Assembly (NCBI GenBank): GCA_903933935.1
Contig: CAIZMB010000127.1
Location: 1-41,700, forward strand
DNA: 41,700 nucleotides
Direction of reading: 5' to 3'
Origin: an uncultured Cytophagaceae bacterium
Lineage (GTDB): Bacteria > Bacteroidota > Bacteroidia > Cytophagales > Spirosomataceae
The translations under genes and the position numbers were made by a program. Position 1 is the stretch's first letter; every line of letters begins with the position of its first letter. Under the pieces are notes generated by a model that worked only from the letters and a program-made list of their open reading frames with translations, was not told where the DNA came from and made no database searches. This document shows positions 1 to 41,700 of this stretch, in pieces.

Positions 1-633
1 AAATCAACTTTAGCTTCTGTATTAGCCGGAAGATCAGATTATGAGGTGAGTGAAGGTTCAGTGGAATTCTTTGGTAAAGATTTATTAGACTTATCGCCTG
101 AAGCGCGCGCAGCAGAGGGTTTGTTTTTAGCTTTTCAATATCCTGTGGAGATTCCAGGAGTTTCTACGACCAACTTTATGAAGTCGGCCATCAACGAGAT
201 TCGTACCTACCGTGGTCAAGATCCTATGGATGCCGTTCAGTTTTTGAAAATGTTCAAAGAAAAAATGGCCTATGTGAACATAGACCAATCTTTATTAAGC
301 AGAGCCCTGAATGAAGGTTTTTCTGGCGGTGAGAAAAAAAGAAATGAAATTTTCCAAATGGCAGTTCTAGAGCCTAAATTGGCCATCCTAGATGAGACCG
401 ATTCTGGATTAGATATTGATGCACTTCGCATCGTGGCAGAAGGGGTAAACAAATTAAAAACGCCTCATAATGCGACGATCTTAGTGACCCACTATCAAAG
501 GCTTTTGGACTATATCATCCCTGATTTTGTTCACGTACTTTATAAAGGTAAGATTGTGAAATCAGGCAATAAGGATTTAGCCTTAGAATTAGAAGAGAGA
601 GGATACGATTGGATTATTTCTGCCTTAGATTAG
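1..633 (+). CDS. sufC: SufC, Fe-S cluster assembly ATPase (5' truncated)
   Basis: SufC is the ABC-type ATPase that drives the SufBCD scaffold, on which Fe-S clusters are built in the cytoplasm. The reading frame is open from base 1 and begins inside the Walker A motif (the visible start reads KSTLASVLAG), so roughly the first 40 residues lie upstream of the window. Visible motifs are the ABC signature SGGEKK, the Walker B region LAILDETDSGLD and the switch histidine in LVTHYQRL. A GTG at 46 is in frame but is not a plausible start, because conserved sequence continues upstream of it. sufD begins 5 bases after the stop, and sufB is expected just upstream. The family assignment is firm. Confidence 0.97.
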   Translation, partial: KSTLASVLAGRSDYEVSEGSVEFFGKDLLDLSPEARAAEGLFLAFQYPVEIPGVSTTNFMKSAINEIRTYRGQDPMDAVQFLKMFKEKMAYVNIDQSLLSRALNEGFSGGEKKRNEIFQMAVLEPKLAILDETDSGLDIDALRIVAEGVNKLKTPHNATILVTHYQRLLDYIIPDFVHVLYKGKIVKSGNKDLALELEERGYDWIISALD

Positions 634-638
634 ATAAA

Positions 639-1904
639 ATGTTAGAGAAAACATTAATAGATAGCATCAAAACGATAGATTCATTGACCCAAGCTCAGCA
701 ATTGGCCCTAGGGAAATTTATTGACAAAGGTTTTCCCACCAGCAAATGGGAGGAATGGAAATATGCCTCTTTGAAGCATTTGAATGAGTATAATTGGCAA
801 TGGTCGCCTGATAAGGTAAGCGTTAATTTTCCTAAACCTGTATGGAATCAAAGTGCCATTATTCAGACAATAAATGGGAATACCCATGCTGAAGGGACCT
901 TGCCTCAAGGAATCACTTTATTGGCCATTTCCGAATTTATGGCTCAAAATCCTACCTTCGAATCAGTCTGGAAGTTAAGAAATCCTATTTTGGATCAAAA
1001 TTCTTTGTATGATTTAAATGAGGCTTTGGCTTCTGATTATGCGGTATTATGGGTTAAAAAAGGGGTTAAAATTGAGGAGCCTTTGTTGCATCATTATTTA
1101 GTTTCGGGCCAACAAGACACCGCCGTACAATCAAAAATATTCATTTATTTAGAGGAGGATTCGGAAATTACTTGGTTCGAACAACAACGTTCTGAATCTA
1201 GCCATGCGATTTTGTCGAACTACGTGCAGGAGATTTGGGTTTCAAAAAATGCCCATCTTACCTTGATTAAAGATCAAGATTTGCAGCAAAGTATCACACA
1301 TGTAGATCATACATTTATATTCCAACAAGAAAGCTCGTTGGTCGATGCGTTTACATTTTCAATTAATGCAGCTTATTTACGCAATAACTTGCATTTCTAC
1401 ATTGATGGTCCACAAGTCGTTTCTAATTTGAATGGTTTGTACATTCCTGGCGAAGACCAATTAATGGATACCCATTCTGTGGTAGACCATCGCATGCCTC
1501 ATTCAGAGTCCAATGAATTATACAAAGGAGTTTTGATGGGAAATGCGACTGGCGTTTTCAATGGTAAAATCTTTGTTCGTCCTGACGCTCAAAAAACAAA
1601 TGCTTTCCAAAGTTGCAAAAATGTGTTAGCCTCAGATCGAGCAACGATGAACACGAAGCCCCAACTGGAAATTTGGGCGGATGATGTTAAATGTTCACAC
1701 GGAACGACCACAGGACAGTTGAGCGATGAGGCGCTGTTTTACATGCGTTCGAGAGGGATTTCAAAAGCGACAGCACAAACTTTGTTGCTATTAGCTTTTG
1801 TTCAACAGGTGATAGACAAATTAGAGCATGCAGAAATTCGTGCGGAATTGTCAGAAAAGATTGTGAATAAAATACAAGCTTCTTTAGGTTTAACTTTATC
1901 ATAA
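639..1904 (+). CDS. sufD: SufD, Fe-S cluster assembly scaffold subunit
   Basis: SufD pairs with SufB and SufC in the scaffold complex that assembles and transfers Fe-S clusters. The product is about 421 residues, normal for the family. The C-terminal half carries the conserved SufB/SufD core (FNGKIFVRPDAQKTNAFQ and then the region around KCSHGTTTGQL). I chose the ATG at 639: a TTG at 609 would extend the frame but would overlap sufC, whereas 639 lies 5 bases after the sufC stop. The stop overlaps the sufS start by one base (TAATG), which points to translational coupling. The assignment against SufB rests on length, the divergent N-terminus and gene order. Confidence 0.95.
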   Translation: MLEKTLIDSIKTIDSLTQAQQLALGKFIDKGFPTSKWEEWKYASLKHLNEYNWQWSPDKVSVNFPKPVWNQSAIIQTINGNTHAEGTLPQGITLLAISEFMAQNPTFESVWKLRNPILDQNSLYDLNEALASDYAVLWVKKGVKIEEPLLHHYLVSGQQDTAVQSKIFIYLEEDSEITWFEQQRSESSHAILSNYVQEIWVSKNAHLTLIKDQDLQQSITHVDHTFIFQQESSLVDAFTFSINAAYLRNNLHFYIDGPQVVSNLNGLYIPGEDQLMDTHSVVDHRMPHSESNELYKGVLMGNATGVFNGKIFVRPDAQKTNAFQSCKNVLASDRATMNTKPQLEIWADDVKCSHGTTTGQLSDEALFYMRSRGISKATAQTLLLLAFVQQVIDKLEHAEIRAELSEKIVNKIQASLGLTLS

Positions 1905-3124
1905 TGACCTTAGATATACAAAAGATTCGTGCTGATTTTCCGGTGTTAGACCAGCAGGTCAACGGTTCGCCGCTGATTTATTTTGATAATGCAGCGACGA
2001 CCCAAAAACCTAAGTCGGTCATCGATGCCTTATCTCATTATTACGCGTCAGATAACGCGAACATTCATCGGGGCATTCATGCTCTAGCCGAACGCGCGAC
2101 TACTGCCTTTGAATTAACGAGAACTAAAATAAAGGAATTTATTAATGCTCCTTCCTCGGACCAAATTATATTGACCGCGGGTACGACAGGGAGTATCAAT
2201 TTAGTGGCTCAGACCTTTGGTCGTGCTAATTTTTCAAAAGGAGATAAGATTTTAATTTCAAATTTAGAGCATCATTCTAATATTGTGCCATGGCAAATGA
2301 TTGCTGAGGAAAAAGGTGCGGTCATCGAGGTAATTCCAGTAGATGAAAGAGGTGTTTTAGATCTTGAGGCTTACCGTAATTTATTGGACACTAGCGTGAA
2401 ATTAGTGGCCGTTAATCACGTTTCTAATGCGATTGGGACCATTAATCCCATTGCTGAAATGATACAATTGGCCCATGTCCATGGGGCAAAAGTAATGATT
2501 GACGGGGCACAATCTATCGCTCATTTAGATATAGATGTTCAAGCTTTAGACATTGACTTTTTTGCCTTTTCAGCACATAAATTGTTTGGGCCTACGGGCG
2601 TTGGCGTTTTGTATGGAAAGCGTGAACTGTTAGAATCCATGCCGCCGTATCAAGGTGGGGGTGAAATGATTAAAGAAGTTTCTTTTGATGGAACGACTTA
2701 CAATGAATTGCCCTATAAATTTGAGGCGGGTACACCTAATATTGCAGATGTAATTGCCTTTTCAGCTGCGATTGATTATGTTAACGCTTTGTCAAAAGAA
2801 GCATTATTTACGCAAGAATTAGCGCTTTTAGCCTATGCGACTGAACAATTGAGTACCATACCTGGTTTAAGAATTATTGGAACGGCACCTGAAAAAATTG
2901 CTGTAATTAGTTTTGTGATGGATGGAATACATCCACAAGACCTAGGTGTGTTATTGGATAAATTTGGCATAGCGATTCGAACAGGACATCATTGTGTCCA
3001 ACCACTTATGAAGCGTTTTGAATTGCCGGGAACTTGCCGGGCATCATTTGCGTTTTATAACACATTTGAAGAAATAGATTTATTTGTGAAAGCCTTACGT
3101 AGGTCGATTAACATGTTACAATAA
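1904..3124 (+). CDS. sufS: SufS, cysteine desulfurase
   Basis: SufS is a PLP enzyme that takes sulfur from cysteine, forming alanine and an enzyme persulfide that is passed to SufE. The 406-residue protein has the PLP lysine at K226 in FSAHKLFGP and the persulfide cysteine at C364 in RTGHHCVQPL, the same positions as in E. coli SufS. The short RTGHHC loop marks a group II desulfurase (SufS type rather than NifS/IscS). It overlaps sufD upstream and sufE downstream by one base each (TAATG), so sufD-sufS-sufE are almost certainly translated together. Confidence 0.97.
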   Translation: MTLDIQKIRADFPVLDQQVNGSPLIYFDNAATTQKPKSVIDALSHYYASDNANIHRGIHALAERATTAFELTRTKIKEFINAPSSDQIILTAGTTGSINLVAQTFGRANFSKGDKILISNLEHHSNIVPWQMIAEEKGAVIEVIPVDERGVLDLEAYRNLLDTSVKLVAVNHVSNAIGTINPIAEMIQLAHVHGAKVMIDGAQSIAHLDIDVQALDIDFFAFSAHKLFGPTGVGVLYGKRELLESMPPYQGGGEMIKEVSFDGTTYNELPYKFEAGTPNIADVIAFSAAIDYVNALSKEALFTQELALLAYATEQLSTIPGLRIIGTAPEKIAVISFVMDGIHPQDLGVLLDKFGIAIRTGHHCVQPLMKRFELPGTCRASFAFYNTFEEIDLFVKALRRSINMLQ

Positions 3125-3546
3125 TGGCTCAAAGCATACAAGAAACCCAAGAAGAGTTGATCGAGGAGTTTGGTTTATTTGATGACTGGGCTGATAAATA
3201 TGAGTATTTGATTGACCTAGGTAAAAAGTTGCCTAGTTTATCTGACGACTTAAAGACGGAGGAAAATGTCATTAAGGGTTGTCAAAGCCGAGTTTGGTTG
3301 CACGCTGAAAAGCAAGGAGATCAAATCGTTTTTGAAGCCGATTCAGAGGCTGTGATTGTTAAAGGCTTGATCAGTATGTTGATTCGAGTATTATCCAATC
3401 ATACTGCGGAGGAAATTATGAAGGCGGATTTATATTTTATTGATCAATTCGGTATGAGCCAACATCTAGCGCAAACGCGTTCAAATGGTTTGTTATCGAT
3501 GGTAAAACAAATGAAAAATTATGCTTTGGCCTTTTCAGCGAAGTAA
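3124..3546 (+). CDS. sufE: SufE, sulfur acceptor for SufS
   Basis: SufE accepts the persulfide sulfur from SufS, stimulates it, and delivers sulfur to SufB. The 140-residue product carries the active-site cysteine C53 in the conserved context VIKGCQSRVW and the downstream ADSEAVIVKG segment typical of the SufE/CsdE family. It starts within the sufS stop codon (TAATG). The next ORF in the operon begins 7 bases after its stop. Nothing is unusual in length or motif. Confidence 0.96.
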   Translation: MAQSIQETQEELIEEFGLFDDWADKYEYLIDLGKKLPSLSDDLKTEENVIKGCQSRVWLHAEKQGDQIVFEADSEAVIVKGLISMLIRVLSNHTAEEIMKADLYFIDQFGMSQHLAQTRSNGLLSMVKQMKNYALAFSAK

Positions 3547-3553
3547 AAAAAAT

Positions 3554-3895
3554 ATGGAAGAGAAAACGACGACATCTTTACAAATGACGGAGGTTGAACT
3601 TAAGGAAAAAGTGATCAAGGCGATTAAAACCGTCTACGATCCAGAAATACCTGTTGACGTATATGAATTAGGTCTGATATACGAAGTGAAAATATTTCCG
3701 GTCAACAACGTATACATCTTAATGACCTTAACTTCCCCATCGTGTCCATCTGCGGAAAGTATTCCTGTGGATATAGAAAAGGCGGTTAGAGAAATAGAAG
3801 GGATTGCTGAGGTTTCGGTTGAGCTAACTTTTGACCCTCCATATGCACAAGATATGATGTCAGAGGTGGCCAAGTTGGAATTAGGTTTTATGTAA
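3554..3895 (+). CDS. DUF59 / SufT-like Fe-S assembly protein
   Basis: A 113-residue protein of the DUF59 (MIP18/PaaD-like) family, often found at the end of SUF operons and linked to Fe-S protein maturation (SufT-like). The DUF59 hallmark DPEIPVDVYELGLIY lies at about residues 29-43. The conserved cysteine is C64 in LTSPSCPSAE, and the C-terminal part holds VELTFDPPY. I used the ATG at 3554; an in-frame ATG at 3521 would overlap sufE by 26 bases and adds an unconserved tail. It lacks the longer N-terminal extension of some SufT proteins, so the exact subfamily is left open. Its position in the operon supports a role as an accessory maturation or carrier factor. Confidence 0.88.
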   Translation: MEEKTTTSLQMTEVELKEKVIKAIKTVYDPEIPVDVYELGLIYEVKIFPVNNVYILMTLTSPSCPSAESIPVDIEKAVREIEGIAEVSVELTFDPPYAQDMMSEVAKLELGFM

Positions 3896-3926
3896 GTAAA
3901 TTTTAAAAAAAAATAAATATAAAAAT

Positions 3927-4340
3927 ATGTATCCAGAACATTTAGTACATCCCATGAGGATGGATATTGTCGAAGGTGGTTTCAAAGAGTTAAGTTCTGC
4001 TTCTGAGGTGGAAGATACGATGGCACAGCCAGGAACTACTTTATTGTTTATCAATTCGGTATGTGGTTGTTCTGCTAGAACAGCGAGACCAGGTGTAAAA
4101 GAGGCGGTTGCTGCTTCTGCAAAAAAGCCTACAAATTTAGTGACTGTTTTTGCTGGCGTAGACCAAGAAGCCACTCAAAAAGCACGAGAGTATACATTGC
4201 CTTATCCTCCATCTTCGCCTTCCATCGCTTTATTTAAGGATGGGGAATTGGTGCATTTTGTAGAACGTCATCACATCGAAGGCCGTTCAGCTGAAATGAT
4301 CGCAGGACATTTAGAAGGTGTTTTCGAAGAGTTTTGCTAA
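3927..4340 (+). CDS. Bacilliredoxin, BrxA/BrxB family
   Basis: A 137-residue member of the YphP/YqiW (BrxA/BrxB) family, thioredoxin-fold proteins that remove bacillithiol from S-bacillithiolated proteins in Firmicutes. The redox motif is CGC (C46, C48) within NSVCGCSART, and the N-terminus MYPEHLVHPMR is typical of the family. It lies 31 bases after the DUF59 gene in the same direction and before a strong terminator, so it is probably the last gene of the SUF operon. A link between low-molecular-weight thiol chemistry and Fe-S or sulfur handling is an inference from position; no bacillithiol synthesis genes are visible here. Confidence 0.9.
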   Translation: MYPEHLVHPMRMDIVEGGFKELSSASEVEDTMAQPGTTLLFINSVCGCSARTARPGVKEAVAASAKKPTNLVTVFAGVDQEATQKAREYTLPYPPSSPSIALFKDGELVHFVERHHIEGRSAEMIAGHLEGVFEEFC

Positions 4341-4349
4341 AAATTTTAG

Positions 4350-4388
4350 AAAAAAAAGGAGCTAGCGATCTGCTAGCTCCTTTTTTTT
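4350..4388 (+). terminator. Strong bidirectional intrinsic terminator
   Basis: A perfect 9-bp stem (GGAGCTAGC at 4358-4366, GCTAGCTCC at 4372-4380) with a 5-base loop is preceded by an A-run and followed by eight T. It sits between the convergent bacilliredoxin and M16 peptidase genes. The A-run and T-run allow it to end transcription from both sides. Confidence 0.92.
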
Positions 4389-4401
4389 GTTCAATTTTAA
4401 A

Positions 4402-7254
4402 CTATTGCTTCGGCGCTCCGCCTACCGCACCTGATTCAGATGTTGCATTTTTAGCTTTTTCTGCCATCTTTTTAGCAGCACCTTCGTAATCACCTGCTTT
4501 CACAAATGACATTTTCTGTAAGTCAATTGACTTTCTGGAAGCTTGTAAAATTTGCTCTGGAGTTAAGCTCTTTACTTTATTTTCTAAATCATCCGCCCAT
4601 TTCATGTTGCGGTTCAAATATAAATTGGAGTTTAAAGTAGCGCTTAGTCCGCCGTCTTGTGAACGACCTACTGCTCTTGCTTGAATCCATGATTTTTTAG
4701 CTTCGTCGATTTCTTTTTGCGTAAAACCTTCCTTTAACACTTTTTCGATTTCTTCTTTAAAGGCAGCTTCTAATTTGGCCAAATTTTCTGGCGCATAAAT
4801 CGCATAGCCTACAAATGCACCTGATTGATCTAACGGACTTGCCGCAAATTGAGAACCTACGCCATAAGATAAACCTTCTTTTTGGCGAATACGATTCATC
4901 AATCGAGAGCTTAATCCTGATCCACCACCGAGCATGTAATTGCTTAATTCTAAAGCAGCAAAATCCGGGTCATTATCCGATATTTTAATGGGTTGGTACG
5001 CTAAAAAGAATGCATTTGCTTTATCTGGCGTTTCGATAGACTTTACCTGACCCTTGATATCTTTGAAAATTTCAGGTACTCTGGTAAATGGCTTAGGCGA
5101 CTTCCAATCAGCAAATTCAGCTTTGATGGTGGCTTTTAACTCGGCCTCATCGAAATCTCCAACGGCAGAAAATGTAGCATTTGAAGCTCCATAAAAGCCT
5201 TTGTAGAATGCAATGGACTGTTCTAACTTGGCAGCTGAATAATTAGTCGTCTGTTCTGCCATCGTTGGTTGGTAACGTATGTCGTTTTTAGGATAATGTC
5301 CACTTCTTAATTGGCCTAAAGCTTCACTAGCTTTAGCTGTAGGCTCACTTTTTTGCGATTCAATTTGAGTTAAATTCTCTTGTTTTAACTTCTCAAATTC
5401 ATCTGCTGGAAAAATGGGTTGCTTTAATGCTTCCGCCACTAATTTAAGTGCTGGAACTAAATTATCTCTTGTCGTCTCGATAGATACGTTGGCCTGAGTA
5501 GGTCCACCCGAAATAGAAACTCGTGCTTTTAATTTATCCAATTCATCTTGAAATTGTTGGCGTGTATGCTTGGCCGTTCCTTTTGTCAACATATCTGCTG
5601 CTAAATCAGCGGCAGTTACCGTTCCTAATAATGACTTTTCATCTCCAAAACGTAGTGTCATTTTAGCGTAGACTGAATTCCCTCTCGTTTTTTTAGCTAA
5701 AAGAGCTAATTTGATCCCAGCTATATTTTCTACTTTAGTCCTTGAATCAATATTGCTTGGCGAGGTATCAAAGGCTTCTCCTTCTGAAACAGCAGCTTTT
5801 CCTTTGAAGTCTTTTAAGATTTCTGTCACATCTTTGGCCTCTGGAATTTCAGCTCTTTCGAGCTTATCCGTTGGGTAGAAAGTACCTGAAGTACGATTTG
5901 AAGATTTAAAGTAGGCTGCTGCAACTCGTTGGATGTCGGCTGGAGTAATTTTTTCCAATTGGTTTCTAGTATGAAACAATAAACGCCAGTCACCTTGAGC
6001 AATATACTCTGACATGCCTATACCTACGCGTTGAGCATTATTTAAAAGTAATTCAATGTTCTTGATTCCTTTGGTTTTTATGCGATCAACTTCCTCTTTA
6101 GTAGGGGGTGTTTTTGCAAAATTTTCAATGGTTTCAATCATGATTTTTTTCACTGAATCTAATGATTTTTCTTTTAAAACCTCAGCTGCAAAGTAAACGA
6201 GCCCAGGTTCTTTTAATTGGAATGTCATTCCAAACTGACTCGATGCCTTTTTGGTGTCAATCAAGGCTTTATATAAACGACCTGATGGTGCATCCGTTAA
6301 TAAATCTGCCATGACATCCACAGCTATGTAATCTGGATGTAAACCGGATGGGATATGATAAGCCATACCTACGACCTGAACATCTCCTACGCGCTTTAAT
6401 GTTACTTCTCTTTCGCCATCTTGGGTAGGTTCTGCAGTAAACGTTTTTGTAAGTTCACGTGTGGGACGTGGAATTACACCAAATTTTTGGTTAACTAATT
6501 GCAAAGTTTTGATAGGATCAAATTTTCCTGCGATCAATAATACGGCATTATCTGGTTGGTAATACTTACGGTAATACGCTTGTAGATTCTCAATAGGCAC
6601 TTTTTCAATATCAGATCGGGCTCCAATGGTTGAGTTACCATAGTTATGCCACAAAAATGCGGTCGAAACGATGCGTTCCATTAATACGCTTCCTGGATCG
6701 TTTTCACCGCGTTCAAATTCATTTCGAACAACTGTCATTTCCGTTTCTAATTCGCTTTTTGCAATGCGTGAATTGATCATACGATCGGCTTCCATATCCA
6801 GTGCCCAATCTAAATTTTCATCTGTGGCGGCAAAAGTTTCGAAGTAATTCGTACGATCTAACCAAGTAGTTCCATTAAACTGAGCGCCATGATCAGAAAT
6901 TTCTTTGGCGACTTCCTTATGTTTTTCTTTGGTCCCTTTGAAAACCATATGTTCTAATAAGTGGGACATTCCTGTTTCTCCATAGCCTTCGTGGCGCGAA
7001 CCTACTAAATAGGTAATGTTCACGGTGATCGTTTGTTTAGATGGATCTGGGAATAATAGAACCTTTAGTCCATTGGCTAATTTGTATTCAGTAATTCCTT
7101 CTGCTGAGGTTACTTTTTCTGGGATAGGCAAGGAAGCTGATGGTGCTGTTGCTGATTGTTTTGCAGCCGTTTTATTGGCAGCGGGTTTTTGTTGGGCTAT
7201 TAGTGTGGCAGTTGAACTAACTAAAAGGAGTCCCGCGAGGATTATTCTTTTCAT
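4402..7254 (-). CDS. Exported M16 family zinc metallopeptidase, two-unit fusion
   Basis: A 950-residue insulinase/pitrilysin-type peptidase. The N-terminus has a signal peptide (hydrophobic stretch ILAGLLLVSSTATLIA, then a low-complexity Ala/Lys/Pro linker to about residue 45), so it acts outside the cytoplasm. The first M16 unit holds the inverted zinc motif HLLEH (H98, E101, H102) and, about 77 residues on, the third ligand region ETEMTVVRNE (E172, E179). The second unit (about 510-920) has the M16 fold signature, including a GGGSGLSSRLMNRIRQKEGLSYGV stretch, but no zinc motif. This is the usual active/inactive pairing in fused M16 peptidases. The likely role is degradation of peptides in the periplasm; the substrate is unknown. 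The TPR gene lies 104 bases upstream on the same strand. Confidence 0.93.
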   Translation of the reverse strand: MKRIILAGLLLVSSTATLIAQQKPAANKTAAKQSATAPSASLPIPEKVTSAEGITEYKLANGLKVLLFPDPSKQTITVNITYLVGSRHEGYGETGMSHLLEHMVFKGTKEKHKEVAKEISDHGAQFNGTTWLDRTNYFETFAATDENLDWALDMEADRMINSRIAKSELETEMTVVRNEFERGENDPGSVLMERIVSTAFLWHNYGNSTIGARSDIEKVPIENLQAYYRKYYQPDNAVLLIAGKFDPIKTLQLVNQKFGVIPRPTRELTKTFTAEPTQDGEREVTLKRVGDVQVVGMAYHIPSGLHPDYIAVDVMADLLTDAPSGRLYKALIDTKKASSQFGMTFQLKEPGLVYFAAEVLKEKSLDSVKKIMIETIENFAKTPPTKEEVDRIKTKGIKNIELLLNNAQRVGIGMSEYIAQGDWRLLFHTRNQLEKITPADIQRVAAAYFKSSNRTSGTFYPTDKLERAEIPEAKDVTEILKDFKGKAAVSEGEAFDTSPSNIDSRTKVENIAGIKLALLAKKTRGNSVYAKMTLRFGDEKSLLGTVTAADLAADMLTKGTAKHTRQQFQDELDKLKARVSISGGPTQANVSIETTRDNLVPALKLVAEALKQPIFPADEFEKLKQENLTQIESQKSEPTAKASEALGQLRSGHYPKNDIRYQPTMAEQTTNYSAAKLEQSIAFYKGFYGASNATFSAVGDFDEAELKATIKAEFADWKSPKPFTRVPEIFKDIKGQVKSIETPDKANAFFLAYQPIKISDNDPDFAALELSNYMLGGGSGLSSRLMNRIRQKEGLSYGVGSQFAASPLDQSGAFVGYAIYAPENLAKLEAAFKEEIEKVLKEGFTQKEIDEAKKSWIQARAVGRSQDGGLSATLNSNLYLNRNMKWADDLENKVKSLTPEQILQASRKSIDLQKMSFVKAGDYEGAAKKMAEKAKNATSESGAVGGAPKQ

Positions 7255-7358
7255 GGTGTTAATTGAATGTTGATTTAAATTTCAAAAATTAAATTACCTA
7301 AAAATATAATTGAAATATTTTTTTTAGGATGGGTGGATAAATAAATCCACGATAGGAT

Positions 7359-8762
7359 TTATTTTTTGTATTGTTGGATCAATTTAAAGATCGCTTTTTG
7401 TGTTTCTAGGTTAGGGAAATATTCAAACATGATGATGTGTTGGTCATAGTCCAAGATAAGTCCCGATTCTAAAAAGTGAAATGCTTCTTTAAATTGGCCA
7501 GCTTTGATTAAGAAAATAGCGGATCGATAATAGAAATCGGCTTCTTCAGGTAATTCGTCAATCGCAGATAACATGATGTCAGCTGACTTTTCAAAATCTT
7601 CGAGGTCGTAGTGTAATTGGGCCCATTTAACCCAGGTAGGGGCAAAGAAGGAATCTAACTCAATGGACTTTTGATAAGCTTCATCTGCCGAAACGGTATT
7701 TCCTAAATAGGCCTCTACATCCGCTAACCCGGTCCAATACAATGGATTAGATTCGTTTAATTTGATCGCTTTTTTCAAAAAATGCAAGGATTCAAACCAT
7801 TTGTCCATCTCGGTTAAACAAACCGCTAATCCATAATATCCTTCGTCCCAAAGCGGATCAAGTTTTACCGCATCTTTATAATATGATAATGCAGCGTCAA
7901 ATTTCTTTTGTCTTTCTAAGCTTGCTCCTAAGCAGCAAAATAATTCGGGGTTAGGATCGTCACAAGTAAGGCATTGTGTGTAGGATTCTTCAGCTTTTAC
8001 GTAGTCTTTTAAGTTCATGTAGGTATTTCCTAAATTGAACAAAGATGAACCAAAAGTAGGTTCAATGGCTAAAGAATATTGGTAGGCGTCAATTGCCTTT
8101 TCAAATTGCTTGAGTTTAGAATAGGCGATGCCTAAATTATACCAAGCAGTATATGAGAAAGGATCTTGATCAATAAAGTTTTTATAAAACGGAATGCTCT
8201 CGTCTATTTTACCTATTTCATCAAGGGCGTTGGCTAATTCGACTAAGGCATTTTCATTTTCAGGGTTATATTCAAGGGATTTCTTGAACATGTCAACCGC
8301 CTCGCGGGGTTTGAACCAGGCCACGTAACTTAAACCTAATCTGAAGTACACTTCATCTTTTTCTTCGTACGCCTCCAGCGCTTCTAAAAATAGATTAACG
8401 GAAGCTTCATGTTGGCCCATTTGGCTCAATAAAGATCCTTTAACCAAAATGAGTTCGATATCTGTGGGAAACAATAGAATCGCATTTTCAATGATTTCCA
8501 TGGCATCTTCCGGTTTTTGAATTTCTCCTAAAACTTGTGCCTTTAAAATAATTAATTCGAGTGTATATGGAAAATGGGTAAGCCCTAAATCACATGCTTT
8601 TAAGGCTTCATCAAACTTGGATTGCATAAAATAATGATCCGCAATTTGCTCTAACGTGTCTATGTCGAAGAAAGAATCCTCCTGATTATTTAACATCTTT
8701 TCAAATCTTTGAACGGAAGAATTGATATCTTCTCTGTTTTCATCGAATTCGGGATCCAGCAT
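7359..8762 (-). CDS. Tetratricopeptide repeat protein
   Basis: A 467-residue protein made almost entirely of tandem TPR units of about 34 residues (for example AWYNLGIAYSKLKQFEKAID, then SSLFNLGNTYMNLKDYVKAE), starting near residue 40. There is no signal peptide or membrane segment, and the N-terminus is acidic, so it is probably a cytoplasmic scaffold. No enzymatic domain is seen. Similar all-TPR proteins are common in Bacteroidota and have no settled function. It is divergent from the Ppx/GppA gene with 106 bases between. A small hairpin (GTGGAT/ATCCAC, 7333-7350) lies just past its stop but has no T-tail, so I do not call it a terminator. Confidence 0.85.
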   Translation of the reverse strand: MLDPEFDENREDINSSVQRFEKMLNNQEDSFFDIDTLEQIADHYFMQSKFDEALKACDLGLTHFPYTLELIILKAQVLGEIQKPEDAMEIIENAILLFPTDIELILVKGSLLSQMGQHEASVNLFLEALEAYEEKDEVYFRLGLSYVAWFKPREAVDMFKKSLEYNPENENALVELANALDEIGKIDESIPFYKNFIDQDPFSYTAWYNLGIAYSKLKQFEKAIDAYQYSLAIEPTFGSSLFNLGNTYMNLKDYVKAEESYTQCLTCDDPNPELFCCLGASLERQKKFDAALSYYKDAVKLDPLWDEGYYGLAVCLTEMDKWFESLHFLKKAIKLNESNPLYWTGLADVEAYLGNTVSADEAYQKSIELDSFFAPTWVKWAQLHYDLEDFEKSADIMLSAIDELPEEADFYYRSAIFLIKAGQFKEAFHFLESGLILDYDQHIIMFEYFPNLETQKAIFKLIQQYKK

Positions 8763-8843
8763 AAAGTATTATTGGAGGTTAGACGAGATAATTTTTTACT
8801 AAATTAAAGCAATTATTTTTAATTTTTAAACAGTATTTCAACC

Positions 8844-8851
8844 TAAATTTG
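8844..8851 (+). promoter_or_regulatory. -7 box upstream of the Ppx/GppA gene
   Basis: TAAATTTG matches the Bacteroidota -7 consensus TAnnTTTG and lies 17 bases before the ATG at 8869. No clear -33 TTTG was found. This would give a very short leader. Confidence 0.5.
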
Positions 8852-8868
8852 TTCCAAAATTTTAATTA

Positions 8869-9801
8869 ATGCCACAGCCAACTGCAATCATCGATTTAGG
8901 TACAAATACCTTCCAGCTTTTAGTGGCTACCCGAGGAAATATTTCTGAACCCATACAGATAATTTGCCAATTGCAGCGACCGGTGCAGTTGGGCTTAGGA
9001 GCCATGGAAACTGGAATTTTACAAAATGATGCGATGGAGCGGGCATTAATTGCCTTAACAGAATTTAAAGATGTGGCTGTTTCTCGTGGTTGTGAAAATA
9101 ACCGAATTCATGCCATAGGCACGAGTATTTTACGAAGGGCTTCTAATACGCAACAATTTGTCGATGAAGTAAATGATCGATTAGGCATTAAAATTCAGGT
9201 AATTTCTGGGATTGAAGAAGCGGATTTAATTTACCATGGAATTTATCATTCATTGCCACAGCCTTGGAATCCTATTAGTTTAGTCATGGATATTGGCGGT
9301 GGAAGTGTGGAATTTATCTTATTTGAAGGAAGAAAAATACGATTCAAAATTAGCTTGGAGCTAGGTGGTTTACGCCTTTTGTCCTTATTTCAGCAAGATG
9401 GACAATTTCATTTATCTAAATTAGGTGAAATGCAAGCTTATATTTTAGCGCATATGAAACCTTTATTTATGGCCTGTGAGGAACATAAACCTAGCGTTTT
9501 AATCGGTGCTGCAGGAGCCTTTGAAACTATTTGGGATTTAGCTAATGCAGATATGCCGACTCATGTTATTCCTCCCGCTTCTAAATTGGTTGTAACGCAA
9601 TTTTACCAACAGAAAAAAGCGGTAGAAGAAACTGATTTTGTAGGCCGACAAACAATCAAGGGGATGAAAGCTTTTCGGGCAGGGATATTACCATATGCTA
9701 ATGTTTTGATAGCCACTGTTTTGAAGGAATTAGCCATTGAAAATATGTGGGTGTCTTCTTATAGTTTAAAAGAGGGCTATTGGTTTCTTCAGAATAAATA
9801 A
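8869..9801 (+). CDS. Ppx/GppA family phosphatase
   Basis: A 310-residue actin-like ATPase-fold protein of the exopolyphosphatase / pppGpp phosphatase family. The phosphate 1 loop is AIIDLGTNTFQLLVA near the N-terminus, and the phosphate 2 motif is MDIGGGSVEFILFEG at about residue 140. It is a short form (about 300 residues) without the extra C-terminal domains of E. coli Ppx or GppA, as is common in Bacteroidota. Whether it works on polyphosphate, pppGpp or both cannot be told from sequence. It stands alone on the plus strand, with 91 bases before the ExbB-like gene. Confidence 0.9.
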   Translation: MPQPTAIIDLGTNTFQLLVATRGNISEPIQIICQLQRPVQLGLGAMETGILQNDAMERALIALTEFKDVAVSRGCENNRIHAIGTSILRRASNTQQFVDEVNDRLGIKIQVISGIEEADLIYHGIYHSLPQPWNPISLVMDIGGGSVEFILFEGRKIRFKISLELGGLRLLSLFQQDGQFHLSKLGEMQAYILAHMKPLFMACEEHKPSVLIGAAGAFETIWDLANADMPTHVIPPASKLVVTQFYQQKKAVEETDFVGRQTIKGMKAFRAGILPYANVLIATVLKELAIENMWVSSYSLKEGYWFLQNK

Positions 9802-9892
9802 AGCTAAAAAGATCTCGTTTTTTTTGAAAAAAACAATTAAAATGATAATCTTTAAGGTTATAAAGTGTTATTAAATTTTTCAACAAATATTT

Positions 9893-10564
9893 ATGTCATC
9901 GATACTTAATTTAATTCTGTTACAAGCAACCGCTCAAGAGGAATTCACCATTTTAAGTTTATTGGAAAAAGGAGGATATGTCATGTATCCAATCTTGTTC
10001 TTGTTCAGTGCTGCTATCTTTTTATTTATTGAAAGGTATTTATATATCAGAAAGACGACTAAAATAGACGAGAATTTTCTTCATAATATCAATGAACTTT
10101 TATTGGCCGGTAATATTCAAGCAGCCGTTACCTATTGCAAGAATTCTAAATTCCCAATAGCCAATATGTTAGAGCGTGGATTAGGTCGTTTGGGTTCTCC
10201 TATCCGTGAGATTGAAAGCGCGATTGAGAATAAAGCTAAGTTGGAAATTTACAATATGGAAAAGAACTTAGGTATTTTGAGTTCGATTGCTCGTATTGCA
10301 CCGATGTTTGGATTCTTGGGAACAGTTACGGGGATGATTCGTACGTTTCATAATATATCAACCTCAAACAAAATTGAAATCTCGACGATCGCTTCAGGTA
10401 TCTATGAAAAAATGGTTACTTCTGCTTCTGGTTTAATTGTGGGTATCATTGCCTATGTATTATATACGTTATTAATGACCATGATTGATCGCAGTATTAA
10501 TAAGATGGAAATTGTAGCAATGGATTTTATTGATTTATTGCATAAGCCAGCTAATAAAAAATAA
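9893..10564 (+). CDS. MotA/TolQ/ExbB family proton channel protein
   Basis: A 223-residue inner-membrane protein of the ExbB/TolQ family, which with ExbD/TolR uses the proton motive force to energise envelope processes such as TonB-dependent transport. Three membrane segments are seen: about residues 28-48 (YPILFLFSAAIFLFIERYLY), about 135-160 (the IARIAPMFGFLGTVTGMI region) and about 175-197 (GLIVGIIAYVLYTLLMTMI). The family hallmark LGTVTGMIRTFHNI is clear. The ExbD partner starts 4 bases after the stop. No tonB is adjacent, so ExbB versus TolQ cannot be decided from context. Confidence 0.93.
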   Translation: MSSILNLILLQATAQEEFTILSLLEKGGYVMYPILFLFSAAIFLFIERYLYIRKTTKIDENFLHNINELLLAGNIQAAVTYCKNSKFPIANMLERGLGRLGSPIREIESAIENKAKLEIYNMEKNLGILSSIARIAPMFGFLGTVTGMIRTFHNISTSNKIEISTIASGIYEKMVTSASGLIVGIIAYVLYTLLMTMIDRSINKMEIVAMDFIDLLHKPANKK

Positions 10565-10568
10565 TTGT

Positions 10569-10979
10569 ATGAATTTTAGAAAGCGCGAAAGAGAAGCATC
10601 CGAGGTTGAGACAGGTGCATTAGCGGACATTTTGTTTTTCTTATTGATGTTTTTTTTAATGATATCAACTTTAGCTTCTCCGGATGCTATTCGTTTGCTG
10701 CTTCCAAAGGCTGATTCTACTAAAGTTACCCCACCGGTAGTGGAGTCGATTCGTTTGTCGGTGGATGCCAATAATGCTTTTTATTTGGATGGGAATGCTA
10801 CTGGTATTGCCATTGAACAGGTGGATTCTGCATTAAAAGTTATTTTACAAACGAAGAAAGCTACCTCATTGATTATTTCAATTGATAAAACCCGTACCGT
10901 ACAGGATTTGACTGACGTATATGATTTAGCTGCCAAGAATAACCTATCGATGGTGATGGCAGCAGAGAAGAAAAAATAA
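10569..10979 (+). CDS. ExbD/TolR family biopolymer transport protein
   Basis: A 136-residue partner of the upstream ExbB-like channel. It has a short cytoplasmic N-terminus, one membrane helix (about 18-37) carrying the conserved proton-binding aspartate (D20 in GALADILFFLLMFFL), and a periplasmic domain. I used the ATG at 10569; an upstream in-frame start at 10530 would overlap the ExbB gene by 35 bases and adds unconserved residues. The two genes form a tight operon, and the DUF421 gene follows 5 bases later. Confidence 0.92.
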   Translation: MNFRKREREASEVETGALADILFFLLMFFLMISTLASPDAIRLLLPKADSTKVTPPVVESIRLSVDANNAFYLDGNATGIAIEQVDSALKVILQTKKATSLIISIDKTRTVQDLTDVYDLAAKNNLSMVMAAEKKK

Positions 10980-10984
10980 AACGT

Positions 10985-11497
10985 ATGGAAGGCTACTTGA
11001 ATATAGCCCTAAAATCAATAGCCGTTTACGTGTTCATCGTGGCGGCTATTCGTGTTTTTGGAAAGAAAGAGTTTGCGCAATTGTCGATTATTGATTTAGT
11101 TTTCATTTTGTTGATCTCTAATTCAGTTCAAAATGCCATGGTAGGGACTGATTCGTCTTTAGAGGGTGGATTAGTAGCAGCATTTTCACTTTTTCTGATG
11201 AATTTTATTTTCAAAAAGATATCCTTGTTTAGCAAAGAATTTTCCAAGGTTATCGAAGGGGAGCCGATTATGTTAATCTATCAAGGGGAAGTTAAATTGG
11301 ACGGCCTGAAAAATGCGCAAATTTCGGTAGACCAACTAAACGCTGTGGTCCGTGAACATGGAGTTGAAAGTGTTGAGCTGGTTAATCTAGCGATGTTTGA
11401 AGTGGATGGTAATATTTCAGTGCTTTCAGATAATTTCAAGAAAAGTACCAAAAGAAAACATAAAGGTCATCAAGTGATAGGCAAAAATACAGCCTAA
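10985..11497 (+). CDS. DUF421 (YetF-like) membrane protein
   Basis: A 170-residue protein with N-terminal membrane helices (about 4-24, 32-52 and 57-75), then a soluble domain of the DUF421/YetF type. Markers are RVFGKKEFAQLSIIDLVFILLISNS and the YQGEVKLDGLKNAQIS segment. YetF-like proteins are found across bacteria; some are linked to spore germination or stress, but the general function is unknown. It lies 5 bases after the ExbD gene, so it is probably co-transcribed with that pair. The C-terminus is rich in lysine. Confidence 0.85.
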   Translation: MEGYLNIALKSIAVYVFIVAAIRVFGKKEFAQLSIIDLVFILLISNSVQNAMVGTDSSLEGGLVAAFSLFLMNFIFKKISLFSKEFSKVIEGEPIMLIYQGEVKLDGLKNAQISVDQLNAVVREHGVESVELVNLAMFEVDGNISVLSDNFKKSTKRKHKGHQVIGKNTA

Positions 11498-11502
11498 TAT
11501 TG

Positions 11503-11510
11503 TATATTTG
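11503..11510 (+). promoter_or_regulatory. -7 box for thrA
   Basis: TATATTTG fits TAnnTTTG and sits 52 bases before the ATG at 11563. It starts right after the DUF421 stop. Its place supports the ATG at 11563 over an in-frame start at 11500, which would lie upstream of the promoter box. Confidence 0.5.
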
Positions 11511-11562
11511 CTCACTTTCTTATCTGTTTGTAGAGATAAGAGTCATTTTGTTTTCTTATTTG

Positions 11563-14025
11563 ATGGAAAAGATTTTAAAATTTGGGGGTACGAGTTGTGG
11601 TAGTGTAGTCAGTATTCAATCTGTTATTTCGATCATCGAATCGAATTTTAAGGCTCAAACTAAATTTGCAGTGGTTTTCTCCGCCATGAGTGGTGTGACA
11701 AATCAATTATTAGAAGCGGGAAACCTAGCTTCCAAAAGAAAAAATACAGATAATTCCATCATTGAAGAAATTGAAAATCGTCATTTTGAGATTATCAAGC
11801 ACTTTATTCCGGTTACAGGTCAATCCCAAGTGATTGCTCAAATTCGTACATTAATCAATGAATTGCGCGATGTTTTAAAAGGAATAAGTTTAATTAAAGA
11901 AATTTCTCCCAAGACTTCTGATTTGTTAGTGAGTTTTGGGGAACGCTTATCGACCCAATTGATCTTTTCGGTTTTGCAGCAAAAAGGTTTGCCCGTTGCA
12001 TATGTGGACGCTAGATTGTTAGTAAAAACCAACCGAAATTTTGGTAAATCTGAGGTTTTATTTTCACAAACAAATCCATTAATTCACTCTTATTTCGAGG
12101 ATAATTCAGATAAAATATGTTTAATAACGGGTTTCATTGGTTCTGATGTGGATGGTGACACGACTACTTTAGGTCGGGGAGGTTCAGATTATACAGCTTC
12201 TGTTTTTGGTTCTGCATTAGATGTCAAGGAGATTGAAATATGGACGGATGTAGATGGAATGATGACCGCAGATCCTCGCAAGGTATCTGCAGCCTTCACG
12301 ATTCCTTCAATTTCGTATGCAGAAGCGATGGAATTAACTCATTTTGGGGCGAAAGTTATTTATCCCCCCTCTTTACAACCTGCATTTGCTAAAAACATAC
12401 CTATTCGTGTGTTAAACACATTTAATACTACTTTTAAGGGAACTGTTATTAGTAAGGAGTCTACTTTAAGTCCCTATATTATTACGGGAATAAGTTCGAT
12501 TGACCATTTGTCTCTTGTTAATTTACAAGGTTCTGGGATGATCGGTGTTGCTGGAGTTTCAGCTAAATTATTTACCGTTTTAGCAAGAGAAAAAATCTCA
12601 GTCATTCTGATATCTCAAGCGTCGTCTGAGCATTCCATTTGTTTTGCTATAGAGCCTCAGGTTTCAGATAAGGTGAAAACGATCTTGCACCGAGAGTTTT
12701 CTGCAGAGATTGAGTCAGGTGATATTGAAGGAATTGACATACAAAAAGATTTATCTGTCATTGCTGTAGTAGGAGAGGGAATGAGGAAGCATACGGGTGT
12801 GAGTGGGAAATTATTTTCGGTGTTAGGCAAGAATGGGATTAATATCGTGGCGACGGCACAGGGTTCATCCGAACTAAATATTTCGGTCGTCATTGAACAA
12901 AAGGATTTGTCGAAAGCATTAAATGTGATTCATGAGACTTTTTTCTTTTCTCAGATCAAGACTTTACATCTTTTTTTAGTCGGCACTGGCTTGATTGGCA
13001 AGACATTATTGTCCCAATTAATAGGTCAAGAGCGCTATTTGGCTAAGTATAAAGGATTGAAAATTAAGTTGGTCGGTCTGGCCAACAGCCGAATGCAATA
13101 CATCGATGAATCAGGAATTGATCTTGAAAAGGCCATTCAAATATTAGATTCAAAGGGTTCTGAAAATGATTTAAATGCATTTGTAGCTGATATAAAGCAA
13201 TTAAATTTACCTAACTCAATTTTCGCAGACTGCACGGCGAATAAAGATATTTACCAATTTTATTTAGGTTTATTTCATGCCAATGTATCCGTTGTGACGC
13301 CAAATAAAGTTGCTAATTCGGGTCCATATGAGCTTTATGCGGAATTGCATCAAACCGCTTTAGCTAAAGGAGTTAAGTTTTTATATGAAACTAATGTGGG
13401 CGCAGGTTTGCCTGTGATCAATACCTTGCAAGGATTAATTTCATCGGGTGATCGTTTTGAAAAAATAGAGGGTATCTTGTCTGGAACCTTATCTTATTTA
13501 TTTAATTTATTTGTTCCGGGTAAATCCTTTGCGGATGTTTTATTGGAAGCAAAGAGAAAGGGATACACAGAACCCGATCCTCGTGAAGATTTGAGTGGGA
13601 TGGATGTGGCTAGAAAAATATTGATTTTAAGTAGGGAAATCGGTTTGAAATTGGAGTTTTCAGATATTACCATTTCGCCTATTATTCCAAGTTCTTGCGA
13701 AATGGCGCCAACAGTTGACGCATTTTTCGCCGAGTTAAAAAATCAGAATGCATACTTTGAAAATCTAGTTAATCAAGCACATGCAAATGGCCATGTTTTA
13801 CGATATATCGCTACTTTAGAAGATCAGAAAATCACTATAGGGTTAAAGGAAGTGGATTCTTCGCATCCTTTTTATCAAATGGATGGTGCTGATAATGTGA
13901 TTGCATTTACAACTAAAAGATATCACGATAGGCCTTTAGTCATTAAGGGGCCAGGTGCAGGGGCGGAAGTTACGGCTTCAGGTGTATTTGCCGATATCGT
14001 TTCATTAGGTAGTTATTTAGGATAA
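11563..14025 (+). CDS. thrA: ThrA, bifunctional aspartate kinase / homoserine dehydrogenase I
   Basis: An 820-residue fusion enzyme catalysing the first and third steps of the aspartate pathway to threonine and methionine. The aspartate kinase domain is residues 1-290, with the start KILKFGGTSCGS and the substrate motif GFIGSDVDGDTTTLGRGGSD. Two ACT-type regulatory units (about 305-455) include the SGMIGVAGVSAKLF and GEGMRKHTGVSGKLF segments, where threonine feedback would act. The homoserine dehydrogenase domain (about 465-815) has the NAD(P)-binding FLVGTGLIGKTLL and the catalytic NVGAGLPVINTLQGL region. The ATG at 11563 gives the normal ThrA N-terminus. thrB follows 2 bases after the stop. 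Confidence 0.96.
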   Translation: MEKILKFGGTSCGSVVSIQSVISIIESNFKAQTKFAVVFSAMSGVTNQLLEAGNLASKRKNTDNSIIEEIENRHFEIIKHFIPVTGQSQVIAQIRTLINELRDVLKGISLIKEISPKTSDLLVSFGERLSTQLIFSVLQQKGLPVAYVDARLLVKTNRNFGKSEVLFSQTNPLIHSYFEDNSDKICLITGFIGSDVDGDTTTLGRGGSDYTASVFGSALDVKEIEIWTDVDGMMTADPRKVSAAFTIPSISYAEAMELTHFGAKVIYPPSLQPAFAKNIPIRVLNTFNTTFKGTVISKESTLSPYIITGISSIDHLSLVNLQGSGMIGVAGVSAKLFTVLAREKISVILISQASSEHSICFAIEPQVSDKVKTILHREFSAEIESGDIEGIDIQKDLSVIAVVGEGMRKHTGVSGKLFSVLGKNGINIVATAQGSSELNISVVIEQKDLSKALNVIHETFFFSQIKTLHLFLVGTGLIGKTLLSQLIGQERYLAKYKGLKIKLVGLANSRMQYIDESGIDLEKAIQILDSKGSENDLNAFVADIKQLNLPNSIFADCTANKDIYQFYLGLFHANVSVVTPNKVANSGPYELYAELHQTALAKGVKFLYETNVGAGLPVINTLQGLISSGDRFEKIEGILSGTLSYLFNLFVPGKSFADVLLEAKRKGYTEPDPREDLSGMDVARKILILSREIGLKLEFSDITISPIIPSSCEMAPTVDAFFAELKNQNAYFENLVNQAHANGHVLRYIATLEDQKITIGLKEVDSSHPFYQMDGADNVIAFTTKRYHDRPLVIKGPGAGAEVTASGVFADIVSLGSYLG

Positions 14026-14027
14026 AT

Positions 14028-14963
14028 ATGGAAAAAATACGTATTTACGCTCCTGCTACTGTGGCCAATGTGGCATGTGGATTTGATATTTTTGGTTTTG
14101 CAGTAAATAATCCTGGTGACGAAGTAGTCTTGGTTAAAAAGGATTCTCCTGGTATTGAAATAATCGAAATTACGGGTGATGAGGGCCGGTTGCCTAAGGA
14201 AGTTTCAAAAAATACGGCTGGCATAGCCATTCAAAAGTTCCTTGAATTTATCGGTAAGCCCGAACAAGGTTTTTCACTGTCTTTGCATAAAGATATGCCT
14301 TTGGGATCAGGTTTGGGTTCTTCTGCCGCATCTGCTGTGGCAGGAGTTTTTGCCGCAAATGAATTAATGGGGCGTCCTTTGGCACAAAAAGATTTACTTC
14401 CTTTTGCGATGGAGGGGGAACGAGTAGCCTGTGGATCAGCCCATGCAGACAATGTGGGGCCCAGTTTATTAGGGGGCTTTGTGATTATACGCAGTTATGA
14501 GCCCTTAGATATTATTCAAATACCTACGCCAAACGATTTATATGCTAGCATTGTTCACCCGCAGATTGAGGTGAATACAAAGGATGCAAGAGGTATTTTG
14601 AATAAAGAAATTTTCTTGTCGACCGCCATTACTCAGATGGGAAATGTAGCAGGTTTGGTCGCTGGTTTATTATTACCTGATTATGAGTTAATTGGTCGCT
14701 CTTTAGTAGATGTGATTATTGAACCCTCTCGTGCTATTTTAATTCCCGCTTTCAAAGAAGTGAAATTGGCAGCATTGCAGGCAGGCGCTTTAGGTTGCTC
14801 GATTTCAGGCTCTGGTCCGTCTTTATTTGCGCTTTCAAAAGGGGAGGAAGTGGCTCAAAAAGTAGCCGAAAACATGGCAGCAGAATTTGCCAAATTAGGT
14901 ATTGGCTCAGAAACGTATGTATCTCAAATTAATCAAGCAGGTCCTGTGATTCTTCCTAATTAA
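14028..14963 (+). CDS. thrB: ThrB, homoserine kinase
   Basis: Homoserine kinase phosphorylates homoserine for threonine synthase. It is 311 residues long, of the GHMP kinase superfamily. The ATP loop is PLGSGLGSSAASAVAG at about residue 90, the N-terminal APATVANVACGFDIFGFA is typical, and the third GHMP motif is GCSISGSGPSLFAL near residue 255. It starts 2 bases after thrA, so the two are one transcript. thrC, the usual third gene, is absent: the thrB stop shares bases with the stop of the convergent xerC gene. Confidence 0.96.
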   Translation: MEKIRIYAPATVANVACGFDIFGFAVNNPGDEVVLVKKDSPGIEIIEITGDEGRLPKEVSKNTAGIAIQKFLEFIGKPEQGFSLSLHKDMPLGSGLGSSAASAVAGVFAANELMGRPLAQKDLLPFAMEGERVACGSAHADNVGPSLLGGFVIIRSYEPLDIIQIPTPNDLYASIVHPQIEVNTKDARGILNKEIFLSTAITQMGNVAGLVAGLLLPDYELIGRSLVDVIIEPSRAILIPAFKEVKLAALQAGALGCSISGSGPSLFALSKGEEVAQKVAENMAAEFAKLGIGSETYVSQINQAGPVILPN

Positions 14964-15829
14964 GCTTTAGGATGTGCTTGTGAGTAAATTTCCTTGATTT
15001 TTTCCATTGAATTATGCGTGTATACTTGGGTTGCAGCTAAATTAGCGTGTCCCAATAGCTCTTTAATGGCGTTTAAATCTGCCCCACGGTTCAACAAATG
15101 TGTGGCATAGGTATGGCGTAAAATATGGGGTGATAGCTTTTCTAAGGTGCTTATGCGACTCAATTGTTTTTTGACGAGCCTCTGAACAAATACCGGATAA
15201 AGTGTTTCTCCCTTGTCGGTTAGCAATAAATTTTCATGTGTATGAGGACAGGCTTTCAAGTAATTTTCAATTAGGACCTCAATGAGTTTTGGGATGGGAA
15301 TGATTCGCTCTTTATTTCTTTTTCCGTTGACTCGGATCTTCCCTGATTGTAAATTAATCTGTACTCGTTTTAAGGAAATTAATTCTGCCAACCGGATTCC
15401 CGTTCCATAAAGCAAGTACAAAATCAACTGATCGCGCAAATCTTCAAACGAGTTTATGTCAATGGGGGCATTAAACAAAGGTTCTATTTCAGATTCTCGA
15501 AGAAATTGCGGTAATTTTTTCTTTGTTTTAATCATTTTTATCGTGGTCATCGGGTTGTCTTTTCGGTCACCCCGACGTAATAAAAATTTAAAAAAAGTTC
15601 TTAAAGTCGCTAATTTACGATTGATGCTACGGTTTTGAATGGTATCATCAGATAATTGTATGAGCCAACTTCTAATTAAATCCGATCTGATTTCTGTAAT
15701 GTCAACCTCAATTCCGATAAATGCAAGAAATTGCTTGAGGTCATTTTCATACGCAGTGACCGTATGAATGCTTAGTCTTCTTTCTACTTTGAGATGTACC
15801 AAAAAAAAATTGACTAACTCTCGATTCAT
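14960..15829 (-). CDS. Tyrosine recombinase XerC/XerD family
   Basis: A 289-residue site-specific recombinase, the normal size of chromosomal XerC/XerD proteins that resolve chromosome dimers at dif. The N-terminal SAM-like core-binding domain is about 1-85 and the catalytic domain about 105-285. The full catalytic set is visible: R146 (GTGIRLAEL), K170 (VNGKRNKER), H235 and R238 (HILRHTYATHLL), H261 (LLGHANL) and Y270 (TQVYTHNS). It lies 39 bases downstream of rpsU on the same strand, a pairing found in many Bacteroidota, which suggests a housekeeping enzyme and not a mobile-element integrase. XerC cannot be told from XerD here. Confidence 0.92.
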   Translation of the reverse strand: MNRELVNFFLVHLKVERRLSIHTVTAYENDLKQFLAFIGIEVDITEIRSDLIRSWLIQLSDDTIQNRSINRKLATLRTFFKFLLRRGDRKDNPMTTIKMIKTKKKLPQFLRESEIEPLFNAPIDINSFEDLRDQLILYLLYGTGIRLAELISLKRVQINLQSGKIRVNGKRNKERIIPIPKLIEVLIENYLKACPHTHENLLLTDKGETLYPVFVQRLVKKQLSRISTLEKLSPHILRHTYATHLLNRGADLNAIKELLGHANLAATQVYTHNSMEKIKEIYSQAHPKA

Positions 15830-15868
15830 AGCCCGAAAGTAGTCAATTCTTTAAATATTTGGTAGGAA

Positions 15869-16063
15869 TTAGTTGTTTATATTCCCGTATGTAGTCTGCT
15901 TGTAAGCCGCACGAATAAGTTCAGTACGTCGAGCGATTGATGGTTTTTCAAATGCAGATCTTCTACGAAGTTCTTTCACGACACCTGTTTTTTCAAATTT
16001 CTTTTTGAAACGCTTTAAAGCTTTATCAATGGACTCGTTCTCTTTAATTGAAATAATTAACAT
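15869..16063 (-). CDS. rpsU: 30S ribosomal protein S21
   Basis: A 64-residue, very basic small-subunit protein. The start MLIISIKENESIDKALKRFK and the RRRSAFEKPS segment are diagnostic of S21. The C-terminus is of the longer form seen in Bacteroidota. It has its own consensus-like promoter just upstream and is followed by the Xer recombinase gene, 39 bases away. Confidence 0.96.
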   Translation of the reverse strand: MLIISIKENESIDKALKRFKKKFEKTGVVKELRRRSAFEKPSIARRTELIRAAYKQTTYGNINN

Positions 16064-16094
16064 GTATGTTCTCTTTTGTATTAAAATTGGAATG

Positions 16095-16125
16095 CAAAGA
16101 TAATTTTATTTTTTTTGAATTGCAA
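16095..16125 (-). promoter_or_regulatory. rpsU promoter (TTG-N20-TATCTTTG)
   Basis: Read on the minus strand, TTG (16125-16123), a 20-base spacer and TATCTTTG (16102-16095) match the Bacteroidota sigma-A pattern (-33 TTTG, about 19 bases, -7 TAnnTTTG). The -7 box ends 31 bases before the rpsU start codon. This is one of the better promoter matches in the window. Confidence 0.65.
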
Positions 16126-16181
16126 GTCATTGTGTGATATTTTGATTACATATTTTATCGATGGGTTGATGATTTTTTACT

Positions 16182-16189
16182 TATTTTTG
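16182..16189 (+). promoter_or_regulatory. -7 box upstream of metG
   Basis: TATTTTTG matches TAnnTTTG and lies 22 bases before the metG ATG. No well-spaced -33 box is seen. Confidence 0.4.
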
Positions 16190-16211
16190 TCTTTTAATTG
16201 AATTTTAAGAT

Positions 16212-18242
16212 ATGTCTACATTTTCACGGACTACGGTAACGGCGGCTTTAATTTATGCGAATGGTCCTATTCATATTGGTCATTTAGCCGGTTGTTATTT
16301 ACCTGCAGACATTTATGTCCGTTTTTTACGTTTACAAAAGAAGGATGTTATTTTTGTTTCTGGGACGGATGAGCACGGAGTTCCTATTACAATTAAAGCA
16401 CAAAAGGAGGGTAAAACGCCTCAAGAGGTGGTTGACTATTACCATAAAGAAATTAAATCTTCTTTTAAGGATTTTGGAATATCGTTCGATTTTTATGGAA
16501 GGACTTCGGATCCTGTACATCATCAATTTTCTCAAGATTTCTTTTTGAAGCTATATGAAGAGGGGAAATTTGTAGAGGAGACGACGATGCAATATTTTGA
16601 TGAGTCGGCAAATCAATTTTTAGCTGACCGCTATATTACGGGGGATTGTCCTTCATGTAAGCAAGCGGGAGCATATGGGGATCAATGTGAGAAATGTGGG
16701 ACTACCTTATCTCCTAATGAGCTATTGAATCCCAAATCAATGTTGAGTGGGGCTTCACCTGTTTTAAAACCTACAAAGAATTGGTTTTTGCCGTTAGATC
16801 AGTGGCAAGGCGAGTTAACAAAATACATTGATTCGCATCCAGAATGGAAGCCAAATGTGCTGGGCCAAGTGAAATCATGGTTACAGGAAGGCCTCAGGCC
16901 GCGTGCCATGACCCGAGATTTGAATTGGGGGGTGCCTATTCCTTTGCCCGATACGGAAGGAAAGGTGCTATATGTTTGGTTTGATGCCCCTATTGGTTAT
17001 ATGTCGATGACTACTCAGTTGACACCTGATTGGGAGAAATATTGGAAGGCTAAGGACAGTCAAATTGTTCATTTTATAGGCAAAGACAATATCGTTTTTC
17101 ATTGTTTGATTTTTCCCGCTATGTGCATGGCACACGGGGAATTTCAGTTGGCGGACCAAGTGCCTGCCAATGAGTTTATGAATTTGGAGGGGGATAAAAT
17201 TTCTACTTCACGAAATTGGGCTGTTTGGTTGCATGAATATTTGCAAGACTTTCCAGGAAAACAGGATGTTTTACGCTATGCCTTGACTTCCTTAAGTCCT
17301 GAAACAAAAGATTCAGACTTTACTTGGGCTGATTTTCAGACCAAAAATAATTCGGAATTGGTAGCCATCTTAGGCAATTTTGTGAATAGGGCTTTTGTGT
17401 TGATTGATAAAAATTTCGATTCACAAGTGCCCATTAAATCTACAGAATCAAGTTTAGAGTCAGATTTGATGATCGCATTGAAGGATATTCCGGCCAAATT
17501 AGACGCTGCTTTAGCCGCATTTAAGTTTAGGGATGCCTTGGTGATCGCTATGGAAATTGCAAGGCTTGGGAATAAATACTTGGCTGAGACAGAACCTTGG
17601 AAGGTGATTAAGGAGGATCGAGAAAAAGCAGGTTCTATTTTGAATTTTGCGGTCCAGTTGGTCGCACAGTCAGCGATTGCCCTGGAACCCTTTATTCCAT
17701 TTACATCCTCTAGATTGAGAGAAGCTCTTGGAATGTCTGATTATTCTTGGACGCATATTGGAGATTTTGAAATTATTCCTGCAGGTCGAACATTGAAAAA
17801 TCCAGGTTTGTTATTTGATAAAATTGAGGATGATGTGATCCAAGTTCAAATAGATAAATTAAATAATACCAAAAATCTTATGGAATTAGCCTCTAAAACA
17901 GTTTCGCCAGGTAAGGAAACCATTGAATTTGATGACTTTGCCAAAATGGATATTCGGATTGGTGAAATTGTTGCCGCTGAAAAAATGGATAAGAGTAAAA
18001 AACTACTGAAGCTTACGGTGAATGATGGGGTCAAAGAGCGCACTATTCTCAGCGGAATCGCTGAGTATTTTAAGCCTGAAGAGGTCATTGGAAAGCAGGT
18101 TAGTTTCTTGGCCAACTTAGCGCCTCGGAAAATGATGGGTTTGGAAAGTGAAGGGATGATTTTGATGGCTGAGGATGCGGATGGGTCACTTTCTTTTGTA
18201 CAGCCCGATAAAAAAATATGGAATGGTGCTACAGTAAATTAA
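16212..18242 (+). CDS. metG: Methionyl-tRNA synthetase
   Basis: MetG charges tRNA-Met with methionine. The 676-residue protein has the class I HIGH motif at residues 21-24 (ANGPIHIGHLAG), a zinc knuckle (C146, C149, C159, C162) and the KMSKS loop in the form KISTS at 329-333. From about residue 575 there is an EMAP II-like tRNA-binding domain (FAKMDIRIGEIVAAEKMDKS) that promotes dimer formation and tRNA binding, as in E. coli MetG. Length and domain order are normal. It is a single gene ended by the hairpin at 18267-18297. Confidence 0.97.
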   Translation: MSTFSRTTVTAALIYANGPIHIGHLAGCYLPADIYVRFLRLQKKDVIFVSGTDEHGVPITIKAQKEGKTPQEVVDYYHKEIKSSFKDFGISFDFYGRTSDPVHHQFSQDFFLKLYEEGKFVEETTMQYFDESANQFLADRYITGDCPSCKQAGAYGDQCEKCGTTLSPNELLNPKSMLSGASPVLKPTKNWFLPLDQWQGELTKYIDSHPEWKPNVLGQVKSWLQEGLRPRAMTRDLNWGVPIPLPDTEGKVLYVWFDAPIGYMSMTTQLTPDWEKYWKAKDSQIVHFIGKDNIVFHCLIFPAMCMAHGEFQLADQVPANEFMNLEGDKISTSRNWAVWLHEYLQDFPGKQDVLRYALTSLSPETKDSDFTWADFQTKNNSELVAILGNFVNRAFVLIDKNFDSQVPIKSTESSLESDLMIALKDIPAKLDAALAAFKFRDALVIAMEIARLGNKYLAETEPWKVIKEDREKAGSILNFAVQLVAQSAIALEPFIPFTSSRLREALGMSDYSWTHIGDFEIIPAGRTLKNPGLLFDKIEDDVIQVQIDKLNNTKNLMELASKTVSPGKETIEFDDFAKMDIRIGEIVAAEKMDKSKKLLKLTVNDGVKERTILSGIAEYFKPEEVIGKQVSFLANLAPRKMMGLESEGMILMAEDADGSLSFVQPDKKIWNGATVN

Positions 18243-18266
18243 TGTTTACGCCATTTAATAAATAAA

Positions 18267-18298
18267 AATAAGGCCAGAAGAGACTTCTGGCCTTATTT
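18267..18298 (+). terminator. metG intrinsic terminator
   Basis: A 14-bp perfect stem (18267-18280 with 18284-18297, core AAGGCCAGAAG/CTTCTGGCCTT) with a 3-base loop AGA sits 24 bases after the metG stop. The flanking A/T-rich arms supply the U-tract. Confidence 0.88.
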
Positions 18299-18303
18299 AT
18301 GTA

Positions 18304-18330
18304 ACCTCTAAACCTATTTAACTATGAAAA
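18304..18330 (+). repeat. 27-nt leader repeat, copy 1
   Basis: ACCTCTAAACCTATTTAACT followed by ATGAAAA, identical to the copy at 18422-18448. It directly follows the metG terminator. The ATG opens a small ORF of 25 codons (18324-18401, starting MKIYTNIAILW and rich in lysine), with no recognised homology. Confidence 0.9.
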
Positions 18331-18386
18331 TTTATACGAATATAGCTATTTTATGGAAAAAATATAAGTTTAGTGCAAAAAAAATA

Positions 18387-18415
18387 AAAAGGTGTCGTTA
18401 AAAACAACACCTTTT
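18387..18415. terminator. Hairpin between the two leader repeats
   Basis: AAAAGGTGT (18387-18395) pairs with ACACCTTTT (18407-18415), and an inner GTT/AAC extends the stem beyond one mismatch. A-rich sequence lies before it and T after it. It could end transcription from the left, and from the minus-strand gene whose stop is at 18465. Confidence 0.65.
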
Positions 18416-18421
18416 CTGAAT

Positions 18422-18448
18422 ACCTCTAAACCTATTTAACTATGAAAA
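18422..18448 (+). repeat. 27-nt leader repeat, copy 2
   Basis: A perfect second copy of the 27-nt sequence at 18304-18330, again just after a hairpin. Its ATG (18442) opens an ORF of only 8 codons (MKTTYNLN, stop at 18466-18468). This stop lies within the last codons of the convergent minus-strand gene. Confidence 0.9.
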
Positions 18449-18464
18449 CTACTTACAATCTAAA

Positions 18465-18929
18465 TTAGAAAATGACAACTGTATCTGGTTGTGTCTCTGG
18501 CAAATTGTTTGCCGAAACTTCAATACTTTTTTCTTCTTCTACTACAGCCCAAACGACATTAATTGCATTGGCTGCTCTGCCTATTTCTTTTATCCAAGTT
18601 AACGTGCTGACATCTGAAATATTATCTACTTGAGAAATAATAGTTTTGATCGTTGCATTAAAAATGGCTTTTTCTTCTTTTGTTACTTTAAGATAATTTT
18701 GATTATTTTTTTGATAATCCTCTAATATTGAAATAGTTAGGCTCGCTGACGAAGTCTTTGTTCCTGAATTTTCTTTTAATATTAATGTTTGAATTACTTC
18801 TGAAAGAGTTTCCCTCTTTGATGACACGATGGCATTTGCACCTTTTCCTGTCAAACCGCTTGCTTGTACTGTTGGGTTGATGAATCCTAAACCTAGTAGG
18901 ACGCTAATCACTGTTATTTTACTATTCAT
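18465..18929 (-). CDS. Small exported protein of unknown function
   Basis: A 154-residue protein I do not recognise. The N-terminus MNSKITVISVLLGLGFINPTVQASG looks like a cleavable Sec signal peptide with cleavage near AxA-like VQAS. The mature part (about 130 residues) is polar, probably largely helical, without cysteines or repeats. It is rich in Ser, Thr, Glu and Lys, and ends in a hydrophobic VVIF. It is flanked by about 250 bases of AT-rich DNA upstream and the leader-repeat region downstream, so it appears monocistronic. The coding call rests on the full-length frame and the credible signal peptide; no function is proposed. Confidence 0.6.
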   Translation of the reverse strand: MNSKITVISVLLGLGFINPTVQASGLTGKGANAIVSSKRETLSEVIQTLILKENSGTKTSSASLTISILEDYQKNNQNYLKVTKEEKAIFNATIKTIISQVDNISDVSTLTWIKEIGRAANAINVVWAVVEEEKSIEVSANNLPETQPDTVVIF

Positions 18930-19178
18930 TTGTTTTGTTATATTTATTAACTAAATCAACAATACAAATTTATTGCATTTTTTTAATATTGCAAAACTTT
19001 ATTTTAGACAATTTTCAGAGTAGTAAATATGTATATTCTAAAATTTATGACAAATTCAGTATATTATTGACGTTAAACCTAATTTAACCAAATTAAATTT
19101 TGTTAAATTTATCAATTGTTTTGAATAATTCTAATATTAAAAAATTAAAATAAATCAATAATTCTTCAAATAATACAA
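18930..19178. other. AT-rich intergenic region
   Basis: About 250 bases of very AT-rich DNA between the small exported protein gene and pth. No ORF, tRNA or strong hairpin is seen. It presumably holds the promoter of the minus-strand exported-protein gene in its left part and the transcription end of pth on the right, but no box is convincing. Confidence 0.5.
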
Positions 19179-19739
19179 CTATTGGTTAAATTTATTCATT
19201 GTTTGTTGGATTCCTTCCAAGCAAAATCCCTCGATTATTTCAGAGCTGCGGTCTAATACGAATGAAATTTGGTCTAATTCCTTGGTTTCGAAGTTACCTA
19301 ATACATAATCAGCCTGTCTTCCTTTCGGAAAATCACTACCAATACCCATGCGCAATCTTCCATATTCAGTTGTGCTAAGTGAGGCTTCTATACTTTTTAA
19401 TCCATTATGTCCTCCATTAGATCCTTTGGGTTTAAGTCGAATGGTTTCAAAAGGCAAAGCGATATCGTCTAGGACGATCAGTAATCTGTCAATTTCTATT
19501 TTTAATTGTTGGCACCAGTAGAGAACCGATTTCCCACTTAGATTCATATACGTGTTAGGCTTCAATAAATAAATGGTCTTTCCTTTCAGTTTATATGACG
19601 TGATGGAACCGAGGCGGTCCGTTGAAAATTTAATATCCTTTTGTCTGGCTAAATAGTCGACAGCCATGAACCCTATGTTATGCCGTGTAAAAAGATATTC
19701 TGGGCCTATGTTTCCTAGGCCAACAATCAGGTAATTCAT
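19179..19739 (-). CDS. pth: Peptidyl-tRNA hydrolase
   Basis: Pth releases tRNA from peptidyl-tRNAs that drop off the ribosome. The 186-residue protein shows the standard motifs: LIVGLGNIGPEYLFTRHNIG with catalytic H20, the PNTYMNLSG loop near residue 61, the catalytic aspartate region VLDDIALPFE at 89-98 and KGSNGGHNGLKSIE at 105-118 (H111). Length is typical. It is divergent from the SDR gene, with a short shared promoter region (54 bases). Confidence 0.96.
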   Translation of the reverse strand: MNYLIVGLGNIGPEYLFTRHNIGFMAVDYLARQKDIKFSTDRLGSITSYKLKGKTIYLLKPNTYMNLSGKSVLYWCQQLKIEIDRLLIVLDDIALPFETIRLKPKGSNGGHNGLKSIEASLSTTEYGRLRMGIGSDFPKGRQADYVLGNFETKELDQISFVLDRSSEIIEGFCLEGIQQTMNKFNQ

Positions 19740-19757
19740 AGAATTGATATTATTTTA

Positions 19758-19765
19758 CAAATTTA
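19758..19765 (-). promoter_or_regulatory. -7 box for pth
   Basis: On the minus strand the bases read TAAATTTG, matching TAnnTTTG, 18 bases before the pth start. On the plus strand a weaker TACCTTCG at 19771-19778 may serve the divergent SDR gene. Confidence 0.45.
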
Positions 19766-19793
19766 GACATTACCTTCGTTAAAATATTTTGTT

Positions 19794-20540
19794 ATGGAAA
19801 AAATTGCTTGCATTACAGGTGCTAGTTCAGGAATTGGACGCGAAACAGCTTTAGTTTTAGCTGAAAATGGATATAAATTAATTTTATGTGGGCGAAGAAA
19901 AGATCGATTGGAGGCTTTGCAAAAGGAAATTTCGGTTGATTCTACCATTTTGATTTTTGATGTTCGCAAATTGGACCAAGTGCAATCCTCTTTTTCTAGT
20001 TTATCAAACGATTGGAAAAATATTGATGTTTTAATTAATAATGCTGGAAATGCACATGGACTTTCACCTATTCAAGATGGTGACGTCGCCGATTGGGATG
20101 CGATGATGCATGGCAATGTCAATGGCTTATTATATGTGTCTAAATCTGTTATTCCTTTAATGATTGCCCGTAAAAGCGGCCATATTATCAATATTTCATC
20201 GATTGCAGGAAAACAAATTTATGCCAATGGCGCGGTTTATTGTGCTTCTAAGGCGGCTGTTGAGGTTTTATCCCAAGGCATGCGCATCGATCTAAATCCT
20301 TTTGGAATCAAAGTTTCTAATTTAGCTCCTGGAGCAGTCAATACGGAGTTTTCTGCTGTAAGATTCAAAGGAGATGTAGATAAGGCAGATGCGGTCTACA
20401 AGGGTTTTGAGCCGCTTGTAGCTAAGGATGTCGCTGAAGTTTTAAGATATATAGTGATGGCACCTGCACATGTCAATTTATCTGATGTGACTTTATTGCC
20501 TACCGCTCAGGCTTCTGCAAATCTGATCAATCGCGTTTAA
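19794..20540 (+). CDS. SDR family NAD(P)-dependent oxidoreductase
   Basis: A 248-residue classical short-chain dehydrogenase. The cofactor loop is TGASSGIGRETALVLAENG (8-26), followed by the NNAGNAHG motif at 82-89. The catalytic triad is S135/S136, Y149 and K153 (YCASK). The sequence resembles YdfG-type enzymes that oxidise 3-hydroxy acids or L-allo-threonine; the basic residues GRRKDR after beta-2 suggest NADP(H). The exact substrate is not predictable. It is a single gene with a convergent rlmB-like gene downstream. Confidence 0.9.
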   Translation: MEKIACITGASSGIGRETALVLAENGYKLILCGRRKDRLEALQKEISVDSTILIFDVRKLDQVQSSFSSLSNDWKNIDVLINNAGNAHGLSPIQDGDVADWDAMMHGNVNGLLYVSKSVIPLMIARKSGHIINISSIAGKQIYANGAVYCASKAAVEVLSQGMRIDLNPFGIKVSNLAPGAVNTEFSAVRFKGDVDKADAVYKGFEPLVAKDVAEVLRYIVMAPAHVNLSDVTLLPTAQASANLINRV

Positions 20541-20561
20541 TCGAAAGAATAAATAAAAAGA

Positions 20562-21377
20562 TTAAACTCGCTGGCGTGTTGCTTCAAAAATAACAACTCC
20601 TGTGGCAACAGATACATTTAAACTACCTACTTGGCCACTTTGAGGAATGGCAGCTAATTCATCCGATTTACGAATTAATTCATCTGAAATTCCATCTTCT
20701 TCTGATCCTAAGATTACGGCTAATGGCACCGTAAAGTCACAAGAGTAGATCGATGTTTTTGTTTTTTCTGTACAAGAGACAACTTTCAATCCGGAATTTT
20801 GAAGGAAGTCAACGGTTTGAATCAGATTTTCCTCTTTACAAACGGGAATAAAATTCAATGCGCCCGATGAAGTTTTCATCGCATCTGCATTAATCTGTGC
20901 CGCTCCACGCGCTGGAATGACAATCGCATGCACGCCCGCACATTCTGCCGTTCTAGCAATGGCTCCAAAATTACGAACGTCTGTGATTCGGTCTAAAATC
21001 AAAACTAAAGGCACTTGACCTTTTTCAAAGGTAGTCGCTATGACATTCTCTAATTTGGCGTAGTGTATCGCCGAAACAAATGCAATTGCCCCTTGGTGAT
21101 TTTTTCTTGTGATTCGATTTAACTTTTCTAAAGGAACTTTTTGGACTTGAACTCCTTTTTCCTTGGCCAAATCTAATATTTCAGCGTTACCCAATTCTCT
21201 TTGGACTAATAAGCGGTCTATTTCTTTCCCTGATCTCAAGGTTTCTAACACCGATTGTATTCCAAATACAATTTCTTTGTTATCTGTTTGAGGGGTCGTA
21301 AAATGCCTAAATGGTCTTTTAAATGGGGGTCTTGATTCGTTTTCTTCTGACACGTCGTTTGCTGAAATTTCCGACAA
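20562..21377 (-). CDS. rlmB: TrmH-family rRNA 2'-O-methyltransferase (RlmB-like)
   Basis: A 271-residue SPOUT methyltransferase. Residues 37-110 form the ribosome-binding L30e-like substrate domain (starting IVFGIQSVLETLRSG), and residues 120-271 the knotted catalytic domain. The motifs are ILDRITDVRNFGAIARTAEC, VILGSEEDGIS and the C-terminal PQSGQVGSLNVSVATGV. This layout fits RlmB, which methylates G2251 of 23S rRNA, though related TrmH proteins share it. The first about 35 residues are polar and unconserved. It may share a transcript with the AlkB-like gene, which ends 26 bases upstream on the same strand. Confidence 0.9.
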   Translation of the reverse strand: MSEISANDVSEENESRPPFKRPFRHFTTPQTDNKEIVFGIQSVLETLRSGKEIDRLLVQRELGNAEILDLAKEKGVQVQKVPLEKLNRITRKNHQGAIAFVSAIHYAKLENVIATTFEKGQVPLVLILDRITDVRNFGAIARTAECAGVHAIVIPARGAAQINADAMKTSSGALNFIPVCKEENLIQTVDFLQNSGLKVVSCTEKTKTSIYSCDFTVPLAVILGSEEDGISDELIRKSDELAAIPQSGQVGSLNVSVATGVVIFEATRQRV

Positions 21378-21403
21378 AGGTCGGCAATATTTTTTATAAT
21401 TTT

Positions 21404-22030
21404 TTATGCTTGTCCAATTTCACATGAATCAGCCATTTTTCTAAAGGTTAAATTGATTCGAGTTCCTACGACTTTTTTGCTTTTGGGTAAGGCATGCAGC
21501 CAAAATTCCTGTGTCTCTCCTCGCATATCCAATACGCTCCCAGAATCAAGAATTAGGTCAAATTTAAGGCCATGGGTTTTATGCTTAAATTGAAATTTCC
21601 TGATTGCACCCAAGCTCACGGAGGCGATGCTGCTATGCTGGGTTATGCTTTTTTCATTATCACTATGCCAACCCATTCCTTCAGATCCATTGTGGTAATA
21701 ATTTAAAAGACATGCATTGTATTCACAACCTGTAATCTTTTCCACCCTTGATTTAATGTCAATCAATGTAGATGAAAATGGTAATGCGGTCTTAGATTGG
21801 CCTGAATAACGATATATGAAGGGTTTTTCCGCATACCAAGCCACCTTTCGGTCTGTGATATAGGTCTTGCCAAATAATTTGACCACATCTTGCTGCCAAA
21901 TTATTTCATTGGATAAATCATGGAAGTGCGATTCAATTTCTTCTTTTGAGAAAGCAAAGGGATGGTAGTTGACCGTACCATCGCAGGGCAATAAGTTATT
22001 TTGGTTTACATTTTCAATTTGTAATTGCAT
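21404..22030 (-). CDS. AlkB-like 2-oxoglutarate/Fe(II) dioxygenase
   Basis: A 208-residue member of the AlkB family, which removes alkyl damage from DNA or RNA bases by oxidative demethylation. The iron site HxD is in GMGWHSDNEK, and the 2OG-binding arginine lies in the C-terminal GTRINLTFRK. A PFSSTLIDIK segment and NACLLNYYHNGSEG precede the HxD as in ALKBH2/3-like bacterial proteins. I took the ATG at 22030; an upstream ATG at 22090 would add 20 lysine-rich residues that reach almost into the divergent gene. It lies upstream of rlmB on the same strand. Confidence 0.9.
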   Translation of the reverse strand: MQLQIENVNQNNLLPCDGTVNYHPFAFSKEEIESHFHDLSNEIIWQQDVVKLFGKTYITDRKVAWYAEKPFIYRYSGQSKTALPFSSTLIDIKSRVEKITGCEYNACLLNYYHNGSEGMGWHSDNEKSITQHSSIASVSLGAIRKFQFKHKTHGLKFDLILDSGSVLDMRGETQEFWLHALPKSKKVVGTRINLTFRKMADSCEIGQA

Positions 22031-22100
22031 GTAGCAAATTATGAAATATCGCTTAAAATCTTTTTTATTATCCTTAACTTTACGCTTCAATTAATTGAAT

Positions 22101-22871
22101 ATGTACAAAACTACTGAAATAGCCTCATCTGAAATTGCTTCAGATAATCCCGTTCACCAGCGACTTTTATTTCCATATCAACATGTTAGTCATTTAATTA
22201 GTGGCAACGTATTGGAAATCGGTTGCGGTACAGGTAGGGGAGTAGGGGTTTTAGCAGATAAAGTTTCAGGTTATACAGGGGTAGATAAAAACACAGAATT
22301 AATGGAATCATTGGGACAAAAGTACCCTGATTTTACTTTTATTGACATGTTTTTGCCACCCCTTCAGGATTTGCCTGATAATCATTTTGATTTTGTAATT
22401 ACTTTTCAGGTGATCGAACATATAGAACCGGATTCCTTTTTTCTGGCCGAAGCAGCCCGAGTATTAAAACCAGGAGGTAAATTGTATTTAACGACGGTTA
22501 ATAAAAAGTTCTCATTGACAAGAAATCCATGGCATGTGCGTGAATATTATGCAGATGGTTTACAAAATTTAATGGAAAAGCATTTTTCCACCGTAATCAC
22601 TGAAGGTATTCATGGCAATGATAAGGTCATGAAATATTACGAAGAGAATAAAAAGTCGGTGGAACGCATTACAAAATTTGATATTTTCAATTTACAATAT
22701 CGCCTTCCAAGAACATGGTTGCAGGTTCCTTATGATTTAGCGAATCGCTTAAGCCGCAATTCATTGTCAAATCAAAATAACTCGTTGGTCAATTCCATTC
22801 AAGTAGATGATTATTTTTTATCCAACGAGCCTGAAAATTCACTCGATTTCTTTTACACCGGGATCAAATAA
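22101..22871 (+). CDS. Class I SAM-dependent methyltransferase
   Basis: A 256-residue methyltransferase with motif I VLEIGCGTGRGVGVL at about residue 50, the acidic end of beta-2 (TGVDKNTELM), and the FDFVITFQVIEHI and LKPGGKLYLTTVN segments of the Methyltransf_11 fold. The C-terminal about 80 residues are unconserved and probably bind the substrate. The substrate cannot be named. The ATG at 22101 was chosen over a TTG two codons upstream. An O-methyltransferase gene follows 3 bases later, so the two form an operon. Confidence 0.88.
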   Translation: MYKTTEIASSEIASDNPVHQRLLFPYQHVSHLISGNVLEIGCGTGRGVGVLADKVSGYTGVDKNTELMESLGQKYPDFTFIDMFLPPLQDLPDNHFDFVITFQVIEHIEPDSFFLAEAARVLKPGGKLYLTTVNKKFSLTRNPWHVREYYADGLQNLMEKHFSTVITEGIHGNDKVMKYYEENKKSVERITKFDIFNLQYRLPRTWLQVPYDLANRLSRNSLSNQNNSLVNSIQVDDYFLSNEPENSLDFFYTGIK

Positions 22872-22874
22872 TTC

Positions 22875-23513
22875 ATGGAATTTATCGATTCAAATATTGA
22901 AGCGTATTCTCAATCATTTTCAGATCCTGAAAGCGCTTTATTAAAAGAATTGAATCGTGAAACACATGCTTTGGTCTTACAACCTAGAATGCTTTCAGGG
23001 CATTTACAAGGCCGATTTTTATCTTTAATTTCTAAAATTTTACAGCCCAAACTTATTCTTGAAATTGGGACTTATACCGGTTATTCCGCTTTGTGTTTAG
23101 CAGAAGGATTGGATGAAAAAGGCCAACTCATCACCATTGATATAAACGAGGAATTGGAGACATTTGCCCGTTCATTTTTCAATCGCTCTCCTTATGCTTC
23201 CCAAATCGATTATCGAATCGCAGACGCAAAAGATGAATTAAATAAAATTGATGGGCCCATAGATCTTGTTTTTATTGATGCCGACAAAAGAAATTATGCA
23301 GCTTATTTTGATTTGGTGATTGATAAAGTGCGTAAGGGTGGACTCATTATTGTCGATAATGTGTTGTGGAGCGGTAAAATAATCGATGCATCTGCCCAGG
23401 ATAAATCAACGGTTGCCTTGCGGGATTTCAATCAAAAATGCCTGGATGATGTTCGGGTAGAAAAAACGCTTCTTCCTCTTCGGGATGGATTATTGATCCT
23501 TAGAAAAAAATAA
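22875..23513 (+). CDS. O-methyltransferase, caffeoyl-CoA OMT-like
   Basis: A 212-residue protein of the Methyltransf_3 family, cation-dependent O-methyltransferases. The motifs are ILEIGTYTGYSALCLAEGL (SAM loop), LVFIDADKRNY (metal-binding aspartate) and GGLIIVDNVLWSGKI (second metal site). Bacterial members act on catechol-like or other hydroxyl groups; the substrate is unknown. It lies 3 bases after another methyltransferase, and its stop directly abuts the stop of the convergent MltD-like gene. Confidence 0.9.
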   Translation: MEFIDSNIEAYSQSFSDPESALLKELNRETHALVLQPRMLSGHLQGRFLSLISKILQPKLILEIGTYTGYSALCLAEGLDEKGQLITIDINEELETFARSFFNRSPYASQIDYRIADAKDELNKIDGPIDLVFIDADKRNYAAYFDLVIDKVRKGGLIIVDNVLWSGKIIDASAQDKSTVALRDFNQKCLDDVRVEKTLLPLRDGLLILRKK

Positions 23514-25043
23514 TTAAGGTATTAACTTTATTTTTTGGCCAATTTTCAAGCTAAGGTTTTTACCCAAGCTATTCCATTTAATCAAATCTTCTGTTGAAAT
23601 CGAATAGGTCTTCGAAATTCTAAATAGCGTTTCTCCAGCTTGCACGGTATGTAGGGTGTGCTTAATTTCAGAGGCATTGGAGGTTTCTACTTGTAGGTCG
23701 ACTTCCGGTTTTTCAATTAATTTACTTTTACTCTCAACTTTCACTAGCTCAGATTCTGATTTTATACTGATCTCTCTAGAATCTGCGGGTGCTATGATAA
23801 AGCCATTGGCTTTTTCGCTTGTGTGTATAGTCCTCGTCGGCTCTTCTTTTTCTAAAATCACAATATTATTCTCTTTTTTAGGCGCATTTTTTGCCTTTTT
23901 ATCTAACTGTTGGGATATAACTTCTAACATCGGAACCAGACGCTTCACTTTTACTTTTTGACCTAACATAATCATTGTCTTCATGTCAAATCCATTTAAT
24001 TTAAGAAGCTCAGGTAATTTCATTTCATATTTACTCGAGATCGATGAAAGCGTTTCTCCAGCAACGACAGTATGTAAACGTGTCTCAATTTGGTCTGACA
24101 TGATCGCCACATTTTTCGATTTCTTGTTTGGACTCGGCTGATAGAGTTTACTCGAATCGACAGATGCTGTTAATATTTGAGTTTCAATGGGTTCAATAAA
24201 AGGCTTATGGGTACTAGAAACAAAGGTCTTGATATTGCTTGGATGGTAGAGCGTATAAATCTTGCCATTGGGAATCCAATCCTTTAAAATCCATGCATTG
24301 TGTTTTTTTAAATCGTCGTATGATAATTGAAGCGAATCCGATAATTCATACAAATTTCTTCCACCCGACATTTGCAAGGTGACCATGCTATTTTCTAATT
24401 CAATGTTGGGCTCATTTTGTAATTTATCTTCCCAGAAATGTTTATAGGCTAAGAAGCGAATCAAATACCAATCCGTTGAGGAGTCGACTTCTATTTCCGT
24501 TTTCCCTTTCCAATCTTGTGCGTAATTTGTCTTTTTCAAGGTCCCTAAGCCCATTCTGTAGGATAGTAAGGTGCTTAACCAATTATTCAACACCCCGTTA
24601 TTTCGGGTAAAATAGTTGACCGCTCCCTTCGTTGATTCAATAATATGCCTTCTTTCGTCTATTTGTTTATCTACCTTCATCCCTACGTCGATGGCCGTTT
24701 CAAATTTAAATTGCCAATATCCAACAGCAGCTGAAGTGGAAACGGCATTGGGATTTAAATTACTTTCTTGAACACATAAATATTTGAATTCATCTGGGAT
24801 GTTACCCTCTTTCAATATGGGTTCAATTAATGGAAAATATAGCCGCATTTTGGCTAATAAAGCGGTTGAGTAGCGTTTGTTGGCCCCCAACATATTAAAT
24901 TCCTTATCAAAAATGGGTTTGGCTGAAGCGTGAATAATCACCTTAACATTTCCAATGGATATCGTGTCAGGTAAATCTTTATACGCATTTGCATAAAAAG
25001 AAATCGAAATTAGAAACAAGAAAAGTGGGATGATCCTATACAA
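23514..25043 (-). CDS. MltD-like lytic murein transglycosylase with LysM repeats
   Basis: A 509-residue exported enzyme that cleaves peptidoglycan glycan strands to 1,6-anhydro ends. It has a signal peptide (IIPLFLFLISISFYANA). The SLT/goose-lysozyme-like domain spans about 70-215 and has the catalytic glutamate in CVQESNLNP and the AVGYWQFKFETA motif. A weaker LysM-like part lies near 230-270, and two clear LysM domains follow: HTVVAGETLSSISSKYEM (about 328) and HTVQAGETLFRISKTYSI (about 463). They bind peptidoglycan. The linker between them is rich in Lys, Glu and Ser. A -7-like TAATTTTG lies at 25066-25073 on the minus strand. Confidence 0.92.
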   Translation of the reverse strand: MYRIIPLFLFLISISFYANAYKDLPDTISIGNVKVIIHASAKPIFDKEFNMLGANKRYSTALLAKMRLYFPLIEPILKEGNIPDEFKYLCVQESNLNPNAVSTSAAVGYWQFKFETAIDVGMKVDKQIDERRHIIESTKGAVNYFTRNNGVLNNWLSTLLSYRMGLGTLKKTNYAQDWKGKTEIEVDSSTDWYLIRFLAYKHFWEDKLQNEPNIELENSMVTLQMSGGRNLYELSDSLQLSYDDLKKHNAWILKDWIPNGKIYTLYHPSNIKTFVSSTHKPFIEPIETQILTASVDSSKLYQPSPNKKSKNVAIMSDQIETRLHTVVAGETLSSISSKYEMKLPELLKLNGFDMKTMIMLGQKVKVKRLVPMLEVISQQLDKKAKNAPKKENNIVILEKEEPTRTIHTSEKANGFIIAPADSREISIKSESELVKVESKSKLIEKPEVDLQVETSNASEIKHTLHTVQAGETLFRISKTYSISTEDLIKWNSLGKNLSLKIGQKIKLIP

Positions 25044-25129
25044 ATTCTTCAGGATATTGTGTTTGCAAAATTACCAAAATTATCTAATTAAACGGCAATG
25101 ACCCGATTTTATTGCCCCTAGATATTTCT

Positions 25130-25137
25130 TACCTTTG
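25130..25137 (+). promoter_or_regulatory. -7 box for the DUF3109 gene
   Basis: TACCTTTG, a good match to TAnnTTTG, lies 20 bases before the ATG at 25158. A TTG at 25112-25114 is only 15 bases upstream, closer than the usual spacing. Confidence 0.5.
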
Positions 25138-25157
25138 GGAAATAAAATAGGAATTGA

Positions 25158-25730
25158 ATGATTTTAATTAACGATACAGTCATAAGTGAGGATGTTGCAG
25201 ATGAATTTTTTGTCTGTGATTTAGCTAAATGTAAGGGTGCTTGTTGTGTGGAAGGAGATATGGGTGCACCTTTGGAAGAAGAAGAATTAGCTATTTTAGA
25301 TCGAATTCAGGAAGATATAAAGCCGTTTTTATCGGCCGATGGTCTTGCGGAAATTGCCAAACAAGGTAATTACATCAGAGAAGACGATGGAGATTTTTCA
25401 ACTCCTATTATAGAGGGAAGGGAATGTGTATATGCGCTATATGATGATAAGGGACATTTAAAATGTGGCATCGAGCAGGCTTATTTTGCAGGCAAAACGG
25501 ATTTTAGAAAACCTATTTCTTGTCATTTATATCCGATTCGCATTCAGAAATTAGCGGAATACCAAGCCTTAAATTATGATCGTTGGACAATCTGTTCCGA
25601 CGCCTGTTCCCATGGAAAAGAATTAGGAGTACCCATTTATAAGTTTTTAAAAGATCCTCTGATTCGAAAATTTGGAACTTCTTGGTACGCAGAATTGGAA
25701 AAGGAAATTGACGAACGAAAGCTCGATTAA
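25158..25730 (+). CDS. DUF3109 family protein
   Basis: A 190-residue protein matching the DUF3109 family, which is frequent in Bacteroidota and has no known function. It has a cysteine-rich pattern (CDLAKCKGACC near residue 20; further cysteines in GRECVYAL, LKCGIEQ, ISCHLYPIR and WTICSDACSHG) that suggests binding of a metal or Fe-S cluster. It is related to the YkgJ/UPF0153 CxxxCxxCC zinc/iron families. The stop codon is immediately followed by the ATG of the alkyltransferase-like gene, so both are translated from one message. Confidence 0.87.
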   Translation: MILINDTVISEDVADEFFVCDLAKCKGACCVEGDMGAPLEEEELAILDRIQEDIKPFLSADGLAEIAKQGNYIREDDGDFSTPIIEGRECVYALYDDKGHLKCGIEQAYFAGKTDFRKPISCHLYPIRIQKLAEYQALNYDRWTICSDACSHGKELGVPIYKFLKDPLIRKFGTSWYAELEKEIDERKLD

Positions 25731-26057
25731 ATGAAAAACCAGAACGCGTTCGATGATATTTATGCCTTAGTAAAATTGATTCCCTATGGCCGAGTAAGTT
25801 CCTATGGAGCTATAGCCGCATATTTAGGGATGAAAGGGGGCGCTAGAATGGTGGGTTGGGCCATGAATGCTTCCCATACGGATCCTGAAATTCCAGCTCA
25901 TCGAGTAGTCAATCGCAATGGAGTCTTGACTGGAAAGAATTTTTTTGGGGAGGGTGTGATGCAGGACCGCTTAGAATCTGAGGGTATTGTCATTCAGGAA
26001 GATCAAATTATTGATTTTCAAAAAGTATTTTGGGATCCTATGATTGAGCTTCTTTAG
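25731..26057 (+). CDS. Alkyltransferase-like protein (ATL), MGMT family
   Basis: A 108-residue protein with the DNA-binding fold of O6-alkylguanine-DNA alkyltransferase but without its reactive cysteine: the usual PCHRV motif reads PAHRV here (A56). The arginine finger (R39 in GARMVGWAM) and the SSYG turn (Y25) that flip and recognise the base are kept. ATL proteins bind O6-alkylguanine and flag it for nucleotide excision repair instead of repairing it directly. It starts on the base after the DUF3109 stop and overlaps the convergent mtgA by 4 bases. Confidence 0.9.
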   Translation: MKNQNAFDDIYALVKLIPYGRVSSYGAIAAYLGMKGGARMVGWAMNASHTDPEIPAHRVVNRNGVLTGKNFFGEGVMQDRLESEGIVIQEDQIIDFQKVFWDPMIELL

Positions 26058-26851
26058 TCAATTTTATAAAGGAATTTTTTTCCGCCGAGCCCACTCATCT
26101 GCCTTTTAATTTGAGACGTTCTTCTATTAATGTAATTGGACGGATTCTCAATCGAGAAACGAATGGGATTTGGGAGACATGCTGCAAGCCTGGCAGCTTC
26201 AGTCGTGCTGGCCTCTTCAGCTGAATGATTGTAAAAACGCCTGCTGGCTGATTCGACGCCAAAAGTCATTTTACCTGTTTCAGCCACATTTAAATACACT
26301 TCCATGATGCGTTTCTTTCCCCAAACCAGCTCAATCATCAGCGTGAAATAGACTTCTAACCCTTTTCGAATATAGCTTCTATCTTGCCATAAAAATACAT
26401 TTTTGGCGACTTGTTGGCTTATTGTACTAGCTCCTTTGATTTTCTTGCCTTTCATGTTGGATTGAACGGCGCCCCACATCGACTTAAAATCAAATCCATG
26501 ATGTTCAGGGAACAATTGGTCTTCAGAGGCTAGAATCGCTAATGGATAATTTTTGGAAATTTGCGAATATGGCGTCCATTGGCTATAAATTTTACTTGGT
26601 TTTCCTTCCGACATCGCGTCGATCTTCCGACTGGCCATAGTAGGTGTAAAATAAATAGGCACAAATTTTAATAATACAATGGCAAAAATGGTAGATAACC
26701 ATACATAAAACAGATAAAGCCCCAGTTTTCTAAAAAAATAACCAAAACTCCATTTTTGATTTTTCTTGCGCGGATTGTCTGTCACATTATCAAACTTTGA
26801 TGACCCAGTTTTTGATTTAAAATCCTTATTAAAAGTGACTCTCTTAGCCAT
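26054..26851 (-). CDS. mtgA: Monofunctional peptidoglycan glycosyltransferase
   Basis: A 265-residue family GT51 glycosyltransferase that polymerises lipid II into glycan strands at the inner membrane. A basic N-terminus precedes one membrane anchor (about 43-67, LGLYLFYVWLSTIFAIVLLKF). The catalytic glutamate is in LASEDQLFPEHHGFD. The other GT51 motifs KGASTISQQVAKNVFLW, RKGLEVYFTLMIE and RIMEVYLNVAETG are all present. No transpeptidase domain follows. It is 44 bases downstream of hemW on the same strand. Confidence 0.95.
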   Translation of the reverse strand: MAKRVTFNKDFKSKTGSSKFDNVTDNPRKKNQKWSFGYFFRKLGLYLFYVWLSTIFAIVLLKFVPIYFTPTMASRKIDAMSEGKPSKIYSQWTPYSQISKNYPLAILASEDQLFPEHHGFDFKSMWGAVQSNMKGKKIKGASTISQQVAKNVFLWQDRSYIRKGLEVYFTLMIELVWGKKRIMEVYLNVAETGKMTFGVESASRRFYNHSAEEASTTEAARLAACLPNPIRFSIENPSNYINRRTSQIKRQMSGLGGKKFLYKID

Positions 26852-26895
26852 AAGCTATTAAAAATAATTAAGTTTAAATTTACGACAAAAAATAA

Positions 26896-28020
26896 TCAAA
26901 CAATAAAAAGGTCAGCAGCTAATTTATCAGCCATCAAAGCTCCTGTTTCAGTCAAAATTAAGTGACCATTGGAAACATGAGCCCAATCGTTTTTTTGCCA
27001 ATTTTTGATTAAGTCTAAAGGTGTTTTGGCATTCAATTGCGCAAATGTTTGTTCAATCTTTGACCATTCAATTCCCCATTTAGTTCTCAATCGGGTCATC
27101 ATGTATTCATTGATTTTATTCGCCTCCGTTAAAATTTCAATTTCCGCCGGGATGGATTGCTCGTTAATTGCTTTCATATATACGCCATTTTTAGCCACAT
27201 TCCATTGCCTGGAATTTTGGTTAAAGCTGTGCGCAGAAGGACCAATTCCCAAATAGGATTCTTGATTCCAATAGCTTGTATTATGTTTCGAATAGTGTTC
27301 GTTTTTAGCAAAATTCGATGTTTCATAGGCTTCAAAGCCCTTCTCCGCTAATAATTTCCGAGTGAATGAGAATTTTTGTGATTGCATTGACTCCGGTAAT
27401 TCTTTAAAAACACCCTTTTTCTTTTGTTGGCCAAAAACCGTTTTCGGTTCAATGGTTAAACTATATGCTGAAATATGATTGACTTGTGTATCCACAGCTT
27501 TTTGGATATCCATGGCTAGATTATGAAGGTCATTGCCGGGTATGCCATAGATTAAATCAATGCTAATGTTGTCAATTCCGATGTCTTGGGCTTGGGAAAT
27601 GCATGTTAGCGCTTGCACCGATGAGTGATTCCGGTTTAGGAAACGTAGATTTTCTTCTCGAAAGGATTGAATCCCAATACTTAGCCGATTGATGCCTAAG
27701 CTTTTAATGGCTTTTAAATAGCTTGGGGTTAAATCCTCAGGATTAGCTTCTAGCGTAATTTCCGCCTCATTTTCGACGGAGAAATTCTGGTGAATCGTAT
27801 TCAATATTTTTTCTAATTCATCCGCAGGAAGTAGGGAGGGAGTTCCTCCACCAAAGTAAATAGTCTTTAAATTATGGCTATCTAAATAGTCTTTTTGAAG
27901 GACTATTTCTTGACATATGGCATGCACCAAATCCGATTTTAAAGCTACATTAGTACTGAAATGAAAGTCGCAATAATGACATGCTTGATGACAAAACGGA
28001 ATATGTAGGTAGAGATGCAA
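26896..28020 (-). CDS. hemW: HemW-like radical SAM protein
   Basis: A 374-residue radical SAM enzyme related to oxygen-independent coproporphyrinogen III oxidase. The cluster motif CxxxCxxC is in HIPFCHQACHYCDFHF (C10, C14, C17). It is followed by IYFGGGTPSLLPADEL (SAM binding), ITLEANPEDLT, and the C-terminal HemN_C region around residues 290-370. The length, and the lack of the N-terminal extension of HemN, point to HemW, a heme chaperone rather than a true HemN. It starts 5 bases after the M16 peptidase gene, which is upstream on the same strand. Confidence 0.92.
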   Translation of the reverse strand: MHLYLHIPFCHQACHYCDFHFSTNVALKSDLVHAICQEIVLQKDYLDSHNLKTIYFGGGTPSLLPADELEKILNTIHQNFSVENEAEITLEANPEDLTPSYLKAIKSLGINRLSIGIQSFREENLRFLNRNHSSVQALTCISQAQDIGIDNISIDLIYGIPGNDLHNLAMDIQKAVDTQVNHISAYSLTIEPKTVFGQQKKKGVFKELPESMQSQKFSFTRKLLAEKGFEAYETSNFAKNEHYSKHNTSYWNQESYLGIGPSAHSFNQNSRQWNVAKNGVYMKAINEQSIPAEIEILTEANKINEYMMTRLRTKWGIEWSKIEQTFAQLNAKTPLDLIKNWQKNDWAHVSNGHLILTETGALMADKLAADLFIV

Positions 28021-28025
28021 GATTT

Positions 28026-29255
28026 TTAAGGTTCAAAAATGAGGCAACTTAATTGGTCAGGATTCAACATATCAGTCGCCAATGATTGCAATTGGGTCGC
28101 CGTAACTAAGTCGATTTGCTCAAATAACTCTTCCAAAGTTTCTATTTTTTCGCGGTCTAAGAGGTTTTTAGCCATCATCAACATGAAATTTAGGTTACTT
28201 TCTTCCGCCATGGCCATTTGGCCTTTTAATTGAGATTTTATTTTCATTAAAGCAGAAGCTGAAAGTTCTCGGTCTTTTAGTTTATTGAATTCTTTATGAA
28301 TTAATCGAATGGATTTGTTGACTTGATTAGGCTCTGTTCCAAAATAAATAGCCCAAAATCCTGCATCCATATAGCTTGTAAAATTAGCTTCGATGGAATA
28401 AACAAGGCCATGTCTTTCTCTAACCGACACATTTAAGAGCGAATTCATACTGGGGCCGCCTAATAAATTGATCAGCATAAAGAAGGCCAATCGATTAGGG
28501 TTTTCAATCGCATACGATTGTTTTCCAATGGCAATATGGGATTGTGTGAGGCCTCTCTTGGTGATTTTTTCAATCGGTACCATGGCCGGCGGAACGATTC
28601 GATTAATATGTTCTTTTTTGCTTTTGATACCTCCCGCATGTTTTTCTGCCCAAGCAAAAACTTTTTCATGCGGTAACTTACCAATCGACGAAATAACGAT
28701 TCTCGAGGTATCTAAATTACGATCGATAAACTGATGTAAATGGCTTTGAGTGAATGATTTAACCGTTTCTTGTGTGCCTAATATATTAACTCCAAGTGGA
28801 TGATTAGGAAATAACAACTCATCGAAATCATCTTGAATTGCATCTTCCGGTGCCTCATAATACATCGACATTTCTTCCAAAATAACACTTCTTTCTTTCT
28901 CTAATTCCTTTTCTGGAAAAGTAGAATGAAAGGTTATATCGGTAATCAACTCGAGCGCCCTTTCAAAATATGGAGTTAAAATGGAGGCGTGAAAACAAAT
29001 TTTTTCTTTGGTGGTGTAGGCATTTAACTCCCCGCCAATGAGATCTAGGCGGTTAATGATCTGGATATTGGATTTCTTTTCAGTACCCTTAAAAGCTAAA
29101 TGCTCCCAAAAATGGGCTAATCCCTGTTCTGAATCTAACTCGTCCCGACTACCGATATCCAACATGATTCCTACATGTGATATCTCAGTATGCAGCACTT
29201 GGCGATGCACAATCGTTATTCCATTAGATAATGTTTTTATTTGAATTGAATTCAT
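28026..29255 (-). CDS. M16 family zinc peptidase, single unit
   Basis: A 409-residue processing-peptidase-like M16 protein. The zinc motif is HFWEH (H48, E51, H52), and the third ligand region ERSVILEEM lies about 75 residues on (E121, E128). The C-terminal half contains the LGGPSMNSLLNVSVRERHGLVYSI substrate-binding segment. No signal peptide is seen, so it is probably cytoplasmic, in contrast to the exported two-unit M16 enzyme at 4402-7254. It is the first gene of a probable operon with hemW and mtgA. Confidence 0.93.
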   Translation of the reverse strand: MNSIQIKTLSNGITIVHRQVLHTEISHVGIMLDIGSRDELDSEQGLAHFWEHLAFKGTEKKSNIQIINRLDLIGGELNAYTTKEKICFHASILTPYFERALELITDITFHSTFPEKELEKERSVILEEMSMYYEAPEDAIQDDFDELLFPNHPLGVNILGTQETVKSFTQSHLHQFIDRNLDTSRIVISSIGKLPHEKVFAWAEKHAGGIKSKKEHINRIVPPAMVPIEKITKRGLTQSHIAIGKQSYAIENPNRLAFFMLINLLGGPSMNSLLNVSVRERHGLVYSIEANFTSYMDAGFWAIYFGTEPNQVNKSIRLIHKEFNKLKDRELSASALMKIKSQLKGQMAMAEESNLNFMLMMAKNLLDREKIETLEELFEQIDLVTATQLQSLATDMLNPDQLSCLIFEP

Positions 29256-29322
29256 AAAGGGGTTTTTACCAAAAAGATCTTAAAATTAATTAATTTTATA
29301 TCCAATCACTCATTTTTCTTTC

Positions 29323-30348
29323 ATGTCTCAGGCCTCCAAGGTATTAATTATTCAAACTGCCTTTTTAGGAGATGCTGTTTTGATTACTTCTTTGTTGGAG
29401 AAAATTAGGGTTGAAAGTCCATCGTCAACGATACATTTATTAGTCAGAAAGGGATTAGAAGGTATTTTTAAAGCCTATCCACATGATAATTTAGGCCAAG
29501 TGTGGACTTATGACAAAAGTAATAAGCTGAAATCATGGTGGACTTTGCGAAATGAATTAACGAAGGAAAAATTTGATCAAGTTTTTGTAGCCCAACGGTT
29601 TTTTGGCATGGGGCTTTTGAGCATTTCGATAGGTGCTAAAAAGGTGGTCGGTTTTGATAAGAATCCACTTTCCTTATTTTTCGACGAAAAAGTTCCGCAT
29701 GAATTTGGCCAAGGAAAACATGAAACAGAACGAAATACTGAATTGTTGGCTTCATGGCTGGGTCCCCAGGTGCATAAGCCATTTTTGAATGCTAGCCATT
29801 TAAACAATTTGCCAGTCGACTTACAAGCCAAAAAATATGTATCTATTTCTCCCGGTTCTGTATGGGAAACCAAGCGATTCCCCGTTCACAAATGGATCGA
29901 ATTTATTCGTTTATTGCACTTAGATCAGGAAATAGTCTTAATGGGTTCTGCGGCTGAAAAACATCTTTCAGATGAAATTGAGAATGCTCTTGAGGGATCG
30001 GGTCGGCACATCCACAATGACTGCGGTCGATTTAATTTACAGGAGGCTATCGCTGTATACCAACAAAGCCTAATGAGTTTCGTAAATGATTCAGGTCCTT
30101 TGCATATATGTTCAGCCTTGAATACTCCTACCGTGGCTATTTTTTGTTCGACTATTCCAGCTTTTGGCTTTGGGCCTTTGGCTGAACGGCATAAAATCAT
30201 TCAGGTGAAGGAGAAACTCGCATGTAGGCCATGTGGGGATCATGGAAAGAAATCATGCCCAGAAGTTCATTTTAATTGCGCAAATTCAGTTGACGTGCAA
30301 GAAATGTTCCAAGCCTATCAGGCCTTTTTAACCTCTGGAAGCAAGTAA
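29323..30348 (+). CDS. Glycosyltransferase family 9 (heptosyltransferase-like)
   Basis: A 341-residue GT9 protein related to ADP-heptose:LPS heptosyltransferases, which add core sugars to lipopolysaccharide on the cytoplasmic face of the inner membrane. The N-terminal KVLIIQTAFLGDAVLITSLL is the GT9 acceptor-domain start. The donor-domain motifs are ISPGSVWETKRFP and VNDSGPLHICSALNTPTVAIF. A cysteine cluster (CRPCGDHGKKSCPEVHFNC) near residue 300 is seen in many family members. The sugar is not certain. It overlaps the convergent pyrB by 21 bases. Confidence 0.9.
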   Translation: MSQASKVLIIQTAFLGDAVLITSLLEKIRVESPSSTIHLLVRKGLEGIFKAYPHDNLGQVWTYDKSNKLKSWWTLRNELTKEKFDQVFVAQRFFGMGLLSISIGAKKVVGFDKNPLSLFFDEKVPHEFGQGKHETERNTELLASWLGPQVHKPFLNASHLNNLPVDLQAKKYVSISPGSVWETKRFPVHKWIEFIRLLHLDQEIVLMGSAAEKHLSDEIENALEGSGRHIHNDCGRFNLQEAIAVYQQSLMSFVNDSGPLHICSALNTPTVAIFCSTIPAFGFGPLAERHKIIQVKEKLACRPCGDHGKKSCPEVHFNCANSVDVQEMFQAYQAFLTSGSK

Positions 30349-31245
30349 ATAGAGCACCGCCATCCGAATAGCCACCCCGTTTTCTACTTGGTCTAAGATG
30401 ATGGAATGTGGCGAATCTGCTGCATCAGAACTTAATTCCACTCCACGGTTGATTGGTCCAGGGTGCATTAATATAATTTCTTTAGGAAGTTCATCCAACA
30501 TTTTACGAGTGATTCCGAACGATTGAGCGTATTCACGTAAGCTCGGGAAATATTTAATTTGTTGGCGTTCCAATTGTATCCTCAATACATTTGCGGCATC
30601 GCACCAGGCTAATGTACTTTTGACATCATGTGAAACTTCGACACCTAAGGATTGAATATGTTTAGGAATCAGCGTGCTGGGGCCACAAAGTCGGACTTCT
30701 GCCCCTTGTTTTTTAAGTGCATAAATATTAGAAAGTGCCACTCGGGAGTGCAGAATATCCCCAATAATCGCTATTTTTTTACCTGCTAAATCGCCTAATT
30801 TTTCTCGTAGGGAATAGGTATCTAAAAGTGCTTGTGTCGGATGCTCGTGCGTACCGTCACCGGCATTGATGATATTTGCTTTAATGTGTTTGGCTAGATA
30901 ATGTGGCGCTCCTGGGCTTGCATGTCGCATAACAATCATATCCACCTTCATCGCCAGGATGTTGTTGACCGTATCTAATAAGGTTTCTCCTTTTTTTACG
31001 GAGGAACCGGAAGCTGAGAAATTGATGGTATCGGCTGATAATCGTTTTTCGGCTAGCTCAAAAGATAATCGGGTGCGCGTCGAGTTTTCGAAAAATACAT
31101 TGGCAATCGTCACATCACGCAGGGAAGGAACTTTTTTAATCGGTCTATTAAGAACCTCTTTGAATTCCTTGGCCGTTTTAACAATTAGGTCAATGGATTC
31201 GGCATCTAAATCTTTAATTCCTAATAAGTGTGGCGATGTTAACAT
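30328..31245 (-). CDS. pyrB: Aspartate carbamoyltransferase catalytic subunit
   Basis: PyrB joins carbamoyl phosphate and aspartate, the first committed step of pyrimidine synthesis. The 305-residue protein has the carbamoyl phosphate motif FFENSTRTRLSFELAEKRL, HPTQALLDTYSL, and the aspartate-side LMHPGPINRGVE. Length is normal for the catalytic chain. No regulatory pyrI is next to it. pyrR lies 6 bases upstream, so control by PyrR or co-expression with it is likely. Confidence 0.96.
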   Translation of the reverse strand: MLTSPHLLGIKDLDAESIDLIVKTAKEFKEVLNRPIKKVPSLRDVTIANVFFENSTRTRLSFELAEKRLSADTINFSASGSSVKKGETLLDTVNNILAMKVDMIVMRHASPGAPHYLAKHIKANIINAGDGTHEHPTQALLDTYSLREKLGDLAGKKIAIIGDILHSRVALSNIYALKKQGAEVRLCGPSTLIPKHIQSLGVEVSHDVKSTLAWCDAANVLRIQLERQQIKYFPSLREYAQSFGITRKMLDELPKEIILMHPGPINRGVELSSDAADSPHSIILDQVENGVAIRMAVLYLLASRG

Positions 31246-31251
31246 ATTTCT

Positions 31252-31788
31252 TTATTGGGTAATTAACCAAATTTTATCTGCTTCATGTCCTTGTTCAGTC
31301 CATTCCACTAATACTTTTTCCGTGGTCAACGTATTGACACTTTTACCTACATAATCAGGGTGAATGGGTAAATCTCGGCTATATATTCGATCGATCAGTA
31401 CGCAAAGTTCTACTTTGGCGGGACGGCCAAATGCATTTAGGGCATCCATAGCCGCTCGGACCATTCGGCCAGTAGCGAGTACATCATCGACTAAAATAAC
31501 ACGTTTATTTTCGACCAAAAAGGGTATTTCGGTTGAGTTGGGTGATAAAGGATCTCCTCTTCTAAAGTCGTCTCGATAGAATGTTGCGTCTATTTTTCCT
31601 AAAGCTGGGGGATTTTCTAAGTGCTTGCTTAATTCAGCCGCGATCCTTTCTGCAAAAAAGATGCCTCTTGGTTGTAAACCTAAGATAACAGTCTCAGTTC
31701 CGTCTATTTGATTTTCAATGAGCTCTTGGCATAACCTTGAGATGGTTATTTCCAACAATGGGCTTGATAAAATCAGCTTGCGAGTCAT
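31252..31788 (-). CDS. pyrR: PyrR, uracil phosphoribosyltransferase / pyr regulator
   Basis: A 178-residue type I phosphoribosyltransferase of the PyrR family. The PRPP loop is VILVDDVLATGRMVRAAMDAL, and GLQPRGIFFAERI and the RIYSRDLPIHPDYVGK segment are family marks. PyrR proteins salvage uracil, and in Gram-positive bacteria they also bind pyr mRNA to attenuate transcription. The gap to the upstream rfbC is only 34 bases, with a possible -7 box TACCTTTG (minus strand, 31801-31794) very close to the start codon, so there is no room for a PyrR attenuator in front of pyrR itself. Confidence 0.93.
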   Translation of the reverse strand: MTRKLILSSPLLEITISRLCQELIENQIDGTETVILGLQPRGIFFAERIAAELSKHLENPPALGKIDATFYRDDFRRGDPLSPNSTEIPFLVENKRVILVDDVLATGRMVRAAMDALNAFGRPAKVELCVLIDRIYSRDLPIHPDYVGKSVNTLTTEKVLVEWTEQGHEADKIWLITQ

Positions 31789-31822
31789 TGCTGCAAAGGT
31801 ATTAAAATTTTCTGAGCAATTA

Positions 31823-32365
31823 TTAATTAAATATTGTCTCGTTTAAATCAAATAGAGGCAATAATTGGTCCTTATCTGAGATAATCGGGTTTTCATGGGT
31901 CCAATCAATGGCTAAATTAGGGTCATTCCAACGAATACCTGACTCTGCCCCTTTATTCCAAAAATCAGTACATTTATAAACAAATATCGTCTCTTCTAAG
32001 GCGATAAATCCATGAGCAAATCCAGGCGGAACATAGAGCATATTGCCCTTATCTGCATCTAATTCGTATTTTTCATGCTGCCCGAAGGTCGGCGAACTTC
32101 TGCGCAGGTCAACGATCACATCAATTACCTTTCCCGTCATGCAACGAACTAATTTGCCTTGTGCATGGGGGGGCTTTTGAAAATGCAAACCACGAACAAC
32201 ACCAGCGATCGAAAAGGAGTAATTATCTTGAACAAAATTTTCTGAAATCCCATTGGCCGAAAATAAATTTTGGTTGTAGGACTCATAAAAATGTCCTCTT
32301 TCGTCAAAAAATTTCGTTGGAACGCATTCAATTACTCCAGGGAGTTGGTGTTTAATAAATTGCAT
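31823..32365 (-). CDS. rfbC: dTDP-4-dehydrorhamnose 3,5-epimerase
   Basis: A 180-residue cupin-fold epimerase (RmlC/RfbC) acting on dTDP-4-keto-6-deoxyglucose in dTDP-rhamnose synthesis for surface polysaccharides. Motifs are FFDERGHFYESYN, QDNYSFSIAGVVRGLHFQ with the catalytic histidine, KVIDVIVDLRRSSPTFG, and YVPPGFAHGFIALEE. The other rml genes are not in the window. It lies 34 bases upstream of pyrR on the same strand. Confidence 0.95.
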   Translation of the reverse strand: MQFIKHQLPGVIECVPTKFFDERGHFYESYNQNLFSANGISENFVQDNYSFSIAGVVRGLHFQKPPHAQGKLVRCMTGKVIDVIVDLRRSSPTFGQHEKYELDADKGNMLYVPPGFAHGFIALEETIFVYKCTDFWNKGAESGIRWNDPNLAIDWTHENPIISDKDQLLPLFDLNETIFN

Positions 32366-32478
32366 AGAATCAGGTAATTTTGGCTAACCTTTGTTTGATT
32401 TTGCTTAGGAAAGACCTTTATTTGTGTCAAAATTATTGATATTTAGGCATTAATACAAAGCCTTCTTTTCAAAACGAC

Positions 32479-33306
32479 ATGAATTCAATTCAATTAGTTC
32501 AACAAATCGAATCAAAGGGGTCTTTTTTATGCGTAGGCTTAGATTCTGCTCCTCGATTAATTCCGTCAACTTTCCAAAAAGAATCAGATCCGATTTTTAC
32601 TTTTAATAAAGCGGTGATTGACGCCACGGAGAAATATGCGGTGGCTTATAAACCTAATATTGCCTTTTATGAGGCTTTGGGGCCCAAAGGCTGGGAAAGT
32701 TTGCAGAAGACGATGGATTATATTCCTAAAAATGTTTTTACGATTGCCGATGCGAAGCGTGGGGATATTGGAAATACGGCCTTGAAGTATGCGCAAACAT
32801 TTTTTGAACCTGCGTCGAGTGGCTTTAATTTTGATTCCATTACCGTAGCGCCCTATATGGGAGAAGATTCGGTGACTCCATTTTTAAGTTTTGAAGATAA
32901 GTGGGTGATTTTATTGGCTTTAACTTCAAATCTAGGAAGTCAAGATTTTCAATTGATCCGTGATGAAAATAATATACCGCTTTATGAGCATGTGATGCGT
33001 AAGGCGTTGGAGTGGGGGGACGCGGACCAATTAATGTTTGTGATTGGGGCGACGCGAACGGAATATTTAAAACATGTTCGTCAGATCGCTCCGGATCACT
33101 TTTTTTTAGTTCCTGGGGTTGGAGCTCAGGGGGGCAGTTTGGAAGATGTGGCTAAATATGCCATGAATTCGAGGGTGGGTTTGCTAGTCAATTCCTCTAG
33201 GGGCATTATCTATGCGGGAGATGATACCTCGGTTTCTGCGGCAAGAGAAGCTAAGAAAATCAAAGAAGAAATGAGTCAGTATTTAGATCAGTATTGGATA
33301 AAATAA
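32479..33306 (+). CDS. pyrF: Orotidine 5'-phosphate decarboxylase, type 2
   Basis: PyrF decarboxylates OMP to UMP, the last step of UMP synthesis. The 275-residue length and the sequence FTIADAKRGDIGNTA, holding the catalytic Asp-Lys-Asp set, mark the longer group 2 enzymes found in Bacteroidota, Actinobacteria and others. FLCVGLDSAP is the N-terminal strand and VPGVGAQGG the phosphate loop. It lies near the divergent rfbC-pyrR-pyrB group, so two pyrimidine loci are almost adjacent. Confidence 0.95.
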   Translation: MNSIQLVQQIESKGSFLCVGLDSAPRLIPSTFQKESDPIFTFNKAVIDATEKYAVAYKPNIAFYEALGPKGWESLQKTMDYIPKNVFTIADAKRGDIGNTALKYAQTFFEPASSGFNFDSITVAPYMGEDSVTPFLSFEDKWVILLALTSNLGSQDFQLIRDENNIPLYEHVMRKALEWGDADQLMFVIGATRTEYLKHVRQIAPDHFFLVPGVGAQGGSLEDVAKYAMNSRVGLLVNSSRGIIYAGDDTSVSAAREAKKIKEEMSQYLDQYWIK

Positions 33307-33309
33307 ATT

Positions 33310-33717
33310 ATGGAATTAGGCATAGGTACACCCGCATTATTGTTTTCAACGGTTTCATTGTTGATGATTGCCTTTACAAATCGATTTATGTCGATGGCCT
33401 CTTTAATCCGAGGATTGCATGAAAAGTTTCAGCAGAATCCTGCTGAATCTATTTTAAAACAGATACAAAATTTACGTTTACGGATGACTTTGATTCAATA
33501 CATGCAGATCATAGCCATAATTAGTTTGATTTTAAGCGTGATATGCATGTTTTTATTGTTTATGAATGAGCAGTTAATTGCTCGCTGGTTTTTTGGATTG
33601 GGTTTATTGGGAATGAGTATTGCCTTAGGATTGAGTGCGTTGGAAATCACGATTTCCACCAAGGCTCTGGAGGTTGAATTGTCGGATATGGAAGATGTTC
33701 TTGGAAAACATCACTAA
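33310..33717 (+). CDS. DUF2721 family membrane protein
   Basis: A 135-residue protein with three hydrophobic segments (about 7-25, 60-86 and 93-112) and the FTNRFMSMASLIRGLHEKF region of the DUF2721 family. The function is unknown. It begins 3 bases after pyrF and is probably co-transcribed. The acidic C-terminus is predicted to face the cytoplasm. Confidence 0.82.
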   Translation: MELGIGTPALLFSTVSLLMIAFTNRFMSMASLIRGLHEKFQQNPAESILKQIQNLRLRMTLIQYMQIIAIISLILSVICMFLLFMNEQLIARWFFGLGLLGMSIALGLSALEITISTKALEVELSDMEDVLGKHH

Positions 33718-33761
33718 TTTAAAATATATACTAATTGTATTTTAAAATATGAAATATTTAC

Positions 33762-33769
33762 TATTTTTG
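33762..33769 (+). promoter_or_regulatory. -7 box in the DUF2721-glgB gap
   Basis: TATTTTTG matches TAnnTTTG in a gap where no plus-strand gene follows. A TTG at 33735-33737 is spaced 24 bases upstream, somewhat longer than usual. It could drive the candidate small RNA that ends at the terminator at 33826-33864. Confidence 0.4.
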
Positions 33770-33775
33770 TGTACA

Positions 33776-33864
33776 AAATTGATGTAAAAACCGAAAGGTT
33801 ACAAAAATACTACTTAGGCGGATTGAATAAAGGCTCGGAATTTTTCTGAGTCTTTATTGTTTTA
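33776..33864 (+). ncRNA. Candidate small RNA (about 85 nt)
   Basis: Between a -7 box (33762-33769) and a strong terminator (33826-33864) lies a stretch of about 85 bases without an ORF. It includes a hairpin AACC-GAAA-GGTT (33789-33800) with a GNRA tetraloop. Promoter, structured body and terminator are the layout of a small RNA gene. No known family is recognised; it may equally be the 3' UTR of the pyrF-DUF2721 message. Confidence 0.3.
33826..33864 (+). terminator. Intrinsic terminator
   Basis: The 15-bp stem (33826-33840 with 33844-33858, two G-U pairs, loop TTT) has core AATAAAGGCTCGG/CTGAGTCTTTATT and is followed by GTTTTA. It ends plus-strand transcription just before the glgB stop codon on the other strand. 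Confidence 0.8.
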
Positions 33865-35760
33865 GGCCTTTAATAATACGGCAGAAAGGGGAGGAAGGTT
33901 GATCGAAATGGAGAATGCTTTTCCTTGCCAATTGATTTCTTCGGTCATGACGGCGCCCGAAATTGGATAATCGCTACCCCCGTAAATTCCTTGATCTGAA
34001 TTGAAAATTACTTTCCAAACTCCGGGTAGAGGCACTCCAATTCGATAGTTTTCTCTTGGAATAGGCGTTAGGTTAAGGATGGCGATGATTTGTTGCTTTG
34101 CTGTATCTCCCTTTCTTAAAAAACTGATGACGGTATTTGCTTGATCATTTCCTTCGATCCATTCAAAGCCGTCATTGTCAAATTGTTTTCTGTGTAAAGC
34201 GGGTTCTTCTTTGTACAGTTTATTAAGTGCTTTAACGGTATTTTGAATGCCTTGATGTGCGGGTAACTCGCTTAAATGCCAATCGATACTTTGATCGTGA
34301 TTCCACTCATTGATTTGCCCAAATTCACCCCCTTGGAAGATTAATTTCGTGCCAGGGTGCATAAATTGTTCGCTGAAAAGCAAACGAAGATTGGCCAATT
34401 TTTGCCAATCATCTCCTGGCATTTTTTGCAGCAAAGCCCCTTTTCCATAGACTACTTCATCGTGAGAAAGGGGAAGGCAAAAGTTTTCGGCAAAAGCATA
34501 TATCAATGAAAATGTTAATTCATTTAGGTGGTGTTGGCGATAAATGGGGTCTTTTTGGAAAAACCGAAGGGAATCATTCATCCAACCCATCATCCATTTT
34601 TGGCTAAATCCTAGGCCTCCATGGTGCACGGGTTTGGTGACTCCAGGATAGCTGGTGGATTCTTCGGCAATCATTTGGATGTCGGGAAATTCAGCAAATA
34701 AATGCGAGTTAAGATCTTGTAAAAATGAGATGGAATCTAGGTTATGGTTTCCTCCGAGGGCATTAGGTTCCCATTCACCTTCATTTCGAGAATAATCTAA
34801 GTAGAGCATGGAGGCCACTGCATCTACGCGAAGGCCATCGATGTGGTAACGATCAAGCCAAAAAGCGGCATTGGAAAGTAAAAAGCTTCGAACTTCATTT
34901 TTTCCGTAATCGAAAATATAGGATTTCCAGTCGGGATGATAGCCCTTTTTAGGATCAGCATGTTCGAATAAACAGGTTCCGTCAAAATTATGAAGGCCAT
35001 GGTCATCCCCCGGAAAGTGGGAGGGAACCCAATCTAAAATGACCCCTATATTAGCCTCATGTAGCTTTTCGACTAAATTCATAAAGGCTTGTGGATCTCC
35101 AAATCTAGCGGAAGGCGCAAAATAACCGGTAATTTGGTAGCCCCAAGATGGCGCGTAGGGATGTTCCATGATGGGCATAAATTCCACATGGGTGAAGCCC
35201 ATTTCTTTCACATAGGCCACTAGCTTATGGCTGATGTCCTCATAAGACAGGTATTGATTGTCCAATGTTTTCTGCCAAGAGCCTAAATGTACTTCATAAA
35301 TGGACATGGGTGATTGCAGGCTGTTGTAAGTTGGCCTATTCTTCATCCAAGACTGGTCATTCCATTCTTTATACGTATTCCAAACGATACTAGCCGTTTT
35401 GGGAGGTGTTTCACAATAAAGACCAAAGGGGTCAAGTTTTTCTAGATATTCCCCTGATTTTGTTTTTATCCCAAATTTATAGGTTTCTCCTGTGTGTACG
35501 TGGGGAATAAACCCTTCCCAGATTCCGGAGGAGTCCCAACGAGGAAATAGGGTATGTGATTCTTTATCCCAAACATTAAAGTTGCCCAGCACATGCACCG
35601 ATTGCGCATTAGGTGCCCAAACGGCGAAAAATGTTCCTTTTACGCCCCCATGTATGATTTCAAAAGCCCCTAATTTTTCGTAAAGCCTTGAGTGCTTGCC
35701 GTGTAGAAAAAGGGAAATATCGAAATCACTAAGAAGGGAATGGGGAAGAACTTGGGACAT
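33862..35760 (-). CDS. glgB: 1,4-alpha-glucan branching enzyme
   Basis: GlgB makes the alpha-1,6 branches of glycogen. The 632-residue GH13 protein has an N-terminal CBM48-type domain (about 28-110, including TFFAVWAPNAQSVHVLGNFN), the catalytic barrel with the nucleophile region DGLRVDAVASMLYLDYSR, the acid/base region MIAEESTSYPGV and the SHDEVVYGKGALL motif. An all-beta C-terminal domain ends the protein. It lacks the extra N-terminal module of E. coli GlgB, so this is the shorter form. No other glg genes are seen; it stands alone between the terminator and tRNA-Glu. Confidence 0.96.
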   Translation of the reverse strand: MSQVLPHSLLSDFDISLFLHGKHSRLYEKLGAFEIIHGGVKGTFFAVWAPNAQSVHVLGNFNVWDKESHTLFPRWDSSGIWEGFIPHVHTGETYKFGIKTKSGEYLEKLDPFGLYCETPPKTASIVWNTYKEWNDQSWMKNRPTYNSLQSPMSIYEVHLGSWQKTLDNQYLSYEDISHKLVAYVKEMGFTHVEFMPIMEHPYAPSWGYQITGYFAPSARFGDPQAFMNLVEKLHEANIGVILDWVPSHFPGDDHGLHNFDGTCLFEHADPKKGYHPDWKSYIFDYGKNEVRSFLLSNAAFWLDRYHIDGLRVDAVASMLYLDYSRNEGEWEPNALGGNHNLDSISFLQDLNSHLFAEFPDIQMIAEESTSYPGVTKPVHHGGLGFSQKWMMGWMNDSLRFFQKDPIYRQHHLNELTFSLIYAFAENFCLPLSHDEVVYGKGALLQKMPGDDWQKLANLRLLFSEQFMHPGTKLIFQGGEFGQINEWNHDQSIDWHLSELPAHQGIQNTVKALNKLYKEEPALHRKQFDNDGFEWIEGNDQANTVISFLRKGDTAKQQIIAILNLTPIPRENYRIGVPLPGVWKVIFNSDQGIYGGSDYPISGAVMTEEINWQGKAFSISINLPPLSAVLLKA

Positions 35761-35837
35761 AAAGGCTTCTAAATCAATTGTTAGGCTAAAATAGCGAAAT
35801 TAAATTAGATTTATTATGTATTTATTTTAAAGTACTA

Positions 35838-35869
35838 TTTTGAATCTTTAGCAAAAACTTCTACCTTTG
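35838..35869 (+). promoter_or_regulatory. tRNA-Glu promoter, perfect Bacteroidota consensus
   Basis: TTTTG (35838-35842), a 19-base spacer and TACCTTTG (35862-35869) match the TTTG-N19-TAnnTTTG consensus exactly. The -7 box ends 19 bases before the mature tRNA start. Confidence 0.8.
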
Positions 35870-35888
35870 TGCCACCAAATTCAGATTT

Positions 35889-35963
35889 GGTCCGTTCGTC
35901 TAGGGGTTAGGACACGTCCCTTTCACGGATGAAACACGGGTTCGATTCCCGTACGGACTACCA
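35889..35963 (+). tRNA. tRNA-Glu (anticodon TTC)
   Basis: A full cloverleaf. The acceptor GGTCCGT pairs with ACGGACT (35953-35959). The anticodon stem is CGTCC/GGATG, with loop CTTTCAC carrying anticodon TTC at 35922-35924. The T-arm is ACGGG/CCCGT with loop TTCGATT. The discriminator A is followed by an encoded CCA (35961-35963). It has its own promoter, and the terminator hairpin begins on the very next base. Its 3' flank is duplicated at 41649-41697, so it is the likely insertion site of the island that follows. Confidence 0.96.
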
Positions 35964-35997
35964 GAAACCACTCAGGGCGAGTGGTTTCTTTTATTTT
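35964..35997 (+). terminator. tRNA-Glu terminator hairpin
   Basis: A perfect 10-bp inverted repeat GAAACCACTC/GAGTGGTTTC with loop AGGGC and a TTTTATTTT tail starts right after the CCA. An identical hairpin is at 41649-41682. Confidence 0.92.
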
Positions 35998-36012
35998 ACG
36001 GGGGTGGTAGCA
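35964..36012 (+). repeat. Left 49-nt direct repeat (attL-like)
   Basis: 49 bases starting at the tRNA terminator match 41649-41697 with a single difference (G at 36003 versus A). The last bases, GGTAGCA (36006-36012), are repeated after 12 bases (36018-36024). The position at a tRNA 3' end and the distant second copy are what integrase attachment sites look like. Confidence 0.8.
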
Positions 36013-36226
36013 AAACAGGTAGCACGAGAGGGGTTTTCGGGTGAAATTTAACTTTGTTTAAATTTAAACGAAGTCAAGAATCACTCCCTAAGAAATAACC
36101 TCTATCGGTCCACTTTTTGCTGACGATTTACAGTCTAAACCTTGGTTTCCTAATTCGAATTTTTCATGAAGCTAAATTTGCAAAGCAGATTCCCTTTTAG
36201 GAGAATGTTCAATGAGGTGTTAAGAA
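36013..36226. other. Intergenic region inside the island's left end
   Basis: About 214 bases without a credible gene. It holds the second GGTAGCA (36018-36024) next to the left repeat. The rest shows no tRNA-like fold, clear promoter or strong terminator. It is the 3' flank of the AraC gene. Confidence 0.5.
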
Positions 36227-37138
36227 TTAATTCAATGATCTAAACTCATTAGGCGTCTGTCCCACGCGTTGCTTGAACAAGCGCGTGAAATGCTGTGGGT
36301 ATTTAAAGCCCATCTGAAAGGCAATTTCATTGATAGTTTTATCGGAATCGAAAATGCGGTTTTTTGCCACGTCGATGGTCTTGTTTTGGATATAATCTTT
36401 GGCGGTTAATCCTGTTTCTTTTTTAATCAAATCGCCAAAATAATTCGCCGATAAATGTAACTCATTCGCGAAATAACCCACGGATGGAATGCCGTTCACT
36501 TGGGCTTGATCGGATTCAAAATACTGATTCATTAGAGTTTCAAAGCGCTCCAAAATACCCTTGTTGACATGCTCTCGAGTAATGAATTGACGGTCATAGA
36601 ATCGTTGGCAATAACCTAAAAATAATTCGATATTAGAAACAATCAACTTCTTCGAATGCTTGTCGATAGGCTGCTTTAGTTCAAAGGCGATTTTAGCAAA
36701 AGAATCTAGGATCATTTGGCGTTCATCATCCGATAAATGCAGTCCTTCATGAGATGCGTAATGGAAGAATTTAAATTGAGCAATTAGTCGGCCTAGGTTG
36801 GTCCCAATTAATAAATCAGGATGGAAAGCCAAACCATGTCCCATCGGTTGGTAAGGAACTTTTGGATTATCTATTTCGACGATTTGTCCCGGGGCGAAGA
36901 AAACTAGCGTTCCTGCTTGGTAATCATATGCATGTCGACCGTATTTCAGGTCGCCGCATTTCACATCCTTTAGAATGATACTAAAAAGGCCATATTGAAA
37001 GCGAATCGTATCCGCATCGCCCCATTCGCGGATGTTCGCTTTGGAAAAATCGATTACTGTCACTAAAGGATTTAGTGTTTTGTGATTATTGTCTGCATTG
37101 TATTGATCAATGTTTTTAACAGGGTAATTCAGCTCCAT
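36227..37138 (-). CDS. AraC family transcriptional regulator
   Basis: A 303-residue regulator. An N-terminal cupin-like sensor region (about 25-165) is followed by a C-terminal double helix-turn-helix. The first is around GYFANELHLSANYFGDLIKKETG and the second around TINEIAFQMGFKYPQHFTRLFKQRVGQTPNEFR, the AraC signature. It is divergent from the NTF2-like genes across 148 bases, so it probably controls them and perhaps the hydroxylase. The effector is unknown. Its G+C is higher than that of chromosomal neighbours, like the hydroxylase genes. Confidence 0.92.
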   Translation of the reverse strand: MELNYPVKNIDQYNADNNHKTLNPLVTVIDFSKANIREWGDADTIRFQYGLFSIILKDVKCGDLKYGRHAYDYQAGTLVFFAPGQIVEIDNPKVPYQPMGHGLAFHPDLLIGTNLGRLIAQFKFFHYASHEGLHLSDDERQMILDSFAKIAFELKQPIDKHSKKLIVSNIELFLGYCQRFYDRQFITREHVNKGILERFETLMNQYFESDQAQVNGIPSVGYFANELHLSANYFGDLIKKETGLTAKDYIQNKTIDVAKNRIFDSDKTINEIAFQMGFKYPQHFTRLFKQRVGQTPNEFRSLN

Positions 37139-37156
37139 AAAACGATTTTAAGCAAA

Positions 37157-37164
37157 CAAATTTA
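37157..37164 (-). promoter_or_regulatory. -7 box for the AraC gene
   Basis: The minus strand reads TAAATTTG, a match to TAnnTTTG, 18 bases before the AraC start codon. No convincing -33 box is seen. Confidence 0.4.
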
Positions 37165-37286
37165 CCAATTATCTGATTCGGCCATACTTAAATGATTTTG
37201 AAACCGTAAAAATGGTAGAAAAAACCGGAATTTATCTATTTAGTTAGGCGCACTAAGTGTGAAATTTGTAGCTTAAACAAAAACCT

Positions 37287-37736
37287 ATGAAATCAATCGT
37301 ATTATTTTTAAGCTTTTTGCTCCTAACCATTTCCGGCGCATGGGCGCAGACTCATACAGAAGAAACCATCAAGCAATTATCGAAAGATAAGTGGCAATGG
37401 ATGGCCAACAAAAACGCGGATAAATTAGAAGTGTTATTCAATGAAAAATGTGAGTTTGTCCATATGGGTGGAACCTGGGGGAAAGCGCGCGAAGTGGACA
37501 TCATCAAAGCCGGATTTATTTGGTACAAACAAGCTGAAGTCTATTCTACCAATATCAAATTCTACGGAAATACTGCCATCCTTTTAAGCGACATCGATTT
37601 AGTCGCACAAGTAGGAGGAAATGTCGTGACGAATCCCTTTATGGTTACCGAAGTGTATGTTTTGGAAAACAATACCTGGAAAATGGCCCAGTTAACGTTC
37701 TCACATTTGTCTCGTCAAGTTAAATTAAAACAATAG
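37287..37736 (+). CDS. Exported NTF2-like (SnoaL/DUF4440) protein, copy 1
   Basis: A 149-residue protein with a signal peptide (MKSIVLFLSFLLLTISGAWA, cleaved before Q) and a mature NTF2-like domain of about 125 residues. The motif FVHMGGTWGKAREVDIIKAG and the C-terminal VTEVYVLENNTWKMAQLTFS fit the DUF4440/SnoaL group. Such small alpha+beta barrels bind small hydrophobic molecules, and some are isomerases, cyclases or hydrolases; no catalytic set is obvious here. It is the first gene after the AraC promoter region. A close paralogue follows 5 bases later. Confidence 0.85.
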   Translation: MKSIVLFLSFLLLTISGAWAQTHTEETIKQLSKDKWQWMANKNADKLEVLFNEKCEFVHMGGTWGKAREVDIIKAGFIWYKQAEVYSTNIKFYGNTAILLSDIDLVAQVGGNVVTNPFMVTEVYVLENNTWKMAQLTFSHLSRQVKLKQ

Positions 37737-37741
37737 ATCCC

Positions 37742-38191
37742 ATGAAAAAAGCACTTTTAATTTTGAGCATCTCGCTCATGACGATTTCAGGCGTTTTTGC
37801 GCAAACAAACACAGAAAAGGAGTTGATTCAGTTGTCGATGGACAAATGGCAATGGATGTCCGACAAAGATGTGAACAAACTTGACAAATTGTTCGATTCT
37901 AAAGCCAAATTCGTTCACATGAGCGGGACGTGGAAGAAGGACGAAGAGTTAGACATCATCAAAACGGGACGCATTTGGTACAAGAAAGCGACGGTGAAAG
38001 ATACGGCGGTAGAAATTTCGGGAAATACGTCTATCGTTTGGAATCGTATCACCTTGGATGCCGTTGTTCGGGAACAAATAGCGGTTACTGAATTCACGGT
38101 TACAGAGGTTTATCAAAAACAAGGCAAGGATTGGAAGTTGCTTGCATTGACCTTCAGCAGCGTGCGTGATACCCACCAAATCAAGCATTAA
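37742..38191 (+). CDS. Exported NTF2-like (SnoaL/DUF4440) protein, copy 2
   Basis: A 149-residue tandem paralogue of the preceding gene, of identical length. It has its own signal peptide (MKKALLILSISLMTISGVFA) and aligns along its whole length without large gaps (DKWQWMSDKD versus DKWQWMANKN; FVHMSGTW versus FVHMGGTW; DIIKTGRIWYKKA versus DIIKAGFIWYKQA). The charged residues between these blocks differ. The pair is probably an old duplication with some divergence, and perhaps forms a heterodimer in the periplasm. The function is unknown. Confidence 0.85.
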   Translation: MKKALLILSISLMTISGVFAQTNTEKELIQLSMDKWQWMSDKDVNKLDKLFDSKAKFVHMSGTWKKDEELDIIKTGRIWYKKATVKDTAVEISGNTSIVWNRITLDAVVREQIAVTEFTVTEVYQKQGKDWKLLALTFSSVRDTHQIKH

Positions 38192-38231
38192 TCTTGTTTC
38201 AAAATTATAACGATTGAATGTATTGATTCCC

Positions 38232-38239
38232 TATATTTG
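38232..38239 (+). promoter_or_regulatory. -7 box upstream of the hydroxylase genes
   Basis: TATATTTG matches TAnnTTTG and lies 27 bases before the ATG at 38267. It suggests that the hydroxylase genes have a promoter apart from that of the NTF2-like pair. Confidence 0.45.
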
Positions 38240-38266
38240 CTTTGATTCTTTTAAATTACCTATTCT

Positions 38267-38728
38267 ATGATCAAGAAATATTCCGTTCGCATTAATAAGA
38301 AAGTCCACCAAGTAGAGGCGGACGAAAACATGCCCCTTTTGTGGGTGCTCCGAGATATTCTTGGCATGGAAGGTACTAAATACGGTTGTGGCGTGGGCTC
38401 TTGCGGAGCGTGCACGGTGCATTTAAATGGAAATGCAGTTCGCTCTTGCCAATTGCCGATTTCGTCCTTAACTGGGATGGAAATTACAACGATCGAAGGC
38501 TTATCTGCCAAAGGTGACCATCCTGTTCAAAAGGCGTGGTTGGACGTTGATGTCGCTCAATGCGGCTACTGTCAATCAGGCCAAATCATGAGCGCCGCCG
38601 CACTCTTGAAAAGCACACCGAATCCGACGGAAGAGGAAATTGAGAATTTCATGACCGGCAATATTTGTCGGTGTGGAACCTATACCCGTATTAAAAAAGC
38701 CATCCAACTAGCCGCTTTGAAATCATGA
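38267..38728 (+). CDS. (2Fe-2S)-binding subunit of a molybdenum hydroxylase (IorA-type)
   Basis: A 153-residue small subunit that passes electrons from the molybdenum site. The plant-type ferredoxin domain holds the first cluster with C41, C46, C49 and C61 (YGCGVGSCGACTV and RSCQLP). The helical domain holds the second with C99, C102, C134 and C136 (QCGYCQSGQ and ICRCGTY). All eight cysteines are present. There is no signal peptide of its own. It overlaps the large subunit by 4 bases (ATGA). This two-gene form without an FAD subunit is typical of isoquinoline 1-oxidoreductase and related aldehyde dehydrogenases. Confidence 0.93.
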   Translation: MIKKYSVRINKKVHQVEADENMPLLWVLRDILGMEGTKYGCGVGSCGACTVHLNGNAVRSCQLPISSLTGMEITTIEGLSAKGDHPVQKAWLDVDVAQCGYCQSGQIMSAAALLKSTPNPTEEEIENFMTGNICRCGTYTRIKKAIQLAALKS

Positions 38729-40965
38729 AAAAGACAGACTCAAATTACAGCAGACGCTCGTTCTTGAAAGTAACATCGCTCTCTGGAGGAGGCATGATGC
38801 TGGGTATTTCTTGGTTCGCAAGTGCGAAACCGGAAGACAGTTTAGCGGAATTAAATATCGAACCGGTATGGCAAGAGGTGACTAGTTTCATCAAAATTGC
38901 GTCAGATAATTCGATCAAAATATTCTCTCCTAATCCAGAGTTTGGCCAAAATGTGATGACCTCTTTACCGATGTTAATCGCAGAGGAATTAGACGTGGAT
39001 TGGAAGCAAGTGGAAGTGGAACAAGGTAATTACGACCCAAAAGCTTTCCCGCGCCAATTCACCGGAGGTAGCCAAGGTATTCGCATGGCTTGGAAGCAAT
39101 TGCGGACAGTAGGTTCAGCAGCGCGTCAGATGATTTTGACGGCGGCCAGCCAGGCATGGAATTTGCCAGTAACAGAATTGACCACCGCTAACGGAATGGT
39201 CACGCATGCGTTCAGTGGTAAGTCTGAAACCTACGGCACTTTTGCCACGGCAGCTGCGAAATTACCCGTGCCCAAAGACATCGTCTTGAAAGGAAATCAA
39301 TCGTTCCGCTTAATCGGTACCCCACAAAAGAATGTAGTAGCACCCAAAATTGCACAAGGAAAACCCTTGTTCGGGATGGACTACCGCGAGGCGGGGATGT
39401 TAATTGCGATGACCGAACGTCCCCCGGCTTTTGGTATGCGACTGAAATCGTTCGATGCAACCGCAGCGAAGAAGATGCCGGGAATCGTGGATATTTTCCC
39501 GATCCAAGTGTTTAAAGACGATCATAAATTTGCCGGTTTTGATACGCGTTCGTTCAACGAGGTGATTGCCGTCTTGGGCAAGTCTACTTGGGATGTGATG
39601 AATGCGCGCAAGAAAATCAAAGCCGTTTGGGAAGTAGCGCCAGAAAGAAAAGAGATGGGTGTGAATAACCGTGAAACAACGGTTCCTTCAGGCTTAGAAA
39701 GTACGACGAAACATTACGCCCAAATGCTTGAAATGAGCAAAAAGCCGGGTGTCATCGAGCGAAAAGATGGAGATCCAGAGAAGGCATTTGCGGATGCGAA
39801 ACACGTGATTGAGCGGACTTATACCGCACCTTTTTTAGCTCATAATATCATGGAACCGACGAACACGTTTGCACATTATGTGGGCGATAAAGTTCGTTTC
39901 GTTGCGCCTATCCAAATACCAGATTGGATTATGCCATCGATCGTGGCTCGTTTAGGTATCCCAAAAGAAAATATATCGATTGAATTAGTGCGGATGGGCG
40001 GCGGTTTTGGTCGTCGTGCTTATGGCCATTACATGATCGAGGCGGCCTTGATTTCTAAGCAAGCGAATGCACCAGTTAAATTAATTTACTCGCGCGAGGA
40101 TGATGTGAGTGCTGGTATTTACCGACCGTCATATCAGTTGACCTACCGCGCAGCTTTCGATGAAAACAAGAAATTGATTGCCTTTCATGCCAAAGGTGGA
40201 GGTGTTCCTGAATCCCCTTTACATGCGAATCGTTTTCCGGCAGGAGCGATTGACAATTACCTAGCGGAGAGTTTTGTGATTCCATCGAACATTACGATTG
40301 GCGCTTTCCGTGCTCCTCGTTCGAATTTTAATGCAGCGGCAGAACAGTCGTTCTTGGATGAGATTTCAGAATACATGAGCAAGGACCCGATTGCGTTTCG
40401 TTTGGAATTATTGCAGCGGGCCAAAGATAATCCGGTAGGCAAAACCAACGATTACGACGCGAGCCGCTACATGGGCGTGTTAGAATTAGTTCGGGAAAAA
40501 TCGGGCTGGGGAAAACTGGAGAATGCAGGTAAAAAGCGCGGAGTTTCGGCGTATTTCTGCCACAATTCCTATGCGGCTCAGGTCATCGATTTACAGGTGA
40601 AAGGCGATCAAGTTACGGTCGAACTAGTAACTACTGCCCTAGATTGCGGCGTAGTTGTGAATCCAGAGGGAGCTAAAAACATGGCTGAAGGTGCGGCGAT
40701 TGATGGGATTGGAAATGCCTTGTTTGGTCAGTTGACGTTAACGGATGGCAAGACGGATCAACGCAATTTCGACACCTATCGGATGATTCGCCATAATGAG
40801 GCACCGAAGAAAATCGATGTGCATTTTGTGAAAAATGAAATAGATCCTACAGGTTTAGGGGAGCCACCTTTCCCTCCGATTTTTGGGGCGATGGCAAATG
40901 CATTGTATCAGGCGACGGGGAAGCGTTTTTACCAACAGCCTTTTCAGCCACAATTAAAAGGGTAG
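38725..40965 (+). CDS. Molybdopterin-binding large subunit, xanthine dehydrogenase family (IorB-type)
   Basis: A 746-residue catalytic subunit of the aldehyde oxidase/xanthine dehydrogenase family. A twin-arginine signal (SRRSFLKV, R10-R11, then a hydrophobic stretch) points to folded export to the periplasm. Molybdenum cofactor-binding segments are seen in RMGGGFGRRAYG and GAFRAPRSNFNAAAEQ. The C-terminal GLGEPPFPPIFGA holds the catalytic glutamate (E713). Family members hydroxylate N-heterocycles or oxidise aldehydes; the substrate is not predictable. No cytochrome subunit or XdhC-type maturation factor is next to it. The gene is G+C-rich compared with the rest of the window. The cupin gene starts 7 bases after its stop. 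Confidence 0.93.
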   Translation: MKKTDSNYSRRSFLKVTSLSGGGMMLGISWFASAKPEDSLAELNIEPVWQEVTSFIKIASDNSIKIFSPNPEFGQNVMTSLPMLIAEELDVDWKQVEVEQGNYDPKAFPRQFTGGSQGIRMAWKQLRTVGSAARQMILTAASQAWNLPVTELTTANGMVTHAFSGKSETYGTFATAAAKLPVPKDIVLKGNQSFRLIGTPQKNVVAPKIAQGKPLFGMDYREAGMLIAMTERPPAFGMRLKSFDATAAKKMPGIVDIFPIQVFKDDHKFAGFDTRSFNEVIAVLGKSTWDVMNARKKIKAVWEVAPERKEMGVNNRETTVPSGLESTTKHYAQMLEMSKKPGVIERKDGDPEKAFADAKHVIERTYTAPFLAHNIMEPTNTFAHYVGDKVRFVAPIQIPDWIMPSIVARLGIPKENISIELVRMGGGFGRRAYGHYMIEAALISKQANAPVKLIYSREDDVSAGIYRPSYQLTYRAAFDENKKLIAFHAKGGGVPESPLHANRFPAGAIDNYLAESFVIPSNITIGAFRAPRSNFNAAAEQSFLDEISEYMSKDPIAFRLELLQRAKDNPVGKTNDYDASRYMGVLELVREKSGWGKLENAGKKRGVSAYFCHNSYAAQVIDLQVKGDQVTVELVTTALDCGVVVNPEGAKNMAEGAAIDGIGNALFGQLTLTDGKTDQRNFDTYRMIRHNEAPKKIDVHFVKNEIDPTGLGEPPFPPIFGAMANALYQATGKRFYQQPFQPQLKG

Positions 40966-40972
40966 ATGATAA

Positions 40973-41434
40973 ATGAAAAATGTCGTTGTTATTATTCATT
41001 TGATGATTTCAATTTTAGTTTCATTTCAAACTACCGCTCAAAGCTCAGAAAAACCTTTGCAAGGTAATTGGACAAAAGGTCCTTCTGAAAGGTTCTTTGG
41101 CGATGTTTGGGTAGAATATTTCATTAACGATTCGGAAAGTGACTTCCTTGCTTCTAGGGTTTTATTTGAACCTAAAGCTCGAAGCAATTGGCATAAACAT
41201 ACGGGCAAACAAATCATTTTTGGAGTGGATGGAGAAGGTTATTTTAAAGAAAAGGGTAAGCCAATGATTCAACTAAAAAAGGGGGATTTAGTAGAAATTC
41301 TTCCTGGTGTCATTCATTCTCATGGTTCTATAAATAAACAGTTTATTCAAGGTGTCATGATGAATGGTGTTTCGAAAAAAGAATCTACTGTGTGGATGAA
41401 TCCTGTTTTAGAGGAAGAGTTGTACGAAAAGTAA
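40973..41434 (+). CDS. Exported cupin-domain protein
   Basis: A 153-residue protein with a signal peptide (MKNVVVIIHLMISILVSFQTTAQ) and one cupin barrel. The first cupin motif is SNWHKHTGKQIIFGVDGEGYF (H74, H76, Q80), and the second is LKKGDLVEILPGVIHSHGS (H115, H117). These residues would bind one metal ion. The sequence is reminiscent of small cupins related to the (R)-mandelonitrile lyase group, but the activity is uncertain. It lies 7 bases after the hydroxylase large subunit and is likely co-transcribed, though its base composition is clearly AT-richer. Confidence 0.85.
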   Translation: MKNVVVIIHLMISILVSFQTTAQSSEKPLQGNWTKGPSERFFGDVWVEYFINDSESDFLASRVLFEPKARSNWHKHTGKQIIFGVDGEGYFKEKGKPMIQLKKGDLVEILPGVIHSHGSINKQFIQGVMMNGVSKKESTVWMNPVLEEELYEK

Positions 41435-41557
41435 TGGTTGCAACATTACACCTAGTAAGGGAGGTAGATTTAAAATTAGGTCAATTTGACGTAAAATATT
41501 TGTGTGCAAAAAGGTGAGCAAGTACGTGTGATTTTAACATATTAGGAATTGATTAAG

Positions 41558-41695
41558 ATGTCAAAAAGTAATTATAGTTTAATTTGGAATGGTTTTGATT
41601 CGAATAGGATAGGTTATGAAATGATTCCATTCTACCGTACGGTAACTGGAAACCACTCAGGGCGAGTGGTTTCTTTTATTTTACGGGAGTGGTAG
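41558..41695 (+). pseudogene. Short ORF running through the right repeat, possibly a truncated gene
   Basis: An ATG at 41558 opens 45 codons beginning MSKSNYSLIWNGFDSNRIGY. The last about 15 codons are encoded by the 49-nt repeat (NHSGRVVSFILREW), and the stop is in the repeat. The first 30 residues resemble nothing I recognise. It may be the start of a gene cut off by insertion, or not a gene. Confidence 0.25.
41649..41682 (+). terminator. Second copy of the tRNA-Glu terminator hairpin
   Basis: The same perfect 10-bp stem (GAAACCACTC/GAGTGGTTTC, loop AGGGC, TTTTATTTT tail) as at 35964-35997. No tRNA precedes it. It would also terminate the cupin message. Confidence 0.8.
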
Positions 41696-41697
41696 CA
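41649..41697 (+). repeat. Right 49-nt direct repeat (attR-like)
   Basis: 48 of 49 bases match 35964-36012. Just upstream, CGTACGG (41636-41642) and GATTCC also occur in the 3' end of the tRNA-Glu gene, but spacing differs and no cloverleaf can be drawn. This may be a decayed remnant of the tRNA end. Confidence 0.8.
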
Positions 41698-41700
41698 GGA

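Follow-up and report, generated by a model that had tools for sequence, protein, structure and literature searches.

What kind of element lies behind the tRNA-Glu gene of the window (the whole stretch of 41,700 nucleotides analysed here, which is the entire contig C127), and how could it have been moved? The 49-nt sequence that follows the tRNA was confirmed to be repeated with one mismatch, the copies being located at 35964-36012 and 41649-41697, and the contig ends 3 nt beyond the second copy. The longest exact direct repeat in the window is 39 nt long and lies within this sequence. The repeat is far beyond chance, as an exact 20-mer repeat was found in 0 of 200 shuffles of 35501-41700 (two-base blocks). 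Direct repeats that are exact over 25 nt or more were also noticed at 18304 and 18422, beside the ORF at 18465-18929. We estimate a probability of about 75% that the stretch behind the tRNA is one cassette in a tandem array of the kind that site-specific recombination extends behind tRNA genes. The parts of the unit are the following.

35889..35963, plus strand: tRNA-Glu(TTC), the attachment gene (tRNA call)
35949..35956, no strand assigned: CCGTACGG core in the 3' part of the tRNA, the putative region of strand exchange
35964..36078, plus strand: conserved left end of the unit
35964..35988, plus strand: unit-borne terminator-like hairpin (fold, -15.5 kcal/mol) with a stem of 10 bp and a T-rich tract behind it
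36006..36024, plus strand: two GGTAGCA direct repeats (36006-36012 and 36018-36024), 12 nt apart and conserved in cassette left ends
36227..37138, minus strand: AraC-family regulator, 303 aa
37287..37736, plus strand: DUF4440/SnoaL-like protein, 149 aa, matched directly to DUF4440
37742..38191, plus strand: second 149-aa protein (ORF), whose start looks similar
38267..38728, plus strand: 2Fe-2S subunit of a molybdenum hydroxylase, 153 aa
38725..40965, plus strand: molybdopterin-binding subunit (xanthine/aldehyde dehydrogenase-like), 746 aa
40973..41434, plus strand: cupin protein, 153 aa
41435..41642, plus strand: right end of the unit, finishing in CCGTACGG (41635-41642)
41649..41697, plus strand: second 49-nt copy, which would be the left end of the next unit (probably C112, by an inferred join)

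Two DUF4440 members, listed without names, were counted among the 76 scanned cassette proteins, and the product of 37742..38191 is probably the other one. The sequence-only reading had placed the start of the identity at the hairpin and not in the tRNA. This has to be revised, since the tRNA 3' octamer CCGTACGG recurs at 41635-41642 and ends six bases before the second copy, with degradation confined to the bases between. At the far end of this unit the 3' part of the tRNA is repeated directly as CCGTACGG, with the remainder degraded. The same reading had given the DNA between the copies a different base composition, which was observed for the average (42.1% GC in 36013-41648 against 37.8% in 1-35888) and does not extend over the whole unit. 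The value is raised because the two molybdenum-hydroxylase genes are at 47% GC, whereas the AraC/SnoaL part is at 38.8%, like core genes (mean 38.3%).

An empty site with a single copy of the repeat had been predicted for a related genome, and we found one on G014:C151, where the order is tRNA-Glu, one repeat copy and then DNA matching C112. When the window genome's own flanks are joined near the core, they match G014 at 95.0% over 1029 nt, whereas the occupied allele matches over its first 324 nt only. The window cassette is precisely present or absent between genomes, and the G014 state could be a loss instead of the ancestral state. The last 52 bases of C127 form the start of reverse C112; this overlap of contig ends, together with the G014 allele, suggests that C112 follows the window. 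In both G017 and G014, the tRNA-Glu flanks are 97-98% identical to those of the window and the DNA directly behind the repeat of the tRNA is different.

The conserved flank beside tRNA-Glu is a 632-aa gene, presumably glgB-like, which as a query was matched in 35 of 38 genus genomes (E<=1e-5), some of these matches arising only through other loci. The tRNA-Glu was readable at 29 of the 30 loci compared. Thirteen of them read ...GGACTAC-TTCGGTAG with no encoded CCA, eight carry CCA with the hairpin of the window, and eight have other or truncated sequence. At the eight occupied loci the tRNA is complete with CCA, its 3' end being restored on insertion; the tRNA is a conserved target at which cassettes are present or absent between strains. 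The CCA end of the tRNA-Glu in the window would have come with the inserted unit. In G006 and G023 (L174 and L181, among the 13 loci without CCA), the stem of the native tRNA-Glu terminator was noticed to be nearly that of the unit hairpin. The unit hairpin may be a captured native terminator.

The repeat was sought in the genus, a group of freshwater bacteria, and beyond it. A DNA search with the repeat and its downstream sequence found it in 24 of 59 relatives, all 24 within the genus, and in none of 22 genomes of other genera; these repeats are 76-97% identical to the copy in the window. A covariance model, built partly from sequences that are counted in the same census, gave 151 matches at E<=0.01 in the 38 genus genomes, 28 of which have at least one match. 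Up to 18 matches occur per genome, with about 15 in the window's own genome, and 47 of the 67 listed repeat sequences were included in alignment A1. Under stricter filters, 35 other genera of the family were sampled and one of them had a match to the repeat. The sole match outside the genus among 200 family genomes is G403:C46:8124-8238. In another locus (L155, G010:C5), a repeat near 8682-8792 lies about 250 nt downstream of tRNA-Arg(ACG) and has an unusual upstream end in common with a copy in L106.

We mapped 123 matches on 75 contig segments. Only 20 of these are directly behind a tRNA, 13 behind tRNA-Val and 7 behind tRNA-Glu, so that the repeat is not the generic terminator behind many tRNA genes that had been named as a possible refutation. 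The arrays are often head-to-tail and some start at tRNA-Val or tRNA-Glu. For example, G007, which is a single contig, has four same-strand matches within 30 kb downstream of tRNA-Val that delimit units of 1.7, 27.2 and 0.7 kb. Most of the genomes are draft MAGs. Closed units, which have same-orientation repeats on both sides, number 46 and range from 261 to 27205 nt with a median of 2742 nt; 38 of them are 1-11 kb long. One to three genes of at least 110 aa are present in 33 of the 46 and one to seven in 42, with none in three. Genes in the cassettes, which can hold several, were observed in the same orientation in 71 cases and in the opposite one in 58. A PF00589 match lies inside one closed unit, the other 45 having none.

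Gene order changes at the repeats. For array genes, a neighbour is kept in 200 of 286 comparisons within units, in 4 of 41 across a repeat present in both genomes and in 0 of 72 across a repeat present in one. With flanking core genes included, the counts are 662 of 925 within units, 6 of 128 and 0 of 93, respectively. The ORFs behind these counts were called by a simple longest-first procedure with a minimum of 110 aa, and any that had more than 40 nt in common with a repeat were removed; the counts cover the fetched segments, and the comparisons are not independent. G010 has the whole cargo of the window (96.6% over 5.5 kb), lying between other units, and G009 and G027 have parts of it at contig ends. 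The rightmost 669 nt (40973-41641), a stretch in which the right end of the unit lies, match G009 and G010 at 99.6% and G027 at 99.0%. The unit that follows the cargo differs among G010, G009 and G027, and in the window's own genome as well if C112 is joined as suggested. A tandem duplication around a junction was also noticed on G009:C50 (L258), where gene clusters 58, 59 and 119 occur on both sides of a single repeat.

Some cassettes are more similar between genomes than the core is. The core flanks of G009 and G010 are 89.0% identical and their shared units reach 99.8% and 98.3%; for G000 and G010 the core is at 90.0% and units reach 98.0% and 96.5%. In other pairs the array DNA is not above the core (G000-G014, core 94.4% and units 88.7%; G000-G001, core 87.0% and units 86.1%). 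Since some units lie far above core identity and others do not, these identities indicate both recent and old transfers. The commonest Pfam families in the 76 cassette protein families include TonB-receptor, SusD-like uptake proteins, peptidase M14, phosphoesterase, Fic and DUF7133, as judged from one representative per family with the 27-kb unit left out and from the 25 Pfam families seen most often, out of 74. PADLOC matches in the cassettes are few and are mostly to SoFic or candidate PDC models. Among the families listed, none is of the capsid or relaxase kind.

The position of the break was approached through pairs of junctions, 24 of which share the upstream side and differ downstream and 15 of which do the reverse. 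Among Glu-type pairs, the best resolved lose identity at CCGTACGG or directly behind it, upstream of the hairpin; between G027 and both G009 and G010, for example, the match runs out at the tRNA core. In a Val-type pair, made up of tRNA-Val in G000 and a cassette end in G027, the sequences are the same from about TGGGACCACC onward. In other pairs identity continues through the hairpin, which hides their break point. Several junctions have their start within the hairpin's 3' arm, and some junctions lack a tRNA remnant. The suggestion that recombination is aimed at the hairpin was not borne out, as CCA and hairpin recur behind internal units and not behind the tRNA alone; therefore, the two move along with the left ends of units. 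The hairpin is not likely to be the recombination target, though the junctions that start inside it leave some room for this.

The right end is common to part of the units and is not universal, and Glu-type right ends are largely different. A model made from 21 cassette right ends scored above 10 bits at 40 of 95 non-tRNA junctions and at 19 of the 74 junctions outside the training set, with no match at all at 37 of the 95. Near the junction end, CCGTACG was found in 12 of 95 junctions and the Val-type GGACC/GGGxxC pattern in 39 of 95. With the model of cassette right ends, the corresponding end of the 27-kb integrase unit of G007 reaches 29.9 bits, and none of 1900 shuffles exceeded 10. In addition, a pair like the GGTAGCA repeats is present in the left ends of integrase elements, as GGTTACA in the Glu type and GTAGC in G007. 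This likeness suggests that the paired repeats are candidate arm-type integrase sites.

Relatives encode a tyrosine recombinase of 418-436 aa, with PF00589 and PF13102 in the two proteins scanned. R268, K291, H366, R369, H392 and Y401, which we take to be the catalytic residues (R, K, HxxR, H, Y), are invariant in eight sequences. An ORF of 92-98 aa precedes the recombinase in six loci; HTH_17 was matched in the two scanned, and one of these two proteins matches an excisionase PHROG. The recombinase adjoins a repeat at tRNA-Glu in G030 and G034 and at tRNA-Val in G012, is one cassette away from tRNA-Val in G007 and G030, and is three genes away in G033; in G032 no repeat was found near it. Six of 38 genomes have strong matches (>600 bits); repeats are present in all six, and in five of them the recombinase is near such repeats. 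Members or relatives of the family were also seen beside tRNA-Lys (G030:C11) and about 3 kb from tRNA-Asp (G018:C24), and further tRNAs may also serve as targets of the family. For relatives from outside the genus (L293-L295), the short loci examined show no tRNA. The 27-kb integrase unit of G007 (G007:C1, about 697.7-724.9 kb; L150/L140) was noticed to carry SspA-, SspC- and SspD-like genes and a DNA methylase with ParB-like matches. A phage origin was considered and rejected, as the repeat pattern has no exact match in viral_contigs and the integrase profile found one distant relative among 398 candidate stretches, at 28% identity over residues 268-403.

As the sequence-only reading had stated, no integrase lies within the repeats of the window, where no PF00589 match was found; the unit does not encode an integrase of its own. 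In the whole of its genome only two PF00589 matches occur at E<=0.001, on C94 and at 15002-15505 of the window. The latter falls in a 289-aa XerC-like tyrosine recombinase (14960-15829, minus strand; 302.8 bits, below the curated cut-off of 335.15), which is probably a housekeeping enzyme. Host XerCD was considered as a candidate for the recombinase that moves the units. Mobilisation in trans, one of the two options offered earlier, is the best reading because no cognate integrase was found in this genome. The seven genomes with at least nine repeat copies, this one included, all lack a strong recombinase match, and G010 has one distant match of 54.7 bits. With six integrase genomes among 38, this absence has a P of 0.27 by chance, and therefore it neither supports nor excludes action in trans.

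Degraded 3' ends of integrase genes were observed immediately behind the Glu-type repeat on C112 (79% over 73 nt, E 6e-12) and G014:C151 (78% over 73 nt, E 2e-10) and are a sign of former integrase units. Earlier blastn alignments on C112, C6 and G014:C151 had taken in the repeat, and these values come from coding DNA alone; the candidate remnant on C6 was lost once the repeat was left out. A reversed control gave nothing below E 0.4, and tblastn on the same three contigs gave no remnant at E<=1e-3.

A mechanism can be proposed for the observed arrays with their conserved left ends, the empty site, the same cassette in different contexts and the cassettes above core identity. In a complete unit, the left end would comprise CCA, terminator hairpin, T-rich tract and the two GGTAGCA copies, and the right end would close with a copy of the 3' part of the tRNA. 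A new unit inserted at this part of the tRNA gene would come to lie next to the tRNA and restore both the acceptor end and the terminator. The older unit would be pushed outward, which would give the junction order of right end, tRNA-3' remnant and left end; we infer this direction of array growth. The tyrosine recombinase of about 430 aa and its adjacent HTH protein, supplied by the rarer units, would act in trans on the recombinase-free cassettes.

Homologous recombination between the repeats of about 100 nt could instead be shuffling the units at present, in which case the arrays would be the remains of former integration. This is consistent with the lack of a cognate integrase in the window's own genome, with the degraded integrase ends on C112 and G014:C151, with repeats that are 76-97% identical to the window's copy and with the many junctions at which a clean right end is missing. 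Against it stand the loss of identity at the tRNA core in the clearest pairs (G027 against G009 and G010) and the precise presence or absence of the cassette, and we consider it unlikely. An ordinary island of one lineage, in which a single old insertion at tRNA-Glu was followed by decay of the integrase and otherwise vertical inheritance, is very improbable. Such an island fits with the remnant of an integrase on C112, which probably adjoins the unit of the window, yet the reshuffled contexts already contradict it: the neighbours of the cargo differ in G010, G009 and G027, and G017 and G014 differ from the window directly behind the repeat of the tRNA.

We give hardly any credence to a dispersed generic tRNA terminator that is unlinked to mobility. 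Unit contents change at the repeat, the conserved sequence reaches well past the hairpin, and the 20 of 123 mapped matches that follow a tRNA involve two kinds only; these outweigh the many copies per genome, the strong terminator-like hairpin and the similar stem in the native terminators of G006 and G023, all of which speak for it.

The cassette array formed by site-specific recombination is the reading we retain, and from it a wider proposal can be drawn for which we regard the odds as about even. Here the genus would have an integron-like system, unrelated to integrons, in which cassettes without mobility genes carry att-type ends only, one of which gives the tRNA its CCA and terminator. 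They would be moved in trans by a tRNA-targeting integrase of the rarer helper units and would form a pool of uptake and catabolic genes across freshwater species. If mobilisation in trans is true, small metabolic gene sets without mobility genes could travel from one species to another by way of a shared tRNA site. Searches based on integrases would then miss such cassettes, and short-read assemblies would miss them too because several contigs end at repeats, for example C127 and C112.

Several known systems resemble these arrays. Integrative mobilizable elements (IMEs) and phage satellites at tRNA genes have in common with them the integration at a tRNA 3' end, a tyrosine integrase and an excisionase-like partner. 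The cassettes differ in having no recombinase, and the families listed include no capsid or relaxase. The likeness to integrons lies in an array of small interchangeable cassettes, a junction site for each cassette and a recombinase that would here act in trans. In integrons, attI is the counterpart of the tRNA 3' end that serves as target. In our arrays the tRNA 3' end takes the place of attI and the cassettes hold several genes in both orientations. The integron integrase (IntI) model TIGR02249 gave no match at E<=0.001 for three integrases, and judged by these sequences the arrays are not an integron.

Tycheposons, compared by their description in the passages drawn on, likewise have a tRNA border, a tyrosine recombinase and nutrient-related cargo (PMC10872708). 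Here, border and recombinase occur together in the integrase-bearing elements at tRNA-Val and tRNA-Glu and not in the window unit; in contrast to tycheposons, 38 of the 46 closed units are 1-11 kb, the units are head-to-tail and 45 of 46 are without PF00589. On the published passages considered, the arrays belong to a known kind, the additive island at a tRNA, as exemplified by Alteromonas fGI1, 'Ca. Actinomarinales' fGI1 and 'Ca. Methylopumilus' fGI-2, with which they have in common a tRNA that is the target for successive cassettes, partial tRNA repeats at the ends and variable content (PMC4119200, PMC7771536, PMC10872708). Those passages describe repeats of tRNA fragments only, whereas long conserved left ends with CCA and terminator are present here, together with an integrase-bearing unit with related ends, the use of two tRNAs and reshuffling that has been counted. 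No earlier description of such arrays was found in the open-access literature, most subscription journals lying outside the search. As far as this search reaches, the counted modularity, the ends in common with an integrase unit and the carried CCA and terminator seem to be new. The additive-island accounts describe cassette arrays and are, in the passages considered, silent on what moves a cassette; cassette ends that are comparable with the ends of integrase units in the same genus provide a concrete candidate pair of helper and substrate.
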